In this document: piece after piece, positions 1 to 64,000 of the stretch | How positions within the stretch are numbered: the stretch's first letter is position 1 | How the letters are laid out: the number at the start of each line of letters is the position of its first letter | NCBI GenBank assembly: GCA_003222395.1 | Contig: QHWB01000032.1 | Span: 1 to 64,000 of the forward strand | Direction of reading: 5' to 3' | DNA length: 64,000 nt | Source of the DNA: Acidobacteriota bacterium | GTDB lineage: Bacteria; Acidobacteriota; Vicinamibacteria; Vicinamibacterales; CAVVIG01 | Position numbers and translations under genes: made by a program | The notes under the pieces: generated by a model | What the model saw: only the letters and a program-made list of their open reading frames with translations | Told to the model about the DNA's origin: nothing | Databases searched by the model: none

Positions 1-32
1 GACAACATCTTTGCCGATTTTCGACCGCCCGC

Positions 33-510
33 CTACTCCGTGTGCCTGCCGGCTCTCGGTCCCTTGTTGTCGCGTACCGGCGCGTGATCGAGGTTGGCGA
101 TGCGCACGCCGGTCTCGTACACCAGCTGCGTGATCCGGGCGAGCTTGTCGAATTCGATCTTCGACACCTCGACGGTGTTCGCGTGATAGTCCGGATGAAG
201 CCCAGTCGTGAATCCAGATCCGATCGCTCTCGGCGCGGCCGTCACACGCCCTGGAGCGCTGGCGCGGCGCGCGCCGGCTCGTTCCTCACCAGCTCGCCTT
301 CGGCGTAGCCGATATATATGCGGCGGCGAGACCGAATCCCGAGCTGAACACCGCGCGGCCCGCCAACTCATCTGACGCGATGTACGACAGCCATTCGCGC
401 AGCTCGTGACTCGTGATCGACGCGCGTCCTCCGCCGGCCGCGCCTCCGCTGACCGCGCATGCGATGACGCACGCGAAAGCCCACGCGCGGATCGAACGCC
501 GGACGCTCAT
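33..510 (-). pseudogene. Remnant of a secreted M28-family zinc aminopeptidase
   Basis: Two pieces of one protein lie in different frames. The N-terminal piece (starting at 510) has a signal peptide (MSVRRSIRAWAFACVIAC) followed by the opening of the family, 'ELREWLSYIASDELAGR'. It stops at 286. The C-terminal piece in another frame (about 230 to 33) carries 'GLHPDYHANTVEVSKIEFDK' and 'ARITQLVYETGVRIANLDH', which match the last 60 residues of secreted M28 peptidases. The central catalytic domain (about 400 residues, with the metal ligands) is missing, so the gene has an internal deletion plus a frame change. Full-length members run to about 550 residues. I infer a dead gene. No neighbour is functionally linked to it. 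Confidence 0.7.
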
Positions 511-596
511 GTTTTTCTCCCAGTCGCTGGTACTATAGCTCCCGCTTGCAGGATCGCGGGACTTCGAGTAAGGTTTTTTGCCACTGAGAGACCCGA

Positions 597-1211
597 TTGC
601 CGGTTCGCCTGTTCGTCGGAAACCTCGCCTACAGCACCACAGAAGCTGACCTCCGAAGCTACTTCGGCACTGTTGCAGCGCCGTCACAGGTGGTGTTGCC
701 GGTCGATCGCGAAACGGGACGGCCGCGCGGCTTTGCGTTCGTCGAATTCGCCGATCGCGCGCACGCCGAGCAGGCGATTCAGAAATTCAACGGTCAGGTC
801 TTCAACGGCCGGCCGCTCGCCGTCAGCGAGGCACGCGCCCGCGAAGATCGCGGTCCTGGCGGTCCGCGCCCCGGCGGTTTTGGTCCGCGGCCCGGAGGTC
901 CGCCGCCGGGCGGTCCGCGGCCGGGCGGCTTCGGCGGCCCGCGGCCAGGCGGATTCGGCGGACCGCGATTCGATCCGACTGCCGCTCCGCAGCCGGCGCG
1001 CAACCGCAACTTCGGTCCCGATGCGAAACCCTCGCGTGGTCAGAAGGCGAAGAAGCGCGACGTAGAAAAACCGCGTGGCCCGATCCCGCTCAAGAGCACC
1101 GGCCGTTCCTTCACGCTCGACGATGTCGACGATGTCGGCGAAGAGCAGCCGCCCGATATCGACGACATCGCCACCAGCAAGCCCACGAAGGACGAGGAAG
1201 AAGAAAGTTAA
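597..1211 (+). CDS. RRM-domain RNA-binding protein with Gly/Pro/Arg-rich tail
   Basis: A single RNA recognition motif covers about residues 3-78, with RNP2 'LFVGNL' and RNP1 'RGFAFVEF' intact, so RNA binding is expected. Residues about 85-125 are a low-complexity GGPRPGGFGGPR-type stretch resembling the RGG/PGG tails of cold-inducible bacterial RRM proteins. The C-terminus is first basic (KAKKRDVEKPRG) and then acidic (DDVDDVGEEQPPDIDD). The start is a TTG at 597 with only a weak purine run (GAGAG) upstream; it was chosen because the RRM begins four residues later. Bacterial RRM proteins are often tied to cold shock or RNA turnover, but nothing here shows the target RNA. The protein is 204 residues. 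Confidence 0.85.
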   Translation: MPVRLFVGNLAYSTTEADLRSYFGTVAAPSQVVLPVDRETGRPRGFAFVEFADRAHAEQAIQKFNGQVFNGRPLAVSEARAREDRGPGGPRPGGFGPRPGGPPPGGPRPGGFGGPRPGGFGGPRFDPTAAPQPARNRNFGPDAKPSRGQKAKKRDVEKPRGPIPLKSTGRSFTLDDVDDVGEEQPPDIDDIATSKPTKDEEEES

Positions 1212-1214
1212 GCG

Positions 1215-2084
1215 TCAGGGTGTGATCCGGCTTGCGAGGATCACGACGCCCCCGCCAGGAACGGTAGCCGGCGTAAATACCCAGTAGTCTGCGGCGTGAT
1301 GCACCACGGTGCGGCCGGCGATCGAGCCGACGGCGGCGCCGAAGACGACGTCGCTCAGGTAGTGTCTGTTGTCGTGCAGCCGCGACGCCGCGACGTAGGA
1401 TGCGATGCTGTAGCCAAGAAGGCTCTTGCGCCATCCGAGATGGCGTTCGAGGACCGTGGCGCCGGCGAACGTGACTGCGGCGTGTCCGGATGGAAACGAT
1501 TGATAATTGCTCGCGTCCGGGCGCTGCCGATGCGCCGCGAACTTCAACGGCTGAACGAGCATCTCCGTGAGAATCTGCGCCTGCAGCAGGTCCATTCCCA
1601 GGTGCGACGTCTTGGGCTGATCGAAAATCCGTCCGACGGCGTACGTCCCCAGCGACAGCACCACCTGCTCTGGCGTGTCCCCGAAATACTTAGCCGGCGC
1701 GAATGCGGTGTTCACCGCGTCGTAGTGGCTGCGCAGCCGCTCGTTGAACGTCTGATCGACGGGATGCGCCGCCGCGGCGAGTCCGCCGCCGATCATCGTG
1801 AGATAGAGATTCTGTTTCGAAGGCAGATGCTGCACGTCTTCGACGAGATTTCCAAAGAGGGCCCTGATGCCGGTGCGTGGAGGCGTCGGCGGCTCTTTGG
1901 CTTCAACCTTCTGGTCCGAAGGCTTCTGATCCGAAGGCTTCTGGTCGTCAGGTTTCTTTTGGTCCTCGCGGTTCTGATTGGCTTCGACGATCGTGAAGCT
2001 TTGCGTTGCCGTGAAGATGGAGGGCGCGTCGGCCGCAACAGCCGCCGCGCTGAGCGTGGCCGAAATGATGAGTGGCAGCAGCAT
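1215..2084 (-). CDS. PAP2-family phosphatase, exported
   Basis: The three PAP2 phosphatase motifs are present in order: 'KFAAHRQRPDAS' (motif 1, K-x6-RP), 'SFPSGHAAV' (motif 2, PSGH) and 'ASRLHDNRHYLSDVV' (motif 3, SR-x5-H-x3-D). Such enzymes remove phosphate from lipid phosphates or pyrophosphates such as undecaprenyl-PP or phosphatidic acid; the substrate cannot be read here. I chose the start at 2084 because it begins directly with a signal peptide (MLLPLIISATLSAAAVAADA); an in-frame ATG at 2147 would add 21 basic residues. After the signal peptide is a short charged linker repeating 'SDQKP'. It converges on the RRM gene with a 3-nt gap. Confidence 0.85.
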   Translation of the reverse strand: MLLPLIISATLSAAAVAADAPSIFTATQSFTIVEANQNREDQKKPDDQKPSDQKPSDQKVEAKEPPTPPRTGIRALFGNLVEDVQHLPSKQNLYLTMIGGGLAAAAHPVDQTFNERLRSHYDAVNTAFAPAKYFGDTPEQVVLSLGTYAVGRIFDQPKTSHLGMDLLQAQILTEMLVQPLKFAAHRQRPDASNYQSFPSGHAAVTFAGATVLERHLGWRKSLLGYSIASYVAASRLHDNRHYLSDVVFGAAVGSIAGRTVVHHAADYWVFTPATVPGGGVVILASRITP

Positions 2085-2177
2085 ACGAACGGAGGTCCAA
2101 GAAAGATGCCATCGACGGCAACGGCTCTGCCGGGTCGACCTCGGCAATTCCCGCGAGACGGCACTAATCGTCCGCGG

Positions 2178-2834
2178 CTATCGCCCGTCGGAATCGTAGA
2201 CGTCGGTGACCGTTCGCGCCTGACCGCCGCGTCCGCCCTCGATCTGCACGCTGATTCGCAGCTGATGGGTCTCGGGCACGAGCGCGTAGGTCTCGGTCAG
2301 TTTCATTCCGCCCGCGCCTGAGATCTCGCTCACGAGTTTGCCGGCATCCCATTTCGTCCGCCGCTCGATTCCCGTGTTCTCATCCTTGACCTTCTTGCCG
2401 TCGGGCGAGAGCCGGGTCGTGCGGCCGTCTGGACCGGTCATGACGACCATCGAATCGGTCTGAGTGACGACGAGATGATTCGGCGGGTTGATGATGTCGC
2501 GCATCGCGTCGCGCCGACGGGCCATCTCTTCGGCGTTCTCAGGCGTGCCGCGCCCGTAGCCGCCGCGCCCGCCGCCAAAGCCGCCGCCGCCGAATCCGCG
2601 GCGGCCGCCTCCCCGCCGACCGTAGCCGCCGCCGCCGTCGTCGCGCCGTCCGGCACTCCGATCGCCGTCGCGGTCCGACTGGCGATCGCTCTGATCGGCG
2701 TTGAGCGTCCATCCTCCGGCGATCGACGGCTTGTCGGCCGTCTGCGCGCGGCTCTCGACCGCCAGCCACGCGCCGATGAGCGTGACGAGGGCCACGACCA
2801 TTCCGACGGACATCACTCCGCGCACCGCGCTCAT
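2178..2834 (-). CDS. Secreted glycine-rich hypothetical protein
   Basis: No family is recognised. The 218-residue product has a signal peptide (MSVGMVVALVTLIGAWLAVESRAQ), then 'SIAGGWTLNADQSD', a phrase typical of exported Acidobacteriota proteins of unknown function. A Gly/Arg-rich stretch (GYGRRGGGRRGFGGGGFG) at about residues 73-95 follows. The C-terminal half is predicted beta-rich, with 'HLVVTQTDSMVVMTGPDGRT' and 'TYALVPETHQLRISVQIEG', resembling lipocalin-like exported domains. A good Shine-Dalgarno (AGGAGG) lies about 8 nt before the ATG at 2834. It is transcribed away from the histidine kinase gene. Confidence 0.75.
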   Translation of the reverse strand: MSAVRGVMSVGMVVALVTLIGAWLAVESRAQTADKPSIAGGWTLNADQSDRQSDRDGDRSAGRRDDGGGGYGRRGGGRRGFGGGGFGGGRGGYGRGTPENAEEMARRRDAMRDIINPPNHLVVTQTDSMVVMTGPDGRTTRLSPDGKKVKDENTGIERRTKWDAGKLVSEISGAGGMKLTETYALVPETHQLRISVQIEGGRGGQARTVTDVYDSDGR

Positions 2835-2936
2835 TCGCCCCTCCTGTCGGCAGGCGCTGTCAGCATCACCAGCGATTATCTCGACCGCTGTCGGCGACGG
2901 GAATGAAAAGACTGTGACAGGGATGGTGTGGTGACT

Positions 2937-2967
2937 AGGGATTGGGGATTAGGGATTAGGATTTTTT
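2937..2967 (+). repeat. Heptanucleotide repeat, GGGATTA type
   Basis: Four near-perfect heptamers (AGGGATT, GGGGATT, AGGGATT, AGGATTT) lie just before the ATG of the histidine kinase gene. The same heptamer family recurs as hairpin-forming pairs at 46118-46189 and 49543-49620. Here only one arm is present. Confidence 0.75.
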
Positions 2968-2973
2968 AGGCGG

Positions 2974-4656
2974 ATGAAGTGGTACCGCAGTCTGTACTGG
3001 CGAGTCGCGTTCGGCGTGATTGCGTTTCTCGCCGCGATGCTCGTCGTGCAGGCGGTACTCTTCGTCTGGACCGTATCTCAATCCGGACGATCGCTGCCGG
3101 GCCAGTCGCCGGCGCGTCTGGGTCAGACGGTCGCCCTCGATCTGGCGAATCTGCTCGATCGCGAGCCGCAGGCCGATCTGGCGAAGTACGTGCGCGATCA
3201 GTACGCGAACTACACGCATCCGTTCTTCGTGATGATGGCTGACGGCAGCCTGATTACCAGCGGCAGCAGATCGTTTCCAGAGCCGCTGCTGGCGATGGCG
3301 CGGGCGCGGCTGCACGGGCCGCCGCCGCGCTTCCGCGCCGAAGGCCCGCGTCCCGACGGACCGCGGTTCGACGGGCCGCGCCCGGAGGGCCCTCGGTTCG
3401 ATGGAGCGCGTCCGGACAACCCGTGGTTCAACGGACCACGCCCTGACAATCCACGATTCGATGGACCGCGTCCGGATGGTCCGCGGCCCGAGGGTCCGCG
3501 AACCGACGGACCGCGGATGCGCGGACCCCGCGTCGAACGTCCGGAGTGGTGGCAGCAGCCCGATCGCTTCGTCGAGCGGTTCGAGCGCGATACTGCCGGC
3601 GTCGCGTTCGTCCGCCCTGCGCCCATCGTCGTCGAGGGCAAGCTGCTGGGCGTCGTCGTCGTTCCGCCGCAGGCGCCGTTCGGGTTCCTGCTGTCCCGCT
3701 TCGCGCCGATGCTCGCGCTCGTCGGCGGCGGCGTGCTGATCGTGGGAACGGTGCTGACGTCGGTGCTGATCTTCGGTCCCGCGCGCCGCCGGCTGCGCGC
3801 GCTCGAGAGCGCGGCGCGCCGCTTCGGATCCGGCGACGTCACGGCGCGCGCGCCCGACAAAGGCGGCGACGAGATCGCGGCAGTCGCCTCTGCGTTCAAC
3901 ACCATGGCCGACGATCTCGCGGCACGCGCCGAAGCGCTCGCGGCGTCCGATCGCGTCCGCCGGCAGCTCCTCGCCGACGTCTCGCACGAGCTGAACACAC
4001 CCGTGACCGCCGTGCGCGGCTACATCGAAACGCTGACGATGCCGGAGCTGCAGCTAGACGGGACGACGAGGACGCGCTACCTCGGGATCATCGGCGACGA
4101 GGCGGCGCGCCTCGAGCGCCTCATAGGGGAATTGCTCGATCTGGCGACGCTCGAAGGCGGCGGCGGGACGCTCCGGCGCGAACCGGTGAAGATCGAGGAT
4201 CTGTTCGCGCGCGTCGCCGCGCGGCACGAGCGCGGGCTCGAGCAGGCCGGCGTCACGCTGTACACGTCGATCGAGCCGGACGCCGGCGCCATCACCGGCG
4301 ACGGACCCCGACTCGAACAGGCGATTCAGAATCTTGCGGCCAACGCCATCCGGTACGCGCCGCGCGGCAGCACGATTCGCCTTGCCTCGCGATCGTCAGC
4401 CGCGCCAATCGCGACGCCGCACGGCGACGCGCCGGCCATCGTCATCGCCGTCGAAGACGAAGGGGCGGGCATTCCGCCCGAGCACGTGCCGCACGTCTTC
4501 GACCGCTTCTACAAAGCGCAGCCGGCGCGCGAAACCTCGGACGGCAGCGGGCTCGGGTTGTCGATTGTGAAGGCGATTGTCGAGCGGCACGGCGGACGAA
4601 TCTCGGTCGTCAGCCGTCCCGGACGAACAGTCTTCGAGCTGGCGCTTCCGCGCTAG
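2974..4656 (+). CDS. Orphan membrane sensor histidine kinase
   Basis: The order is: TM1 at about residues 8-32; a periplasmic loop containing a long low-complexity stretch (about 124-189) of repeated 'PRPDGPRFDG' units; TM2 at about 245-268; HAMP; H-box 'LLADVSHELNTPVTAVRGY' with His338; and an HATPase domain with the N box (NLAANAIRYAP), G1 (DEGAGIP) and G2 (GSGLGLSIV). The 560-residue protein is a standard class I kinase and is expected to autophosphorylate and pass phosphate to a response regulator. No response regulator is next to it, so it is an orphan. The periplasmic repeat is unusual for a ligand domain and may be a flexible or surface-binding spacer. An AGGCGG lies just before the ATG. 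Confidence 0.9.
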   Translation: MKWYRSLYWRVAFGVIAFLAAMLVVQAVLFVWTVSQSGRSLPGQSPARLGQTVALDLANLLDREPQADLAKYVRDQYANYTHPFFVMMADGSLITSGSRSFPEPLLAMARARLHGPPPRFRAEGPRPDGPRFDGPRPEGPRFDGARPDNPWFNGPRPDNPRFDGPRPDGPRPEGPRTDGPRMRGPRVERPEWWQQPDRFVERFERDTAGVAFVRPAPIVVEGKLLGVVVVPPQAPFGFLLSRFAPMLALVGGGVLIVGTVLTSVLIFGPARRRLRALESAARRFGSGDVTARAPDKGGDEIAAVASAFNTMADDLAARAEALAASDRVRRQLLADVSHELNTPVTAVRGYIETLTMPELQLDGTTRTRYLGIIGDEAARLERLIGELLDLATLEGGGGTLRREPVKIEDLFARVAARHERGLEQAGVTLYTSIEPDAGAITGDGPRLEQAIQNLAANAIRYAPRGSTIRLASRSSAAPIATPHGDAPAIVIAVEDEGAGIPPEHVPHVFDRFYKAQPARETSDGSGLGLSIVKAIVERHGGRISVVSRPGRTVFELALPR

Positions 4657-4817
4657 GCGACCTGCAGCTTCTCGGGGGTCTCGCGTGCCTGGGCGGTCAT
4701 CTCTTCACGAATCCGATCGCGGAGCCACTGCACCGGCTGCGGCTGGCGGGCCACGAAGGCCTGCCATTCGGCTTCGGACAGCGTGACGGAGATGACGCGA
4801 TCGCGTTCGTTACCCAT
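4653..4817 (-). CDS. Small ribbon-helix-helix-like protein (54 residues)
   Basis: A clean 54-codon frame begins with ATG at 4817 behind a strong Shine-Dalgarno (GGGAGGTTAC) and ends at TAG 4653. The sequence starts 'MGNERDRVISVTLSEAEWQ', then 'AFVARQPQPVQWLRDRIREE'. A short strand (RVISVTLS) followed by two helices (EAEWQAFVAR and PVQWLRDRIREEM) is the layout of ribbon-helix-helix DNA-binding proteins such as Arc/CopG antitoxins. The fold assignment is inference. It is convergent with the histidine kinase gene and overlaps its stop codon by 4 nt. No toxin partner is adjacent. Confidence 0.65.
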   Translation of the reverse strand: MGNERDRVISVTLSEAEWQAFVARQPQPVQWLRDRIREEMTAQARETPEKLQVA

Positions 4818-4900
4818 GTAACCTCCCGGCTACTTCAAGGGAATCAAGGGTACACGCCGCGAAGGTACACCGAAAATAGAATGTTGTCATACAACCCATC

Positions 4901-5851
4901 TCATTTCGTGATGGGATGGCGCGCCGGGACGGCAGCCGACCGCCGCGCCGGCGGCGCGAGGCGGAGCCGGCCGCGGATCGCCTCGAACGACGCCAGCAGC
5001 TCGTGGATCATCCGCGGCACGCGGTTCGCCCGCGGGTAGACCCAGCCCGTTTCGCGCACCAGCTCGTGCCCCTCGATTCTCGACGTGTAGAACTGCCCAG
5101 CTTTGACCTCGCGCGCGATGGCCTGATACGGCACGATCCCCACACCGAGCCCCGACTTCACCATCGCTTTGATGATCTCGACGTTCTCGGTGTCCATCAC
5201 GATCGTCGGCTCGATGTTTTCGGTGGCGAAGAAGGTGTCGATGACCTTGCGCGTCGCCGATCCGAGCTCGAAGAGGACGAACGGCTGCCCGTCCAGATCC
5301 TTCGGCGTCACGCGGCGGCGCTTCGCCAGCGGATGCGTCGGCGTCGTCACGAGCAGCAGCTCCTCGCGCAGCACCGGCACGGTGACGAGATCCGATTCTT
5401 CGACAGGCAGCGTCAGCAGCCCCGCGTCGACGCGTCCGGCGCGGATTTCCTGCACCGAACGACCGGCGGTCGCAACCGTCAGCCGCACGTCCAGATGCGG
5501 ATGCACGCGGCGCAGATGCTTGAGCAGCGGCGGAAACACATAGAGGCAGACCGTCATGCCGCCCGACAGCCGCAGCGTGCCGCGCAGCTCGCGCGTGCGA
5601 TCGGTGATCGTCCCCACCGTTTCGCGGACGTCCTGAAACACGCGCTGACCGAGCTGTACCAGGCTCTCCGCCGCGGGCGTCATCCGCACCTGACGTCCGA
5701 CGCGCAGGAACAGCGGCTCCCCGAGCTCCTCTTCGAGCAGGAGAATCTGACGGCTGATAGCCGACTGCGAGACGTGCAGCTTCCGCCCGCACGCTGTGAA
5801 GGAGCCGGTCTCGGCGATGGCCTGGAGGATTTCGAGCTGGCGCAGATCCAC
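4901..5851 (-). CDS. LysR-family transcriptional regulator (CysB-like)
   Basis: Residues 1-60 form the LysR winged helix ('LEILQAIAETGSFTACGRKL', then 'SQSAISRQILLLEEELGEPL'), and residues about 90-295 form the periplasmic-binding-protein-like effector domain. The 316-residue length is usual for LTTRs. The C-terminus is extended by an Ala/Arg-rich tail (LAPPARRSAAVPARHPITK). LTTRs usually control a neighbouring gene. The nearest candidate is the MFS transporter that lies upstream on the same strand, so co-transcription or autoregulation is possible but no operator is evident. Confidence 0.9.
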   Translation of the reverse strand: MDLRQLEILQAIAETGSFTACGRKLHVSQSAISRQILLLEEELGEPLFLRVGRQVRMTPAAESLVQLGQRVFQDVRETVGTITDRTRELRGTLRLSGGMTVCLYVFPPLLKHLRRVHPHLDVRLTVATAGRSVQEIRAGRVDAGLLTLPVEESDLVTVPVLREELLLVTTPTHPLAKRRRVTPKDLDGQPFVLFELGSATRKVIDTFFATENIEPTIVMDTENVEIIKAMVKSGLGVGIVPYQAIAREVKAGQFYTSRIEGHELVRETGWVYPRANRVPRMIHELLASFEAIRGRLRLAPPARRSAAVPARHPITK

Positions 5852-6036
5852 TGCGACGGCATTCTAGCGCGGTCTCAAGATCAACCCGCCGTGGCGCCGA
5901 CGTGTTTGTTCAGCCGTACGCGGCCAAGCGCCATGTGATCTTCGATGCCGGACATGCCGCCGATTACCCGAGGAGCCAGACGATTCGCGAAGTGGTGGGT
6001 TGGACGCACGACTGACCGTTGTTCTCTCCGTTTCCC

Positions 6037-7287
6037 TCAATGCACGGCCTTCCGGAAACTGACACCCTTCGCCTCCGGGCCGCTCGCCGTGACGATGAAG
6101 CCGACGATGAAGACGACGGTGACGAGGCCGCCCATCGCCTGCGTGTACGTGAAACGTTCGCCGAGCGCCGATTCGACGTACGGGATGCTCGCGGCAAACA
6201 TGACGCCCAGCTGATACGCGAAGCCCGGGAAGAACCCGCGCAGATGATTCGGCGACAGCTCGTTGATGTGCGCCGGTATCACGCCCCACGCGCCCTGAAC
6301 GAAGAACTGCATCAGGAAGACGCCGATCAGAATCCGCCAGGGGCTGTGCCCCGCGATCCAGAAAGGCACGACGATGAGCGCGCAGACAATGGCCGACAGC
6401 ATCGCGCGGCGCCGTCCCGATCGATCGGAGTAGTAGCCGAACGCGAGGCCGCCGAGAATCGCGCCGATGCCCGACAGCATCGTGACGTCGGCGATTCGCG
6501 CCTTGGTGTAGCCGAGCGTCCCGAGCATCGTCGGATACATGTCCTGCGTGCCGTGCGACATGAAGTTCATCATCGTCATGAGCACGACGAGATAGGCGAA
6601 GCGGCGCCAGTAGTTCGGCAATGATTTCCGGTAGGTCGCCCAGTCGGTCTTGTGCTCGTGCCACGCGTCCGATTCCTTGACGCGCGCGCGAATGAAAAGC
6701 GACAGGAGCGCGGGGAGGCCGCCGAGGAAGAACATCAGCCGCCACCCGTTCCCCGGATACATCGCGTTGAACCACGGGTACACGAGCCGGAATGCGATCG
6801 CCGACAGCAGGTTGCCGAGCGCGTAGCCTTCCTGCAGCAGGCCCGACAGCAGGCCGCGCAGCCGCGGCGACGCCGATTCGAGCGCAAGCGACGCGCCGAC
6901 GCCCCACTCACCGCCCATGCCGATACCGAACAGCATCCGCAGCAGCAGGAACACCTGATAGGACGGCGCGAGCCCGGACAGCACCGAGATGACCGCGTAG
7001 AAGACGACGTTGATCATCAGCGGCAGCCGCCGTCCGAGCCGGTCCGCCATGATGCCGAAGATGATGGCGCCGAGCGGCCGCATCGCGAGCGTCACCGTCA
7101 GCGTGAACGCGATGTCGGGCCGCGTGCGCCCGAACGACTTCGCGACGTCGTCGATGACGAGAGTCAGGAGGAAGAAGTCGAGGGCGTCGAGGGTCCAACC
7201 GAGGAATCCGGCGAGAACGGCGTTGCGCTGGTTGGTGCGCTGCGCGCGGGTCATTCGCGTCGTGGTGACGATGGGCTCAGTGGCCAT
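6037..7287 (-). CDS. MFS transporter, sialate:H+ / lactate (SHS) type
   Basis: The 416-residue protein is predicted to have 12 membrane segments. The N-terminal signature 'GWTLDALDFFLLTLVIDDVA' (D-x-x-D-F-F) and the loop 2-3 motif 'GIMADRLGRRLPLM' place it among SHS/NanT-like carriers that import monocarboxylates or sialic acid. Loop 8-9 'GYYSDRSGRRRAM' is the second copy of the MFS motif. The substrate cannot be read from sequence. The 185-nt gap to the LysR gene contains no evident gene. Confidence 0.85.
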   Translation of the reverse strand: MATEPIVTTTRMTRAQRTNQRNAVLAGFLGWTLDALDFFLLTLVIDDVAKSFGRTRPDIAFTLTVTLAMRPLGAIIFGIMADRLGRRLPLMINVVFYAVISVLSGLAPSYQVFLLLRMLFGIGMGGEWGVGASLALESASPRLRGLLSGLLQEGYALGNLLSAIAFRLVYPWFNAMYPGNGWRLMFFLGGLPALLSLFIRARVKESDAWHEHKTDWATYRKSLPNYWRRFAYLVVLMTMMNFMSHGTQDMYPTMLGTLGYTKARIADVTMLSGIGAILGGLAFGYYSDRSGRRRAMLSAIVCALIVVPFWIAGHSPWRILIGVFLMQFFVQGAWGVIPAHINELSPNHLRGFFPGFAYQLGVMFAASIPYVESALGERFTYTQAMGGLVTVVFIVGFIVTASGPEAKGVSFRKAVH

Positions 7288-7309
7288 CCGCGCCGCGAAG
7301 GATACCGTA

Positions 7310-7864
7310 CTACTCGCGCCCGGGGGCTTGTTGATCGAGGAGGACGTATGTCACGGTGTCCCACGCGTTGTGAATGCCGGCGAAGAGGAGCAGCAGCGAC
7401 GACGCGCCAACGACGAACAGCGACGGCAGCGGGTGCCGCGTGAGCGCGAAGGCCGCCGCGGCGAGAGCGGCGTACGCCGCGAGTGGCAGCACGATGTGCC
7501 AGATCCAGTCTTCCAGCACCGGCGCGTACCCCGATTGCCGGCGCGTCCGGCGAATGACGATGCACACGTACACGACACCGACCAGCCCACAGGCGCCAAT
7601 CGCGATCGCCGCGCTCGACAGCGTCGGCCACGGCGCGGCCACGATCGATGCGAGCAGCAGGACGAACGCAAAATGGAGGATCGTCGGGGTGCCGAAGGCA
7701 TCGATCGTTTCTCTGGAGCTGGGCCGCCTGGTCTCCGCCACCAGCGCCATCACCACGAATTGCAGCCCGGTGAGCGCGGCCGCCGAAGATCCGACGATCA
7801 CGTAGAAGTTCTCCCACGCGGCGAGCGACGACACAGAAGCGTGATCCACGTTGGCGAATACCAT
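7310..7864 (-). CDS. Conserved five-helix membrane protein of unknown function
   Basis: From ATG 7864 the 184-residue product opens with 'WENFYVIVGSSAAALTGLQF', a phrase I know from a widespread uncharacterised bacterial membrane family. About five hydrophobic helices follow (for example 'FAFVLLLASIVAAPWPTL', 'AIAIGACGLVGVVYVCIVI', 'LFVVGASSLLLLFAG'). Upstream in-frame codons are Arg-rich and unlike the rest, so the shorter start is preferred. It is 22 nt from the MFS gene on the same strand. I know no function. Confidence 0.75.
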   Translation of the reverse strand: MVFANVDHASVSSLAAWENFYVIVGSSAAALTGLQFVVMALVAETRRPSSRETIDAFGTPTILHFAFVLLLASIVAAPWPTLSSAAIAIGACGLVGVVYVCIVIRRTRRQSGYAPVLEDWIWHIVLPLAAYAALAAAAFALTRHPLPSLFVVGASSLLLLFAGIHNAWDTVTYVLLDQQAPGRE

Positions 7865-8010
7865 TTTGTAACGAACCTGCCGGTACCTGCCGCAGCGGCC
7901 ATCCCGACGTCTCCTCCGAATACCCCGCCGGTTGGCCGCAACGTATAGACAACACACGCGATCCAGCTCGACATCGGCCCGGCGGCGCATCTTTTGTTAT
8001 TCGGGACGGC

Positions 8011-8793
8011 ATGCGGCTGCGAGTGGGGGCGCGAACGGACTCGGGACGCGTCCGCGACATGAACGAGGACGTGTACATCGCGCGCGCCGATCAGGGCTTG
8101 TTCGTCGTCTGCGACGGCATGGGCGGCGCTCCGGCAGGAGAAATCGCGAGCCAGATCGCGGCCGAGACGATCGTGGAGCACCTGTACGCCGCCGATCGAG
8201 GGGCTGAAGGGCGAGCGCCGAACGCGTGCGGCGTGCTGCCGCAGACGAGCCGTCTGGCCGATGCGATGCGGCGCTCGAACGAATTCATTTATCTCCAGGC
8301 GCAGCACGATCCCGAACAGGCCGAAATGGGAACGACGGCCGTCGGCGCCTGGATCATGCAGCGGATCGCGAGCGTCGCCCACGTGGGCGACAGCCGCGCG
8401 TACCTCTGGTACGACAATCATCTCGAGCGCCTCACGCGCGATCACGCGCTCGGCGAGCCTCAACACGTGCTCGTGCGCGCGCTCGGCCGTGAACCGGAGG
8501 TCGCCGTCGATGTGAGCGAGGTGCCGCTGAAGGCCGGCGACTACCTGCTGCTGTGCAGCGACGGGTTGACGCGCATGCTGCCGGACCGCGCCGTGGCCGA
8601 CGCGATCGGCCAATTGCGCGAGCCGCAGCGGATTTGCGACTACCTGATCGACGCCGCGAACCGCCGCGGCGGCGACGACAACATCACGGTGGTCGTGGTG
8701 GAAGTGATGGGGAATTGGTGGCAGCGGATTGCCACCAGCTGGAAACGACGCCCCGGAGGAGGGCACGATGCCGCGGCTCATCCTGAAGTCTGA
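8011..8793 (+). CDS. PP2C-type Ser/Thr protein phosphatase
   Basis: All PP2C metal and phosphate motifs are present: 'RDMNEDVY', 'VCDGMGG' (metal Asp), 'MGTTAVGAW', 'AHVGDSRAYLW', 'LLCSDGLTRML' and 'GGDDNITVVVVE'. The 260-residue soluble enzyme dephosphorylates Ser/Thr phosphoproteins. It heads a three-gene operon with an FHA protein and a Ser/Thr kinase and is the obvious antagonist of that kinase. The last 26 nt overlap the FHA gene, which suggests translational coupling. The extreme C-terminus (WKRRPGGGHDAAAHPEV) lies outside the catalytic domain. Confidence 0.92.
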   Translation: MRLRVGARTDSGRVRDMNEDVYIARADQGLFVVCDGMGGAPAGEIASQIAAETIVEHLYAADRGAEGRAPNACGVLPQTSRLADAMRRSNEFIYLQAQHDPEQAEMGTTAVGAWIMQRIASVAHVGDSRAYLWYDNHLERLTRDHALGEPQHVLVRALGREPEVAVDVSEVPLKAGDYLLLCSDGLTRMLPDRAVADAIGQLREPQRICDYLIDAANRRGGDDNITVVVVEVMGNWWQRIATSWKRRPGGGHDAAAHPEV

Positions 8794-9493
8794 CAATCGG
8801 GTGCTGAAGGATCACGTCGTCGGCGCGATGTCGACCATCGGCCGGCGTCCGGATAACACGATCATCATCGACGACGGCGCCGTCTCGGGTCACCACGCGT
8901 GTGTCTTTCGCGACGGCGACGATCTCGTCGTCGAGGACCTGGAAAGCACCAACGGCACGTTCGTCAACGACAAGCGCGTCACCCGGCAGCCACTGCGTCG
9001 CGGCGACGTCATCGCGATCGGGAAGCACACGCTGCTGGTCGAGCGCGTGTCGGGCGACGCGCCCGCCGGCGGCGACGCGGCGAAAGGGTTGATGTCGAAC
9101 CCGGGCGACACCATCTTCCTCGACGCGAAGAAACACCAGGCGCTGCTGGCCATGCTGCGCGACGCCGACGTTTTCGCGACGTCGTCCGGCGGATCGCCGG
9201 CGCGGATCGGCGTGCTGCGCGTCGTCGGTGGCGATACGACGCCGTCCGAGTACCGCCTCGAAGCGCACACGTCGCTCATCGGCCGCTCCGACACCGCTCT
9301 CGTGCGGCTGCACGGCTGGTTCAAACCGAAGGTTGCCGTCGCGATCGCGCGCGGCGCCGACGGGTACGTGGCGACGCTGATGAGCGGAAAGACGCTGATC
9401 AACAGCCAGCCGCTGGATGGACGCTGCAAGCTGAAAGACGGCGACGTCCTGCAGGTGAACGGGCTGACGATGGAATTCCATCTCAGCGGATAG
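8768..9493 (+). CDS. FHA-domain phosphothreonine-binding protein
   Basis: An FHA domain spans about residues 15-80 with the phosphopeptide-binding signature 'STIGRRPDNTIIIDD', 'SGHHACVF' and 'LESTNGTFVND'. A second, diverged FHA-like half follows (about 150-240; 'HTSLIGRSDTALVRL', 'KTLINSQPLDGRCKLKDGDVL'), so this may be a tandem FHA protein. The start at 8768 has a strong AGGAGGG about 6 nt upstream. It lies between a PP2C phosphatase and a Ser/Thr kinase and probably docks to threonines phosphorylated by that kinase. Confidence 0.88.
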   Translation: MPRLILKSDNRVLKDHVVGAMSTIGRRPDNTIIIDDGAVSGHHACVFRDGDDLVVEDLESTNGTFVNDKRVTRQPLRRGDVIAIGKHTLLVERVSGDAPAGGDAAKGLMSNPGDTIFLDAKKHQALLAMLRDADVFATSSGGSPARIGVLRVVGGDTTPSEYRLEAHTSLIGRSDTALVRLHGWFKPKVAVAIARGADGYVATLMSGKTLINSQPLDGRCKLKDGDVLQVNGLTMEFHLSG

Positions 9494-9511
9494 ACGCGTC
9501 CAAATCGCATC

Positions 9512-11233
9512 ATGATCGGCAGAACCATCGCGCAGTACCGGATCGTCGAGCCGCTCGGACGCGGCGCCATGGGAATCGTCTACAAGGCGATCGACGAAAC
9601 GCTCGACCGCGAGGTGGCGATCAAAGTCCTGAATCCTGCGCTCGCCGACGCGCAGACCATCACGCGCTTCCGCGCGGAGGCGACCGCGCTCGCCAGACTG
9701 AATCACCCGGCCATCGCGACGGTGTACGAGCTGTTCCGGCACGACGCCGATCTGCTGATGGTGATGGAGTTCGTCCGCGGCGAGACGCTGGAGCAACTCT
9801 GCAATCGGCTCGGCGCGCTGCCGCTCGACGATGCGGAGTATCTGATCGATCAGGTGCTCGCGGCGCTCGAGCACGCGCACCGCGCCGGCATCGTGCACTG
9901 CGACATCAAGCCCGCCAACATCATGGTGACGGTCGGCGGCGGCATCAAGGTGATGGACTTCGGCACCGCGCGCGTGCGCGAGGCCGAGCAGGCGGCCGCC
10001 GGCGGTCACGTGATGGGAACGCCCGCCTACATGGCGCCCGAGCAGGTGCTCGGTCATCGGCTCGACGGCCGCGCCGATTTGTACGCGGTCGGCGTCGTCT
10101 TCTATCGCCTGCTCACCGGCGCGCTCCCGTTCGAGGCCGACACGACGGTCGCGATGGTGCAGAAACAGATCGCGGACGCGCCCGCGCCGCTGCGCGTGTA
10201 TCGCGAAGGACTTCCCGCCTGGTGCGAGGAGACGGTGCGGCGGGCGCTCGCCAAGGCGTCGGCCGAGCGTTTTCAGACGGCCGAAGAATTCCGCCACGCG
10301 CTTCACACGCGGACGGGAATAGTCATCGACGAGGCGACGATGGCGTTGACCGTCGCAAGCGCGGAACCTGATGCGGTGGCGGTCCGCGAGTCGCGCGAAT
10401 CACGCACGACGACGGTGCTTCCCAGCCGTCGCGGTCCGTTCGGCAGATGGATGCCGGCCACCTCCGCCGCGGGCGCGATGGCCCTCATCGGATTCGTCGC
10501 ATGGTCACATGTCGCGCTCGCCCCGACGCTCACGAGCGACGACGTCCCGGTCGCGCGGCCCGTCGTGAACGCGACGCCGCCGCCGGAACCGGCGATGTTT
10601 CCCGCACCGGCGCCATCGCCGCATCCGGCGCGTCCCTCGATGGCACCGCCGCCTGCGCAACCTTCGCAGACTGCGAAGGGTGCGCCGCCTGCGAAAGTTG
10701 AACGGCCCGATCCGGCCGTCCCGGATCCGGCGCCTGCCACCGCAAAGGCGCCCGCGCCGGCGCCGCCGGTGTCGATCAGACCCGCCGCCACTGGCTTTCC
10801 GAGACCATTCGTCTTCGAGGCGAGGGCGCTGGTCATCGATGGCGACCGGCAGCGCGAGCGCGAATGTCAGGTCGTCCTTGCGAACGGCAGGATCAGTATC
10901 CACGCCCTCGACGACGACGACGTGCTGCGCGTGGTGCCGTACGATCACGTGATGGCGATCGGCTATTCGCGAGGACGCGATCCGCTGTGGAAGACGCCTG
11001 CCGGTCCGATGCGGATCGGCCGCACGGGCGGCGGCGTCCTGCGTCTGTTTCGCGGCGATCGGTATTGGCTGTCGATCCGCACGCCGAACGCCGACGAGCC
11101 GTTCGTCGTGCTGCGGCTCGACAGCGACGTCGACGCCAGGCGGGCGATGACCGCGATCGAACAACGGACCGGCCGCCGCACGCAGGTCATCGCCGACGGC
11201 GAGGGCGAGCGATCGGCTGCAGAATCGTTCTAG
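9512..11233 (+). CDS. Membrane-anchored Ser/Thr protein kinase
   Basis: The kinase domain (about residues 9-270) has the Gly loop 'GRGAMGIVYKA', catalytic Lys in 'EVAIKVL', 'HCDIKPANIM', 'DFGTAR' and 'GTPAYMAPEQ'. The usual HRD motif is HCD, so it is a non-RD kinase, although the catalytic Asp is kept. A single transmembrane helix sits near 313-338, followed by a Pro/Ala-rich linker (about 345-425) and a roughly 130-residue extracytoplasmic domain with 'VIDGDRQRERECQVVLANGR'. That domain has no PASTA repeats and I do not recognise it. It is the third gene of the PP2C-FHA-kinase operon. The product is 573 residues. Confidence 0.92.
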   Translation: MIGRTIAQYRIVEPLGRGAMGIVYKAIDETLDREVAIKVLNPALADAQTITRFRAEATALARLNHPAIATVYELFRHDADLLMVMEFVRGETLEQLCNRLGALPLDDAEYLIDQVLAALEHAHRAGIVHCDIKPANIMVTVGGGIKVMDFGTARVREAEQAAAGGHVMGTPAYMAPEQVLGHRLDGRADLYAVGVVFYRLLTGALPFEADTTVAMVQKQIADAPAPLRVYREGLPAWCEETVRRALAKASAERFQTAEEFRHALHTRTGIVIDEATMALTVASAEPDAVAVRESRESRTTTVLPSRRGPFGRWMPATSAAGAMALIGFVAWSHVALAPTLTSDDVPVARPVVNATPPPEPAMFPAPAPSPHPARPSMAPPPAQPSQTAKGAPPAKVERPDPAVPDPAPATAKAPAPAPPVSIRPAATGFPRPFVFEARALVIDGDRQRERECQVVLANGRISIHALDDDDVLRVVPYDHVMAIGYSRGRDPLWKTPAGPMRIGRTGGGVLRLFRGDRYWLSIRTPNADEPFVVLRLDSDVDARRAMTAIEQRTGRRTQVIADGEGERSAAESF

Positions 11234-11291
11234 TGGAAGGTCCTTGCCGCGAAACTACCTGAAGCTGTTCGTGGTTTCGTGCGGTGCGTGG

Positions 11292-12773
11292 TCAGTTTTC
11301 AGCGTACGTCGCCGCTTCTCCCGTGAAGCTCGTCGCGCGGCGTGACGCGAACAGCAGGTGCGCCGCGCCGGCGGCGAAGAATCCGACGAACCACGCGTAG
11401 TCGTAGAGCGGCTTCATCGCGGGCACCACGAGACCGCCCCACGCGAGCGCGCATCCGACCCCGGTCGCCGCGATCGCCCGCCAGTTCCAGCCGCTGTACG
11501 CGCCGTCGGCGAGATACAAATCCTCGAGCCGCAGCTCGCAGCGCCGCAGGATCCAGTAGTCGGCGATCAGCACGCCGGCAATCGACCCGAGCCCGCCCGA
11601 GTATCCCAGCAGCCACGTGTAGATGTAGCCCGACGGATCGGCGAGCAGCCTCCACGGCTGAATGACGATGCCGAGGATGCCGGCGATGAGGCCGCCGGTC
11701 TTGAAGCTGATGAACCGCGGGAACGCGTTGGCGAAATCGTTGGCCGGCGACACGACGTTGGCGGCGATGTTGACCGCGACGGTAGCGACGACCACCGTGA
11801 ACATCGAGACCGCGACGACGACCGGCGACGTGAACCGGCCGACGAGCTGCACCGGATCCCAGATCGCCTGGCCGAAGATGATGGCTGTCGCGCTCGTGAT
11901 CATCACCCCCATCGCCGCGAACAGCGACATGGTCGTCGGGAGCGCGACGACCTGACCGACGACCTGCTCGCGCTGGCTGCGGCCGAAGCGCGTGAAGTCG
12001 GGCATGTTCAGCGACAGCGTCGCCCAGAATCCGATCATCGCGGTGAGCGACGGAACGAAGACGGGCCAGAATTCGGCCAGCGTCCGGAATTTTCCCGGCC
12101 GCGCGAGCAGCGGTCCAAAACCGTTCGCGCGCGAGACCGCCCACCAGAGCAGGACGGCCGTCATCATGAGCACGAACGGCGCCGCCCAGTTCTCCACCTC
12201 GCGCACGAGATCCATGCCGCGGTAGATGATGTAGACGTTCAGGCTCCAGAACAGCAGGAACGAGAGCCATTCGGTCGTGGAGTGGCCGAGCAGTCCCGCG
12301 CCGAGGAGCGTGGGCCATCCGGGCACGATCGTCCTGAAGAACGTGTTCACAGCCTCGCCGCCGATCCACGCCTGGATGCCGAACCAGCCGCACGCGACCA
12401 GCGCGCGCATCAGCGCCGGCACGTTCGATCCGAACGCGCCGTACGCGGCGCGCGCGAACACCGGAAACGGAATGCCGTACTTCGTGCCGGGGTGCGAGTT
12501 GAGCAGAATCGGAATGAGGACGATCGTGTTGCCGAGCAGAATCGTGACGAGCGCCTGCTTCCAGTCCATGCCCGACGCCATCAGCCCGGACGCGAGCATG
12601 TAGGTCGGAATGCAGTGCGCCATGCTGACCCACAGCGCCGCGTAGTTGTACGTCGTCCAGTTGCGCCGCGCGAGCGGCACGGGCGCGAGATCGTGGTTGT
12701 AGAGCGGGCTGGCTTCGACCCTGCGCGTGTCGACGAGCTCGACGCGGCCGTCGGCGAGGCGGCGCTCGTTCAT
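11292..12773 (-). CDS. NCS1-family nucleobase/allantoin/hydantoin permease
   Basis: The 493-residue protein has 12 predicted helices and reads like Mhp1/PucI. The family's substrate-binding positions are recognisable: 'CGWFGIQAWIGG' (the Trp and Gln that stack on and bind the ring in Mhp1), 'LWWAVSRANGFG' (second Trp) and 'NIAANVVSPANDFAN' (Asn). NCS1 carriers import purines, pyrimidines, allantoin or hydantoins by Na+ or H+ symport. It lies close to the ureide and pyrimidine degradation genes, so allantoin, urate or uracil is a reasonable substrate. It converges on the kinase gene; the 58-nt gap holds only a weak imperfect inverted repeat. Confidence 0.9.
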   Translation of the reverse strand: MNERRLADGRVELVDTRRVEASPLYNHDLAPVPLARRNWTTYNYAALWVSMAHCIPTYMLASGLMASGMDWKQALVTILLGNTIVLIPILLNSHPGTKYGIPFPVFARAAYGAFGSNVPALMRALVACGWFGIQAWIGGEAVNTFFRTIVPGWPTLLGAGLLGHSTTEWLSFLLFWSLNVYIIYRGMDLVREVENWAAPFVLMMTAVLLWWAVSRANGFGPLLARPGKFRTLAEFWPVFVPSLTAMIGFWATLSLNMPDFTRFGRSQREQVVGQVVALPTTMSLFAAMGVMITSATAIIFGQAIWDPVQLVGRFTSPVVVAVSMFTVVVATVAVNIAANVVSPANDFANAFPRFISFKTGGLIAGILGIVIQPWRLLADPSGYIYTWLLGYSGGLGSIAGVLIADYWILRRCELRLEDLYLADGAYSGWNWRAIAATGVGCALAWGGLVVPAMKPLYDYAWFVGFFAAGAAHLLFASRRATSFTGEAATYAEN

Positions 12774-12800
12774 TTTTTACTCTCGCGCAGGATTATATAG

Positions 12801-13061
12801 GTCACCGGCGGACCGGCCGCTTTCGCCGAGCTGCTGGTGGCATCCGGCATCCAGATCTCGCCTTCGGCGGATCCGGAGCAGGTGCTGGCGGCCGCCCGCC
12901 TCATGGAGAAGTACGCCGATACGCCGATGGATTTCGCCGACGCCACGCTGGTGCTGCTTGCCGACGATCTCGGCGTGCTCGACGTGCTCACGCTTGATCG
13001 CCGCGGATTCTCCGCATACCGAACGGCAAAGGGCAAAGCGTTCCGCCTCGTGCTCTCGTAG
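12801..13061 (+). pseudogene. Truncated PIN-domain (VapC-like) toxin
   Basis: The open frame gives 'GPAAFAELLVASGIQISPSA', then 'ARLMEKYADTPMDFADATLV' and 'LDVLTLDRRGFSAYR', the C-terminal two thirds of a PIN ribonuclease with the conserved MDFADA and TLDRR motifs. An in-frame stop (TAG at 12798) sits directly upstream. The N-terminal strand with the first catalytic Asp (normally xxDTSxLVA) is missing, so metal binding should fail. No vapB antitoxin is present. I call it a remnant cut by a deletion near the start of the NCS1 permease gene. An internal GTG (12837) could give a 74-residue peptide. Confidence 0.7.
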
Positions 13062-13082
13062 GCTCGCTATACTTCTCGGCGC

Positions 13083-14384
13083 ATGCCCGAGACGTCGCTG
13101 CCGGACAACGCGCTGACCGCCATCCTCGACTCAATCGACAAGGCCAACGCGCGCATCTCGGAGCAGTTTCCTGGCGACTCGCCGGCGCGCCAGCCGGTGC
13201 ACACGGTGTACGGCGGCGCCCACTTGTTCAAAGCGGACGCGGCACAGAAGCTCGGCTCGCACGCGCTGCGATCGCTGCAGGAGCACGCACCCGACGCCGC
13301 GACCCTCGCGGCCGCGCTCGGCATCGACCCGGCGCTCGCCGACCGCATCTATCTCCGCGTCATCGACAAGCTGACCCAGGAGCCGGTCGAAGATTTTCGC
13401 ATCGACTTCGAGGACGGATTCGGCAATCGCCCCGATCACGAAGAGGACGGCTTCGCGCAGCTCGTGGCGAACGAAGTCGCCGCCGGTCTCTCGAACGGAT
13501 CGCTGCCGCCGTCGATCGGCATCCGCATCAAGCCGTTGAACGACGAGCTGAAGCGCCGGAGCCTCCGCACGTTCGACCTCTTCCTGACGCGGCTGCTCGA
13601 ACGGACGCGCGGCGTCCTGCCGCCGAACTTCGTCGTCACGCTGCCGAAGGTCACGTCGGCGGATCAGGTGGCAGCGCTCGCGGCGGCGTGCGACGCGTTC
13701 GAGTACTGGCGCGAGCTCGCCGCCGGGACGCTCCGCTTCGAGCTGATGGTGGAGACGACGCAGGCGATCGTCGCGCCCGACGGGAGCGCCGCGCTGCCCC
13801 GCTTCGTCGCCGAAGGCGGCGGTCGCATCGTCGCGGCGCATTTCGGAACCTACGACTACACCGCCGCGTGCAGCATCACCGCCGCGCATCAGCACATGCT
13901 CCACCCGGCGTGCGATTTCGCGAAGCGCGCGATGCAGGTTGCGCTCGCGGGCACCGGCATCTGGCTCTCGGACGGCGCGACCAACGTGATGCCGATCGGG
14001 CCGCGCGACGTCGTGCATCGCGCGTGGCGCCTCCACGCCGAGCACATCCGTCACTCGCTCGTGAACGGTTTCTATCAGGGATGGGACCTGCATCCGGCGC
14101 AGCTGCCGTCGCGCTACGCGGCGGTCTACGCGTTCTTCCTCGAGGGTCTCGGCGCCGCGTCTGAGCGGCTGAAGAACTTCGTCCAGAAAGCCGCGCAGGC
14201 GACGCTCGTCGGCGACGTGTTCGACGACGCGGCGACCGGGCAGGGACTGCTGAATTATTTCCTGCGCGCGATGAACTGCGGCGCAATCGGCGAGCGCGAG
14301 GCGACCGAGATGAGCGGGCTGACGCTCGAGGAGCTGCGCAGCCGGTCTTTTCTCAAAATTTTGAGCAAGCGCACGCGCGGCTGA
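13083..14384 (+). CDS. HpcH/HpaI aldolase-like protein of the DUF6986 type (malate-synthase-like)
   Basis: The 433-residue protein has the TIM-barrel signatures of the aldolase/citrate lyase/malate synthase superfamily: 'EDFRIDFEDGFGNRPDHEED' (acidic metal site), 'SIGIRIKPLN' (phosphate or carboxylate-binding Arg), 'ELMVETTQAI' (metal Glu) and 'HFGTYDYTAA'. I know this type from purine and ureide gene clusters, where a C-C lyase or synthase acting on glyoxylate is needed after allantoate or ureidoglycolate breakdown. A role as a glyoxylate-condensing (malate synthase-like) enzyme is therefore inferred. It is transcribed convergently to preA, leaving only 2 nt between stops. Confidence 0.75.
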   Translation: MPETSLPDNALTAILDSIDKANARISEQFPGDSPARQPVHTVYGGAHLFKADAAQKLGSHALRSLQEHAPDAATLAAALGIDPALADRIYLRVIDKLTQEPVEDFRIDFEDGFGNRPDHEEDGFAQLVANEVAAGLSNGSLPPSIGIRIKPLNDELKRRSLRTFDLFLTRLLERTRGVLPPNFVVTLPKVTSADQVAALAAACDAFEYWRELAAGTLRFELMVETTQAIVAPDGSAALPRFVAEGGGRIVAAHFGTYDYTAACSITAAHQHMLHPACDFAKRAMQVALAGTGIWLSDGATNVMPIGPRDVVHRAWRLHAEHIRHSLVNGFYQGWDLHPAQLPSRYAAVYAFFLEGLGAASERLKNFVQKAAQATLVGDVFDDAATGQGLLNYFLRAMNCGAIGEREATEMSGLTLEELRSRSFLKILSKRTRG

Positions 14385-14386
14385 CG

Positions 14387-15514
14387 CTAATTCTTCACGC
14401 CGAGCTCCTCCGCCGTCGCGTAACCCTCCGCTTCGTAACCGCCACGATAATCCTTCTCCGTCGGGCGCCGGATCTTGGACTGCGCGACGACGCGATCGCG
14501 GCGGATGCCGACGAGATCGCCGACGCTCTTCCACCCTTTGTCGGCGTTCTTCTCCAGGAAGCGCGTGAGCCCCTGATTGAGCTCGCGGATGATGGTCGGA
14601 CCGACGGCGTGATCGAGCATCGCGGCGGTGCACACCTGTACGGTTCCGCATCCGAGCAGGAAGTAGTTCAGCGCGTGCTCGAACGTCGAAATGCCGCCGA
14701 TGCCCGAGAAGCTCTTGTCGGGAAACGCCTGCGTGAGCTGCGACATCTTCGCGAGCGACAGCGGCAGGATTGCGGGACCGCCGAGACCGCCGGTCGAGAC
14801 GAGGCCGTCGACGTTGATCTCGAACTCGAGCGTGTCGGCGTCCACGACCGGCAGCGACGTGAACGTGTTCGACGAGGAGATCGCGTCGGCGCCGCCGAGG
14901 AACGCGCCGCGCGCTTCGACGACGATGTCGGTCGTCGAGGGCGTGAGCTTCGCCCATACCGGAATCGTGGCAACCTGCTTGACGACCTGCGTGACGATCG
15001 AGACGAGCTCCTTGTCCTTGCCGACGTTCGAACCCATGTCCGGACGATCCATGTGCGGACACGAGAGATTCAGCTCGAGCGCATCGCACCCCTGCTCCTG
15101 ACACGCGATCGCCAGCTCCTGCCAATGACGCAGCTCGATGTCGTTGCCCGATCCCGCCATGATCGACGCGACGAGCATGTGCTCCGGATGTCCCTTCTTG
15201 ATCCGTCCGAGGCGCGGCACCCACCAGTCGAGCGTCTTGTCGGAAATGAGCTCCCAGTTCCACGACGAGTGAAGCGCGGCGCCCGGCCGTTTCTTCATCG
15301 ACAGGCGCGGAGAGTCGGCGTCGGCGCGCAGGAACTTCGTCTTTGGTCCCACGACGTTGACGACCGGATGCAGGCCAATCGTCTTGGTGACCACACCGCC
15401 CCATCCCGCATCGAACGCGCGGAGGATGTTCGACTCCGACTCGGTCGGCGGCGCCGACGAGAGAAGGAACGGGTTCCTGAAGCGCAGGCCGGTGAAGGTG
15501 GTCGACAAATCCAT
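14387..15514 (-). CDS. preA: Dihydropyrimidine dehydrogenase subunit PreA lacking its ferredoxin domain
   Basis: This FMN TIM-barrel protein matches PreA: 'GWGGVVTKTIG', 'ALELNLSCPHM', 'GSNVGKDKELV', 'VWAKLTPSTTDI', 'STGGLGGPAILPL' and 'GIGGISTFEHALNYFLLGCG'. PreA with PreT reduces uracil or thymine (or oxidises the dihydro form) using NAD. E. coli PreA is about 411 residues with a C-terminal two-cluster ferredoxin. This one is 375 residues, and its tail (RRPTEKDYRGGYEAEGYATA) has no CxxCxxC motif. No preT lies in the window, so electrons must come through another partner. ATG 15514 was chosen because it opens the family; the upstream codons are repeat DNA. It ends the ureide run. Confidence 0.87.
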   Translation of the reverse strand: MDLSTTFTGLRFRNPFLLSSAPPTESESNILRAFDAGWGGVVTKTIGLHPVVNVVGPKTKFLRADADSPRLSMKKRPGAALHSSWNWELISDKTLDWWVPRLGRIKKGHPEHMLVASIMAGSGNDIELRHWQELAIACQEQGCDALELNLSCPHMDRPDMGSNVGKDKELVSIVTQVVKQVATIPVWAKLTPSTTDIVVEARGAFLGGADAISSSNTFTSLPVVDADTLEFEINVDGLVSTGGLGGPAILPLSLAKMSQLTQAFPDKSFSGIGGISTFEHALNYFLLGCGTVQVCTAAMLDHAVGPTIIRELNQGLTRFLEKNADKGWKSVGDLVGIRRDRVVAQSKIRRPTEKDYRGGYEAEGYATAEELGVKN

Positions 15515-15518
15515 GATC

Positions 15519-15587
15519 TGCTGGTCCTTGGTCCCTGGTTGTTGGTTTCCTGGTCCGCCCCTGGTCCCGTGGTCCTCAGTCCTTGGT
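15519..15587 (+). repeat. Degenerate CTGGTCC-type heptamer repeat between preA and uricase
   Basis: Degenerate direct units (TGGTCCT, TGGTCCC, TGGTTGT, TGGTTTC, CTGGTCC and similar) fill the space upstream of the preA ATG and run into the 3' end of the uricase gene. They resemble the NNGCTGG heptamer arrays at 50171, 50619 and 58857 but are more degraded. Confidence 0.5.
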
Positions 15588-16397
15588 GCGCGTGACCGTC
15601 GCTTCAATTAAACCAAAAGGCTGCTCCGTGGCGACGAAAATCTCGCTCGGGTTGTCGAGGCCGAACGGCTTCAGATCGACGAGCAGGTGGTGGCGGTTCG
15701 GCAGCGCGAGCGTGATGGCCGCGATGTCGGCGCAGGCTGACAGCGCGGCCTCGCCCATTGCATACAGCGTGTGCTGGACCGATCGGCTGACATGCGCCGC
15801 GAACGTATCGAGGAGCGCCGCGCGGATGCGCTCCCGCGCGGAAAAATCGACCTCGCTCGATCGATACGTCCACGAGGCGGTGATCGACGTCGCCAGAATC
15901 CGCTCCCCCGCGTCCGGCAGCGTTGTGTACCGATCGCGCGGAAACCCGCAGAACGCCGAATCGGTCGTCTTCAGCACGACAAGGTTCGTGAGCCCGGAAA
16001 CGATCTCCGCGCCTTGTGCGTCGCGCGTGACCAGCGCGGTCCAGTTCTCACCGCCAGCCTGCACGAAGGCATGCGACCGCAGACGCGTCCACGGATGTTC
16101 AGTCGCGGCGACGCGGACCCGGGTGACCGCCGGTTTGACGATGTAATGATCCGCGAGCCGCAGCGCGAACTGCTCCACGTGATCGATCGGATCCTGCCGC
16201 GCCAACGCGTACACGGTGTTCTTCATCGTATCGGTCGCATGGCACGCGGAGTTGTCGCCATCGATGTAGACCTTCTCGAACGCGCCTTCGAGCTGGACGT
16301 CGATGGTGAGATCGACGAGCTCGTGCTGGGCGGCGGCGCGCTTGATCTTCACCAGCCGCACGCGCGATTTGCCGTAGCGGTTCCAGCTCAGAGGCAT
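15576..16397 (-). CDS. Urate oxidase (uricase), cofactor-free
   Basis: The enzyme converts urate to 5-hydroxyisourate. The uricase signatures are present: Lys near the N-terminus (NRYGKSRVRLVKI), 'DNSACHATDTMKNTVYALA' (the Thr and Lys of the catalytic region) and 'ALPNRHHLLVDLKPFG' (Asn and His of the active site). The product from ATG 16397 is 273 residues, slightly short of the usual roughly 300. A GTG at 16412, right behind an AGAGGA, would add five residues and is an alternative start. It follows HIU hydrolase directly (11-nt gap, or an overlap with the GTG start), so the enzyme and the next step are co-translated. Confidence 0.92.
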   Translation of the reverse strand: MPLSWNRYGKSRVRLVKIKRAAAQHELVDLTIDVQLEGAFEKVYIDGDNSACHATDTMKNTVYALARQDPIDHVEQFALRLADHYIVKPAVTRVRVAATEHPWTRLRSHAFVQAGGENWTALVTRDAQGAEIVSGLTNLVVLKTTDSAFCGFPRDRYTTLPDAGERILATSITASWTYRSSEVDFSARERIRAALLDTFAAHVSRSVQHTLYAMGEAALSACADIAAITLALPNRHHLLVDLKPFGLDNPSEIFVATEQPFGLIEATVTRTKD

Positions 16398-16408
16398 AAA
16401 TGCAGATT

Positions 16409-16744
16409 TCACGTTCCTCTGTACGTGCTGTATCCGAAAGGACTGATGAGCAGCGGGATGTGATAGTGCTCGTCGCTGTCGCGCACGTTGAACGCGATCT
16501 TGGCCTCGGGAAACAGCGACCATTCGACGCCGTGCTCCGCGTGATAGTTCGCGAGATCGAACGTCAGGCGGTACGTGCCGGGCACGACCTTCAACCCTTC
16601 GGTCAACGTCGCTACACGCCCCTTCTCGTCGGTCGCAGCGCGGCCGACGGGCGCCCACTCGCTGCCCTGCCGGATCTCGAGAATCACCGTCATGCCTACG
16701 GCGGGTCCGCCTTGAGACAGATCGAGTACGTGGCTAGTGATCAT
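16409..16744 (-). CDS. hiuH: 5-Hydroxyisourate hydrolase (transthyretin-like)
   Basis: The 111-residue protein has the HIU hydrolase signature: N-terminal 'SHVLDLSQGGPAVGM' (catalytic His), 'DEKGRVATL' (Arg region), 'HYHIPLLISPFGYSTYRGT' with the second active-site His and the C-terminal YRG(S/T) diagnostic of the hydrolase rather than transthyretin. It hydrolyses 5-hydroxyisourate to OHCU. The preferred start is ATG 16744, preceded by AATAAGAAA and a perfect hairpin that is also found before the dihydropyrimidinase gene. It sits between OHCU decarboxylase and uricase. Confidence 0.93.
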   Translation of the reverse strand: MITSHVLDLSQGGPAVGMTVILEIRQGSEWAPVGRAATDEKGRVATLTEGLKVVPGTYRLTFDLANYHAEHGVEWSLFPEAKIAFNVRDSDEHYHIPLLISPFGYSTYRGT

Positions 16745-16780
16745 TTTCTTATTTCGCGTGGGGTTCCACCCCACGCGCTG
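16745..16780 (-). promoter_or_regulatory. Hairpin leader before the hiuH start codon (copy 1)
   Basis: A perfect 9-bp inverted repeat (CGCGTGGGG / CCCCACGCG, loop 5 nt, 16755-16777) is followed on the minus strand by AAATAAGAAA and the ATG. An almost identical leader precedes the dihydropyrimidinase ATG at 21213-21248. Because hairpin, spacer and start codon are all conserved, it could act on translation of the gene; equally it may be a dispersed repeat that happened to provide a start region. It is not followed by a T run, so it is not a standard terminator. Confidence 0.55.
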
Positions 16781-16787
16781 CCGTCGC

Positions 16788-17366
16788 TTACGCTCCGGAT
16801 CTTGATCGATCGTTCAGAAGCCTCGACAGCCGCAGCTGCGTGATCTTGCGCTGCTCTTCGGCTGCGATGCGCAGTTCCGCGTCCGGGCCGTTCTTGAGCC
16901 GCTGCTCGAGCGTCGCGAGCATCTCGTCCGCGCTCTTGCCAGTAGCGCAGACGATGAAGATGTAGCCGAAGCGCGCTTCGTACTCGCGGTTCGCGGCGGC
17001 GAGGCGCTGCCGAATCGTTGACGTCGCGGTCGCGACACCCGCCTGCTCACCGGCTGACCAATCACCGTATGCGGCCCCTCCCGCCCTTCCCGCCTCTCCC
17101 GCCCTTCCCGCCTCTCCCGCCCTTCCAGCCTCTCCCGCCCCCGAGTCACCGATCCGCGGATGCGCTGCAAACGCTTCGAGCCAGTCCGCGCGATCGAGCG
17201 ACCGCCAGACGCGGTCCCCTGTCTCCAGGATTGCATCGGCGCTGTCGAACGGCCGCGCAGCCGTCATTCTGTCCGCCCACCTGGTCGACCCGCAACAGCG
17301 CCGCAGCTCGCGCGCGGCCGCCGGCGCATCGAGCGCGTTCAGCGCGTCGAGCGTCACCGCAGGCAA
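16788..17366 (-). CDS. uraD: OHCU decarboxylase
   Basis: The enzyme decarboxylates 2-oxo-4-hydroxy-4-carboxy-5-ureidoimidazoline to S-allantoin. The family motifs are present: 'LNALDAPAAARELRRCCGST' at the N-terminus, 'FAAHPRIGD' with the catalytic His, 'WSAGEQAGV' and 'YEARFGYIFIVCATGKSADE' plus the C-terminal Arg region. The 192-residue length exceeds the usual roughly 165-170 because an in-frame minisatellite inserts repeated 'GEAGRA' at about residues 76-96, between the catalytic His and the next helix. It is 12 nt downstream of allantoicase in the minus-strand run. Confidence 0.9.
   Translation of the reverse strand: MPAVTLDALNALDAPAAARELRRCCGSTRWADRMTAARPFDSADAILETGDRVWRSLDRADWLEAFAAHPRIGDSGAGEAGRAGEAGRAGEAGRAGGAAYGDWSAGEQAGVATATSTIRQRLAAANREYEARFGYIFIVCATGKSADEMLATLEQRLKNGPDAELRIAAEEQRKITQLRLSRLLNDRSRSGA
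17078..17141 (+). repeat. 18-bp in-frame minisatellite in uraD
   Basis: Three near-identical 18-nt units (pattern CTCCCGCCCTTCCCGCCT) plus a partial fourth encode repeats of GEAGRA in OHCU decarboxylase. The unit length is a multiple of three, so copy-number change would keep the frame. The insertion is at a loop between conserved motifs. Confidence 0.85.
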
Positions 17367-17378
17367 CCGCCGGTTGCT

Positions 17379-18347
17379 TTATGTTGGTGTCCCATACAGC
17401 CGCAGTCTGCCGACACCGCCGTCAGGGTAGATGTTGAACCGGACGTGAGTGATGCTGCCGACGCCGCCCGACAGCTCGAACGTGTGCGTCGCGTGCGCGG
17501 TCAGCGGCGTTCGCCGCAACAGCTCGGTCCACGTCCGCTCGTCGGCGCTCCCCTCGAGGCTGCACGCGGCCGGCGCGTTGCCCTTGAAGTGACGCGTATC
17601 GATCTCGACGCGGTGAATCGTACCCGGCGCGGCCAGACGCACGATCGTCCAGTCGTGACCCGGTCCGCGGCGCCGTCTGGTCTCCCATCCGTCGCCCATG
17701 TGCGTCGCGTCGCCCGGCATGATCAGGTTGTGCCGCGACCCGAAGAACATGTCGCTGCACGCGACGACGAGGCCGCCGTGCTCCGCGGCGGCAAGGTCCA
17801 CTTCCGATCGACGCCGCAGCCGCTCCCAATCGGCGACGGCTTCGCCGTAGGCGCGCAGCCGCGCGACGCCGCCGTCGGGGAAGATGCGCAGCCGCAAATG
17901 CGTCGCGCGCGGCGCGTCGTCGATCGCGAACAGATTGTGCGCGTCGCCCTTCAGCGGGGTCTGCTTCAGAATCTCGCGCCACTCCGTCGTCCGGCTCTTC
18001 ATCTCGGCGGTCGTCCGGCTGAAGCCGGACGCCACGTCTACGGCGCACGATTCCGGATAGTTGCCTTTGAAATGCGTCGTCTCGACGTCGACGCCGCGGA
18101 CGAGTCCGGCGGCGCCGAGGCGGATGACGCACCAGTCGTAGGGCTCGGCGCGCGGCTCGCGCAGCCGGCGCGTCTCCCAGCCGTCCATCCACTTGCCGCG
18201 GTTGGTGTACTTTGCCTCGATCCAGACCGGTGCGCCGTGTTTGATCAGGTTGTCCTTCGGTGCGAAGAAGTCGTCGTTCGCAGCGACGACGACGGCGCCG
18301 AAGCGTTCACCGGCGAGATCGACGAGATCCTGAAACGCGGCGCTCAT
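17379..18347 (-). CDS. alc: Allantoicase
   Basis: Allantoicase hydrolyses allantoate to ureidoglycolate and urea. The two repeated jelly-roll domains are visible: repeat 1 has 'APKDNLIKHG', 'GKWMDGWETRRLRE', 'TTHFKGNYPESC' and 'LRIFPDGGVARLRAYG'; repeat 2 has 'SRHNLIMPGDATHMGDGWET', 'DTRHFKGNAPAACS' and 'FNIYPDGGVGRLRLYG'. The 322-residue length is typical. ATG 18347 overlaps the allantoinase stop as ATGA, which indicates translational coupling. A REP-like hairpin sits in frame at about residues 103-112 ('VDVASGFSRT'), just after the first HFKGNYP motif. Confidence 0.93.
   Translation of the reverse strand: MSAAFQDLVDLAGERFGAVVVAANDDFFAPKDNLIKHGAPVWIEAKYTNRGKWMDGWETRRLREPRAEPYDWCVIRLGAAGLVRGVDVETTHFKGNYPESCAVDVASGFSRTTAEMKSRTTEWREILKQTPLKGDAHNLFAIDDAPRATHLRLRIFPDGGVARLRAYGEAVADWERLRRRSEVDLAAAEHGGLVVACSDMFFGSRHNLIMPGDATHMGDGWETRRRRGPGHDWTIVRLAAPGTIHRVEIDTRHFKGNAPAACSLEGSADERTWTELLRRTPLTAHATHTFELSGGVGSITHVRFNIYPDGGVGRLRLYGTPT
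18013..18040 (+). repeat. REP-like hairpin in frame in allantoicase
   Basis: An 18-nt perfect palindrome (GTCCGGCT-GA-AGCCGGAC, 18013-18030) is followed by GCCACGTCTAC, that is, on the minus strand GTAG-ACGTGGC and then the hairpin. The same palindrome occurs in frame in the NDH-2 gene at 37133-37150. The GTAG foot is shared with the CTTTCAG-type repeats elsewhere in the window. Confidence 0.7.
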
Positions 18348-19825
18348 TCCAGTCGCCCTGCGCCTTCGCGGACGAGACGTCCATCGTCCCAGACGCGGAC
18401 TCCGCGAAGAAACGTCGTGCGCACGGCGCCGCGCAGGCGGCGGCCCGCATACGGCGTCAGCTTGTGCCGCTGCTGCAGGCGCGCGGGATCGACGATCCAT
18501 TCGGCATCAGGATCGAAGACGAGGAGATCGGCGTCACAGCCCGCGGCGATGCGCCCTTTGCGCGAAAGGCCCGCGAGCCGGGCGGGCGCGGCGCACATCC
18601 AGCGGGTGATCTTGCAGACGCTCGCCTGAAAGGCTCGCGCTACCGCGGTGTCGTGTAGCGCGACCGCGGTGTCGTGTAGCGCGACCGCGGTGTCGTGTAG
18701 CGCGGCCGCGGTGTCGTGTAGCGCGACCGCGGTGTCGTGTAGGGCGACCGCGGTGTCGTGTAGCGCGACCGCGGTGTCGTGTAGCGCGACCTCGGTGTGG
18801 TGTAGCGCGAGGCTTTCAGCCGAGCGAGTCCACACCGCCGCAAGCGACATCTCCAACGATGCGATGCCACCCCAGGCCCGCACGAAATCGCCCCGGCATT
18901 TGAGCGCCGGCGGCGCGGGCGAGTGGTCGGTGGCGACGAGGTCGAGTGCGCCCGAATGAAGTCCGCTCCACAGCGCTTCTCGATGATGCGAGTGGCGGAT
19001 CGGCGGCGCGCATTTGAATTCCGTCGCACCCTCGGCGATCTCTTCGCCGGCGAACGTCAGATAGTGCGGACACGTTTCGGCGGTGATCGGCACTCGATCC
19101 AGCTTTGCCCGCGAGATCTCCTCGACCGCTTCGGCGCAGGCAACGTGGACGATGTGTGTCCGCGTCCCGAATTCGCGCGCGAGCCGAATGATCATTCGGA
19201 TCGCTTCGACTTCGGCTTCAGGTGGTCTGGAGGCCAGGTAGGCTTCGTAGGTCGAACGCGTCGGGGGGAGGATTGTTTCGGGTGATTCCGCATGGACGAG
19301 CAGCGGGACGCCGCGGCCCGCCAGAACCGGCATCGCCTCGCGCAGCTCCGGTTCGCCGACGTGCTGAAATTCGTCGACACCCGACGGCACGAGGAAGCAC
19401 TTGAACCCGCGCACGCCGGCATCGACGAGCGGCTCGAGCTGCGAGGCGTTGCCGGGCACGACGCCGCCCCAGAACGCCACGTTCACGTGACAGCGTCCGC
19501 GCGCCGCCGATCGCTTCTCGTCCAGCGCCGCGACGGTCGTCGTCGCGGGCACGCTGTTGAGCGGCATGTCGACGATCGTCGTCACGCCGCCGGCTGCCGC
19601 GGCGCGCGTCGCGGTGTCGAAGCCCTCCCATTCGGTGCGGCCGGGTTCGTTGACGTGCACGTGCGTGTCGACCAGACCCGGCAGGATGACGAGATCGCCC
19701 GCATCGAAGAGGTCGCCGCGATTCGAGCGATCGTCGTCGATGCGTGCGATGACGCCGTTCTCGACGTGGATGGATGCGGCACGGACGCCATCCGCAAGAA
19801 CGACGCGGGTGCTCCGGATTACCAC
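18344..19825 (-). CDS. allB: Allantoinase with an in-frame tandem-repeat insertion
   Basis: Allantoinase opens the hydantoin ring of allantoin to allantoate. The binuclear-metal amidohydrolase ligands are in place: 'DTHVHVNEPGRTEWEGF' (HxH), 'GFKCFLVPSG' (carboxylated Lys), 'LLVHAESP', 'THIVHVACAEA' and 'VATDHSPAP' (Asp). The protein is 493 residues, about 45 longer than usual. The excess is an insertion at about residues 334-402 made of eight ALHDTAV-type heptapeptides flanked by REP-like arms, placed between 'LAAVWTRS' and 'ITRWMCAAPARLAGL'. It starts 4 nt after the dihydropyrimidinase stop and overlaps allantoicase by 4 nt. Confidence 0.93.
   Translation of the reverse strand: MVIRSTRVVLADGVRAASIHVENGVIARIDDDRSNRGDLFDAGDLVILPGLVDTHVHVNEPGRTEWEGFDTATRAAAAGGVTTIVDMPLNSVPATTTVAALDEKRSAARGRCHVNVAFWGGVVPGNASQLEPLVDAGVRGFKCFLVPSGVDEFQHVGEPELREAMPVLAGRGVPLLVHAESPETILPPTRSTYEAYLASRPPEAEVEAIRMIIRLAREFGTRTHIVHVACAEAVEEISRAKLDRVPITAETCPHYLTFAGEEIAEGATEFKCAPPIRHSHHREALWSGLHSGALDLVATDHSPAPPALKCRGDFVRAWGGIASLEMSLAAVWTRSAESLALHHTEVALHDTAVALHDTAVALHDTAVALHDTAAALHDTAVALHDTAVALHDTAVARAFQASVCKITRWMCAAPARLAGLSRKGRIAAGCDADLLVFDPDAEWIVDPARLQQRHKLTPYAGRRLRGAVRTTFLRGVRVWDDGRLVREGAGRLE
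18619..18826 (+). repeat. REP-like inverted pair enclosing seven to eight 21-bp tandem units (in allB)
   Basis: The left arm (18619-18643; contains CTCGCCTGAAAGGCTCGCGC) and the right arm (18802-18826; contains GTAGCGCGAGGCTTTCAGCC) are inverted copies of one hairpin module with its GTAG foot facing inward. Between them lie seven near-perfect 21-bp units from 18644 to 18790 and a diverged eighth. Each 21-bp unit is exactly seven codons, so the allB frame stays open. Confidence 0.9.
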
Positions 19826-19829
19826 CGCA

Positions 19830-21212
19830 TCAGCTTCTGGTTGAGCGCTTCAGGAAGCAGCCGCTGCCGGGTCGCCCGACGAATTTCCCGCCGTCGATGA
19901 TCACGCGTCCGCGCGACAACACGGTGTCGGCCGCGCCTGTCACCTGACGTCCTTCGTACGGGTTGTAATCGACCTTCATGTGGAGCGTTCCGGCCGACAG
20001 CGTGATCGTCCGCTGCGGATCGAAGATGACGACATCGGCGTCCGAGCCCGGCGCAATCGTCCCTTTGCGCGGGAACAGGCCGAAGATCTTCGCGGGTGAG
20101 GTCGACGTCAGCTCCACGAAGCGGTTCAGGGAGATGCGGCCCGCGCGCACGCCGCCGTCGTAGACGAGGCTCATGCGCGTCTCGATGCCGGGCGCGCCGT
20201 TGGGAATCTTCGAGAAATCGTTGCGACCGAGCTCCTTCTGCTCCTTCATGCAGAACGGACAGTGGTCCGTCGAGATGCAGTGCAGATCGTTGAAGGCGAG
20301 GCCGCGCCACAGCTGTTCCTGCTGCGCCTTCTGGCGAAGCGGGGGGCTCATCACGTACTTCGCGCCGTTGAAACCGGGTTCTTCGTAATTGTCGTACGAC
20401 AGAAATAGATACTGGGGGCACGTTTCGGCGTACGCGGGCAGGCCGCGATCGCGAGCCTCGGTCACCATCTCGAGCGCTTCGGCGGCCGACAGGTGAACGA
20501 TGTAGATCGGCACGTCGGCGATCTCGGAGAGCGCAATCGCACGATGCGTGGCTTCCGCTTCCGCCCGCGCCGGACGCGTCAGCGCGTGATACTTCGGCGC
20601 CGTCTTCCCTTCCGCGAGCGCGCGCTGCACGAGGACGTCGATGACGTCCCCGTTCTCCGCGTGCATGCAGATCGTGCCGCCGTTCTTCCCTGTCCTCAGC
20701 AGCGCCTTGAAGATGCTCCCATCGTCGAGCATGAAGATGCCGCGGTAGGCCATGAAGAGCTTGAACGACGAGATCCCCTGGCGGACGAGCGCGTCCATCT
20801 CCTGCTCGGTCTGATCGTTCAGGTCGGTCATGATCATGTGGAAGCCGTAGTCGATGACCGCCTTGCTCTCGGCCTTCTTCGCCCACGTCTCCCACGCGTG
20901 GTGGAGCGTCTGACCTTTGTACTGAATCGCGAAGTCGACAATCGAAGTAGTCCCGCCGAACGCCGCCGCCGTCGTGCCCGATTCGAAATCGTCGGCCGAC
21001 GTCGTGCCGCCGAAGGGCATGTCGAGGTGCGTGTGGACGTCGATGCCGCCGGGCAGCACGTACTTGCCGCTGGCGTCTATCGTCTTGTCCGCTTCCATGC
21101 CGAGCGACGTGCCGATCAGCGCGATCTTCTCGCCCTCGAGCAGCAGGTCGCCTTTGTACTGGTCGACCGCGGTGACGATCGTGCCGTTCTTGATCAGCGT
21201 CCTCAGAACCAT
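19830..21212 (-). CDS. hydA: Dihydropyrimidinase (D-hydantoinase family)
   Basis: The enzyme hydrolyses dihydrouracil or dihydrothymine to N-carbamoyl-beta-amino acids. All cyclic amidohydrolase ligands are seen: 'DVHTHLDMPFGG' (HxH), 'SFKLFMAYRG' (carboxylated Lys), 'ICMHAENGD', 'IYIVHLSAAEALE' and 'CISTDHCPF'. The long 'YNPYEGRQVTGAADTVLSRG' tail is typical of dihydropyrimidinases rather than allantoinases. The start at 21212 follows the hairpin leader. With PreA and MmsA it suggests the reductive pyrimidine route, but a beta-ureidopropionase is not present in the window. The product is 460 residues. Confidence 0.92.
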   Translation of the reverse strand: MVLRTLIKNGTIVTAVDQYKGDLLLEGEKIALIGTSLGMEADKTIDASGKYVLPGGIDVHTHLDMPFGGTTSADDFESGTTAAAFGGTTSIVDFAIQYKGQTLHHAWETWAKKAESKAVIDYGFHMIMTDLNDQTEQEMDALVRQGISSFKLFMAYRGIFMLDDGSIFKALLRTGKNGGTICMHAENGDVIDVLVQRALAEGKTAPKYHALTRPARAEAEATHRAIALSEIADVPIYIVHLSAAEALEMVTEARDRGLPAYAETCPQYLFLSYDNYEEPGFNGAKYVMSPPLRQKAQQEQLWRGLAFNDLHCISTDHCPFCMKEQKELGRNDFSKIPNGAPGIETRMSLVYDGGVRAGRISLNRFVELTSTSPAKIFGLFPRKGTIAPGSDADVVIFDPQRTITLSAGTLHMKVDYNPYEGRQVTGAADTVLSRGRVIIDGGKFVGRPGSGCFLKRSTRS

Positions 21213-21248
21213 TTTCTTATTCGCGTGGGGCCCCACCCCCACGCGCTG
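21213..21248 (-). promoter_or_regulatory. Hairpin leader before the dihydropyrimidinase start codon (copy 2)
   Basis: An inverted repeat CGCGTGGGG / CCCCACGCG (21222-21245, loop 6 nt) is followed on the minus strand by AATAAGAAA and the ATG at 21212. It matches the leader of hiuH at 16745-16780 almost base for base. The remaining roughly 100 nt up to the mmsA stop hold no gene, only weak CAGC/CCAGC-rich sequence. Confidence 0.55.
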
Positions 21249-21351
21249 ACACGCTCGGGCCGTAGCCCTCGCGTGTATCCAGAACAGAACGTCGCAGATT
21301 GACTCCAGCCACCAGCGGCTAGCAACACGTCATCAGCAGCCAGCAACCTCA

Positions 21352-22824
21352 CTAAAACCATCTCGAAATCGTCACCTTCTTATCGGTGTAGAACTCGATG
21401 CCGTCGCGGCCGTGGGCTTTCAGGTCGCCGAAGAAGCTATCCTTCGCGCCACCGAACGGGAAGTACGCCATCGGCGCGGCCACGCCGATGTTGACGCCCA
21501 CCATCGAAGCATCGGCATGCCTGGCGAACTCTCGCGCCGCCTTGCCGCTCGACGTGAAGATCGACGTCGCGTTCGCGTTCGGATGCGACTTCATCAGCGC
21601 GATCGCCTCCTCGAGCGTCTTCACCGGGCAGATGGACGCCACCGGTCCGAAGATCTCGTCGTGGCCGATCGTCATGCGCGGCGACACCTCGTCGAACACC
21701 GTCGGCCCGAGGAAGTATCCGTTCGGGCGATCGGCGACGCGCGTCTGCCGGCCGTCGACCAGCAGTTTGGCGCCTTCCGCGACTCCCTTCTCGATGTAGC
21801 TGACCACGCGGTCGCGGTGTTTGGCGCTGATCACCGGTCCCATGCCGATGCCGGGCTGCGTGCCGTCGCCGACCTTCAGCGCCTTCGCGGCCGCGACCAT
21901 GCGATCGCGCGTATCGCGGTGCGCCTCGCCGATCGGCACCAGCATGCTGCCGGCGAGGCACCGTTCGCCGGCGCAGCCGTAGAATGATTCGGTGATGACG
22001 CCGATCGACCGCTCCAGATCGGCGTCCGGCATCACGACGACGAAATTCTTCGCGCCGCCGAGCGCCTGCACGCGCTTGCCCGCGTGCGTCGCGCGCTGAT
22101 AGACATGCTTGGCCACGGGCGTCGAACCGACGAACGAGACGGCGCGGATGTCCGGATGATCGCAAATCGCGTCGACGACCTCGCGTCCGCCGTTCACGAG
22201 ATTGACAACGCCGGACGGCAGATCGCTCTTCTGCAGGAGCTCCATCATCTTGCGCTGCGAGAGCGGCACCTGCTCGGACGGCTTCAGCACGAACGTGTTG
22301 CCCGTGGCGATCGCGAACGGCATGAACCACATCGGCACCATCGCCGGGAAGTTGAACGGCGCGATCGCCGCGACGACGCCGAGCGGCTGGCGGACGACGT
22401 GGCAATCGATGCCGGCGGCGATGTCTTCGAGCCCCGTCCCCTGCATCAGTGACGGCGCGCCGCACGCCACCTCGACGCACTCGATGCCGCGCCGCACGCT
22501 GCCGCGCGCCTCGTCGAGCGTCTTGCCGTGCTCGGTCGTCACGATGCGCGCGAGCTCGTCGAAGCGCGCTTCCATCTGCGCCTTCAGCTTGTAGAGAACC
22601 TGCGCGCGCTGGTTGACCGGCGTGTCGCGCCAGGCGGGAAACGCAGTCGCCGCGGCCTGCACGGCTGCGTCGACATCCGATGAGGTCGACAGCGGCGTGC
22701 GTCCGATGACGTCGCCGATGGCGGGATTGTGGACGTCGAAGAATTCGGTGGTCCGCGCCGTCACCCAGCGGCCGCCGATGAAATTGTCGAGGACTTGAAC
22801 GTCGGTAGAGCTGATCGTAGACAT
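21352..22824 (-). CDS. mmsA: CoA-acylating methylmalonate-semialdehyde dehydrogenase
   Basis: This 490-residue aldehyde dehydrogenase carries the MmsA-type signatures 'FIGGRWVTART', 'VAAIAPFNFPAMVPMWFMPF', 'KPSEQVPLS', 'FVGSTPVAKHVYQRA' and the catalytic Cys in 'GERCLAGSM', with 'FPFGGAKDSFFGDLKAHG' near the end. MmsA oxidises malonate or methylmalonate semialdehyde to acetyl- or propionyl-CoA. In this context it would finish the beta-alanine/beta-aminoisobutyrate branch of pyrimidine catabolism. ATG 22824 follows GAGGG. It is the first gene of the minus-strand ureide run, just downstream of a REP-like repeat block. Confidence 0.92.
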   Translation of the reverse strand: MSTISSTDVQVLDNFIGGRWVTARTTEFFDVHNPAIGDVIGRTPLSTSSDVDAAVQAAATAFPAWRDTPVNQRAQVLYKLKAQMEARFDELARIVTTEHGKTLDEARGSVRRGIECVEVACGAPSLMQGTGLEDIAAGIDCHVVRQPLGVVAAIAPFNFPAMVPMWFMPFAIATGNTFVLKPSEQVPLSQRKMMELLQKSDLPSGVVNLVNGGREVVDAICDHPDIRAVSFVGSTPVAKHVYQRATHAGKRVQALGGAKNFVVVMPDADLERSIGVITESFYGCAGERCLAGSMLVPIGEAHRDTRDRMVAAAKALKVGDGTQPGIGMGPVISAKHRDRVVSYIEKGVAEGAKLLVDGRQTRVADRPNGYFLGPTVFDEVSPRMTIGHDEIFGPVASICPVKTLEEAIALMKSHPNANATSIFTSSGKAAREFARHADASMVGVNIGVAAPMAYFPFGGAKDSFFGDLKAHGRDGIEFYTDKKVTISRWF

Positions 22825-22852
22825 GAATCCCTCTTCACGAAACGCCAATTAT

Positions 22853-22961
22853 AAGGCGGGCCTGAAAGGCCCGCCCCACAGAGTGACAAAGTCGCCGCCT
22901 TCCGCGATTCGTGTGGCCCGGTTCTCTGCGATTCGTGTGGCGCGGCCCTTTCAGTGCCGCG
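22853..22961 (+). repeat. REP-like inverted pair upstream of mmsA
   Basis: The left arm (22853-22880, GCGGGCCTGAAAGGCCCGCC then CCACA) and the right arm (22935-22961, GTGTGGCGCG-GCCCTTTCAG-TGCCGCG) are inverted copies of the CTTTCAG hairpin with a GTGG foot. Between them is a 24-nt direct duplication built on GCGATTCGTGTGGC. The block fills the space between the glycosyltransferase stop and mmsA. Confidence 0.85.
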
Positions 22962-22962
22962 A

Positions 22963-24219
22963 TCATGGCTGCCCATCGGGCAGGAGCACCGGCTTCGCGT
23001 CGCGCGACCATCCTTCTTCCCACGTCGGCCGCGCCGATCGACGCGCGCCGGTGCGCAGACGATCGAGCGACGACTGATTGCCGGGAAACGCTTCGAAGAG
23101 ATCGAAGATCACGTCGGCGAGCTGACGCGCGGTCGAGAAGAGCAGCCCGTTGTCGCCGTGGCGGACGCGCTCGGCCAGACACGCGCCGTAGTCGAGCGCG
23201 CACACCGGCACGCCGGCGCCGAACAGGTCGGCGACCTTCATCGGAATGTCGAGCCCCGACGAGGAGCGGTGCAGGCACAGACCGAGGTCGGCGCTGCCGA
23301 CGACGCGCGGATAATCTTCCGGCTCGAGCCAGCGCGCGCGCAGCTGAACGCGCCGGGCCGGCAATCCGGCGAACCGGCGCTCGAACTCCGCGCGACGCAC
23401 GCCATCGCCCGTCACGAGGATGACGAGATCCGGAAACCGCCGGCGGCCCGTCGCTTCCCATCCGCGAATGCGTTCCTCGAGCCACGCGACGGCGTCGATG
23501 ACGAGATCGAAGTCTTCGTCTTCCGTCCAGCTCGTCGGGCACACGATGAAGCCGACGTTCGTGGCGTGCACGCCGAGCCGGCCGAACAAGGCCTGGCGGA
23601 AGCGCTCGCGCTCGCTGCGGTCCATCGGCGTGAACACCGACGCCGGCCGATCGTAGAGGACGCGCGCCGAATCGACGTCGAAGCGGCTCTCGAGAAACGC
23701 CGCAAGGCCGCGCGACACGCAGAGGTTCGCGTTGACGCGGCGCGCGTCGCGCCGTTCGAACCATCGAGCGAGCCGTACAGCCGGATGCCATCGGCCCAGC
23801 CGCGTGCGCAGCACCGTGTACCCGAGGTTGTGCCAGTCGATGACGAAGCGCACGCCGCGCCGGTGCAGCGATCGCCACGCGACGAGAATCGTCGGAAAGT
23901 GCGGCGGGTTCTGGACGAGCACGAGGTCCGGCTGCGGCAGCGTCCGCAGGATGCGCCACAGCCGGAAGCTGAGTCGCGCCGCGTCGAAGAGTCCGGCGGC
24001 CGCGTAGGTCGCGCCCTTGAATCCGCCGCGCAGACGCAGCGTCGCCGGATCGAGCCGGTGGATCGTGATGCGCGGATCGCCGGTGACCGCTTTGGGCAGC
24101 GGCGTCCCTTCGAACCCGACGAGATCCACGTCGACACCCTGCGTCGCCAGCGCCAGCGCGTGGTAGCGCATGCGTGCACTGCGACCCAGATCTGCCAATG
24201 CGACGACGGCGGCTCTCAT
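22963..24219 (-). CDS. ALG1-like (GT33) glycosyltransferase
   Basis: The 418-residue protein looks like eukaryotic ALG1, the beta-1,4-mannosyltransferase that adds the first mannose to GlcNAc2-PP-dolichol. Shared phrases are 'LVQNPPHFPTILVAW', 'DWHNLGYTVL' followed by 'HPAVRLARWFERR', 'ANLCVSRGLAAFLESRF' and, most telling, 'SSSGLDIPMKVADLFGAGVP' with 'NGLLF' after it. The fold is GT-B with a C-terminal nucleotide-sugar domain. A bacterial role might be mannosylation of an undecaprenyl-linked glycan, but no glycan locus surrounds it. It lies downstream of the xanthine dehydrogenase genes on the same strand; no functional link is obvious. Confidence 0.8.
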   Translation of the reverse strand: MRAAVVALADLGRSARMRYHALALATQGVDVDLVGFEGTPLPKAVTGDPRITIHRLDPATLRLRGGFKGATYAAAGLFDAARLSFRLWRILRTLPQPDLVLVQNPPHFPTILVAWRSLHRRGVRFVIDWHNLGYTVLRTRLGRWHPAVRLARWFERRDARRVNANLCVSRGLAAFLESRFDVDSARVLYDRPASVFTPMDRSERERFRQALFGRLGVHATNVGFIVCPTSWTEDEDFDLVIDAVAWLEERIRGWEATGRRRFPDLVILVTGDGVRRAEFERRFAGLPARRVQLRARWLEPEDYPRVVGSADLGLCLHRSSSGLDIPMKVADLFGAGVPVCALDYGACLAERVRHGDNGLLFSTARQLADVIFDLFEAFPGNQSSLDRLRTGARRSARPTWEEGWSRDAKPVLLPDGQP

Positions 24220-24246
24220 GGGAAAGTCGAGTGGGGACGAAGTATT

Positions 24247-25091
<845 letters not shown>

Positions 25092-25092
<1 letters not shown>

Positions 25093-25500
25093 TACCGTGC
25101 GCGTCTAATCGATCTGTAGATCGCCGAATACCCGGTGCACCGACAGAGATTCCCGGCGAGACCGACACGAATCTGCTCGAGCGTCGGTTTCCGCCCCAGC
25201 GCGACGGCAGCCATGATCATCCCCGGCGTGCAGATGCCGCACTGCGCGCCGCCGTGATCGACGAACGCGCGCTGCAGCGGGTGTCGCCCGTCGAGCCCTT
25301 CGATCGTCGTCACGCGCGCGCCGTCGGCATGCGCGGCCGGCACGAGGCACGAGTTGACGGGCATTCCCTCGATGAGAATGGTGCACGCGCCGCACTCGCC
25401 TTCGCCGCATCCTTCCTTCGTGCCCGTGAAGCCACAATCCTCGCGGAGCACGTCGAGAAGACGCTTCATCGGATGCACGTCGAGGCGGGCGCGCTTGCCG

Positions 25501-25517
<17 letters not shown>
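25092..25517 (-). CDS. Xanthine dehydrogenase 2Fe-2S subunit
   Basis: The 141-residue protein holds both cluster motifs: the plant-type ferredoxin motif 'GCGEGECGACTILIEGMPVN' near the N-terminus and 'QCGICTPGM' with 'NLCRCTGY' in the C-terminal helical domain. It relays electrons from the molybdenum centre. It overlaps the molybdenum subunit's 3' end by 17 nt and the FAD subunit by 1 nt, so all three are translationally linked. Confidence 0.93.
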
Positions 25518-27678
<2,161 letters not shown>

Positions 27679-28693
27679 CGCGCGATTATAGCCGCCTCAT
27701 CCGAGGGGATCGCCGCGCCTTCCATGTACGCCGCCAGGATCGCGGGATGGATGTAGCACTTGCGGCACACGGCCACGGTGTTGCCGAGACGCTTCGCGAC
27801 GGCCTGAATCGCACCGGCGACGTTGCGCTTCGCCTCGGCCTGCGACTTGAACGGCGCGAGCGCCTTCAACGCCTCGGCGGCCAGCAGCGTGCCCGCCCAC
27901 GTCCGAAAATCCTTTGCGGTGAATTCTGCTCCGGTGATGTCCTTGAGATACTCGTTGACGTCGGCCGAGTCGATCACCTGCCGTTTACCGCTTTCGTCGA
28001 CGTACTGGAACAGCTCGTAGCCGGGCAAATCGCGGCATGCCTTGACGATCTTCGCAAGCCGCCGGTCCTCGAGATCGACGGCGTGCCGGATGCCGCTCTT
28101 GCCGCGGAACTCGAATCGCACCTTCGATCCGCTGATCTTCGCGTGCTGGTCGCGCATCGTCGTCAGCCCGAAGGAATGATTGTCGCGGGCGTACTCCTCG
28201 TTGCCGATGCGGATCAGCGTCTTCTCCAGCAGCTGCACGACAGCCGCGAGCACTTTCTCCCGCGGCAGCCTCTGCTTCTTCAGATCGGCGCGGGTGTGGC
28301 GGCGAATGCGCGGAAGCATCCGCGCGAACGGGACGAGGCGTTCGTACTTGGCTTCGTTACGCTTTTCGCGCCAGCGCGGGTGATAGCGGTACTGTTTGCG
28401 TCCGCGCGCGTCGCGCCCCGTCGCCTGAATGTGGCCGTTGGCGTCGGGACAGATCCACACATTCGTCCACGCCGGCGGGATGACAATCGATCGGATGCGC
28501 TCGAGCTCGGCGCGATTGGCAATCGTGCGGCCATTGGGAGCGACGTAGCGAAAGCGGTTCTGGCGGCCGACCCGGCGGATGCCGGCGGTGCGCTCATCGT
28601 CGACGTGGCGGAGGTGGATCTCCTTCGCGGCTTCACGCTGCAAACGCTTCCACGCGCTCGGCAGTTTCGCCATCCGCACCTGTTTCAGCAAAA

Positions 28694-28753
28694 GGCAGGC
28701 CTGAAAGCCTGCGCTACATTCTTGATGCCGTAGTGCAGCCCTTTAGGGCTGCC
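28694..28753 (+). repeat. REP-like inverted pair, intergenic
   Basis: The left arm (28694-28717, GGCAGGCCTGAAAGCCTGCG then CTAC) and the right arm (28730-28753, GTAGTGCAGCCCTTTAGGGC then TGCC) face each other across 12 nt between the topoisomerase and D-aminoacylase starts. The GTAG foot is intact on both sides; the right hairpin core is the variant CTTTAGGG. Confidence 0.85.
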
Positions 28754-28778
28754 GGCGCCTGCGCGTAACATATCGCGC

Positions 28779-30356
28779 GTGAACCATCGACTCTGCACGA
28801 TTGCGGTTGCGTGCCTCGCGGTCGCGGCTTCCTTGGCCGCTCAGGCACCCCAGCCTTATGACGTGCTGATCAAGGGCGGCCGCGTGCTCGACGGCAGCGG
28901 CAATCCGTGGCTGGCCGCCGACATCGGAATCCGCGGCGCGCGGATTGTCGACATGGGACGGCTCGGCAACGCAGCAGCGTCTCGCGTCATCGATGCGCGC
29001 GGGCTGACGGTCTCGCCGGGCTTCATCGACGTCCATTCGCACGCGTCGGACGGTCTGGTGGACTCGTTGAAGGATGCGCGGCAGCTGATCGCGCAAGGCA
29101 TCACGACCGTCGCGCTCAACCCGGACGGCGGCGGACCGGTGGACCTGCGGGCGCAGCGGATCGGCTACGAGCAGCGCGGCGTCGGCGTCAACGTCGCGTT
29201 GTACGTGCCGCATGGATCGATTCGGCGCGAGGTGCTCGGCATGGCCGATCGCGCGCCGAGCGCGGACGAGCTCGCGAGGATGGTCGCGCTCGCGAAGAAC
29301 GGGATGGAAGCCGGCGGAATCGGTTTGTCGTCGGGCCTCTATTACGCGCCAGGCAACTACGCAAAGACCGATGAAGTCATCGCGCTCGCGAAAGTCGTCG
29401 GCGATATGGGCGGCGTGTACGAAAGCCACATCCGCGACGAGGCGGACTTCAACATCGGCGTCGTCGCCGCCGTCGACGAAGTGATTCGCATCTCGGAAGA
29501 AGGACACCTGCCGGGCATCGTCGCGCATATGAAGGCGCTCGGGCCGGCGAGCTGGGGATTGTCGATGGCGCTCGTCGAGCGCATCAGGCAGGCGCGCGAG
29601 CGCGGCGTCGAAGTCTACGCCGATCAATATCCGTACGACGCGAGCGGCACGGGCATCGTCGGCGCGCTCATCCCGCGGTGGGCCGAGGTCGGCGGCCGAC
29701 CGGAGATGCTGAAACGAATCCAGGGTCCGGAGCGCCAGCGGCTGGCCGCAGACATCCGCCGCAATTTCCAGCGGCGGGGCGGCGCCGACAAGCTGGTCAT
29801 CTCCCTCTATCGCCCGAACCGGTCGCTCGAAGGACAGACGCTGGCCGCGGTCTCGAAAGCCATGAACGAGCCGCCGGAAGAAGCGGTGATGGACCTCCTC
29901 GTCGAGGGCGAGGCGAGCCTCGTGTCGTTCAACATGTCGGAAGACGACATCGCGCTGATCATGAAGCAGCCGTTCACGATGACGTGCACCGACGGAAACC
30001 TGACGCCGTTCGGCGAGGGGAAGCCGCATCCGCGCGGCAACGGCGCGTTCGCGCGAAAGATTCACGTCTACGTCAACGAGCGCGGCGTCGTCGATCTGCC
30101 GTTCGCCGTCCGATCGATGACGAGCCTGCCGGCATCGGTGTTCGGAATGAAGGATCGCGGCGTGCTGCGCCCCGGCGCGTGGGCCGACATCCTCGTCTTC
30201 GATCCGAAGAACGTGCGCGATGCGGCGACGTACACGAACCCGCATCAGCTCGCGGAAGGAATGGAGTACGTTCTCGTGAACGGCGTCGTCGAGAAAGATG
30301 CGGAGGCGTTCACCGGCAAGCTGGGCGGCCGCGTCATCACGCCCGATCGCAGATAG
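28779..30356 (+). CDS. Secreted N-acyl-D-amino-acid deacylase-like amidohydrolase
   Basis: The 525-residue protein opens with a signal peptide (MNHRLCTIAVACLAVAASLAAQ) and then the amidohydrolase start 'YDVLIKGGRVLDGSGNPWLA'. Ligands are visible: 'GFIDVHSHASDGL' (HxH), 'YESHIRDEA', 'GIVAHMKALG' and 'MTCTDGNL' (Asp), plus the D-aminoacylase C-terminal barrel ('GVLRPGAWADILVFDPKNV'). Family members remove acyl groups from N-acyl-D-amino acids or cleave dipeptides; the exported location points to scavenging. glcF follows after 12 nt on the same strand. Confidence 0.87.
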   Translation: MNHRLCTIAVACLAVAASLAAQAPQPYDVLIKGGRVLDGSGNPWLAADIGIRGARIVDMGRLGNAAASRVIDARGLTVSPGFIDVHSHASDGLVDSLKDARQLIAQGITTVALNPDGGGPVDLRAQRIGYEQRGVGVNVALYVPHGSIRREVLGMADRAPSADELARMVALAKNGMEAGGIGLSSGLYYAPGNYAKTDEVIALAKVVGDMGGVYESHIRDEADFNIGVVAAVDEVIRISEEGHLPGIVAHMKALGPASWGLSMALVERIRQARERGVEVYADQYPYDASGTGIVGALIPRWAEVGGRPEMLKRIQGPERQRLAADIRRNFQRRGGADKLVISLYRPNRSLEGQTLAAVSKAMNEPPEEAVMDLLVEGEASLVSFNMSEDDIALIMKQPFTMTCTDGNLTPFGEGKPHPRGNGAFARKIHVYVNERGVVDLPFAVRSMTSLPASVFGMKDRGVLRPGAWADILVFDPKNVRDAATYTNPHQLAEGMEYVLVNGVVEKDAEAFTGKLGGRVITPDRR

Positions 30357-30368
30357 GGTATCTTCCGA

Positions 30369-31700
30369 ATGAACGTGCCGAACCTCACGGGGATCTTCGA
30401 CCCACACCGTCCGCCCTCGCGGGAGCTCGCCGACGACTGCGTCCACTGCGGGTTCTGCCTGCCGTCGTGTCCGACGTACGTGTTGTGGGGACAGGAAGCC
30501 GACTCGCCCCGAGGCCGCATCTACCTGATGAAGGCCGGCCTCGACGGTCGCGCCGAATGGAACGGCGCGTATCAACGCCACTTCGACACGTGCCTCGGCT
30601 GCATGGCGTGCCTGACGGCCTGTCCGTCGGGAGTGAAGTACGACCGCCTCATCGAGGCGACGCGGCCGCAGGTGGAGCGGCACGGCGAACGATCGACTGG
30701 CGATCGACTGTTCCGCGAGCTGATCTTCAGCGTGTTTCCACATCCCGATCGGCTGCGCGCGCTCGCCGTTCCTCTGCGCCTCTATCAGCAGACCGGGCTC
30801 CAGCGGCTGGTGCGCGCGATCGGCTTGATGAAGCTCGTGCCGGACCGAATCGCAGCGATGGAGCGGCTGATGCCGCCGCTGCCCGCCAGCGGCGCCACGC
30901 GCGAGCTGCCGGAGCGGATCCCCGCGCAGGGCGAGGCACGCCGGCGCGTCGGCCTGCTGCTCGGCTGCGTGCAGCGCGTATTCTTTTCCCACGTCAACGC
31001 GGCCACCGCGCGTGTACTGGCGGCGGAAGGATGCGAGGTCGTCGCACCGCGCGAGCAACGGTGCTGCGGCGCATTGATGCTGCATGCCGGCCGCGAGCGG
31101 GACGCTGCTGACGCCGCCAGGAACACGATTGACGTGTTCGAGCGCGCCGGCGTCGATCAGATCGCGATCAACGCGGCCGGATGCGGATCGGCGATGAAAG
31201 AGTACGGCGAGCTGCTGCGCGACGATCCGGCGTATGCCGAGCGCGCGCGGACGTTTTCATCCAGGTGCGTCGACGTGTCGGTACTGCTCGCGGATCTCGA
31301 GCCGAGGGCCGAGCGCCATCCGCTGCCGATCGCGGTCGCGTACCACGACGCCTGCCATCTGCAGCATGCGCAAGGCGTCAGGCAGCAGCCGCGACGCGTG
31401 CTGCAGACGATTCCGCAACTCGAGCTCCGCGAGATCCTCGAGTCGGACATCTGCTGCGGATCGGCCGGCATCTACAACCTGCTGGAGCCTGACGCGGCCG
31501 GCGCGCTCCGAGATCGCAAGGTCGCGAACATCCTCCGTACCGGCGCCAACGTGGTCGCATCCGGCAATCCTGGCTGCATGATGCAGATCGCATCCGGTCT
31601 CGACCTCGCGCAGCACGCCATACCGTCGTTGCATCTGATCGAAATCGTCGACAAGTCGATCAGAGGAGAGGCACTTCGAATCGAGCCCGAGGAAGGTTGA
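30369..31700 (+). CDS. glcF: Glycolate oxidase iron-sulfur subunit GlcF
   Basis: The 443-residue protein has two ferredoxin motifs near the N-terminus ('CVHCGFCLPSCPTYV' and 'CLGCMACLTACPSGVKY') and two CCG domains ('QRCCGALMLHAGR' and 'DICCGSAGIYNLL'), the GlcF layout. With GlcD and GlcE it oxidises glycolate to glyoxylate and passes electrons to the quinone pool at the inner membrane. Here it is separated from glcD-glcE, which lie 1.4 kb away on the other strand with a PQQ dehydrogenase between. The 75 nt to the next gene hold nothing I recognise. Confidence 0.92.
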   Translation: MNVPNLTGIFDPHRPPSRELADDCVHCGFCLPSCPTYVLWGQEADSPRGRIYLMKAGLDGRAEWNGAYQRHFDTCLGCMACLTACPSGVKYDRLIEATRPQVERHGERSTGDRLFRELIFSVFPHPDRLRALAVPLRLYQQTGLQRLVRAIGLMKLVPDRIAAMERLMPPLPASGATRELPERIPAQGEARRRVGLLLGCVQRVFFSHVNAATARVLAAEGCEVVAPREQRCCGALMLHAGRERDAADAARNTIDVFERAGVDQIAINAAGCGSAMKEYGELLRDDPAYAERARTFSSRCVDVSVLLADLEPRAERHPLPIAVAYHDACHLQHAQGVRQQPRRVLQTIPQLELREILESDICCGSAGIYNLLEPDAAGALRDRKVANILRTGANVVASGNPGCMMQIASGLDLAQHAIPSLHLIEIVDKSIRGEALRIEPEEG

Positions 31701-31775
31701 TCACAAGATCCACGACGGACGGATAGACTTTGACGACGTATCAGACGTCGACGATCGTGAGATCGCGCTGCGAGC

Positions 31776-33065
31776 TCAGCGGTTGGTGTCGTGACGATGC
31801 GGCACGAGCCGAACGATCTTGCCGGCGTTGCCGTCCGTCAGCACGTAGAGCGCGCCGTCGGGCCCTTCGCTGACGCCGCGGATGCGGCTATCGAGATCCG
31901 TCAGCAAGCGCTCTTCGCCGACGACCCGATCGTTCTCGAGCACGAGCCTGACGAGCGCTTTGCCGACGAGCGTCGCGACGAACAGGTTGCCCTGCCACGC
32001 GGGAAAAAGTTTTCCGCCGTAGAACGCGATGCCAGCCGGCGCGACATCGGGCGTCCAGAAATAGACCGGCTGCTCCATCCCCTGCTCTCGCGTCTTGTCG
32101 CCGTTGATCGGCTTACCGCTGTACTCCCGCCCGTAGCTGATGACCGGAAAGCCGTAGTTCTTTCCTTTCGCCACCGCGTTGATCTCGTCGCCGCCGCGCG
32201 GTCCGTGTTCGCTCGTCCACAGCATGCCCGTGCGGGGATGAATCGCTACACCCTGAATGTCTCTGACGCCGATCGCGAAAATCTCGGGGCGCGCGCCGCC
32301 GCGACCGACGAACGGGTTGTCGGTCGGAATCGATCCGTCCGCGTTGATGCGCAGCACCTTGCCCATGTTGCTGTCGAGTTGCTGCGGCTGCGGCCAGTCG
32401 ACCGAGTTGACGCCGATGCCGTCGGGAGCAGTCGACGTGATGAACAGCGTGCCGTCGCGCGCCTGAATCAGACGGCCGCCGGTGCCTTCTGCGTCCAGCA
32501 GCACTTTGAGATCCTCGAGGCGCCGGTCGTCGGTCGAGAGCTTCGCCCGCGCGGCAATCAGCACGCCGGGGCTGCGCGGCAATGCCGATGGATTCGCATC
32601 GTCGGGCAAGACGGTGTAGGTCAGGTAGATCGTGCGGTTTGATGCAAACGCACGGTCGGGCCGCACCTCGAACAGACCTTGACCGCCGCGCGCGAACAAG
32701 TTCGGCGGCATGCCGCCGAGTGGCTCCGACAGCTTGCCGTCGCGGCCGGCAATCCGGATCCGACCGCCGCGTTCGCCGACGATGATGCGGCCGTCCGGGA
32801 GGAAGTCGAAGCAGAACGCGCCGTTGAACCCGACAGCGACGGTTTCGACGTCGTACGCGGCGCTCTTCGGCGGCCTCGGCGCCCGCGTCTGCCCGAGCCA
32901 CTCTGGAATCGGCGCGTATCCGTCGGGCGCCGCGCTCCCGTCTTCCGGTTTGGCCGGTCCTACCTGCGCGGGCGGGCGCAGGACCGCGCGCACTGGCTGC
33001 GCAACAACGTCTTTTGCCGTCAACGCGAGACAGACCGCTCCGGTGAACACGATCGAACGAATCAC
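31776..33065 (-). CDS. Periplasmic PQQ-dependent aldose (glucose/sorbosone-type) dehydrogenase
   Basis: The 429-residue protein has a signal peptide (MIRSIVFTGAVCLALTAKDVVAQ) and the six-bladed propeller signatures 'FCFDFLPDGRIIVGERGGRI', 'GQGLFEVRPDRAFASNRTIY', 'NMGKVLRINADGSIPTDNPF', 'LWTSEHGPRGGDEIN' and 'GKNYGFPVISYGREYSG'. It oxidises sugars at the outer face of the membrane with PQQ. The start is GTG 33065 behind AAGGAG. It lies between the split glycolate oxidase genes, 34 nt from glcE on the same strand. Confidence 0.9.
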   Translation of the reverse strand: MIRSIVFTGAVCLALTAKDVVAQPVRAVLRPPAQVGPAKPEDGSAAPDGYAPIPEWLGQTRAPRPPKSAAYDVETVAVGFNGAFCFDFLPDGRIIVGERGGRIRIAGRDGKLSEPLGGMPPNLFARGGQGLFEVRPDRAFASNRTIYLTYTVLPDDANPSALPRSPGVLIAARAKLSTDDRRLEDLKVLLDAEGTGGRLIQARDGTLFITSTAPDGIGVNSVDWPQPQQLDSNMGKVLRINADGSIPTDNPFVGRGGARPEIFAIGVRDIQGVAIHPRTGMLWTSEHGPRGGDEINAVAKGKNYGFPVISYGREYSGKPINGDKTREQGMEQPVYFWTPDVAPAGIAFYGGKLFPAWQGNLFVATLVGKALVRLVLENDRVVGEERLLTDLDSRIRGVSEGPDGALYVLTDGNAGKIVRLVPHRHDTNR

Positions 33066-33099
33066 GTGCGCTCCTTCTATCAGGAAAGGATCATGTCGA

Positions 33100-34326
33100 T
33101 CACAACCCGAAGGGCCCGCGTCCGGGATTCAGCAGCCCCTCAGGATCGAACTGCTGCTTCACCGCGCGCATCAGCGGAAGGCTGTCGCCGGGCGGCCCCC
33201 ACACGTCGACGAGCGCTTTGAGCGCCTCGGATCCGCGGACGAGGACGGCGCTGCCGCGGCCGGGCGCGAAGCGCGCGCGAAGATCTTTCAGCACCCGCGC
33301 CTGAGCCGCGGCGTCGCCGTCGACGCGCAGCAGCAGCGCGCCGACGCCCGCGCGGCCGATCATCTCCCACGCCTCGCCGGTCGACGCGAGCCACGCGAGC
33401 GTGGCGCTCAAGTCCTTCGGCAGCAGCGTCAGCTTGATGACCGCGCCGTCGTCCTCCCAGGCGCGCCGTTCGTGCGCCTCCCACAGCGCCGTCTCATCGG
33501 CGCCCGCGACAATCGTCGTCCCCGCACCGTTCGATTCGGCGATCCGCGTCGCCTGACGTGCCTGCTCGGTCGCGGCCGCCTCGATCGACTCGAAGCGGAC
33601 GAGCAGACGCAGCGGTTTCGTTTCGAGCTCGATCGCCGTCGGCGTCAACTGGCTCGCCAGGAGCGACGAGACGACGGCATCGAGGCGATCGAATGGACGC
33701 TCGCCTGAAAGGCTCGCGCTACGCGTATCGGTCAGGTGGCGCGAGCCTTTCAAGCGAGCGTCCTCCGAGACATCGATCACGACGGTGCGTGATGCCGCCG
33801 GTATCGGATACAGCTTGAACGTCGCCGACGTGATGACGGCAAGGCTGCCGAACGATCCGGTCATCAGCCGGCCGAGGTCGTAACCTGCGACGTTCTTGAC
33901 GACGATGCCGCCGGACTTCGCGGCCGTTCCATCGATGCGAACGATGTCGATCCCGATGATCAGATCGCGCGGTGTCCCGTACCGGTGACGCCGCGGACCG
34001 GCGTCATTCGTGGCGACGATGCCGCCGATGGTCGCGCGATCGGCCGATGGCGGATCGAGCGGAATCCATTGACCGTGGCGCGCCAGCTCGCGATTGACGG
34101 CGGCGAGCGTCGCGCCCGCCTGCACCGTCGCCGTCAGATCGCCGTACCGGTGCGCAACAACGGCGTCGAGCCGTCGCGTCGAGATGCCGACGTCGGCGGG
34201 CGGCGGCGGTCCCCAACCGACTTTCGTGCCGCCGCCGTGGACGGCCACGCGCAGCTTCGCGCGCGACGCGTGCGCCAGCGCGTGGGCGACCTCGTCGACG
34301 CTCGCCGGCTGAAGAAGGTCCGCCAC
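33100..34326 (-). CDS. glcE: Glycolate oxidase FAD-binding subunit GlcE
   Basis: The 408-residue FAD_binding_4 protein has 'VAVHGGGTKVGWG', 'PLDPPSADRATIGGIVATND' and 'GIVVKNVAGYDLGRLMTGSF', and ends in 'QFDPEGLLNPGRGPFGL', the usual GlcE C-terminus. The GTG at 34326 is 2 nt beyond the glcD stop. A 63-bp REP-like pair inserts about 21 residues ('EDARLKGSRHLTDTRSASLS') in frame near residues 189-210, between the FAD domain and the substrate domain. GlcE works with GlcD and GlcF. Confidence 0.9.
   Translation of the reverse strand: MADLLQPASVDEVAHALAHASRAKLRVAVHGGGTKVGWGPPPPADVGISTRRLDAVVAHRYGDLTATVQAGATLAAVNRELARHGQWIPLDPPSADRATIGGIVATNDAGPRRHRYGTPRDLIIGIDIVRIDGTAAKSGGIVVKNVAGYDLGRLMTGSFGSLAVITSATFKLYPIPAASRTVVIDVSEDARLKGSRHLTDTRSASLSGERPFDRLDAVVSSLLASQLTPTAIELETKPLRLLVRFESIEAAATEQARQATRIAESNGAGTTIVAGADETALWEAHERRAWEDDGAVIKLTLLPKDLSATLAWLASTGEAWEMIGRAGVGALLLRVDGDAAAQARVLKDLRARFAPGRGSAVLVRGSEALKALVDVWGPPGDSLPLMRAVKQQFDPEGLLNPGRGPFGL
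33698..33760 (+). repeat. REP-like inverted pair in frame in glcE
   Basis: The left arm 33698-33722 (CGCTCGCCTGAAAGGCTCGC then GCTAC) and the right arm 33736-33760 (GTGGCGCGAGCCTTTCAAGC then GAGCG) are inverted copies separated by 13 nt. The total is 63 bp, exactly 21 codons. The left arm is identical to the left arm in allB. Confidence 0.92.
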
Positions 34327-34328
34327 GA

Positions 34329-35777
34329 TCAGAAGCGCTCGGCGAGGCCGGCGCGCTCGACCGGATGCTGGCGATAGGGGCCGGGAACCTCGCCGCAGAG
34401 GCGCGGCGTCGGAAACACCTTGCCCGGATTGCACAGACCGCGCGGATCGAATGCGCTTCGGACGAGCAGCATCGTCTCGAGATCGGCCGCGCCGAACATC
34501 TTGGGCATCTGGCACGCCTTGTCGGCGCCGACGCCGTGCTCGCCGGTGATCGATCCGCCCGCGTCGATGCAGTAGGTGAGGATCTCGGCGGCGACCTGCT
34601 CGGCCAGCTCGCCCTGTCCTCCGATTCCCTCGTCGTAGCAGACGAGCGGATGCAGGTTGCCGTCGCCCGCATGAAACACGTTGCCGATGCGCAGCCCCGA
34701 TCGGACTTCGAGCTCGCGGATGCGGCGCAGCACCTCCGGCAGCTTCGTGCGCGGGATGACGCCGTCCTGCACGTAGTAGTTCGGCGACACACGGCCCATC
34801 GCGGCGAACGCGGCTTTACGTCCTTTCCAGATGCGCGCGCGCTGTTCGTCGTTCCGGGCGATCAGCACGTCGGTGCCGCCGCGCCGGTGGCAGATCTCTT
34901 CCACGACGCGGAATTGTTCGTGGACTTCCGCCGACGATCCGTCCAGCTCGACGATCAGGACGGCTTCGGCCTTCGGAAAATTCGGATGGACCGCCGCTTC
35001 GGCGGCTTCGACCGTCAGCCGATCCATCATCTCGACCGCCGCGGGAATGATGCCCGCGCCGATGATGTCCGACACCGCGTTGCCCGCGGCTTCGGTCGAC
35101 TCGAACGCGGCGAGGATCGTTCGCACCGTCTCGGGAATGCGCAGCAGCCGCAGCGTCGCCTTCGTGACGACACCGAGCGTGCCCTCCGATCCGACGAGCA
35201 CGCCGACCAGATCGAGCCCCGGTAGATCGACCGCCGAGCCGCCGACGTGCACCATCTCGCCATTCGGCAGCACCAGCTCGAGGCCGACGACGTGATGCAC
35301 CGTGAAACCGTACTTCAGGCAATGCGCGCCGCCGGAGTTCTCCGCGACGTTCCCGCCGATCGAACAGATCTGTTGGCTGGACGGATCCGGCGCGTAGTAG
35401 AAGCCATGCGCGCCGACCGAGCGTGACACCTCCAGGTTGACGACGCCGGGCTCGACGGTGATCCGCTGGTTCGGAATATCGACGTCGAGGATCCGATTCA
35501 GACGCGTCAGCACGATCAGCACCGCGCCCGGAACCGGCAGCGCGCCCCCAGAGAGGCCGGTACCGTGGCCGCGCGCGACGAACGCGACGCCGTGCTCGTG
35601 GCACGCGCGCACCACGCCCTGCACCTCTTCCGCGCTGTTCGGCAGGACGACGAGCCCGGGACGCTCGCGCAGACGCGCGAGGCCGTCGGATTCGTACGCA
35701 AGCAGCTCCGTCTCGTCCCGAAGGATCGCGTCGCGCCGGACGATGCGCTCGAGGGCGGCCAGAAAAGCCGCGTGCAT
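34329..35777 (-). CDS. glcD: Glycolate oxidase subunit GlcD (D-2-hydroxyacid dehydrogenase)
   Basis: The 482-residue FAD_binding_4/FAD-oxidase_C protein has 'FVARGHGTGLSGGALPVPGA', 'ITVEPGVVNLEVSRSV', 'QICSIGGNVAENSGGAHCLK', 'GVLVGSEGTLGVVTKATLRL' and C-terminal 'GNVFHAGDGNLHPLV' and 'GGSITGEHGVGADK' (metal His and Glu). It catalyses oxidation of glycolate or D-lactate. It leads the minus-strand pair glcD-glcE. Glyoxylate made here could be used by the malate-synthase-like protein of the ureide region. Confidence 0.93.
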   Translation of the reverse strand: MHAAFLAALERIVRRDAILRDETELLAYESDGLARLRERPGLVVLPNSAEEVQGVVRACHEHGVAFVARGHGTGLSGGALPVPGAVLIVLTRLNRILDVDIPNQRITVEPGVVNLEVSRSVGAHGFYYAPDPSSQQICSIGGNVAENSGGAHCLKYGFTVHHVVGLELVLPNGEMVHVGGSAVDLPGLDLVGVLVGSEGTLGVVTKATLRLLRIPETVRTILAAFESTEAAGNAVSDIIGAGIIPAAVEMMDRLTVEAAEAAVHPNFPKAEAVLIVELDGSSAEVHEQFRVVEEICHRRGGTDVLIARNDEQRARIWKGRKAAFAAMGRVSPNYYVQDGVIPRTKLPEVLRRIRELEVRSGLRIGNVFHAGDGNLHPLVCYDEGIGGQGELAEQVAAEILTYCIDAGGSITGEHGVGADKACQMPKMFGAADLETMLLVRSAFDPRGLCNPGKVFPTPRLCGEVPGPYRQHPVERAGLAERF

Positions 35778-35808
35778 TCAGCGATCCTATCTGATAATCA
35801 GCGCCGCG

Positions 35809-36072
35809 ATGTGGCTCGACGACGCCCGGCGCGATCTGCAGTACGCCGCCCGTACGCTGCGAGCCTCGCCCGGATTCACCGCCGACGCGTACCCGATCCT
35901 CGGACGACCATTCACCGCCGACGACGAGCAGCCCGGCGGCGATCGAGTCGTGATCCTCAGCTACGGCGCATGGCAGCGGTACTTTGCCGGCGATTCACAG
36001 GCGATCGGCAGATCGATCCGATTCAACGGCACCGGTCGATTCAGCGCCGGAATCGCGCTCGATGCCGACTAA
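35809..36072 (+). pseudogene. Remnant of an ADOP-type (MacB-like) ABC permease
   Basis: The 87-residue frame begins 'MWLDDARRDLQYAARTLRAS', the standard start of Acidobacteriota orphan permeases, and then jumps after 'PGFTADA' to 'YPILGRPFTADDEQPGGDRV' and 'SYGAWQRYFAGDSQAIGRSI', which belong about 120 residues further on in the MacB_PCD domain. The first membrane helix and the rest of the roughly 800-residue protein are absent. Two deletions are needed. It is unlikely to have a function. Confidence 0.8.
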
Positions 36073-37502
36073 TGGAATAGACCGTCCGTCCGGTCGGTTC
36101 CGGTAATCAACCGCACGCGCCGCTGAAACGTGACGTACGCCCACGCCCATTCGCTGAGCACGGCGACGCGATTGCGGAATCCGATCAGCCAGAAGATGTG
36201 CAGGAAGAGCCAGAACAGCCAACCGGTCCACCCCGAGATTTTGACGCCGTACACCTCGCCGACGGCCGATCCACGGCCGATCGTCGCCATGATGCCGTAG
36301 TCCCTGTAGCGGAACGGCTCCAGAGGCTCTCCGCGCATCGCGCGCAGCACGTTGCGCGACGCGTGCGCCCCTTCCTGCATGGCGACTTGTGCGACACCGG
36401 GCAGCGGCTGGCCGTCCTGTGCCAGCGCGCAGAGATCGCCAACAACGAAGATGTTGGGATGCCCGGGCACCTGCAGCGTCGGCAACGCCGGGACGCGGCC
36501 GACGCGATCGAGCGGAACGCCGAGCGACTGGCCGAGCGGCGAAGCCGCCACGCCGGCTGCCCACAGTACCGTCGCCGCGTAAAGCCGTTCTTCCACCGCC
36601 TGAGGTCCGGCTGCGGCTTTCCCGCGACCTGACTCGTGACGATCCCGGGCCCGTCGAAGATCCGGACGCCACATCACTCCCTGTTCGTCGACGTTCGTCA
36701 CGATGGAGCCCGTACGGACTTCGACGCCGAGATGCTCGAGCGCGCGCCGCGCTTCGACACGCAGCGGCTCGGGAAAGGCCGGCAGCAGGTGAGGTCCGCC
36801 TTCGACCAGCACGATGCGCGCCGATTCCGGACGGATGCGCCGGAAGTCGTGGCGCAGCGAATGGCGCGCGATCTCCGCCAGCGCGCCGGCCAGCTCCACG
36901 CCGGTCGGTCCGCCGCCGACGATGACGAATGTCAACAGACGCCGTTGTGCGTCGGGATTGACCTGCCGCTCGGCCTCTTCGAATGCGAGCAGCATCTTCC
37001 GCCGCATCACGAGCGCATCGTCGAGCGTCTTGAGGCCGGGCGCGTGCTTCTCCCATTCCGTGTGGCCGAAGTACGCGTGCGCCGCGCCGCTCGCGAGAAT
37101 CATGTAGTCGTAAGCGATCGACGCCGAGCCGTGTCCGGCTTCAGCCGGACTCGCGACGAGTACACGTCGATTCTCTGGATCGATCGCCGTGACATCGGCG
37201 AGCAGCACTTCGACGTTCTGCTGTCCGCGCAGCACCCACCGGATCGCCGACGCGATGTCGCCGGGCGAGAGCGACGCGGTCGCGACCTGATACAGCAGCG
37301 GTTGAAAGAGATGGTAGTTGTGCCGGTCGAGCAGCGTGACGCGGACCGGCGCGCCAGCGAGCGCGCGCGCCGCGTGAAGCCCGCCGAAACCGCCGCCGAC
37401 GATGACGACGCGGGGTCGGGATTCGCCGGTCGACAGGCTCGCGGCGCCCCGAGCCTGTCGAGGGGCGGGACTTGCGATTCGGGGCTCGGACGGATCCAAC
37501 AT
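36069..37502 (-). CDS. ndh: Type II NADH:quinone oxidoreductase
   Basis: The 477-residue flavoprotein has the FAD fold 'VVIVGGGFGGLHAARAL', the quinone-site region 'HLFQPLLYQVATASLSPGDI', the NADH fold 'FVIVGGGPTGVELAGALAEI' and 'NIFVVGDLCAL' followed by 'VAQVAMQEGAHASRNV'. A C-terminal amphipathic/hydrophobic helix ('GWTGWLFWLFLHIFWLIGFR') anchors it to the membrane. It passes electrons from NADH to quinone without pumping. Two repeat modules lie in its coding region: an 11-bp stem at residues about 14-24 and the CCGGCTTCAG palindrome at about 118-123 ('SPAEAGHG'). ATG 37502 is divergent from the molybdopterin gene. Confidence 0.9.
   Translation of the reverse strand: MLDPSEPRIASPAPRQARGAASLSTGESRPRVVIVGGGFGGLHAARALAGAPVRVTLLDRHNYHLFQPLLYQVATASLSPGDIASAIRWVLRGQQNVEVLLADVTAIDPENRRVLVASPAEAGHGSASIAYDYMILASGAAHAYFGHTEWEKHAPGLKTLDDALVMRRKMLLAFEEAERQVNPDAQRRLLTFVIVGGGPTGVELAGALAEIARHSLRHDFRRIRPESARIVLVEGGPHLLPAFPEPLRVEARRALEHLGVEVRTGSIVTNVDEQGVMWRPDLRRARDRHESGRGKAAAGPQAVEERLYAATVLWAAGVAASPLGQSLGVPLDRVGRVPALPTLQVPGHPNIFVVGDLCALAQDGQPLPGVAQVAMQEGAHASRNVLRAMRGEPLEPFRYRDYGIMATIGRGSAVGEVYGVKISGWTGWLFWLFLHIFWLIGFRNRVAVLSEWAWAYVTFQRRVRLITGTDRTDGLFH
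37133..37150 (+). repeat. REP-like palindrome in frame in ndh
   Basis: The 18-nt palindrome GTCCGGCT-TC-AGCCGGAC is identical in sequence, on the opposite strand, to that in allantoicase (18013-18030). It encodes 'PAEAGH' in a loop of NDH-2. Confidence 0.65.
37431..37460 (+). repeat. Inverted repeat in the 5' coding region of ndh
   Basis: An 11-bp perfect stem CGACAGGCTCG / CGAGCCTGTCG with an 8-nt loop, followed by AGGGGCGGGA. It encodes a non-conserved N-terminal extension (QARGAASLSTG) before the first Rossmann strand. Confidence 0.7.
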
Positions 37503-37524
37503 GAAAAATGCTATCGTACGCGCT

Positions 37525-39561
37525 ATGTCCTCTCGTCCCGAGCCTGTTCTCGGCGGGCCCGCCTCGGTGGTGGAGACCGCGTGTCCGCTCGATTGTCCTG
37601 ATGCGTGCAGCCTCGCGGTTACGGTCCAGCACGGAAAACTGGTGAAGATCGACGGCGGCCGCGCCAATCCGGTCACCGACGGCTACATCTGCGCGAAGGT
37701 GCGCAAGTTCGGCGATCGCGTGTACGGGCCCGATCGCCTGCTGTACCCGGCCGTCCGCATAGGACGGAAAGGCGACGGGCGATTCAAGCGCGTGCCGTGG
37801 GACGAGGCGCTCGAGTTGGTCGCCGAAAGGTTTCAGCGCGCGAAAGCGGAAGCTGGCGGCGAGTCGATCCTTCCGTATTCCTACGGCGGATCGAACGGGC
37901 TGCTGACGCAGGACAATCTCGATGCGCAGCTGTGGCGCCGCTTCGGCACGTCGCGGCTCGCGCGGACGGTGTGCGCGGCGCCGACCGGCGCGGCGAACCA
38001 GGCGCTCTACGGCAAGATGCCGTCGGTGGTGTATCAGGACTATCCCGAAGCACAGCTGATCATTCTGTGGGGCGTGAATCCCGGCGCGTCCGGCATCCAC
38101 CTCGTGCCGTACGTCCGCGAAGCGCAGGCACGCGGCGCGAAGCTCGTCGTGGTCGACCCGCGATCGACGCAGGTCGCACGATCGGCCGATGTTCATCTGG
38201 CCGTCAACGTCGGCACCGACGTCGTCGTCGCCCTTGCGATTCACAGGTACTTGTTCGCGAACGGCCACGCCGACGAAGCGTTCCTGCGCGATCACGCGCA
38301 CAACGCCGACAAGCTGCGCGAGCGCGCGGAGCGGTGGACGATCGAGGAAGCCGCGCGCGTCGCCGGCATCGACGCGTCGGCGCTCGAGCGCGTCGCGCGG
38401 TTGTACGCGGAGAGCTCGCCTGCGCTCATTCGATGCGGCTGGGGCCTCGAGCGGAACCGGAACGGCGGCAACGCGGCGCTGTCGATTCTGGCGCTGCCGG
38501 CGGTCGGCGGAAAATTCGGCGTCCGCGGCGGCGGCTACTCGATGAGCAACTCGGCGTCTTGGAACATCGAGCGCAGCTGGATCGGCACTCCGGAGCCGGA
38601 TACCCGACTCGTCAACATGAACCACCTCGGCCGCGCGCTGACGGAATACGACGACCCGCCGATCAACGTGCTGTTCGTCTACAACTGCAACCCGGCCGCG
38701 ACGGTGCCGGATCAGCACCGCGTGCTGAAAGGACTCGAGCGCGAAGACCTCTTCACGGTCGTGTTCGAACAGGTGATGACCGACACGGCGATGTACGCGG
38801 ACGTCGTGCTACCCGCGACGACGTTCCTCGAAGGTTACGATTTCGCGAAGGCGTACGGGCCGATCAACCTCGAGCTGGGACGGCCGGTCATCGACGCCGT
38901 CGGCGAAGCGCGGTCGAACGCGGACGTATTCGGCGAGCTCTGCTCGCGCCTCGATCTGCGGAAAGACGACGAGCCGACAGGGGAGCTCGATCTGATGGTC
39001 CACGTGCTCGACCATCTGCCCGGAACCATCGGCAGCGACCTGCGCGCCGGCACGCAGACCGCGCCGCCGTTCGGGGTCGCGCCGGTGCAGTTCGTCGACG
39101 TGTTCCCGAATACGCCGGATCGGAAAGTCGATCTGTTTCCGGCGGATCTGGAGGCCGGCGCTCCAATCGGGTTGTATCGCTTCCAGCCGGATCCGGCGAC
39201 AGAGCGCTATCCGCTGGCGCTCATCTCGCCGGCGAGCGAGCGAACGATCAGCTCGACGCTCGCCGAGCTGCCGCGTCCCGACGTCAAGCTGACGATGCAT
39301 CCGGCCGACGCGACGACGCGCGGATTGGCGGACGGCGATCTCGTGCGGGTGTTCAACGACCTCGGCGAGGTTCACTGTCCACTCACCGTCGTTCCGTCGA
39401 TTCGTCAGGGGATCGTGTCGCTTCCCAAGGGCATCTGGCGCCGCAGCACTCGCAACAACACGACCGGCACCGCGCTCGTGTCCGACGCGCTCACCGACAT
39501 CGGCGGCGGCGCGTGCTTCAACGACGCACGCGTCCAGGTGACGTCGCTCGCGACGGCGTAA
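37525..39561 (+). CDS. Molybdopterin oxidoreductase, formate dehydrogenase/DMSO reductase family
   Basis: The 678-residue cytoplasmic protein begins with a 4Fe-4S motif 'CPLDCPDACSLAV' and the fourth Cys in 'DGYICAKV', followed by the MGD-binding domains ('ILWGVNPGASGIHLVPYV', 'VVDPRSTQVARSADVHLAVN') and a C-terminal Molydop_binding domain ('LTMHPADATTRGLADGDLVR'). The position equivalent to the Mo ligand appears as Cys in 'RTVCAAPTGAANQAL' (codon TGC, not TGA). The substrate is unknown; no small subunits are adjacent. ATG 37525 is preferred; an ATG at 37501 would overlap the divergent ndh start. The 22 nt between is too small for two full promoters. Confidence 0.87.
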   Translation: MSSRPEPVLGGPASVVETACPLDCPDACSLAVTVQHGKLVKIDGGRANPVTDGYICAKVRKFGDRVYGPDRLLYPAVRIGRKGDGRFKRVPWDEALELVAERFQRAKAEAGGESILPYSYGGSNGLLTQDNLDAQLWRRFGTSRLARTVCAAPTGAANQALYGKMPSVVYQDYPEAQLIILWGVNPGASGIHLVPYVREAQARGAKLVVVDPRSTQVARSADVHLAVNVGTDVVVALAIHRYLFANGHADEAFLRDHAHNADKLRERAERWTIEEAARVAGIDASALERVARLYAESSPALIRCGWGLERNRNGGNAALSILALPAVGGKFGVRGGGYSMSNSASWNIERSWIGTPEPDTRLVNMNHLGRALTEYDDPPINVLFVYNCNPAATVPDQHRVLKGLEREDLFTVVFEQVMTDTAMYADVVLPATTFLEGYDFAKAYGPINLELGRPVIDAVGEARSNADVFGELCSRLDLRKDDEPTGELDLMVHVLDHLPGTIGSDLRAGTQTAPPFGVAPVQFVDVFPNTPDRKVDLFPADLEAGAPIGLYRFQPDPATERYPLALISPASERTISSTLAELPRPDVKLTMHPADATTRGLADGDLVRVFNDLGEVHCPLTVVPSIRQGIVSLPKGIWRRSTRNNTTGTALVSDALTDIGGGACFNDARVQVTSLATA

Positions 39562-39574
39562 TGTCCGTGTCGAT

Positions 39575-42500
39575 CTAATAGTTGAAGAAGAACAACAGGT
39601 CCGCGCCGCTCCCCTGCAGCCGCTGGAACAGCTGCTGCTGCGTCGACGAGCCCTGCAGCACGTTGGTGCGGAGGCGCAGCCACTTCGTCAGCTCGTATTC
39701 GAGGATGATGTTGGTCTGGCTCGCGTCGCCGATTCCCTGTTCCACCTTCACGTACAGATTCTCGCCGACCTGCTGACCGATCGCGACGTTCGGGCCGCCG
39801 CCGTTCTCCGGCGCGAGGTTGATCTCGAACGTGTCGAGGTTCAGCGCGTTGCCGATCGACTTCGCGATTTGTCCGGTCGCCGCGCCCGCCGCCATCGCTT
39901 CGGCCCGCTGCGCGAGCGAAATCTGCTGTCCTTCACCCAGCGAGTTGACCGGCTGGTTGAAGACGATGAGCGAGAGGATGTCGGCCTGCTCGAGCGGCGG
40001 GTTGCTGCTCAGCACGATCTCCGGCTGCTTCAGCGTGCCGCGCACGTTGACGTTCGCCGTCACCGCCTGGATGACGCGCTCCGTCCTGATATCGAGCGCC
40101 GGGTTGAGATCGTCGAGCCCCTGGAACCGCACGGCGCCGTCGCGGAGGATCGTGAAGCGGCGCCCCTGGAAATCGTAGTAGCCGCGGATGGTCCGCACCG
40201 GGCCGACGACGCGAATCTGATCCCACGGCACCTTCGTCACCCAGAGATCGCCGCCGACCGTGATGTTCAGCGCGCCGAGACTGAGCGGCGCGCCGGGCGC
40301 GCGGAGGTCGCTCGCCTTGATGACGAGGTCGTCGGGAACCGTGAGGTGCAGGTCGACCTGGAGCGCGTCGAACGCGCTCGGATTCGCCGTCTGACCCTGA
40401 TTGTCGGCCGCGCCCGTTTCGAACTCGGTCGCCTGCGTCGCGTACGCAGATGTGCCCGTCTGCGCGAGGATGGGATCGAGATTGATTCGGCCGGTCGTCA
40501 CGCCGAGCGCGCCTTCGATGCGCGGCGCCGCAAGATCGCCCGTCAACTGCATATCGCTGTTGATCCGGACGTTCCCCATGTCGTTGTCGATCACTTTGAA
40601 GTCGTCGGCCCTCACGGCAATCGACACGCCGCCGACCTTCAGCTCGTTCATCGCGAGATCGCCGGTGAGCGTCAGCGGCTTGCGCTGGTTGTCGAGGATC
40701 CGGATCTGATCGATGTGCACGCGATCGGGCCTCAACTCGACGCGGCCGTCGAGATCGGTGTAGTCGACGCCGGTCGGTTCGACTTTGAACGACGCGTTCT
40801 GAACGGCGATCGTTCCGTCCGGATTCGGAGCGGCCGCGGTTCCAGTCACCGTGACGTGCGCTTCGAGCGTCCCCTTGACGTTGGTCAGCGCGGTCGTGAA
40901 TCCCTGCACGAGGCCGAGATCGATCGGGCTGCTGTCGACGTGCAGATCGACTTTCTCGTTCGACTTGGCCGCCGTCCCGTTGAACAGCGCGACCGGCGCC
41001 GTCCCCTTCGCCTCGAGCCACATCGTCGGGTTCTGCTGGAGACGCGCGTCGAGAGCGACGGTGTCGCCGGTGTACTTCACCGTGCCTTTCAGCGAGTCGT
41101 ACTTGAACTGGCGGAAGCCGCCCTGGCTGACCTCGAAGTTCGCGTCGACGTGCAAATCGTCCTTCGATCCGGTGATCGTGCTCGACGCGTTCAGCCGTCC
41201 CGACAGCTGCGGCGGACGCAGCATCAGCGCGTCGAAGGTGGCGACGTCGATGTTGTTCAACGTGACCTTGAGCTCGTCGCCGGGCTTGCCGAACGTGCCA
41301 TCCGCGGCGATCTGCTGATCGCCGCCGGCGCCGCTCATCAGCCGCAGATCTTTCACCTCAACCGCGTTGTCGCCGTAGCGGATCGCGGGCTGCGCACCGG
41401 GCGCCAGCTGCCACGACACGCCCTGCGACTGCAGACCGAGACTGCGGAGGTGAACCTCCTGATGGTCCGGATGGAGCGTCACGCCGCCGGCCAGCGCGAG
41501 CGTCCGCTGCGGCTGTCTGGCATTGATGTCGAAGTCGACGTTCTTCTGATGGTAGTTGGTCTTCGCCTGCAGCTCGTTGATGTTCTGGCCGCCGATCGTC
41601 ACGAAAGTCGCGTGTGTGTCCGCATCGACCGAGGCGTCCGCGGCCTGCAGCTCCGGAACCTTCGCCGTGAAATCGGTCGACATCGTCAGCGCGCCGTTCT
41701 GCTGGTACTTGAGGCCGTCGCCCGTGATGTTGCCCGACGCCTGCAGCTCGCGGCGATTCCCCGTCACGGTTGCGTCGATTTTCGCGATGCCCGTCAGTGG
41801 CTGATCGACCAGCTTGCCGATCGTTTCGAGGCTCGGGCTGTCGGCGTGCAGCTTGAAGCTGGACTGGCCGCTGTCGTTCAGCGCGAGCGTGCCGCTTCCG
41901 CTGACGTTGAGATCGCGTCCGACGATCTCGAGCGCGCGGATGTCGCCCGTGGAGTTGTGGTAATCGCCGTCGATATTGGCGCGCGCGATCTCCAGGCCGC
42001 CGAGGTCGGACGGATCGAGGTGAATCTTCGCCGACCCTTCGACGCTGTCGGCGGTCACGCCCTGCGACATGTTGGCGAGGGTCGCGTCGACGTTCAGCGA
42101 CCCGCCGACGGTGCCTTTCATCTTCGCGTTGCCGCTCGCCATCGCGGGATCGAAGTCCGCAAACGACCCGCTCGCCGTGACATGCGCCGTATCGTCGGCG
42201 ACGTTCGCTGTGAAGTCGAGCCCAGGGATCCGGCCTCCCATCAACGTCGTATCGCTGATCGTCCCGCTGGCGTCGACGTTCATCTCCTTCGGCGTCGTCC
42301 CGCGCCCTTTGGCGATCAGATGGGCATTGATGTCGCTCTTGTAGCGATCGTCCGCCAGCGCCTTCACGTTGAACTGCTCGCCGACGCGCTGCAGATCCAG
42401 ATTCGCGACGGACGCATCGGCGTCGTATGCGATGTCGCTGCCGTTGACCGTCGCGCTGACGCGGCTGTCGGCCGCGATCGTCGCGCCGGCAACGGTCGAC

Positions 42501-43954
42501 GGCGCGAAGCGCAGATCGACCTTCACGTTCCGCTGTTCGGGACGAGCGATGTCTGCGGTGCCGGCCGCGTGATACGCCGCGTTCACGTTCGTTTCAGCCG
42601 GCGGGATCTTCAGCTCGCGCGGCATGCGTCGGAGGTCGACGTTGCGCAGCTGACCGTTGACGTCGAACGCGATCGGCTTGGTCTTGGGATTCTTGTCGCC
42701 GAAATCGGGCAGCGTTACCCGTCCGCTCGCCGTCGCACTCGCGCCGTACGCGGCGGCCTTCGCGGTCAGTGCGACGCGCCGGCCGTCGATCTGCGCTTTG
42801 GCGTCGAGGGGACCGGCTGTATAACCTGCCGCGACGATGCGCGGCGAGTCGAGCGCGAGCCCGCCGCGCAGTGAATTCAGATCCGAGAACGATTGGGCGT
42901 GCAGGTCGACGTGGGCGTTCGCGGTGATGTCGCTCTTCTGTTTCGGGTCGTTGAGAATCTGCGACAGGTCGATATGCCGCACCGAGAGATCGCCCTGCAC
43001 CGACTGGCCCGGCTCGAGGATGTCGGCCACGATGTTGCCCAGCGCATTGCCGGCCGACGACCGCACGTTCATGTTCACGCCGAGCCGATCGAACGGTCCG
43101 TTCAGCTTGATCTCGAACGCCGGCTGCAGGTTCACGCCGGCAAGCGCCGGCACGAGCCGCGCGATTTCCGGAATCGACAGCTTGTCGGACGAGATCTGCA
43201 GGTTCAGGTTCGGCTCCGTCAGGTAGTTCTGCACGGCGCCATCGACCGACAGCGACGTTTCGGCCGTCCGGAGCGCCAGCTTCTCGATGTGCACCGCGTC
43301 GTCGTGCACCGCCACGCCGCCCGACAGCGCGTTCAGCGCGATCGACGGCTCCGAGCCGCGGAACGACACATGCGTGATTTCAATCGAGTACCGAACGGGC
43401 TCGTACTTGAACGACAGCTTCGCGTCGACGTGATCGAACCGCTTCGGCACTTCGACGCCGCTCGTCCCGACCGGTCCGTCGACGACCACCGAGCCGTCGC
43501 TGATGCCAATCTCTTCGATCGAGATCGGTCTGCCCGGCCCCTGTCGCTCGGCCTCCTGCGCCTGCTTCTTCACCAGCCGGCTCAACTCCCACGTGTCGCC
43601 TTCGCGCCGCAGGTAGATGACCGGCTTGTCCAGCCGAATCTCGTCGACCGACAGCCCTTTCGAGATGAACTCGAACACGTTGTAGTTGAGGCCGAGGTCC
43701 TTGACGGCCACGACCTGGCTGCCGTTCATCGAGACGCCGATGTTCTCCATCTCGACGCCGGAGAACAGATTCCCGGCGAGCCGTTCGATCGACACCGTGC
43801 CGTTCAGATACAGATTCGCCTCGCGGACGATGTAGCCGCGCAGCCAGTTCTTGAACCACGCGGTCTGCGACACGATGACGGCCGCGGCCGCCGCGCCGAT
43901 GACGAGCGTGAGCACGATGACGAGCACGTGAACGAGGCGCTTGACGATCCGCAT
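39575..43954 (-). CDS. tamB: TamB-like translocation/assembly module (AsmA/DUF490 family)
   Basis: The 1459-residue protein has an N-terminal signal anchor (MRIVKRLVHVLVIVLTLVIG), a very long beta-rich body of AsmA/TamB-type repeats, and the C-terminal DUF490 domain with 'GGDLWVTKVPWDQIRVVGPV', 'RGYYDFQGRRFTILRDGAVR' and 'ILSLIVFNQPVNSLGEGQQI', ending in 'LFFFNY'. TamB spans the periplasm with the Omp85 protein TamA and serves outer-membrane protein and phospholipid traffic. ATG 43954 shares a base with the tamA stop (TGATG), so tamA-tamB is translationally coupled. Confidence 0.92.
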   Translation of the reverse strand: MRIVKRLVHVLVIVLTLVIGAAAAAVIVSQTAWFKNWLRGYIVREANLYLNGTVSIERLAGNLFSGVEMENIGVSMNGSQVVAVKDLGLNYNVFEFISKGLSVDEIRLDKPVIYLRREGDTWELSRLVKKQAQEAERQGPGRPISIEEIGISDGSVVVDGPVGTSGVEVPKRFDHVDAKLSFKYEPVRYSIEITHVSFRGSEPSIALNALSGGVAVHDDAVHIEKLALRTAETSLSVDGAVQNYLTEPNLNLQISSDKLSIPEIARLVPALAGVNLQPAFEIKLNGPFDRLGVNMNVRSSAGNALGNIVADILEPGQSVQGDLSVRHIDLSQILNDPKQKSDITANAHVDLHAQSFSDLNSLRGGLALDSPRIVAAGYTAGPLDAKAQIDGRRVALTAKAAAYGASATASGRVTLPDFGDKNPKTKPIAFDVNGQLRNVDLRRMPRELKIPPAETNVNAAYHAAGTADIARPEQRNVKVDLRFAPSTVAGATIAADSRVSATVNGSDIAYDADASVANLDLQRVGEQFNVKALADDRYKSDINAHLIAKGRGTTPKEMNVDASGTISDTTLMGGRIPGLDFTANVADDTAHVTASGSFADFDPAMASGNAKMKGTVGGSLNVDATLANMSQGVTADSVEGSAKIHLDPSDLGGLEIARANIDGDYHNSTGDIRALEIVGRDLNVSGSGTLALNDSGQSSFKLHADSPSLETIGKLVDQPLTGIAKIDATVTGNRRELQASGNITGDGLKYQQNGALTMSTDFTAKVPELQAADASVDADTHATFVTIGGQNINELQAKTNYHQKNVDFDINARQPQRTLALAGGVTLHPDHQEVHLRSLGLQSQGVSWQLAPGAQPAIRYGDNAVEVKDLRLMSGAGGDQQIAADGTFGKPGDELKVTLNNIDVATFDALMLRPPQLSGRLNASSTITGSKDDLHVDANFEVSQGGFRQFKYDSLKGTVKYTGDTVALDARLQQNPTMWLEAKGTAPVALFNGTAAKSNEKVDLHVDSSPIDLGLVQGFTTALTNVKGTLEAHVTVTGTAAAPNPDGTIAVQNASFKVEPTGVDYTDLDGRVELRPDRVHIDQIRILDNQRKPLTLTGDLAMNELKVGGVSIAVRADDFKVIDNDMGNVRINSDMQLTGDLAAPRIEGALGVTTGRINLDPILAQTGTSAYATQATEFETGAADNQGQTANPSAFDALQVDLHLTVPDDLVIKASDLRAPGAPLSLGALNITVGGDLWVTKVPWDQIRVVGPVRTIRGYYDFQGRRFTILRDGAVRFQGLDDLNPALDIRTERVIQAVTANVNVRGTLKQPEIVLSSNPPLEQADILSLIVFNQPVNSLGEGQQISLAQRAEAMAAGAATGQIAKSIGNALNLDTFEINLAPENGGGPNVAIGQQVGENLYVKVEQGIGDASQTNIILEYELTKWLRLRTNVLQGSSTQQQLFQRLQGSGADLLFFFNY

Positions 43955-45819
43955 CAGAATGCCTGCCCGATGGAAAAGTGGATGCGCCAGCGGCGGCTTT
44001 GCGGCTGTCCGTTGACGAGCAGACCCGGAATCGGATTGAGCTGGTAGCCGACGTCGAACCGGATCGGACCGATCGGCGTCTGGTAACGGAGTCCCGGGCC
44101 GACGGCGTAGCGCAGATCGCGAAGGCTGTAGCCCATCGAATCGAGCCACACGTTGCCGCCGTCGAGGAACAGCACGCCGCCAAAGTTGCCGCTGATGATC
44201 GCGCGCAGCTCCTCGCTGAACGCGATCATGCTGTCGCCGCCAATCGGCAGGCCCGACGCGCTGAGGGGGCTGACCTCATAGCGGCCCCATCCGCGGATGC
44301 TCGTCGCGCCGCCGAGGAAGTACCTCTTCGAGAACGGAATGTTCGTCTGATCGTTGGCCGTCGGTCTGATGTTGCCGACCTGAAGTCGACTCGCCAGCAC
44401 GAGCGAATTGCCGCTGAGCGGCAGGTAATGCCGTCCGTCCGCCGACACCGCGTAGTAGCTGAACGAGCCTGGCACGATGCGTCCCGCCTGCTCGGTGTGG
44501 AACGCCAGCTGGTAGCCGCGGTGCGAGTTCAGCACGTTGTCGGCCGTCGAGTGCTGAAAGTCGAAGGAAAGGGCGTTGAGCGTGCCGTTCTGCTGGCCGG
44601 TCGTCGGATCGAGGCCGAGCGAGATCAGATCTTTCCGCAGCGTCTGGTCCAGCAGGACATCTGGGGCAATCGAGCTTCGGTTGTGCTCCGTCAGCATCGA
44701 GGCGGCCCACGACGTCTTTTCGCTGTTGCGATGCGTCAGCGTCGCTTTCGCGCCCACCACGACCGACTGATACGCCGGCGTGAACGTGTACCAGTCCTGT
44801 CCTTCGCCGCTCAGCGTGAAATGCGGCCGATAGAAGTACGGCTGATGAAAGTCGAGCCGGATGCCGCGATCGAGCGATGAGTAGCGCACGTGCGCGCCGG
44901 CCGATCGCGCGCCGCCGAGAAAGTTCAGGTGGTGATACTCGGCGTCGACGCGCGCCTTCTCTTCCGTCCCGTACCCGACACCGAAGTTGACGCGCTGATG
45001 CTTGCCTTCAGCGACCGTCACCTTCATCGGTACTTCGGTCGGCTGCGCCTCCGGATTCACCGGCTCGATGTTCGCGAACTGGAACAGCTCGAGCCCGTAC
45101 AGCCGCCGCTGCGAGTCCTGCACGATGCTGCGGCGATAGAGATCGCCTTGCTTGAAGGTCAGCTCGCGCTCGATGATGTGGTCGCTGACGGTCTTGTTGC
45201 CGACGATCTCGACCGAGGCGAAGTGCGCCAGCTTGCCCGGGTTCGCGTTGAACGTGAGAACCGCCTCCTTGTCGCTCGCGCCTTTCTGCTCGTCGGTCGC
45301 GACCTTCGCATACGGGTAGCCGTGATCCTTCAGCTCGTTCAGCGCCATCTCGTGCGCCGTCACCACGAGCTGCCGATCGCGCGGCGCGCCGACCTTCAGC
45401 GGCACCTGCGACTGCAGCTGTTTGAGATGATCGGCGGGGATGACGTCGAAGCCGACGTACTGGATGCCGGCGACCTTGACCGGTTCCCCTTCGGCAATCG
45501 TCAGCGTGATGTCGACTTGATCCTGCTTGTCGTTCAGCTTCACGTCGAAGCCGGTCACGCGGGCGTCGGGATAGCCGCGGTCGCTGTAGAAAGCCTGAAT
45601 CCGTTTCAGATCGGCGTCGAACCGCGAGCGGTCGAAGTAGGCCTTCTTCCCCCAAGGAATCTTCGAGCTCTGGCGCGTGGCGAGTGCGTCGCGCAGGCGC
45701 CCCGCATCAACGGCTTTGACGCCGTTGAACTTCAGGCTGTGCACCTTGATGGTGCCCTCTTCTTTACAGGCGGAAGCGAAGGCCGCGGCGATGATCAGAA
45801 CGAGAACTGAACCGCGCAT
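43954..45819 (-). CDS. tamA: Omp85-family outer-membrane assembly protein (TamA/BamA-like)
   Basis: The 621-residue protein has a signal peptide ending at a possible lipobox (FASACKEEG), then POTRA domains ('IKVHSLKFNGVKAVDAGRL', 'VKVAGIQYVGFDVIPADHL', 'FASVEIVGNKTVSDHIIERE') and the 16-strand barrel with 'FLGGATSIRGWGRYEVSPL' (the conserved RGF/RGW loop motif) and 'FLDGGNVW'. It ends in Phe (HFSIGQAF), the outer-membrane targeting signal. With tamB downstream, TamA is the better name. A Cys-lipidated Omp85 would be unusual; the Cys may simply be part of an ordinary signal. Confidence 0.9.
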   Translation of the reverse strand: MRGSVLVLIIAAAFASACKEEGTIKVHSLKFNGVKAVDAGRLRDALATRQSSKIPWGKKAYFDRSRFDADLKRIQAFYSDRGYPDARVTGFDVKLNDKQDQVDITLTIAEGEPVKVAGIQYVGFDVIPADHLKQLQSQVPLKVGAPRDRQLVVTAHEMALNELKDHGYPYAKVATDEQKGASDKEAVLTFNANPGKLAHFASVEIVGNKTVSDHIIERELTFKQGDLYRRSIVQDSQRRLYGLELFQFANIEPVNPEAQPTEVPMKVTVAEGKHQRVNFGVGYGTEEKARVDAEYHHLNFLGGARSAGAHVRYSSLDRGIRLDFHQPYFYRPHFTLSGEGQDWYTFTPAYQSVVVGAKATLTHRNSEKTSWAASMLTEHNRSSIAPDVLLDQTLRKDLISLGLDPTTGQQNGTLNALSFDFQHSTADNVLNSHRGYQLAFHTEQAGRIVPGSFSYYAVSADGRHYLPLSGNSLVLASRLQVGNIRPTANDQTNIPFSKRYFLGGATSIRGWGRYEVSPLSASGLPIGGDSMIAFSEELRAIISGNFGGVLFLDGGNVWLDSMGYSLRDLRYAVGPGLRYQTPIGPIRFDVGYQLNPIPGLLVNGQPQSRRWRIHFSIGQAF

Positions 45820-45838
45820 GGTTGTCCTGAGACAACCA
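45819..45838 (-). promoter_or_regulatory. Hairpin abutting the tamA start codon
   Basis: An 8-bp perfect inverted repeat TGGTTGTC-CTGA-GACAACCA reaches into the first base of the tamA ATG (45817-45819). On the mRNA it would place the start codon at the foot of a short stem. It might be an operator or a translation control hairpin. No Shine-Dalgarno is obvious outside it. Confidence 0.4.
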
Positions 45839-45908
45839 TAACGCGTGCCACGAATCGACGGGCTTGGATCGAGGCAGGAAGCGCGGGGATGGGTTCCTGT
45901 CCTAACTT

Positions 45909-46100
45909 CTACTCTCTCGTGATCGTCGTCGGTCGCGCCGACGTGACGGCCAGCACGATTCCTAACCCGACCACGACGATGGCCGAAATCAGAATCCAGA
46001 TGGCCGGCATGCGAGCGAGCGCGCCGGCCTGCCAGAGCGCGAGGCCGGCGCCCAGGACGAGGATGAAGTAGCCGATCAGATACAGGTGAATAAAACGCAT
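45909..46100 (-). CDS. Small two-helix membrane protein
   Basis: From ATG 46100 the 63-residue product is 'MRFIHLYLIGYFILVLGAGL', then 'ALWQAGALARMPAIWILISA', then 'IVVVGLGIVLAVTSARP'. It has two transmembrane helices with a short polar turn and no known family. The in-frame codons upstream are heptamer-repeat DNA, so the shorter start is preferred. Function unknown. Confidence 0.6.
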   Translation of the reverse strand: MRFIHLYLIGYFILVLGAGLALWQAGALARMPAIWILISAIVVVGLGIVLAVTSARPTTITRE

Positions 46101-46117
46101 AGCTGTCGGATGCTGTC

Positions 46118-46189
46118 GGGATTTGGGATTAGGGATTCGGGATTCGTCGGGATTCGTCTTCGAGTCCCAAATCCCGAATCCCAAATCGC
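46118..46189 (+). repeat. GGGATTC heptamer inverted repeat, intergenic
   Basis: The left arm (46118-46162) repeats GGGATTT, GGGATTA, GGGATTC, GGGATTC and GGGATTC; the right arm (46163-46189) is its reverse complement (CCCAAAT, CCCGAAT, CCCAAAT). Together they can fold into a long imperfect hairpin between the small membrane gene and the OmpA-like gene. Confidence 0.88.
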
Positions 46190-46196
46190 GTTCGCT

Positions 46197-47930
46197 TCAC
46201 TGCAAGCGCACCACCAATGCCGCGCGACGGTTCAGCCGCCGCGTCTCTTCGCGCGAGTTGTCGTACTTCGGGCGCTCTTCGCCGTAGCTGATCGTCTGGA
46301 GACGATCCGCCGTGACGCCGCGGCTCGTCAGGTAGTCCTTTACCGCGTTCGCGCGCCGGTCGCCGAGCGCGAGGTTGTATTCGGCCGTCCCGATGCTGCA
46401 GGTGTGACCCTCGATGGTCAGCCGCAGCGTCGGCGTCTCGCGCATCGCCGTCACCGCTTCGTCGAGCACGCGCGTCGCTTCGGGACGCAGCGTGTAGCGA
46501 TCGAAGTCGAAGTGCACGTCTTCGAACATGTACTGCCTGACCGGCGGCCGCGTCACGCGGATGTTCACCGTGTCGGTCGCGGTCTTGTTGTCGGTCGGAC
46601 ACGTCACCGTCACCGTCACCGGCACGCTGCCTTCCTGCTGTCCTGCGGTCCACAGCGTCTGGCGTTCGGCCGGCTGCGCCAGCGTTCCGCTCGGCGCGCT
46701 CCAGCGATACGTCACCGAACAGCTCTGCGAGTCCTGCACCGTGGCCGTCACCGTGGAGCTCTTGCCTACCTCGACCTCGCACGGATCGCACTGCACTCTC
46801 ACCGTCAGCGTGTGCTCCGGTGGGGGCGGAGGCGGTGGCGGAGGCGGTGGTGGCGGCGGCGGCGGCGGGACGTACACGCGAACGCCCGGGTGATAGCCGA
46901 TCCGGAGTTGCCAGTCGTAGTAGTCGCCGAGCTGATCGTCGTCGGTGAAGGCGAGATTGCGGGCGCGCGTCGGCACGTTCCAGCTGCCGCCGATGCCGGC
47001 GAAGAAGCCGTTCTTCGCCTGGACGGTGAGGCCGATGGTCGCGCGATGAATGTTCTCGGTTGCGGAAATCAGCGGCGGGAACGTTCCGTCGGTCGCGCGA
47101 ATCGCCGTCGCGGACGCCATCGTGATGGTGTCCTGATTGGGCACCGTCCCATTGAGCTCGCCGAACACGCGCAGGAAATTGCGGGAGGGGAAGGTGACGC
47201 CGACGCCATAGTGGAAGGCGCCGCTCGGGGCATCGAACCCGTCAGGCTTGCCGCGGAACTCCCAGCCGGCGTAACCGGCGGTTTCGACCAGCTTCGCGGC
47301 TTCCTTGCTGATGATGCCGTCGATCGAGAAGTCCGCCTTGCCAGTGCCGTTGCCCACGCTGTCCTTCGCAGTCGGCAGCTTGACGATGCCGCGGACCGCG
47401 ATGGCCAACGGATTCTGGCGGTACTCCGACCACAGGTTGACCTTCGCGCCGACATAGAAGTCGCCGACGTTATCCCCAGTCCACGCCTGGTTGACGCGCG
47501 GGTACCGATCGAGAACCCCGCCGAAGTTCGCGTCCTGGACGAACAGCGGTTTGACGTCGCGGTCGATGCGGGTGTCGAAGAGGAACGATCCGAAGATCTC
47601 CGCGCGATCCTTGATGCCGTACCCAACCGTGCCGGCGAAGTCGCCGATGTTTGTGTAGCCCTGGATGAAGTTCGTGCCGCGACGATACCCGCTAACGGAC
47701 CATTTGCCGCTCGCGAGGATTTCGCCGGTCGGCACAAACCACACACCAGTGTCGCCGAAGAACGTCGTCGTCGCGGGTCGGGTCTCCTCCGCCGCGGGGG
47801 TCGACGAGGACGGTGGTTGCGTGGCGGTGGTGCTCTGCCCCGTGGATGTCCCTGAAGACCCGCTCTGCGCACTCGCGCCCGCCGCCACGGCGAGCGCCAA
47901 CGCCCAGGCGATGGCTACGCGTCTTGCCAT
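46197..47930 (-). CDS. Outer-membrane protein with C-terminal OmpA peptidoglycan-binding domain
   Basis: The 577-residue protein has a signal peptide (MARRVAIAWALALAVAAGAS), a roughly 300-residue predicted beta-barrel region ('GDTGVWFVPTGEILASGKWS' to 'DWQLRIGYHPGVRVYV'), a run of 17 prolines, an Ig-like domain with paired Cys ('QCDPCEVEVGKSSTVTATVQ', 'VTCPTDNKTATDTVNI'), and the OmpA domain: 'MFEDVHFDFDRYTLRPEA', 'LRLTIEGHTCSIGTAEYNLA', 'LGDRRANAVKDYL' and 'ISYGEERP'. It links the outer membrane to peptidoglycan. The polyproline hinge encoded by GGCGG repeats is notable. Confidence 0.9.
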   Translation of the reverse strand: MARRVAIAWALALAVAAGASAQSGSSGTSTGQSTTATQPPSSSTPAAEETRPATTTFFGDTGVWFVPTGEILASGKWSVSGYRRGTNFIQGYTNIGDFAGTVGYGIKDRAEIFGSFLFDTRIDRDVKPLFVQDANFGGVLDRYPRVNQAWTGDNVGDFYVGAKVNLWSEYRQNPLAIAVRGIVKLPTAKDSVGNGTGKADFSIDGIISKEAAKLVETAGYAGWEFRGKPDGFDAPSGAFHYGVGVTFPSRNFLRVFGELNGTVPNQDTITMASATAIRATDGTFPPLISATENIHRATIGLTVQAKNGFFAGIGGSWNVPTRARNLAFTDDDQLGDYYDWQLRIGYHPGVRVYVPPPPPPPPPPPPPPPPPEHTLTVRVQCDPCEVEVGKSSTVTATVQDSQSCSVTYRWSAPSGTLAQPAERQTLWTAGQQEGSVPVTVTVTCPTDNKTATDTVNIRVTRPPVRQYMFEDVHFDFDRYTLRPEATRVLDEAVTAMRETPTLRLTIEGHTCSIGTAEYNLALGDRRANAVKDYLTSRGVTADRLQTISYGEERPKYDNSREETRRLNRRAALVVRLQ

Positions 47931-47987
47931 TGTCGGTCGCCTCCATTGTCGTCGGTCGAACGCGTCGATCGGTGCGCATGCTCACCA

Positions 47988-48422
47988 TCAGCGCTCGCTC
48001 GACGTCGCGTCGCCGGCCGGCTGTCCCGCGATCGGTGACGCGTCGGCGGGCGGTACGATGAGCCGGCCACGGCCGCCACGGCTGACCTGTCCGCCCTTGC
48101 GGCCGGCCGACCGGGCTTCCTCCGCGGACCATTCATGGGCCGTACCCTTCTCGTGGGCCGCCCGGCCGCCCTTGCTCGCGATCTCGCGCTGTTTTTCAGG
48201 CGACATCGACGCGAATCCTCGACGTTCTTTGCGTTCTCCAGTATTCACCATCGCCTCCCTGTTCTGCTCTGAGTTGGCGTGAACGACATAGGGACCCTTG
48301 CTGTCGGGTGGAGGGGGATCCTCGATTCGCGGGGGCCGCGGCTCGTCAGGCGGCGTTTCCGGCACCTCGTCCGGGACCTCTTTCTCGTCGTTCCTGTCCT
48401 CATCCTCGGGGCGGATCTCCAT
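47988..48422 (-). CDS. KGG-motif general stress protein
   Basis: The 144-residue acidic protein has an N-terminal Pro/Glu/Asp-rich segment and a C-terminal pair of stress_B/KGG motifs: 'RRGFASMSPEKQREIASKGG', then 'RAAHEKGTAHEWSAEEARSA' and 'GRKGGQVSRGGRG'. YciG/GsiB/Con-10-like proteins are hydrophilic, intrinsically disordered and induced by desiccation or general stress. Nothing in the adjacent DNA shows how it is controlled. Confidence 0.85.
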   Translation of the reverse strand: MEIRPEDEDRNDEKEVPDEVPETPPDEPRPPRIEDPPPPDSKGPYVVHANSEQNREAMVNTGERKERRGFASMSPEKQREIASKGGRAAHEKGTAHEWSAEEARSAGRKGGQVSRGGRGRLIVPPADASPIAGQPAGDATSSER

Positions 48423-48593
48423 CTGACCCCAGCGTTATCAAACCGCGTGCCCTGCCGCTCATTCGTGCCGAGTCTTCTAACCTCATGAGTCAAAGGAAGT
48501 TAAGCTGGACTGCCGCGCGGGGGGTCCAAACTGTGTTGCAGTGGAACACTACAGTAGGGCTGGAAGGTAGTAGCGAATGACTGCAATGCCGAG

Positions 48594-48872
48594 CTAGGCG
48601 AGGCGGATCCGGAGCGGCTTGAAATAGTCGCAGCTGGCGCAATTCCGGACGTCGAACTGGTAGCCGACAACCGGGAACCACATCGGATGCACGCAGAACA
48701 GCAGGTGGCCGTCTTCGATGGTGTGGAACCCGATGTCGGGTGGGATGCAGGCCGTACGGCGGCTGTACCAGCAGGCGCGATGACGGCGTTCGGGACCGTC
48801 CGGCTCGCGGGCGGCGTTCGACTGACCGCCCGACGCCGGATGTGGTGAGCTATTTGGTCTGCTGTGGAACAT
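48594..48872 (-). CDS. Small Cys-containing hypothetical protein
   Basis: The last 60 residues look like a real protein: 'RRTACIPPDIGFHTIEDGHL', 'LFCVHPMWFPVVGYQFDVRN' and 'CASCDYFKPLRIRLA', with a CxxC pair that could bind a metal. The first 30 residues are low-complexity, and the proposed ATG at 48872 lies inside the yggX 3' end (23-nt overlap), so the true start may be further in. No family recognised. The 170 nt between it and the KGG gene contain no gene I can support. Confidence 0.4.
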   Translation of the reverse strand: MFHSRPNSSPHPASGGQSNAAREPDGPERRHRACWYSRRTACIPPDIGFHTIEDGHLLFCVHPMWFPVVGYQFDVRNCASCDYFKPLRIRLA

Positions 48873-49182
48873 AGCCGGGTGGAAGCGCGGCGCCTTCGCC
48901 GAAGAAAAAATCTTCCATGTGCTTGGCTACCAGTTCCTGGGCTTCCTTCTGCCACGGCATGAGGCGGTACTCGTTGAGGATCATTTTCATGCGATCCTCC
49001 CAGAGCTTCCACGCCTGCGCGGAGATGTTTTCAAAGATGCGCTGACCGAGCTCGCCGGGCCACGGCGGCGCGTCGAGGCCGGGCAGCTCCTTTTGGAACT
49101 TCTTGCAGAACACCATGCGGCCGGACTTGTTGCCGACCAGCTGCTGCTCGTGTCCGGTTGTATGCCCGCAGGTATCAGCCAT
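48850..49182 (-). CDS. yggX: Fe(2+)-trafficking / oxidative-protection protein YggX
   Basis: Residues 23-100 match YggX: 'MVFCKKFQKELPGLDAPPWP', 'GELGQRIFENISAQAWKLWE', 'DRMKMILNEYRLMPWQ' and 'MEDFFFGEGAALPPGYVP', with the single conserved Cys. YggX protects Fe-S clusters from oxidation. The ATG at 49182 adds 22 residues (MADTCGHTTGHEQQLVGNKS) not usual in the family; ATG 49116 would give the classical roughly 88-residue form. Neither has a clear Shine-Dalgarno. It overlaps the end of the ATP-grasp gene by 8 nt. Confidence 0.87.
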   Translation of the reverse strand: MADTCGHTTGHEQQLVGNKSGRMVFCKKFQKELPGLDAPPWPGELGQRIFENISAQAWKLWEDRMKMILNEYRLMPWQKEAQELVAKHMEDFFFGEGAALPPGYVPQQTK

Positions 49183-50614
49183 GTTCGCGATTGTACTGCA
49201 TCGATCCGCCGGCCAGCACCGGGAATTCGGGATCGATCGCGAAGGTCAGCTCGGCGTTCGCGGCGCGAAGCGCGCGATCGACGTCGATCGGCTGTTCGGC
49301 GCGCGCGAAGATGAAGCCGAGATAGCTCGCGCCTTCGGGCAGCGGCAGCAGCAGCTGATCCTGCTTCGCCGTGATCTGCACGTCGTCGATGTTGCGCATC
49401 CGCTTTGCGGCGTCGACGCCTTCAACGCCGCGAAAGATGCCGCGTCTCGGAATCGGAATCATCATTACGCCGGACGCGCGCGGCTCGCGCCGCCACGCGC
49501 CCGGCGATTCTCCGAGCGCGTGCAGCAACAGGAGCTCCTCGAGTGGGATGTGGGACTCGGGATTCGGGATTCGGGATTTGGGATTCGAATCCCGAAGCCC
49601 GAATCCCGAATCCCGAATCGCGGCCGGCGCGAAGCGCAGCGTGCGCGCGCACAGCCCGCCGATCGGACGCGCCGCGACTTCCAGCACGAAGACGTCGACT
49701 CGTTCAGAACCTGTCCCTCGGCCAGGCTCGAGACGACCCTGAGGCGCTCGAAGGGCTGCTGCCTGAACGCGACACTCGGCGTGGATGGGACCATGGCGCA
49801 GGCCGATCGCGCGCACGGCGTTTTCGACGGTGCCGACGATCGCCCGCTGGACGGCGTCGGGCGCCGACGACGGCGTCACGTAGAGCGTTTCTTCGAAGAA
49901 CGGGCCGTCGAGCGGATCGGGTTTATCGAATATCGCCAGCGTATGAAGCGTGCCGTGATGCAGCACGCCTTCGAGCGCGAACTCGCGGCCGGGAATGAAG
50001 CCTTCGATGAGGATCGACTCGTGCGCTTCGTCGCGCTCCGCGCGGATGTCGGGCGACTCCAACAACACGCGCAGCCGGTCGACGGCGGCCGCAAGCGACG
50101 CCGGATCGTCCGCGCGCATCACGCCGCGGCTGCCTGAGAGCGCGACCGGTTTGATCACGCAGGGATACTGTGGTTGCTGGTTGCTGGTTTCTGGTTGCTG
50201 GGGGCTGGGCGCTGGGAGCTGGTTGATCGTCGTCGAAAAGAACCACGGCACTGGCAGTCCCGCGTGGCGGAAGCGTTCGCGGGTGCGGAGTTTGTGGCGC
50301 GCAATGGCTGCCGCCTCGGGCGGATTTCCCGGCAGACCGAGCGCCTGCGCAACGCGAGCGGCGATCACCGTCGGCCGATCGCCGACGACGAGGATGCCGT
50401 CGATCGGCCGCAAGCGTGCCGCATCGACAATCGCATCAACCGTCCGCGGCTCGTCATAGAAGCGAATCGGAATCGCGTGGTCCTGCCACGGGTCTTCGAG
50501 CATGTGGCAGCGATCGGTCGCGAAGACGAGCTCGACGCCGAGCCGCGCGGCCGCTTCACCGAACGACCGCGTCTGATATCCCGTCGTCGTCGCGAGCAAC
50601 AGAACCCGTGGCAT
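49175..50614 (-). CDS. ATP-grasp ligase (L-amino-acid/carboxylate-amine ligase type) with repeat insertions
   Basis: The 479-residue enzyme has the preATP-grasp fold ('MPRVLLLATTTGYQTRSF'), ATP-binding 'YPCVIKPVALSGSRGVM', 'ESILIEGFIPGREFALEGVL' and the Mg site 'VDVFVLEVAARPIGGLCA', followed by a C-terminal domain like that of L-amino-acid ligases ('SYLGFIFARAEQPIDVDRAL'). It joins a carboxylate to an amine using ATP. Two heptamer repeats are in frame: residues about 131-148 ('INQLPAPSPQQPETSNQQPQ') and about 332-357 ('IRDSGFGLRDSNPKSRIPNP'). ATG 50614 lies 32 nt after the TAG of the radical SAM gene, so the two are probably co-transcribed and may act on one product. Confidence 0.85.
   Translation of the reverse strand: MPRVLLLATTTGYQTRSFGEAAARLGVELVFATDRCHMLEDPWQDHAIPIRFYDEPRTVDAIVDAARLRPIDGILVVGDRPTVIAARVAQALGLPGNPPEAAAIARHKLRTRERFRHAGLPVPWFFSTTINQLPAPSPQQPETSNQQPQYPCVIKPVALSGSRGVMRADDPASLAAAVDRLRVLLESPDIRAERDEAHESILIEGFIPGREFALEGVLHHGTLHTLAIFDKPDPLDGPFFEETLYVTPSSAPDAVQRAIVGTVENAVRAIGLRHGPIHAECRVQAAALRAPQGRLEPGRGTGSERVDVFVLEVAARPIGGLCARTLRFAPAAIRDSGFGLRDSNPKSRIPNPESHIPLEELLLLHALGESPGAWRREPRASGVMMIPIPRRGIFRGVEGVDAAKRMRNIDDVQITAKQDQLLLPLPEGASYLGFIFARAEQPIDVDRALRAANAELTFAIDPEFPVLAGGSMQYNREHG
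49543..49620 (+). repeat. GGGATTC heptamer inverted repeat in frame in the ATP-grasp gene
   Basis: Units GGGACTC, GGGATTC, GGGATTC, GGGATTT and GGGATTC (to 49587) are followed by the reverse complement series AATCCCG (49588-49620). The two arms make a long hairpin. In the minus-strand frame they encode 'RDSGFGLRDSNPKSRIPNPE'. The motif also occurs at 46118 and, as a single arm, at 2937. Confidence 0.92.
50171..50223 (+). repeat. TTGCTGG heptamer array in frame in the ATP-grasp gene
   Basis: Seven consecutive 7-nt units (TTGCTGG, TTGCTGG, TTTCTGG, TTGCTGG, GGGCTGG, GCGCTGG, GAGCTGG). On the minus strand they encode a Gln/Pro/Ser-rich linker before the ATP-binding domain. Confidence 0.9.
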
Positions 50615-50618
50615 TCGT

Positions 50619-50644
50619 TCCAGCTCCCAGCTCCCAGCTCCCAG
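50619..50644 (-). repeat. GAGCTGG heptamer array before the ATP-grasp start codon
   Basis: Three and a half units of GAGCTGG (minus strand) run from just after the radical SAM stop to within 5 nt of the ATP-grasp ATG. The GGGAG in each unit could serve as the ribosome binding site, so the repeat may set translation of the ligase gene. Confidence 0.8.
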
Positions 50645-50646
50645 CA

Positions 50647-52065
50647 CTAAATCAGAGCCACCTGCTCTGGATTCGGCTCCGCTCAACAGTACCAAGGCTC
50701 ATTGAGATAGGGCACGGTCGCGCGATCGCGGAATGGTCTCGCCGAAGGAGACGGCATCCCGGCGCGATCATGCGCGAGCCTGCTCACTTCTTCGAACACC
50801 ACCCGGCGATCCGCGGTAAGGCGCATGCCGACGATCGTGCTCACCTCCTGATGCAACGCGTCGACCGCGCGATCGGGATGCGTCCAGCGATAGGTGAGCG
50901 TCTTCGGATCGAACGCGCCGACATGCGGTCTCATCTCCGGTGTCGTGAGCAGCCGCGAACCCTCGGGCAGCAGCAGGCGGATGGCGAGCTGAATCGGCGC
51001 GACGTGGTCGACGAGATCGAGCCCGGCGATCGTGTCGAGCAGATCGCAATAGCTCTCTGGCGTCAGCCACGGATGAAAGGCGACGAACGTCGGGATGAGC
51101 GTGACGCCGGCGGCCGCGCAGACGTCGACCGCATCGAAGAAGTCGGCGCGCGTGTGCCCTTTGTCGAAGATCGTGAGCACACGATCGTCCAGCGATTCGA
51201 TTGCGCTCGTGACGAACGCGCATCCCGTTTCGGCGAGCCGCGGCAGCAGCGCGCGGTGCCGAAGCAGGTGCTCGACCTTGATTGTCACGTCGTAGCTGAC
51301 CGAAGGGTGCGCCGCATGGAGCGCTTCGACGATCCGCATCGCGTGCGTGGGACCGTTGAAGAAATCTGGATCGCCGAACGTGATGTGCCCCGCGCCGCCG
51401 GCGACCTGCGCCGCGACGTCGGCGAGGACGACGCCAGGCGGGACGATGCGGAATTGCCCGTTGTAAATCGGCACGACCGGGCAATGGCGGCACAGATGTT
51501 TGCAGCCGCGGCTCGCTTCGGTGTACCCCACCGCACGTGTCGTCCCGTCGGGCAATTGGAGCGTGGCGTATTTCGAGAGCGGAGGAAGCGTCGATCGATC
51601 GGGGACGAGGAAGCGAATCCGCGGAATCTGTGGCGCGGGCCTTTCAGGCCCGCGTTGGCGGCCCTGAAAGGCCCGCCCCACAGCGCCCTGTGTTGTGGCG
51701 CCGGCCCACTGCGTCAGCTCTTCCTCGAATTCGCCGCCGAACACCGCGTCGACGCCAATCGATCGGAGCCACTGCCCGTTGAGCGGCGCGTAGAGCCCGT
51801 ACGCGCAGATTCGCGCCGACCGGTTCAGCGCGCGCGCCTTCGCGATGACGGGCGCGGCCAGGCGCGTGGCCGTGTGCATCGGGAGATGGAACGCGATGAC
51901 GTCGGCCGACTTGACGTCGGCATCGCGCAGCCGCTCCTTCGACACGTCGACGCAGACGACGTCCCAGCCGCCGGTGCGCAGCCAGGCCGCAGGCGACGCG
52001 AGTCCGAAGGGCTGGCGGCCCATTTCGTAGGTGCTGATGAGAAGCGCTTGCATTCTGTCGACCAT
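50647..52065 (-). CDS. Radical SAM selenoprotein with C-terminal CUAEP tail (TGA read as Sec)
   Basis: An N-terminal B12-binding-like Rossmann domain (about residues 5-120) is followed by a radical SAM barrel with the cluster motif 'ASRGCKHLCRHCPVVPIYNG' (CxxxCxxC) and 'HITFGDPDFFNGP'. The apparent stop at 50685-50683 is TGA. Reading it as selenocysteine (residue 461) gives '...LNEPWYC-U-AEPNPEQVALI' ending at TAG 50647. C-U-A-E-P is the tail I know from a named radical SAM family, CUAEP/CCAEP. A 6-bp hairpin with a GG-containing loop follows the TGA (50669-50653). A REP-like insertion sits at about residues 128-146. The ATP-grasp gene is next downstream. The reaction catalysed is unknown. 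Confidence 0.85.
50653..50669 (-). promoter_or_regulatory. Candidate bacterial SECIS element
   Basis: On the minus strand the 17 nt form CAGAGC-AGGTG-GCTCTG, a perfect 6-bp stem with a 5-nt loop containing GG. The loop GG lies 20 nt after the TGA, within the 16-37 nt spacing described for bSECIS elements recognised by SelB. It is part of the coding sequence of the tail. Confidence 0.7.
51629..51682 (+). repeat. REP-like inverted pair in frame in the radical SAM gene
   Basis: The left arm 51629-51654 (TGTGGCGCGGGCCTTTCAGG then CCCGCG) and the right arm 51659-51682 (CGGCCCTGAAAGGCCCGCCC then CACA) are inverted copies separated by 4 nt. Here the GTGG feet face outward, the reverse of the arrangement in allB and glcE. 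It encodes 'GAVGRAFQGRQRGPERPAPQ'. Confidence 0.9.
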
Positions 52066-52121
52066 CTGCCTCGCCGATGCTCAATCAACATTCTGACATA
52101 TGGTCTGTTAGACTCGCGCGC

Positions 52122-53405
52122 ATGGGCATCGCCCGCCCGCGCACCGCGCATCCGCCCGGCCTGTACGTGATGTTCTTCACCGAGCTGTGGGAGCGCTACA
52201 GCTTCTACTCGATGATGGCGATTCTGTCGCTGTACATGAACGAAGCGCTCCACTTCGACGTCGCGCACGTCGGCCGCGTCTATGGAGCGTACACGGCGGG
52301 CGTCTATTTTCTGCCGCTGTTCGGCGGCCTGCTCGCCGACCGCGTGCTCGGCTTCAACCGCGCGATTGTCGGGGGCGGCGTTCTGATGATGTTCGGGCAC
52401 CTCGTGCTCGGCATCGAATCGCTGCCGTTCTTCTATCTCGGACTCGTACTGCTGGCGTCCGGCAGCGGCCTGCTGAAGCCAAATGTCTCGACGATCGTCG
52501 GCAACCTCTATCGCGACCGTCCCGACCTGCGCGATCAAGGCTTCAACATCTTCTACATGGGGATCAACCTCGGCGCCTTCTTCGCGCCGCTGGCGGTGTC
52601 GTGGCTGCGCACGCGCTACGGCTGGAGCATCGCGTTCATGTCGGCCGCGGTCGCAATGCTGTTGTCGCTGCTGGTCTATACGGGGTTCAACCGGCATGTT
52701 CGAGATGCGGCGGCGAGAGTCGAAAAAGGATCGGCCGAGGAGCAGTCGGTCCCGCCCGACGAGGCGCGCTCCCGCGTGATCACGCTGCTCGCCGTGTTCG
52801 CGATCTCGACGGTGTTCTGGCTCGCCTTCTACCAGATTTTCTACACGTTCACGTTCTGGGCGCGCGACAACACGATCACATCGTGGCCGCCGGAACGGTT
52901 CCAGGTCTTCGAGCCGCTTGGCGTCATCCTGCTCTCACCCGTGCTCGTCGCCGTGTGGGTCTGGCTCCAGCGGCGCAGGCGCGAGCCGTCGACGCCAGTG
53001 AAAATGCTCCTCGGCGTCGTCCTCGTCGCAGCGGCGTTCGGCCTGCTCGCATCGGCCGCGCTCGGCGGCGGCGATGCCGGCCGCGTGTCAGCGCAATGGC
53101 TGATCTGGGCCAACGTGCTGATTGCGATTGGCGAAATCTGTCTGAGCCCGATGGGGCTCTCGCTCGTCAACCGGCTCGCGCCGCCGAGGAGCCGCGGCCT
53201 GCTCATGGGCGGATGGTTCGTGAGCCTCGCGCTCGGCGGCTACCTCGCCGGCTACATCGGCGGCCGTTGGGACCAGATGCCGCACAGTCGCTTTTTCATG
53301 ATGGTCCTCGCGATCCTGATCGCGACGGCGCTGCCCCTCAGCTTCATGATCCCGCAGATCAAGCGCACGCTGCACCGGGCCGAACCGGCGGCGATGGCAC
53401 AATAG
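52122..53405 (+). CDS. POT/PTR2-family proton-dependent peptide transporter
   Basis: The 427-residue, roughly 12-helix carrier has the POT signature 'FFTELWERYSFYSMMAILSL' (ExxERxxYY-like), 'LLADRVLGFNRAIV', 'GSGLLKPNVSTIVGNLY' and 'NIFYMGINLGAFFAPL', all in the substrate and proton path of di/tripeptide symporters. It is shorter than the usual 490-500 residues, which suggests a lack of the two extra helices. ATG 52122 is preferred over 52077, which adds an unrelated leader. It is divergent from the radical SAM gene; a weak promoter-like pair (TCAACA, 18 nt, TAGACT) lies in the gap. Confidence 0.88.
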   Translation: MGIARPRTAHPPGLYVMFFTELWERYSFYSMMAILSLYMNEALHFDVAHVGRVYGAYTAGVYFLPLFGGLLADRVLGFNRAIVGGGVLMMFGHLVLGIESLPFFYLGLVLLASGSGLLKPNVSTIVGNLYRDRPDLRDQGFNIFYMGINLGAFFAPLAVSWLRTRYGWSIAFMSAAVAMLLSLLVYTGFNRHVRDAAARVEKGSAEEQSVPPDEARSRVITLLAVFAISTVFWLAFYQIFYTFTFWARDNTITSWPPERFQVFEPLGVILLSPVLVAVWVWLQRRRREPSTPVKMLLGVVLVAAAFGLLASAALGGGDAGRVSAQWLIWANVLIAIGEICLSPMGLSLVNRLAPPRSRGLLMGGWFVSLALGGYLAGYIGGRWDQMPHSRFFMMVLAILIATALPLSFMIPQIKRTLHRAEPAAMAQ

Positions 53406-53409
53406 CGCC

Positions 53410-54321
53410 ATGGCCCTCGAAGAATACAAGCGGAAGCGCGACTTCAAGAAAACGCCGGAGCCGGAAGGCAAGCTGCATCCAACGAAGGAACGCGGACGGT
53501 TCTTCTGCGTCCAGAAACATCTCGCGAGCCACCTTCACTACGATTTCCGGCTCGAGCACAACGGCGTGCTCCTCTCGTGGGCCGTGCCGAAGGGACCATC
53601 GCTCGATCCGAAGACGAAGCGGCTGGCGATGAAGGTCGAGGATCACCCTTACGACTACGGCGAATTCGAAGGCGTCATACCCGAAGGGTACGGCGCGGGC
53701 ATCGTCATGCTGTGGGACAAAGGTACGTGGACGCCGGAAGTCGCCGACGTCGAAGCGGCGCTGAAAAAGGGCGACCTGAAGTTCACGCTGAACGGCTACA
53801 AGCTGAAGGGATCGTGGGTGCTCGTCCGCACGGGCGGCCGCTATCCCGGCGCGCGCGGCGATGGAAACCGTTCGTGGCTGCTCATCAAGCATCGCGACGA
53901 ATGGTCGGGCGACGTCGACATCACCGACTTCGCGCCGAAGAGCGTGAAGAGCGGCGGCGACTTCGAAGACATCCTCGGCGAGGACGCGCCGGCGATCTGG
54001 CTCTCGAACCGTCCCGCGAAGGGCGGCGACGCGGGCGCGATGCTCGCGGCAATCATCGACAAGGTTGCCCGCCTGAAAGGTGAACGCGCAAGCGACACAA
54101 GGAAACAAAAGACACAAAGGACACAAAGACAAGACCAATCTCAAAGCGGACAGCCGCCGGAAATCACGACAACGAGAAAGGATCGAGCGTCAGGCGCGAA
54201 GGGTCCGCAACCGCCGGGCGCTCCCGAAGCGGAAAATCGCCGCGAACCACCGCGGCGAGCGAGCAAGCGAGCCGCGACAGGCGCGCGGGCGTGGGGCCCC
54301 GCGCGCAAAGTAAAAAGATGA
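53410..54321 (+). CDS. Stand-alone LigD-type 3'-phosphoesterase domain protein
   Basis: Residues 1-190 match the PE domain of bacterial LigD: 'YKRKRDFKKTPEPEGKL', 'FFCVQKHLASHLHYDFRLEH' (metal His/Asp), 'LLSWAVPKGPSLDPKTKRLA', 'VEDHPYDYGEFEGVIPEGYG' and 'SWLLIKHRDEWSG'. The PE domain trims 3' ribonucleotides or phosphates during NHEJ. No ligase or Ku gene is in the window. After about residue 215 the sequence is low-complexity and repeat-derived (KQKTQRTQRQDQSQ), apparently replacing the natural C-terminus. It is 4 nt from the transporter and overlaps the next gene as ATGA. Confidence 0.87.
   Translation: MALEEYKRKRDFKKTPEPEGKLHPTKERGRFFCVQKHLASHLHYDFRLEHNGVLLSWAVPKGPSLDPKTKRLAMKVEDHPYDYGEFEGVIPEGYGAGIVMLWDKGTWTPEVADVEAALKKGDLKFTLNGYKLKGSWVLVRTGGRYPGARGDGNRSWLLIKHRDEWSGDVDITDFAPKSVKSGGDFEDILGEDAPAIWLSNRPAKGGDAGAMLAAIIDKVARLKGERASDTRKQKTQRTQRQDQSQSGQPPEITTTRKDRASGAKGPQPPGAPEAENRREPPRRASKRAATGARAWGPARKVKR
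54095..54133 (+). repeat. ACACAAAGG-type repeat at the 3' end of the LigD-PE gene
   Basis: Units ACACAAGGA, ACACAAAGG and ACACAAAGA occur in tandem, preceded by CGCCTGAAAGG (54070-54080), a half of the REP-like module. It resembles the ACACAGAGA/ACACGGAGAC repeat at 63107-63440. Confidence 0.7.
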
Positions 54322-57230
54322 CAGCCGCGCGACCGCTGCTCTTCGCAGCGCTCGCGGCCTCTGTATTTGCCGCGCAAGACAGCAGCCGCCCGATCGATCT
54401 CACGATCACTGAAGGCACGGCGATGGCCGCGGCCATGTCGCCCGACGGCACAATCGCAATCGATCTGCTCGGTCGTCTCTGGCTGCTGCCGATCTCGGGC
54501 GGCGTCGCGAAGAAAATCACCCCCGATCTGCTCGAGGCGCGCCTCCCCTCCTGGTCGCCTGACGGCGAATCGATCGCGTTCCAGGGCTACGGCGACGACG
54601 GCGCGTGGCACATCTACACGATTCGATGGGACGGCACGAACCTGCGCGCGCTGACGAGCGGCGAGTTCGACGATCGCGAGCCCGCGTGGTCGCACGACGG
54701 CTCGCGCATCGCGTTCTCGTCCGATCGCTACGGCGGCATCAGCACGATCTGGCAGCTCGCGGTCGGAACCGGCGAGGTGCGCCGGCTGACGACGCGCGAC
54801 GGGTGGATGCCGGCATGGTCGCCCAACGATCGTCAAATCACATTCGTATCCGGCGACGAGGGCGTGCCGAGACCGGCGCCCGGCCTGTGGACCATCGACG
54901 CGAGCGGCCGGGAACGGCTGCTGCGTCCATCGTTCTCCGCCGCAGCGCCGGCGTGGAGTCCGGACGGTACCCAGCTCGCGTACACGACCGGCGAGTCGAC
55001 GCTCGAGGTGTCCACGCCGCTGAAGCCCGGCGTCGCATCCATCGCGCGCGACGAGGACGTGTTCCCGTTCCGGCCGCAGTGGCTGTCGGCAACCGAAATC
55101 CTGTACACCGCGGACGGCAGAATCCGGCGGCGCTCGCTGACCGGCCGCGTCGAGACGATTCCGTTCAGGGCGAACCTCACGCTGCAGCGGTCGACGTACA
55201 CGATCGCGCACCGGCCGCTCGAGCCCACGACGCCTCAGCGCGTCGGCGGCATCGTGACGCCGGTCGTCTCGCCCGACGGCCGCGCCGTGGCGTTCGTCGC
55301 GCTCGGCGATGTGTGGGTGATGCCGGTCGATTCCCGCAACGGCGACCCATTCAAGGTGACGAACGACGCGGCGGTGGAGCTCGATCCCGCGTGGTCGCCC
55401 GACGGCACGGCGCTCGCCTTTTCGAGCGACCGCAGCGGGCGGATGGAATTGTGGATGCACGATTTCCGCGCGAACCGCGACACCGCGCTCACGCGCGGCG
55501 GGGGCCGCATCAGCGGCGCCGCGTGGTCGCCCGACGGCAACCACATCGCGTTCGTCGAGGATCGACACCGCATCGGCGTCGTCACCGTGTATCCCGACGC
55601 GCACGCGATGGTCGTGCCGGAGTTCGTCTCGCGCGCGGAAATTGGGCGGCCGACCTGGTCCGCCGACAACCACGTGATCGCCGCCGGCGATCTGTTCGCG
55701 TACTCCAATCGTTACCGCGAGGGACTGAATCAGCTCGTCATGCACGCCGTCGATCCGGCGGGCGTCTACTCGTCGGTCGTCTTTCCGTCGCATTCCTCCG
55801 GGAATAGAGACGACACGGGACCGGTGTGGTCGCCGGACGGATTCCGGATGGCGTTCGCCACCGAGGGCCGATTGTGGTCGGTGAACGTGGACGGCAAGGG
55901 AAGTCCGACCGCGCCGCCGTCATCGATCGCGGAAGACGCCCCCGAGTCGCCGAGCTGGGAAGGCGACACGCGCCACATCGTCTACCAGACGCCGAACGGG
56001 CTGCGGCGCATTCTGTCGGACGGCGGCAGCCCCGACTCGATCCCGATCGATCTCGGGTGGCGGCCGAGCCCGCCGCCGGAGCGCGTCGTCGTCCACGCCG
56101 GCCACATCTTCGACGGCGTCTTCGAGGGGCTGCGCAACGAGTCGGACATCGTCGTCGAACACGGCATCATCCGCGAGATCGCCAGCCATCGCGACGAGCT
56201 TCACGCCGGCGTCGTCGTCGACGCCGGGCAGGAGATCGTGATGCCAGGGCTGATCGACATGGACGCGCGCTTGAATCAGGACGATGGCGCCGCATTCGGG
56301 CGCGCGTTCCTGGCGTACGGCATCACGTCGGTCCGCATTCCGGCGATCAACCCGTACGTCGCGCTGGAGCAGCGCGAGTCGTTCGACGCGGCGCGACGTC
56401 CGGGGCCGCGCCTGTTCGTCGCGGGCGATCCGTTCGACGGCATGCGCGTGTACGATCGCGGCAGCGTGTCCATCGCGTCGGACGAGCAGCTCGTGCGCGA
56501 GCTCGATCGCGCACGCACGCTGGACGTCGATTTCTTCGCGACCAACGTGCGGCTGCCGGATCGTTACCAGCGGCAGATCACCGATTTCGCGCACCGCATC
56601 GGGAAGCCGGTGCTCTCGCAGGAGCTGTATCCCGCGTCTGAGTACGGCGTCGACGGCGCCGTGCACCTGCGCACGCGGCGCGCGTATGCGGACATCGTCG
56701 ATCTCGTGGCGAAGTCGGGGATGGCGCTGACGCCGACGATCGGCGTGCAGGGCGGGTTCAACGCGCGTGTGACCGGCGATCGATCGCTGTTGTTCGATCG
56801 CCGCTTCTCGCTGTATCCGCTGCCGCTCGTCAGCGCGCTGACCGATCTGGCGACCGCGCGGCGCCAGCCGGCGCTCGACGCGGCGCTGAAGCCGCTCGAG
56901 TCGTCGCTCGTCGCGATCCACGCCGCCGGCGGACGCATCCTCGCCGGCAGCGACGCGCCGGCGATTCCCTACGGCCTCGGCCTGCACGTGGAGCTCGAAT
57001 CGTTCGTCCACGCGGGGCTCACGCCGTTCGAGGCGCTGCAGACCGCGACGGTCAACGCCGCCCAGGCGCTCGGCCTGGAGCGCGAGCTCGGAACGATCGA
57101 ACCCGGAAAGCTCGCCGACCTGACCTTCCTCGGCAGCGATCCGCTGCTCGACATCAAGAACACGCGCGACGTGAAGCGCGTGATGAAGGGCGGAAGAGTG
57201 TACGTCGTGACCGACCTGTTGAATCGTTAG
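54318..57230 (+). CDS. Secreted TolB-like propeller fused to an amidohydrolase domain that has lost metal ligands
   Basis: The 970-residue protein has a signal peptide (MTAARPLLFAALAASVFAAQ), WD40-like/TolB PD40 repeats to about residue 590 ('PSWSPDGESIAFQG', 'PAWSHDGSRIAFSSDR', 'PAWSPDGTALAFSSDRSG' and others), then an amidohydrolase domain ('VHAGHIFDGVFEGLRNESDI' to 'TIEPGKLADLTFLGSDPLLD'). The family HxH motif reads 'GLIDMDARLN' instead of GLIDxHxH, and a usual His is Gln in 'VLSQELYPAS'; 'AVHLRTRRAYADIV' and 'LAGSDAPAIPYG' are kept. It may therefore be a binding protein or use one metal. The ATG overlaps the preceding stop. Confidence 0.85.
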   Translation: MTAARPLLFAALAASVFAAQDSSRPIDLTITEGTAMAAAMSPDGTIAIDLLGRLWLLPISGGVAKKITPDLLEARLPSWSPDGESIAFQGYGDDGAWHIYTIRWDGTNLRALTSGEFDDREPAWSHDGSRIAFSSDRYGGISTIWQLAVGTGEVRRLTTRDGWMPAWSPNDRQITFVSGDEGVPRPAPGLWTIDASGRERLLRPSFSAAAPAWSPDGTQLAYTTGESTLEVSTPLKPGVASIARDEDVFPFRPQWLSATEILYTADGRIRRRSLTGRVETIPFRANLTLQRSTYTIAHRPLEPTTPQRVGGIVTPVVSPDGRAVAFVALGDVWVMPVDSRNGDPFKVTNDAAVELDPAWSPDGTALAFSSDRSGRMELWMHDFRANRDTALTRGGGRISGAAWSPDGNHIAFVEDRHRIGVVTVYPDAHAMVVPEFVSRAEIGRPTWSADNHVIAAGDLFAYSNRYREGLNQLVMHAVDPAGVYSSVVFPSHSSGNRDDTGPVWSPDGFRMAFATEGRLWSVNVDGKGSPTAPPSSIAEDAPESPSWEGDTRHIVYQTPNGLRRILSDGGSPDSIPIDLGWRPSPPPERVVVHAGHIFDGVFEGLRNESDIVVEHGIIREIASHRDELHAGVVVDAGQEIVMPGLIDMDARLNQDDGAAFGRAFLAYGITSVRIPAINPYVALEQRESFDAARRPGPRLFVAGDPFDGMRVYDRGSVSIASDEQLVRELDRARTLDVDFFATNVRLPDRYQRQITDFAHRIGKPVLSQELYPASEYGVDGAVHLRTRRAYADIVDLVAKSGMALTPTIGVQGGFNARVTGDRSLLFDRRFSLYPLPLVSALTDLATARRQPALDAALKPLESSLVAIHAAGGRILAGSDAPAIPYGLGLHVELESFVHAGLTPFEALQTATVNAAQALGLERELGTIEPGKLADLTFLGSDPLLDIKNTRDVKRVMKGGRVYVVTDLLNR

Positions 57231-58207
57231 ACATCAACCAGCAGTCGCTTCGACAGCACGCTCCACGTTGCGTAGGCCAGTCGCAGCCGATCGTGGCGCG
57301 CGATGTCGCCCGTCCAGAACTCGCCGCCGACCGCCTCACAGTGATCGGGCAGGTTACCCGCGGGCAGCGGCTCTTTGTGCTCGGCCGCATACCGCGTCAG
57401 CACGTCGGGCGACGGCCACTTCGTGTTCGTGATGACGACGTCCACTTTGCGATGGGTGGCCTCTTCGATGCGCGCGACTTCGTCGGCCGCGGTGAAGCCC
57501 GCCATGCCGCGTCCTTCGGTGAGCAGATTGGCGATGAGGATGATGGGACCCTTCATCTGACAGAGCGCCTCGGACACGCCGCGGACGAGGAAGATCGGCA
57601 TCAGACTGGTGTAGAAGCTGCCTGGCCCGATGATCACCGCGTCGAACTCGCCGATCGCCTTCGCCACTGCCGGATGAATCGAGACGGGCGGCTCGAGCCA
57701 GATGCGGCGCACGAGGCGACCCGACAACTGTCCGGCGTCGACCTCCACTTCGCCGCGCGTCACGGATCCGTCGCCGTACTCCGCGCACACCGACGCCGAC
57801 TGCACGCTGACGGGCCACACGCGTCCGCGGCATCCGAGCAGCGCGCGCAGGCCGTCGATCGCGTCGAGGAAGTCGCCGCTGTAGCGCTGCATCATCGAGA
57901 GCAGCAGGTTGCCGCCCGTATGGCCGCCGAGCCGCGCGTGCTCGAGCGTCGGCAGCCGCGCGAGCAGGACGCGGCGTGCCTCGCGCGCGTTGCGCGACAG
58001 CGCGAGCGCGCATTTGAGGATGTCGCCCGGCGGCAGCACGCCGAGCTCGTCACGCAGCTGCCCCGAGCTGCCGCCGCTGTCGAACATCGTGACGACCGCG
58101 TTCACCTTCAGCCACGGATTGTTCTTCAGTCCGCCGAGCAGACTCGGAAGGCCGGTGCCGCCGCCGAAGCAGCCGACATTGAACTGCCGCAAACGCATGT
58201 GGATCAC
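57227..58207 (-). CDS. yvcK: YvcK/CofD-family gluconeogenesis factor
   Basis: The 326-residue protein opens with the nucleotide-binding 'NVGCFGGGTGLPSLLGGLK' and has 'VVTMFDSGGSSGQLRDELGV', 'LGGHTGGNLLLSMMQRYSGD', 'AVIIGPGSFYTSLMPIFLVR' and 'ILIANLLTEGRGMAGFTAAD', which identify YvcK. YvcK binds UDP-sugars and is needed for growth on gluconeogenic carbon and for cell-wall homeostasis. An in-frame ATG at 58198 (MRLRQFN) is an alternative start. The stop overlaps the convergent amidohydrolase gene by 4 nt. Confidence 0.9.
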   Translation of the reverse strand: MIHMRLRQFNVGCFGGGTGLPSLLGGLKNNPWLKVNAVVTMFDSGGSSGQLRDELGVLPPGDILKCALALSRNAREARRVLLARLPTLEHARLGGHTGGNLLLSMMQRYSGDFLDAIDGLRALLGCRGRVWPVSVQSASVCAEYGDGSVTRGEVEVDAGQLSGRLVRRIWLEPPVSIHPAVAKAIGEFDAVIIGPGSFYTSLMPIFLVRGVSEALCQMKGPIILIANLLTEGRGMAGFTAADEVARIEEATHRKVDVVITNTKWPSPDVLTRYAAEHKEPLPAGNLPDHCEAVGGEFWTGDIARHDRLRLAYATWSVLSKRLLVDV

Positions 58208-58217
58208 ATTCTATACA

Positions 58218-58853
58218 ATGAGTTTCATGAGCCCTGCGGATGCGGTGAAGACGCTCGAGCGCGATCTTCAGAAGATCTTCGGCGCGCGACTGCAGTCGCT
58301 CATCGCCTACGGTCAGCGGCACACGCTCGCCGTCGTCGACACGCTGACGGCCGACGACCTGCGCGCGTGCGCGCGGCGCGCTTCGGCCTGGCACGATGCG
58401 AAGCTGACGACGCCGCTGCTCCTCGCGGCAAATGAGTTCGCGTCGGCGCTCGACGCCTTCCCGCTCGAGTTCGGCGCGATCCTCTCGGACCACAGGATTG
58501 TGTCGGGCAGGAATCCGTTCGCCGGACTGTCGGTCGATCCGGCCGATCTCCGCCGCGCCGTCGAAGTGCAGGCGCGAAGTCATCTGCTCCACCTGCGCGA
58601 AGGATTCGTCGAAACACGCGGCAATTCGGACGCGCTGGCGATCCTGATCGTCGAATCGGCGCCCGCGTTTGCGGCGCTCCTGCAGAGCGTGTCGCGCCTC
58701 GACGGACGCGCCGCGCACGGACCCGCGGCCGACGCGATCGCGGCGCTCGCCGGCGTCCACGAAATCTCCGGCGCCGAAGCCGAGCGCCTCTTCCCGCCGT
58801 ACCTCGAAGCCGTCGAGAAGCTCGTCGCGCACGTCGACACATGGCGCGCGTAA
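58218..58853 (+). CDS. Nucleotidyltransferase-fold protein of unknown function
   Basis: The 211-residue protein begins 'AVKTLERDLQKIFGARLQSL', reminiscent of a minimal nucleotidyltransferase start, but lacks the GSxxxG and DxD motifs, so catalysis is doubtful. The rest is helical ('LRRAVEVQARSHLLHLREGF', 'ALAILIVESAPAFAALLQSV'). I recall similar proteins beside TPM-LemA genes but know no function. ATG 58218 and ATG 58227 are both possible; TATACA directly before 58218 looks like a -10 box, which would favour 58227 or a leaderless message. Confidence 0.65.
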   Translation: MSFMSPADAVKTLERDLQKIFGARLQSLIAYGQRHTLAVVDTLTADDLRACARRASAWHDAKLTTPLLLAANEFASALDAFPLEFGAILSDHRIVSGRNPFAGLSVDPADLRRAVEVQARSHLLHLREGFVETRGNSDALAILIVESAPAFAALLQSVSRLDGRAAHGPAADAIAALAGVHEISGAEAERLFPPYLEAVEKLVAHVDTWRA

Positions 58854-59749
58854 TCACCGGTTGCCGGTTGCCGGTTGCTGGTTGCTGGACGCTGGTGGCT
58901 GGTCGCTGGCGGCGCGCGCTCGGTCATTCGTCGCTGATCATTTGCGTCATCGCCCTGGTGGCGGCGCCAGGCGCGAACGCGGCGTCCCGCGCCCCGAGCA
59001 ACCAGCAACCAGCAACCAGCAACCGACTCCCCGAGCTGACCGAACCGGTCAACGACTTCGCGCACGTCGTCGACGCGCAGAGCCGCGCCGAGATGGAGCG
59101 GATGATCCGCGCCCTTCAGGCGTCGACCGGCGATGCCGTCGTCGTCGCGACGACGCCGACGATCGAGCCGTACGGCGACATCACCGATTACGCCGTCAAG
59201 CTGTTCGAGAATCGCGGCCGCGGCGTCGGGCAGAAGGGCAAGGACAACGGCGTGCTGATCCTGCTGGCGCCGAAGGAACGCCGCGTCCGCATCGAGGTCG
59301 GCTACGGTCTCGAGGAATTCATCACCGACGGGTTCGCCGGCGAGACGAGCCGCGACTACATGGCGCCGCATTTTCGCGCCGGGCAGTACGGCGCCGGCCT
59401 GCTCGCCGGAACCGAGCGCATCGTCGGACGCATTGCGCAGGCCCGCGGCGTCACGCTCGAGGGCGTCCGCGTGCCGCAGCAGGCCGTTCGCCAACCGAGC
59501 GGTGGAATGCCGATTCCGCTGTCGGTCATCGTCATCGGCTTCATCATCATCCTCATCATCAGCCGCATCGGCGGCGGTCCAGGGCGCCGGTCGCGCTACT
59601 GGGGCGGCGGCGGATGGAGCGGCTGGTCGAGCGGCGTGGGGCCGTTCGGCGGCGGCGGCTGGAGCAGCGGCGGAGGCGGGTTCGGCGGCGGCTTCGGCGG
59701 ATTCGGCGGCGGAAGAAGCGGCGGCGGCGGCGGCGGGGCGAGTTGGTAG
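58841..59749 (+). CDS. TPM-domain membrane protein (YgcG-like)
   Basis: After an N-terminal hydrophobic segment (SSLIICVIALVAAPGANA), the TPM domain spans about residues 65-185: 'LTEPVNDFAHVVDAQSRAEM', 'GKDNGVLILLAPKERRVRIE' and 'VGYGLEEFITDGFAGE'. A transmembrane helix (PLSVIVIGFIIILIISRIG) and a Gly/Ser/Trp-rich tail (GGGGWSGWSSG, GGFGGGFGGFGGG) follow. TPM proteins are implicated in photosystem or membrane-protein quality control and are often paired with LemA, as here (9-nt gap). Two heptamer repeat arms lie in frame on either side of the signal segment. Confidence 0.85.
   Translation: MARVITGCRLPVAGCWTLVAGRWRRALGHSSLIICVIALVAAPGANAASRAPSNQQPATSNRLPELTEPVNDFAHVVDAQSRAEMERMIRALQASTGDAVVVATTPTIEPYGDITDYAVKLFENRGRGVGQKGKDNGVLILLAPKERRVRIEVGYGLEEFITDGFAGETSRDYMAPHFRAGQYGAGLLAGTERIVGRIAQARGVTLEGVRVPQQAVRQPSGGMPIPLSVIVIGFIIILIISRIGGGPGRRSRYWGGGGWSGWSSGVGPFGGGGWSSGGGGFGGGFGGFGGGRSGGGGGGASW
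58857..59024 (+). repeat. TTGCTGG heptamer arms flanking the TPM protein signal segment
   Basis: Left arm 58857-58911: TTGCCGG, TTGCCGG, TTGCTGG, TTGCTGG, ACGCTGG, TGGCTGG, TCGCTGG. Right arm 58996-59024: inverted, AGCAACC in four units. About 85 nt coding for the hydrophobic segment lie between. Both arms are translated ('CRLPVAGCWTLVAGRW' and 'SNQQPATSNR'). Confidence 0.88.
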
Positions 59750-59758
59750 AATTCGCTT

Positions 59759-60334
59759 ATGACGATCACTCGAAGATCCGCCGTGCGGCTCGTCGCGCTC
59801 GCGTTCGTCGCGGCGCCGCTGGCCGGCTGTTCGTACAACACGTTCGTCGGCCAGGAAGAAGCGATCAAGGCGCAGTGGGCGCAGGTCGAAAACCAGCTCC
59901 AGCGGCGCAACGACCTCATCCCGAACCTCGTCGAGACGGTCAAAGGCTACGCGCAGCACGAGGAGAGCGTCTTCAAGGACGTCGCCGACGCGCGCACGCA
60001 GCTCCTGTCGGCGAAGTCGCCCGAAGAGAAGATTGGCGCCGCCAACCGGGAGACCAGCGCGCTCGGCCGCCTGCTGGCGATTGCGGAGAACTACCCGCAG
60101 CTCAAGGCGAACGAGCAGTTCAACCGGTTGATGGACGAGCTCGCCGGCACCGAGAACCGACTCGCCGTCGAACGGATGCGCTACAACGAGAAGGTACAGG
60201 AGTACGACACGTCACGCCGGCGGTTTCCCGCCAACCTGACGGCGAAGATGTTCGGCTTCAAGGAATATCCGTACTTCCAGGCGCCGCCTGACGCGAAGAC
60301 GGTTCCGAAGGTCAATTTCAGCAAGCCGTCCTGA
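59759..60334 (+). CDS. lemA: LemA-family lipoprotein
   Basis: The 191-residue protein has a lipoprotein signal (LVALAFVAAPLAGCSYN, Cys lipobox LAGC) and the LemA coiled-coil domain: 'NTFVGQEEAIKAQWAQVENQ', 'LQRRNDLIPNLVETVKGYAQ', 'LLAIAENYPQLKANEQFNRL' and 'ELAGTENRLAVERMRYNEKV'. The function of LemA is unsettled; it is often linked to TPM or M48 proteins. It lies between the TPM gene and the PH-cytochrome gene, which starts 1 nt after its stop. Confidence 0.92.
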   Translation: MTITRRSAVRLVALAFVAAPLAGCSYNTFVGQEEAIKAQWAQVENQLQRRNDLIPNLVETVKGYAQHEESVFKDVADARTQLLSAKSPEEKIGAANRETSALGRLLAIAENYPQLKANEQFNRLMDELAGTENRLAVERMRYNEKVQEYDTSRRRFPANLTAKMFGFKEYPYFQAPPDAKTVPKVNFSKPS

Positions 60335-60335
60335 C

Positions 60336-61259
60336 GTGGACGTTCCGCTCCCCTGGGAACGGCTGCTCTGGAGCGGTCGGCCGCTGCGACCGCTGCGCCG
60401 TCTTGTCGGCGAGCGGTACATGCTCACCGATTTCAGGCTCGTCTCGATTGCACGGAACGGGACGAGTGAGCTCGCCCTGAGCGACGTCGGCGAGGTGCAG
60501 CGCACGGAATCAGCCGTCGATCGGCTGCTCGGCACGTCAACGCTCACGATCCACGCCCGCCGCCGCGCGATCGCGCCGTTGGTGCTGACCGCGATCCGCA
60601 GCGGCGCGCAGCTTGCCGCGCTGATCGAGCTGCTCGGCGGCGATCCGCGCGCCTCGCTGGATCACGAGGCCGTGCGTGCGGCGCTCTCGTGGGATCCGCG
60701 CCAGCGCGCGAGCGGCGCGCCGGAAGCGCTCGCCAGCATCCTTGTCGTCGTCCTCGCGGTGTTCGCCGTCGCCATCGGCCTCCACGGCACCGCGACCCCG
60801 ATCGCCCACGCGCCCGACGATGCGATTGCGCCAAACGGGATGAAACGCAGCCGCGCCGAGATCATCCGCTTCATGGAGCGGGACGTGATGCCGTGGGCGC
60901 GCGAGACGCTCGGCCGGATCAAAGGCGGACCCGATCGCGTGACGTGCGAGACGTGCCACGGCCGCGACGGGCAGGCGCGCGACTGGCGCATGCCGGCCGT
61001 CGCCGCGCTTCCGCTTCCCGACGTGAAGGAGCGCGGCTGGGAGATCTACAGCGGCAGCATGGATTCGCAGATGCGCAACGCGATCTACGGCTACGTCGCC
61101 GATTCGGAAAAGCAGACGAAGGCGGCCTACATGCGCGAGATCGTCGTTCCGGGAATGGCGCGGCTGCTGCACCGTCCTGCCTACGATTTCACCAACACGT
61201 ACGATTTCAACCGCTCGCACGACGCGATCGGCTGCTATCATTGTCATCGAGTGAAATGA
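60336..61259 (+). CDS. PH-like domain fused to a membrane-anchored dihaem c-type cytochrome domain
   Basis: Residues about 8-100 read like a bacterial PH (bPH_2) domain ('LLWSGRPLRPLRRLVGERYM', 'LTDFRLVSIARNGTSELALS', 'VDRLLGTSTLTIHARRR'). A transmembrane helix follows (about 132-155, 'LASILVVVLAVFAVAIGL'), then an exported domain with two CxxCH haem sites: 'VTCETCHGRDGQ' and 'AIGCYHCHRVK' at the extreme C-terminus. Conserved 'MPAVAALPLPDVKERGWEIY' resembles the c-type domains common in Acidobacteriota. I do not know this fusion. The start is GTG 60336, coupled to lemA; its stop overlaps the next gene as ATGA. Confidence 0.78.
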   Translation: MDVPLPWERLLWSGRPLRPLRRLVGERYMLTDFRLVSIARNGTSELALSDVGEVQRTESAVDRLLGTSTLTIHARRRAIAPLVLTAIRSGAQLAALIELLGGDPRASLDHEAVRAALSWDPRQRASGAPEALASILVVVLAVFAVAIGLHGTATPIAHAPDDAIAPNGMKRSRAEIIRFMERDVMPWARETLGRIKGGPDRVTCETCHGRDGQARDWRMPAVAALPLPDVKERGWEIYSGSMDSQMRNAIYGYVADSEKQTKAAYMREIVVPGMARLLHRPAYDFTNTYDFNRSHDAIGCYHCHRVK

Positions 61260-61627
61260 CGTCGATTCAGCCCGCTACGGTGCCCAGCGCGGCCGTTCTC
61301 AGCACGTGGCAATCGCACACGTGGGACAACGGCATCAGCCTGACTCAGGTCTCGGCGCTCGACCGCGTCTTCGTTCGCACGCGCAACAGCCTGTACGAAA
61401 TCATCGTGTCGTCGCCGGCCTCCGGCGACGTGCTCGTTCGCGGCGGCGAGTTCTTCCCCGAGTTCACCAGCGCGCGCGTCGCCGGCGCGACGCTCGGCGG
61501 CAGCTTCCTGAAGCTGCGCAGCATCCACGTCGGCTTCCGCCTCGAGCTCAGCCTCGGACAGAGCTTCGTCCTCACGAGCCCGGTCGAGAGGATCGACGTC
61601 GCGACCGACGTCAGCGTCTCGGGCTGA
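61256..61627 (+). CDS. Conserved small beta-rich protein of unknown function
   Basis: The 123-residue product contains 'ALDRVFVRTRNSLYEIIVSS', 'GDVLVRGGEFFPEFTSARVA' and 'GSFLKLRSIHVGFRLELSLG', then 'TSPVERIDVATDVSV'. It is soluble and probably all-beta. I have seen similar 'VRTRNSLYEI...GGxFFPEF' proteins in Acidobacteriota but know no function. The ATG overlaps the cytochrome stop (ATGA), so it probably belongs to the TPM-LemA-cytochrome operon. Confidence 0.7.
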   Translation: MTSIQPATVPSAAVLSTWQSHTWDNGISLTQVSALDRVFVRTRNSLYEIIVSSPASGDVLVRGGEFFPEFTSARVAGATLGGSFLKLRSIHVGFRLELSLGQSFVLTSPVERIDVATDVSVSG

Positions 61628-63143
61628 GCGTCAGCGTCGCCTCCGCATTGGCACGGACCGCGTCCTCACTGAACAGCAGCGGGAACATCTCGCCGCCGGA
61701 CCACGCTTTCGCCGCATCGTCGTAGTGCGCGCTCGCGCGCCACGCCGATTGTCCCGGCGCGTTCAGCATGCGGGACCGATCCCACGAGCGGAGGTCAATC
61801 GTCCCGCGCACCTGACCGTCGTCGGGGGGACGCGGCAGCGGTCCGACGTTGAATCGCAGCGCGGCTGGCGTGACGCCGAGCAGGTGCGCAAACACGGCGT
61901 CCGCCGCCGCGCGCTCTGCCGGCGCTTCGCGCAGGCGGCCCGGTGCCGGCACATCCTGAACCGCGACGTGTCCGTCGGCGTCGGCGTAGACGAATCGGCG
62001 CGCCGGCATCTTCCAGTGCGTGAGCGCCGTGCGAAAGTCGGCCAGGGTGCGCGCGCGATCGATCGCGGCCGCAGCCATCTCGGCCGCCGCGCCCGGCTCG
62101 AAGCCGCGCCAGCCGACCACGAACGCGAGCCCGCGCTCGCGGTCGGTCGACACGATCACGCCGCGAGGCGTCGATTCGATCTGGAACGCCAACGGGTCTG
62201 CGCGTCCCTTGACGGGGATGCGATCGCCGACGACCGTGACCGGCGTCGTGCTCGTGCGCTCGACGTACACGTCCTGGGTGTCGACGTCGATCGGCATCAT
62301 CGCCCACGCCACGCGATCGTTGTGGCCGTAGGCGACACCGGGGAGCCACGGCGCGGCAGCGCCGATCACGTTCCAGCCAGGTGCGACGAGATGCACGAGG
62401 TATCGCGGCGAAGGCGCGTTCAGCCTCGGCGCCGCTTCGCTGAACGTCACTTCGCCGGCCGAGGCGGCTGCGCGGCCCGCGGCCCTCGTCGCCGTCGCAG
62501 AAGCCGGCGGGCCGGACGATCCGATGAAAAACGGCGCGGTGCCGACGGATCGAATCGCATCGCCGACGACATCCGGCAGACCTGAGCGCTCGACTTCCTC
62601 CAACGCATCGCCGCTTGCGACGAACGCGTCGGTGCGCGTCAGCAGATCCGGCGGCGCCCAGTACGCCGGCAGCCAGCCCGCGCGTACGAATTCTTCGGGC
62701 GGACGCTGGCGCGCGCGCGCGACCCAGGTGTTGACGCCGCGGACGAAGGCGGCGGCGATGGCGTTCGTGGCGTTCGTATCAGGGCCGTAGCTGGCCCACT
62801 CGCTCTCGGGATCGCCGCGGTACTGGATGCGCCGCGTCATCGTGTCGCGATCGATGAAGTTTCCGCCGAGCACCTCGGACAGACGGCCGAGCGCCGCGCG
62901 CCGCCACAGGTCCATCTGGAACAGGCGGTCCTGCGCCTGGACGAATCCCTGCGCGAAAAACAGATCGTCCCCGGTCTCCGCGTAGATGTGCGGGATGCCC
63001 CACCGATCGCGGACGACGCGCACCGGCGCCGAGAGGCCGACGATCTCGATCACGCCCGAGATCTGCGGGACGAGTGGCGGCGGCTCAGGACTCCGGCGTC
63101 CGCAGCCGACGACACAGAGATGAGAGAGAACACAGAGAAACAT
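61611..63143 (-). CDS. Degenerate penicillin acylase-family protein (nucleophile block missing)
   Basis: The N-terminal alpha-like region is clear: 'VRVVRDRWGIPHIYAETGDD', 'LFFAQGFVQAQDRLFQMDLW' and 'ALGRLSEVLG'. The beta-like region resumes with 'SPRYLVHLVAPGWNVIGAAA', 'YGHNDRVAWAMMPIDVDTQD' and 'GGEMFPLLFS'. Between them the family's 'GSNNWVV...DPH' block, with the Ser released by autoproteolysis, is replaced by low-complexity 'GSSGPPASATATRAAGRAAA'. At 510 residues it is 250-300 short. The start at 63143 gives 'MFLCVLSHLCVVGCGRR', a lipoprotein-like signal encoded by repeat DNA. It should not be able to mature as an amidase. Confidence 0.75.
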   Translation of the reverse strand: MFLCVLSHLCVVGCGRRSPEPPPLVPQISGVIEIVGLSAPVRVVRDRWGIPHIYAETGDDLFFAQGFVQAQDRLFQMDLWRRAALGRLSEVLGGNFIDRDTMTRRIQYRGDPESEWASYGPDTNATNAIAAAFVRGVNTWVARARQRPPEEFVRAGWLPAYWAPPDLLTRTDAFVASGDALEEVERSGLPDVVGDAIRSVGTAPFFIGSSGPPASATATRAAGRAAASAGEVTFSEAAPRLNAPSPRYLVHLVAPGWNVIGAAAPWLPGVAYGHNDRVAWAMMPIDVDTQDVYVERTSTTPVTVVGDRIPVKGRADPLAFQIESTPRGVIVSTDRERGLAFVVGWRGFEPGAAAEMAAAAIDRARTLADFRTALTHWKMPARRFVYADADGHVAVQDVPAPGRLREAPAERAAADAVFAHLLGVTPAALRFNVGPLPRPPDDGQVRGTIDLRSWDRSRMLNAPGQSAWRASAHYDDAAKAWSGGEMFPLLFSEDAVRANAEATLTLSPRR

Positions 63144-63440
63144 GAACCACGGAGACACGGAGACGCAGAGACGCCTCGGTTCGGCGGCGGCGCGAAGCGC
63201 CGCGCGCGACCGGAGTCGGACGGAAACGCGAGCCATTGCGATCCATCCCGGCTCGCGTTTCCGTCCGATTCGGCCGCGCATGCCGGCGTGCTGCGCACGC
63301 CGGCCGCCGAACCGATCGGCGTTCACTCTCTGCGCGCCTCGCGATCTCGGCGTGTGCTCTTCTCCGTGTCTCGGTGTCTCTGTGGTTGATGTGATCTCTG
63401 TGTCCTCAGGTCACTCTGTGTCACTCTGTGTCGCTGTCGC
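63107..63440 (+). repeat. Large nested palindrome with ACACGGAGAC-type arms
   Basis: The outer left arm (63112-63172) repeats ACACAGAGA, ACACAGAGA, ACACGGAGA and CGCAGAGACG; the outer right arm (about 63335-63440) is its inverted form (CTCCGTGTCTCGGTGTCTCT and further). Inside are a second pair (CGGTTCGGCGGC near 63178 / GCCGCCGAACCG near 63303), a third (GTCGGACGGAAACGCGAGCC at 63215-63234 / its reverse complement at 63250-63269) and a small hairpin GCCGGCGTG / CACGCCGGC. It covers the roughly 320-nt space between the acylase and DinB genes; I see no gene there. Confidence 0.85.
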
Positions 63441-63467
63441 CGTCAGAGCGGGATTACACTACCCTGC

Positions 63468-63959
63468 ATGGCGATGAAAGACGGGCTCCTCGCGGAATTC
63501 GATCATGAGATGGGCACGACGCGGAAGCTGCTCGAGCGGCTCGGCTCGACGAACCTGGCGTGGAAGCCGCACGAGCGATCGATGTCGCTCGGCGGACTGG
63601 CGACGCACCTGAGCACCATCCCGCACTGGGGCGGCACGATTCTGAACGAGCCGTCGTTCGACCTCGCGTCGGCCGGGCCGAACGTTCGGGAGAAGACGTC
63701 GCACGCCGACATTCTCGCCGCGTTCGACGCGAGCACGAAGCAGACGCGCGCGTGGCTGGACAAGAGCGACGCCGAGCTCGCGTCGCCCTGGACGCTGAAG
63801 CGCGGCGGCCAGGAGGTGTTCACGATGCCGCGCGCGGCGGCGTTCCGCTCATTCGTGCTGTATCACATCGTGCATCACCGCGGTCAGCTGAGCGTGTATC
63901 TCCGCTTGAATGGCATTCCGGTCCCAGCGATCTACGGACCGTCGGCCGACGAAGGCTGA
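63468..63959 (+). CDS. DinB-superfamily metal-binding protein
   Basis: The 163-residue four-helix protein opens 'LAEFDHEMGTTRKLLERLGS', carries 'ATHLSTIPHWGGTIL' and ends with 'FVLYHIVHHRGQLSVYLRLN' and 'GIPVPAIYGPSADEG', the DinB layout with three metal-binding His (one in the second helix, two in HIVHHRGQ). Some members are thiol (bacillithiol/mycothiol) transferases; most have no assigned function. ATG 63468 lies directly after the repeat block. The last 41 nt of the window hold nothing I recognise. Confidence 0.87.
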   Translation: MAMKDGLLAEFDHEMGTTRKLLERLGSTNLAWKPHERSMSLGGLATHLSTIPHWGGTILNEPSFDLASAGPNVREKTSHADILAAFDASTKQTRAWLDKSDAELASPWTLKRGGQEVFTMPRAAAFRSFVLYHIVHHRGQLSVYLRLNGIPVPAIYGPSADEG

Positions 63960-64000
63960 AGGGCTCGACGGCGATTATTACTACGGTTACGAACTATTCC

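What the first reader, a model, noticed from the sequence alone, without database searches (positions are those of the whole stretch)
50647..50700. Radical SAM gene continues through an in-frame TGA into a C-U-A-E-P tail: a selenoprotein
The sequence directly shows TGT TGA GCG GAG CCG followed by nine further sense codons and TAG. If TGA is Sec, the tail is C-U-A-E-P-N-P-E-Q-V-A-L-I. I know CUAEP/CCAEP as the defining tail of a radical SAM (seleno)protein family. A conventional gene call stops at TGA and loses the probable active or binding site. This implies the host has SelA/SelB/SelC/SelD, none of which is in the window. The reaction of this family is not known to me, and its tight link with an ATP-grasp ligase gene is a clue to an undescribed modification or biosynthesis system.
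Basis: partly seen in the sequence, partly recalled or inferred. Interest (0 to 1): 0.92.

Follow-up and report, generated by a model that had tools for sequence, protein, structure and literature searches.

The report
Selenocysteine-tailed radical enzyme with ligase partner
A bacterial gene that ordinary software would cut short at a stop codon really continues through it with the rare amino acid selenocysteine, and the enzyme it makes is inherited almost always together with one peptide-bond-forming ligase, which points to an unknown small-molecule pathway that can now be tested.

Summary
Confirmed. The minus-strand gene 50647-52065 encodes a radical SAM protein whose in-frame TGA (50683-50685) is read as selenocysteine, ending C-U-A-E-P-N-P-E-Q-V-A-L-I. 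NCBI already has this family (NF040546, 'CUAEP/CCAEP-tail radical SAM (seleno)protein'; 632 bits here). Among 126 distinct homologues, 98 have TGA and 28 a Cys codon at that position. A 7-bp hairpin just after the codon is kept by compensating changes in TGA forms (5.9 of 7 pairs) and lost in Cys forms (2.7; p=6e-14), as expected of a bacterial SECIS element. The host has tRNA-Sec, SelA, SelB and SelD. New, as far as the held papers show: across 396 genomes of the phylum the gene and its neighbouring ATP-grasp ligase occur together (63 both; 2 and 5 alone; p=2e-64), even where they are not neighbours. The ligase's nearest solved relative makes Met-Gly. The radical SAM protein's nearest characterised relative, ArsL, moves an aminocarboxypropyl group from SAM to arsenic and also ends in a vicinal Cys pair. 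Best guess (about 30%): aminocarboxypropyl transfer to a soft acceptor held by the Cys-Sec pair, then ligation to a second amino acid. Arsenic genes are absent nearby, so the acceptor is unknown.

The parts
50647..52065 (-). rsam-CUAEP gene: radical SAM selenoprotein of 472 aa from the first possible ATG (the start at 52053, MQALLIS.., fits the homologues better), U461, stop TAG 50647-50649
   Evidence: one TGA; NF040546, 631.7 bits with read-through against 612.2 cut at TGA; alignment
50683..50685 (-). TGA codon read as selenocysteine (U461), preceded by Cys460 (TGT)
   Evidence: Cys codon at this position in 28 of 126 distinct homologues
50652..50670 (-). SECIS-like hairpin: 5' arm 50664-50670, loop AGGUG 50659-50663, 3' arm 50652-50658; starts 12 nt after the TGA. 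In this copy 6 of 7 pairs form (the outermost does not)
   Evidence: covariation over 98 TGA forms, absent from 28 Cys forms
51481..51504 (-). CxxxCxxC (C188, C192, C195), ligands of the radical SAM [4Fe-4S] cluster
   Evidence: invariant in 34 aligned CUAEP proteins and in ArsL; ligand role from knowledge of the superfamily
49175..50614 (-). ATP-grasp ligase of the L-amino acid ligase type, near-obligate partner; starts about 33 bp after the radical SAM stop codon
   Evidence: Pfam ATP-grasp_4 + ATPgrasp_N + LAL_C2; nearest solved relative 3vot, BL00235, 238 bits and best Foldseek match, E 2e-31; co-occurrence 63/2/5/326
48850..49182 (-). YggX-like Fe(2+)-trafficking protein, overlapping the ligase stop by 8 bp; the only copy in this genome
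   Evidence: PF04362 117 bits, NF003817, single copy; beside CUAEP genes in several lineages
48597..48782 (-). unannotated small Cys-rich protein region, possible fourth gene (HRxCWYxRRT..HTIxDGxLxYCxHPM..NCxxC)
   Evidence: conserved in about 15 loci of the group, no Pfam family
52077..53405 (+). POT/PTR2 peptide-proton symporter, divergent neighbour; association with the system only suggested
   Evidence: PF00854 193 bits; next to CUAEP in the same order in both orientations, but not in other lineages

Best explanation
(1) Shown by comparison: the gene is a genuine selenoprotein of the NF040546 family; UGA at codon 461 is decoded as Sec by SelB with a hairpin directly downstream. (2) Shown by comparison: it works with one ATP-grasp ligase, with which it co-occurs almost without exception, often next to an iron or Fe-S delivery protein (YggX or NFU). 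[quoted passage not shown] the C-terminal Cys460-Sec461 pair holds a soft acceptor (a metalloid, metal, persulfide or selenide) at the active site; the product is a methionine- or glutamate-like amino acid, which the ligase, like the Met-Gly ligase BL00235, joins to a second amino acid. Sec would be favoured over Cys for tighter binding or faster, reversible exchange of a soft ligand. The confidence given is a blend: about 0.97 for (1), 0.9 for (2), 0.3 for (3).
For: Selenoprotein: family score; U/C interchange and invariant E-x-W-x-C-[U/C]-x-E-P; hairpin 6.13 of 7 pairs in 47 TGA forms against 4.56 +/- 0.12 with partners shuffled in columns and 2.7-3.7 when slid, 3.0 in 10 Cys forms; repeated on 51 new TGA forms (5.75) and 18 Cys forms (2.5); pooled p=6e-14; hairpin goes with Sec in 6 of 6 independent pairs that differ, p=0.03; machinery in the same genome: tRNA-Sec, SelA 542 bits, SelB E=3e-93, SelD 344 bits; SelB in 45 of 47 Sec-form genomes against 5 of 10 Cys-form. 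Partner: 63 both, 2 rSAM only, 5 ligase only, 326 neither of 396 genomes, p=1.7e-64, with 19 genomes where they are on other contigs or far apart. Mechanism: ArsL is the nearest named family (280 bits), its C-terminal RCC pair aligns with C-U, and ArsL's ACP transfer is published (PMC8552651; Yao et al. 2024 as cited in PMC12159101); three of four ArsL plasmid clusters looked at also hold an ATP-grasp gene; ligase nearest to BL00235 by sequence and fold, which makes Met-Gly and Met-Met (PMC6920838).
Against: No selenium measurement exists. Two Sec-form genomes lack a SelB above cut-off (one 75% complete, one 95%). The SelB/Cys correlation is not significant once relatedness is allowed for. The single-sequence fold of the window's own tail is not more stable than shuffles (z=0.75).
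Confidence: 0.6

Rival explanations
1. The TGA is an ordinary stop; the protein ends at WYC and the downstream AEP is chance or a sequencing error.
For: The truncated protein still scores 612 bits; one in-frame TGA is the usual sign of a stop.
Against: Conserved AEP with synonymous codon changes in 98 TGA forms from many genomes and several phyla; Cys at the position in 28 homologues; hairpin tied to TGA; complete Sec machinery. The isolate Thermomicrobium roseum DSM 5159 has the same TGA and AEP.
Confidence: 0.02
2. The C-U tail is a redox relay, not a substrate clamp: it forms a selenylsulfide that reduces or protects the enzyme's own Fe-S cluster or a partner, and the system belongs to iron or Fe-S upkeep.
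For: YggX (23 of 61 loci) and NFU (19 of 61) beside the gene; NadA and aconitase-type Fe-S enzymes beside it in some other loci. Sec in redox pairs is common in known selenoproteins (general knowledge).
Against: The near-obligate partner is an amino acid ligase, which has no evident role in cluster repair. YggX is also present in many genomes without CUAEP (178 of 396 have it).
Confidence: 0.25
3. It is a B12-dependent radical SAM methyltransferase, as its fold suggests, and the ligase acts on the methylated product.
For: Foldseek best matches include OxsB, TsrM and MgmA; weak PF02310 B12-binding match, below cut-off (26 of 32 bits).
Against: The closest fold match is AprD4, which from general knowledge does not use B12, and the closest sequence family is ArsL (280 bits), far above any B12 methylase model (at most 34 bits).
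Confidence: 0.1
4. It makes an organoarsenical exactly as ArsL does, with arsenite as acceptor.
For: Nearest characterised relative ArsL; vicinal Cys/Sec pair at the C-terminus suits As(III).
Against: In 141 CUAEP loci (2.16 Mb) no ArsQ, ArsB, ArsC, ArsR, ArsN1 or cluster-MFS homologue at E<1e-6; distant ArsM-like hits in 2 loci and an ArsH-like hit in 1.
Confidence: 0.12

Closest known systems
NF040546 CUAEP/CCAEP-tail radical SAM (seleno)protein (NCBIfam)
   Same: Full-length match, 632 bits over a cut-off of 500; same C-terminal C-[U/C]-A-E-P tail; the Thermomicrobium roseum record carries the same annotation.
   Different: Nothing tested sets this protein apart. The hairpin, the ligase pairing and the Sec/Cys switches are additions to what the model's name says.
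ArsL, arsinothricin biosynthesis radical SAM protein (NF040542, RCCLKC tail)
   Same: Same fold length and invariant core (CxxxCxxC and about 45 further residues), about 32% identity, vicinal Cys pair at the C-terminus, ATP-grasp gene in several clusters.
   Different: Scores 280 bits, below the ArsL cut-off of 450; lacks RCCLKC; has a longer linker and Sec; no ars genes around it.
BL00235 L-amino acid ligase of Bacillus licheniformis (PDB 3vot)
   Same: Best solved relative of the partner ligase over its whole length, 238 bits, Foldseek E 2e-31.
   Different: About 25% identity; BL00235 is not known to me to be tied to a radical SAM protein; substrate of the partner is unknown.
Radical SAM selenoprotein TrsS (NF045646) and other recently listed selenoproteins
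   Same: Radical SAM protein with Sec, listed in the 2026 review PMC13188914.
   Different: A different family; the review does not mention NF040546 or CUAEP.
AprD4, OxsB, TsrM, MgmA (radical SAM enzymes with an N-terminal Rossmann or B12-type domain)
   Same: Overall fold.
   Different: 12-19% identity; not the C-terminal Cys-Sec tail.

Membership tests
NF040546 CUAEP/CCAEP-tail radical SAM (seleno)protein | score above the curated cut-off (500 bits), full length | tested here: met
   631.7 bits, profile 2-467 of 468
NF040546 CUAEP/CCAEP-tail radical SAM (seleno)protein | C-terminal C-U/C-A-E-P tail | tested here: met
   CUAEP at 460-464 with TGA read as Sec
NF040546 CUAEP/CCAEP-tail radical SAM (seleno)protein | radical SAM CxxxCxxC motif | tested here: met
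   C188, C192, C195 invariant; PF04055 47.6 bits
Selenoprotein (bacterial, SelB-dependent) | in-frame UGA aligned with Cys in homologues | tested here: met
   98 TGA, 28 TGC/TGT forms
Selenoprotein (bacterial, SelB-dependent) | SECIS hairpin directly 3' of UGA | tested here: met
   covariation with shuffle, slide and Cys-form controls; binding to SelB not tested
Selenoprotein (bacterial, SelB-dependent) | tRNA-Sec, SelA, SelB, SelD in the genome | tested here: met
Selenoprotein (bacterial, SelB-dependent) | selenium present in the protein | not testable with these tools
   needs 75Se labelling or mass spectrometry
ArsL (NF040542) | score above curated cut-off (450 bits) | tested here: not met
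   280.2 bits
ArsL (NF040542) | RCCLKC C-terminal tail | tested here: not met
   CUAEP instead; only the vicinal pair is shared
ArsL (NF040542) | ars gene cluster (arsM, arsQ, arsN1) | tested here: not met
   and window genes
ArsL (NF040542) | ACP transfer from SAM | not testable with these tools
   needs enzyme assay
L-amino acid ligase (partner protein) | ATP-grasp fold with LAL C-terminal domain | tested here: met
   PF13535 91.5 bits, PF18603 46.9 bits over cut-off; 3vot best match
B12-dependent radical SAM methyltransferase | PF02310 B12-binding domain above cut-off | tested here: not met
   26.1 bits against 32.1

The most novel reading that the evidence does not exclude
A selenium-dependent two-enzyme biosynthetic pathway of soil and groundwater bacteria: a Cys-Sec-tailed radical SAM enzyme makes an aminocarboxypropyl-type amino acid on a soft acceptor other than arsenic, and a dedicated L-amino acid ligase turns it into a peptide-like metabolite, perhaps one that handles iron or a metalloid.
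Probability: 0.25. Interest if true: 0.85.

Novelty: new member of a known kind. Interest (0 to 1): 0.6.

Why it matters
Gene callers drop the most conserved end of this enzyme. The near-perfect pairing with a ligase whose nearest solved relative makes Met-Gly, and the kinship with ArsL, turn 'function unknown' into a short list of assays. Cultured organisms with the Sec form exist: Thermomicrobium roseum DSM 5159 and Solirubrobacter taibaiensis KCTC 29222 (L178).

Tried and rejected
1) Single-sequence folding of the window's tail: not better than shuffles; kept only as context, the argument rests on covariation. 2) Arsenic as acceptor: searched 141 loci with ArsM, ArsQ, ArsB, ArsC, ArsH, ArsR, ArsN1, aquaporin, MFS and GTP-binding proteins of ArsL clusters; nearly nothing. 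3) ArsL-cluster ligases as the closest kin of the CUAEP ligase: rejected as evidence of common descent of the pair, since BL00235 scores higher. 4) YggX as obligate partner: rejected, it is in 178 of 396 genomes. 5) POT transporter, LigD phosphoesterase and YvcK neighbours: treated as synteny of the order, not as parts of the system. 6) Neighbours of CUAEP in lineages without the ligase next door are varied (integrase, aconitase, NadA, arginase, dioxygenase) and gave no common theme beyond some Fe-S enzymes. 7) Papers: no held paper contains CUAEP or CCAEP; the Haft papers are not held, so a description there cannot be excluded.

Full report
The observation. The minus strand of the window reads TGT TGA GCG GAG CCG AAT CCA GAG CAG GTG GCT CTG ATT TAG at 50688-50647. 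The frame from 52065 is open apart from this one TGA and, read with TGA as Sec, gives 472 residues ending CUAEPNPEQVALI. Homologues suggest that the real start is the ATG at 52053.

Identity. The protein matches NCBIfam NF040546, 'CUAEP/CCAEP-tail radical SAM (seleno)protein', over 466 of 468 positions at 631.7 bits (cut-off 500); cut at the TGA it scores 612.2. The second family is NF040542, ArsL, at 280 bits (cut-off 450), so it is a relative of ArsL and not ArsL. Pfam gives Radical_SAM above cut-off and a B12-binding match below it. An AlphaFold2 model from 34 homologues has mean pLDDT 91.7 and still about 83-85 in the tail; its best solved neighbours are AprD4, OxsB, TsrM and MgmA.

Is the TGA read as Sec? 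Four lines agree. First, homologues: in 396 genomes of the same phylum 61 carry the family above cut-off, most with exactly one TGA. Among 57 with a readable tail, 47 have TGA and 10 have TGC at the same codon; a second, independent sample of genome contigs gave 51 new TGA and 18 new Cys forms. The residues E, W, C460, [U/C]461, E463 and P464 are invariant in a 34-sequence alignment, and the codons for A, E and P behind the TGA vary synonymously, which is what translation beyond the TGA predicts. Second, a hairpin: positions 15-21 and 27-33 after the first base of the TGA pair in 6.13 of 7 cases in the first TGA sample; shuffling partners within columns gives 4.56 +/- 0.12 (maximum 5.0 in 2000), sliding one arm gives 2.7-3.7, and Cys forms give 3.0. 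In the second sample the figures are 5.75 against 5.06 +/- 0.08 (maximum 5.29), and 2.5 for Cys forms; pooled, Sec against Cys forms p=6e-14. The 5-nt loop is mostly AGUUN or AGGUN. On a tree built without the tail there are at least 11 Sec/Cys switches, and in independent pairs the hairpin goes with Sec six times to none, p=0.03. Third, machinery: the window's genome has tRNA-Sec (62.5 bits, and ARAGORN anticodon TCA), SelA (542 bits), SelD (344 bits) and SelB (E=3e-93). Fourth, SelB is present in 45 of 47 Sec-form genomes and 5 of 10 Cys-form genomes; this last point is not significant after allowing for relatedness, and one of the two Sec-form exceptions is a genome only 75% complete.

The partner. 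The next gene, 49175-50614, starts about 33 bp after the radical SAM stop codon and encodes an ATP-grasp protein with an L-amino acid ligase C-terminal domain. Ligase genes of this kind lie beside the CUAEP gene in 35 of 61 loci, on either side and on either strand. A profile of these ligases searched in the same 396 genomes finds 68 at E<=1e-60. Set against the radical SAM gene (fragments included): 63 genomes have both, 2 the radical SAM gene only (genomes 74% and 71% complete), 5 the ligase only, 326 neither; Fisher p=1.7e-64 (genomes are related, so the p-value is nominal). In 19 genomes the two lie on different contigs or far apart, so this is not mere synteny. The window's genome has no second ligase near this score (653 bits, next 55). 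The closest solved structure is BL00235 from Bacillus licheniformis by sequence (3vot, 238 bits) and by fold (E 2e-31); BL00235 makes Met-Gly and Met-Met (PMC6920838).

Other neighbours. A YggX-like Fe(II)-trafficking protein (48850-49182) overlaps the ligase by 8 bp and is the only copy in the genome. YggX occurs at 23 of 61 loci and an NFU-type Fe-S carrier at 19 of 61; both recur in other phyla, and in the 35 contigs with enough flank the two never occur together. YggX is widespread without CUAEP (178 of 396 genomes), so this is a helper at most. The divergent POT transporter, LigD phosphoesterase and YvcK genes look like local synteny of the order.

How it may work. ArsL, the nearest characterised relative, cleaves SAM to a 3-amino-3-carboxypropyl radical and attaches it to arsenite (PMC8552651; Yao et al. 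2024 as cited in PMC12159101). ArsL and CUAEP proteins share CxxxCxxC and about 45 further invariant residues, and ArsL ends in KRCCLKC, whose CC pair aligns with the C-U pair. ArsL plasmid clusters of Alicyclobacillus, Priestia and Pantoea also hold an ATP-grasp gene, though not Pseudomonas amygdali, and those ligases are not specially close to the CUAEP ligase (89-132 bits). Putting this together, I think the likeliest course, at about 30%, is ACP transfer to a soft acceptor held by Cys460-Sec461, followed by ligation of the resulting Met- or Glu-like amino acid. Arsenic itself is unlikely in the usual setting, since ars genes are nearly absent from 141 CUAEP loci. The steps shown by sequence are the Sec codon, its hairpin, the machinery and the pairing; the chemistry is inference. 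The stated confidence of 0.6 is a blend: about 0.97 for the selenoprotein, 0.9 for the ligase partnership, 0.3 for the chemistry.

Known or new. The family and its possible Sec were already in NCBIfam, and the Thermomicrobium roseum record is annotated with that name but ends at the TGA. No held paper mentions CUAEP, a 2026 review of prokaryotic selenoproteins does not list NF040546, and no held paper joins arsinothricin with ATP-grasp. The two Haft papers on new selenoproteins are not held. I therefore file it as a new member of a known kind, with the ligase pairing and the conserved hairpin as additions that may be new. The genome belongs to Acidobacteriota, probably Vicinamibacterales: the contig of G077, which is in the window's order, has the same length (82,006) as the record titled Vicinamibacterales bacterium.

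Noticed in passing
window 48597-48782 (-): Unannotated small protein region with four conserved Cys (HRxCWYxRRT..HTIxDGxLxYCxHPMxxPVVxYxFDxRNCxxCDxF), next to yggX in about 15 distinct loci, no Pfam family. It looks like a metal-binding miniprotein.
   Followed up: partly
own genome G000:C26:9514-10446 (L196): The selD gene carries one in-frame TGA within the match, so SelD is probably itself a selenoprotein, as in many bacteria.
   Followed up: no
L201 2439-3671, L202 1659-2882, L203 6578-7780: ArsL-type plasmid clusters in Alicyclobacillus, Priestia and Pantoea carry an ATP-grasp ligase gene near arsL, which suggests peptide-linked arsinothricin derivatives. No held paper joins the two terms.
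   Followed up: partly
G325:C1:2473953-2475471: A divergent relative of the partner ligase (292 bits) sits next to yggX in a genome without any CUAEP gene above cut-off.
   Followed up: no
L106 (G001) and L065 (G295): CUAEP genes whose tail cannot be read in frame: a possible frameshift in L065 and a degenerate or divergent tail in L106.
   Followed up: no
window 53410-54321 (+): Stand-alone LigD 3'-phosphoesterase gene, conserved in position across the order.
   Followed up: no
window 50615-50646 (-): The gap between the radical SAM stop and the ligase start is made of GAGCTGG direct repeats; similar short repeats also lie inside the window's ligase gene near 49550-49620 and 50170-50220, adding insertions that the homologues lack.
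   Followed up: no
L115, contig CALQBJ020000119.1: A record titled Bifidobacterium breve MAG carries an Acidobacteriota-like CCAEP locus with the order's synteny, most likely a mislabelled or contaminated bin.
   Followed up: no
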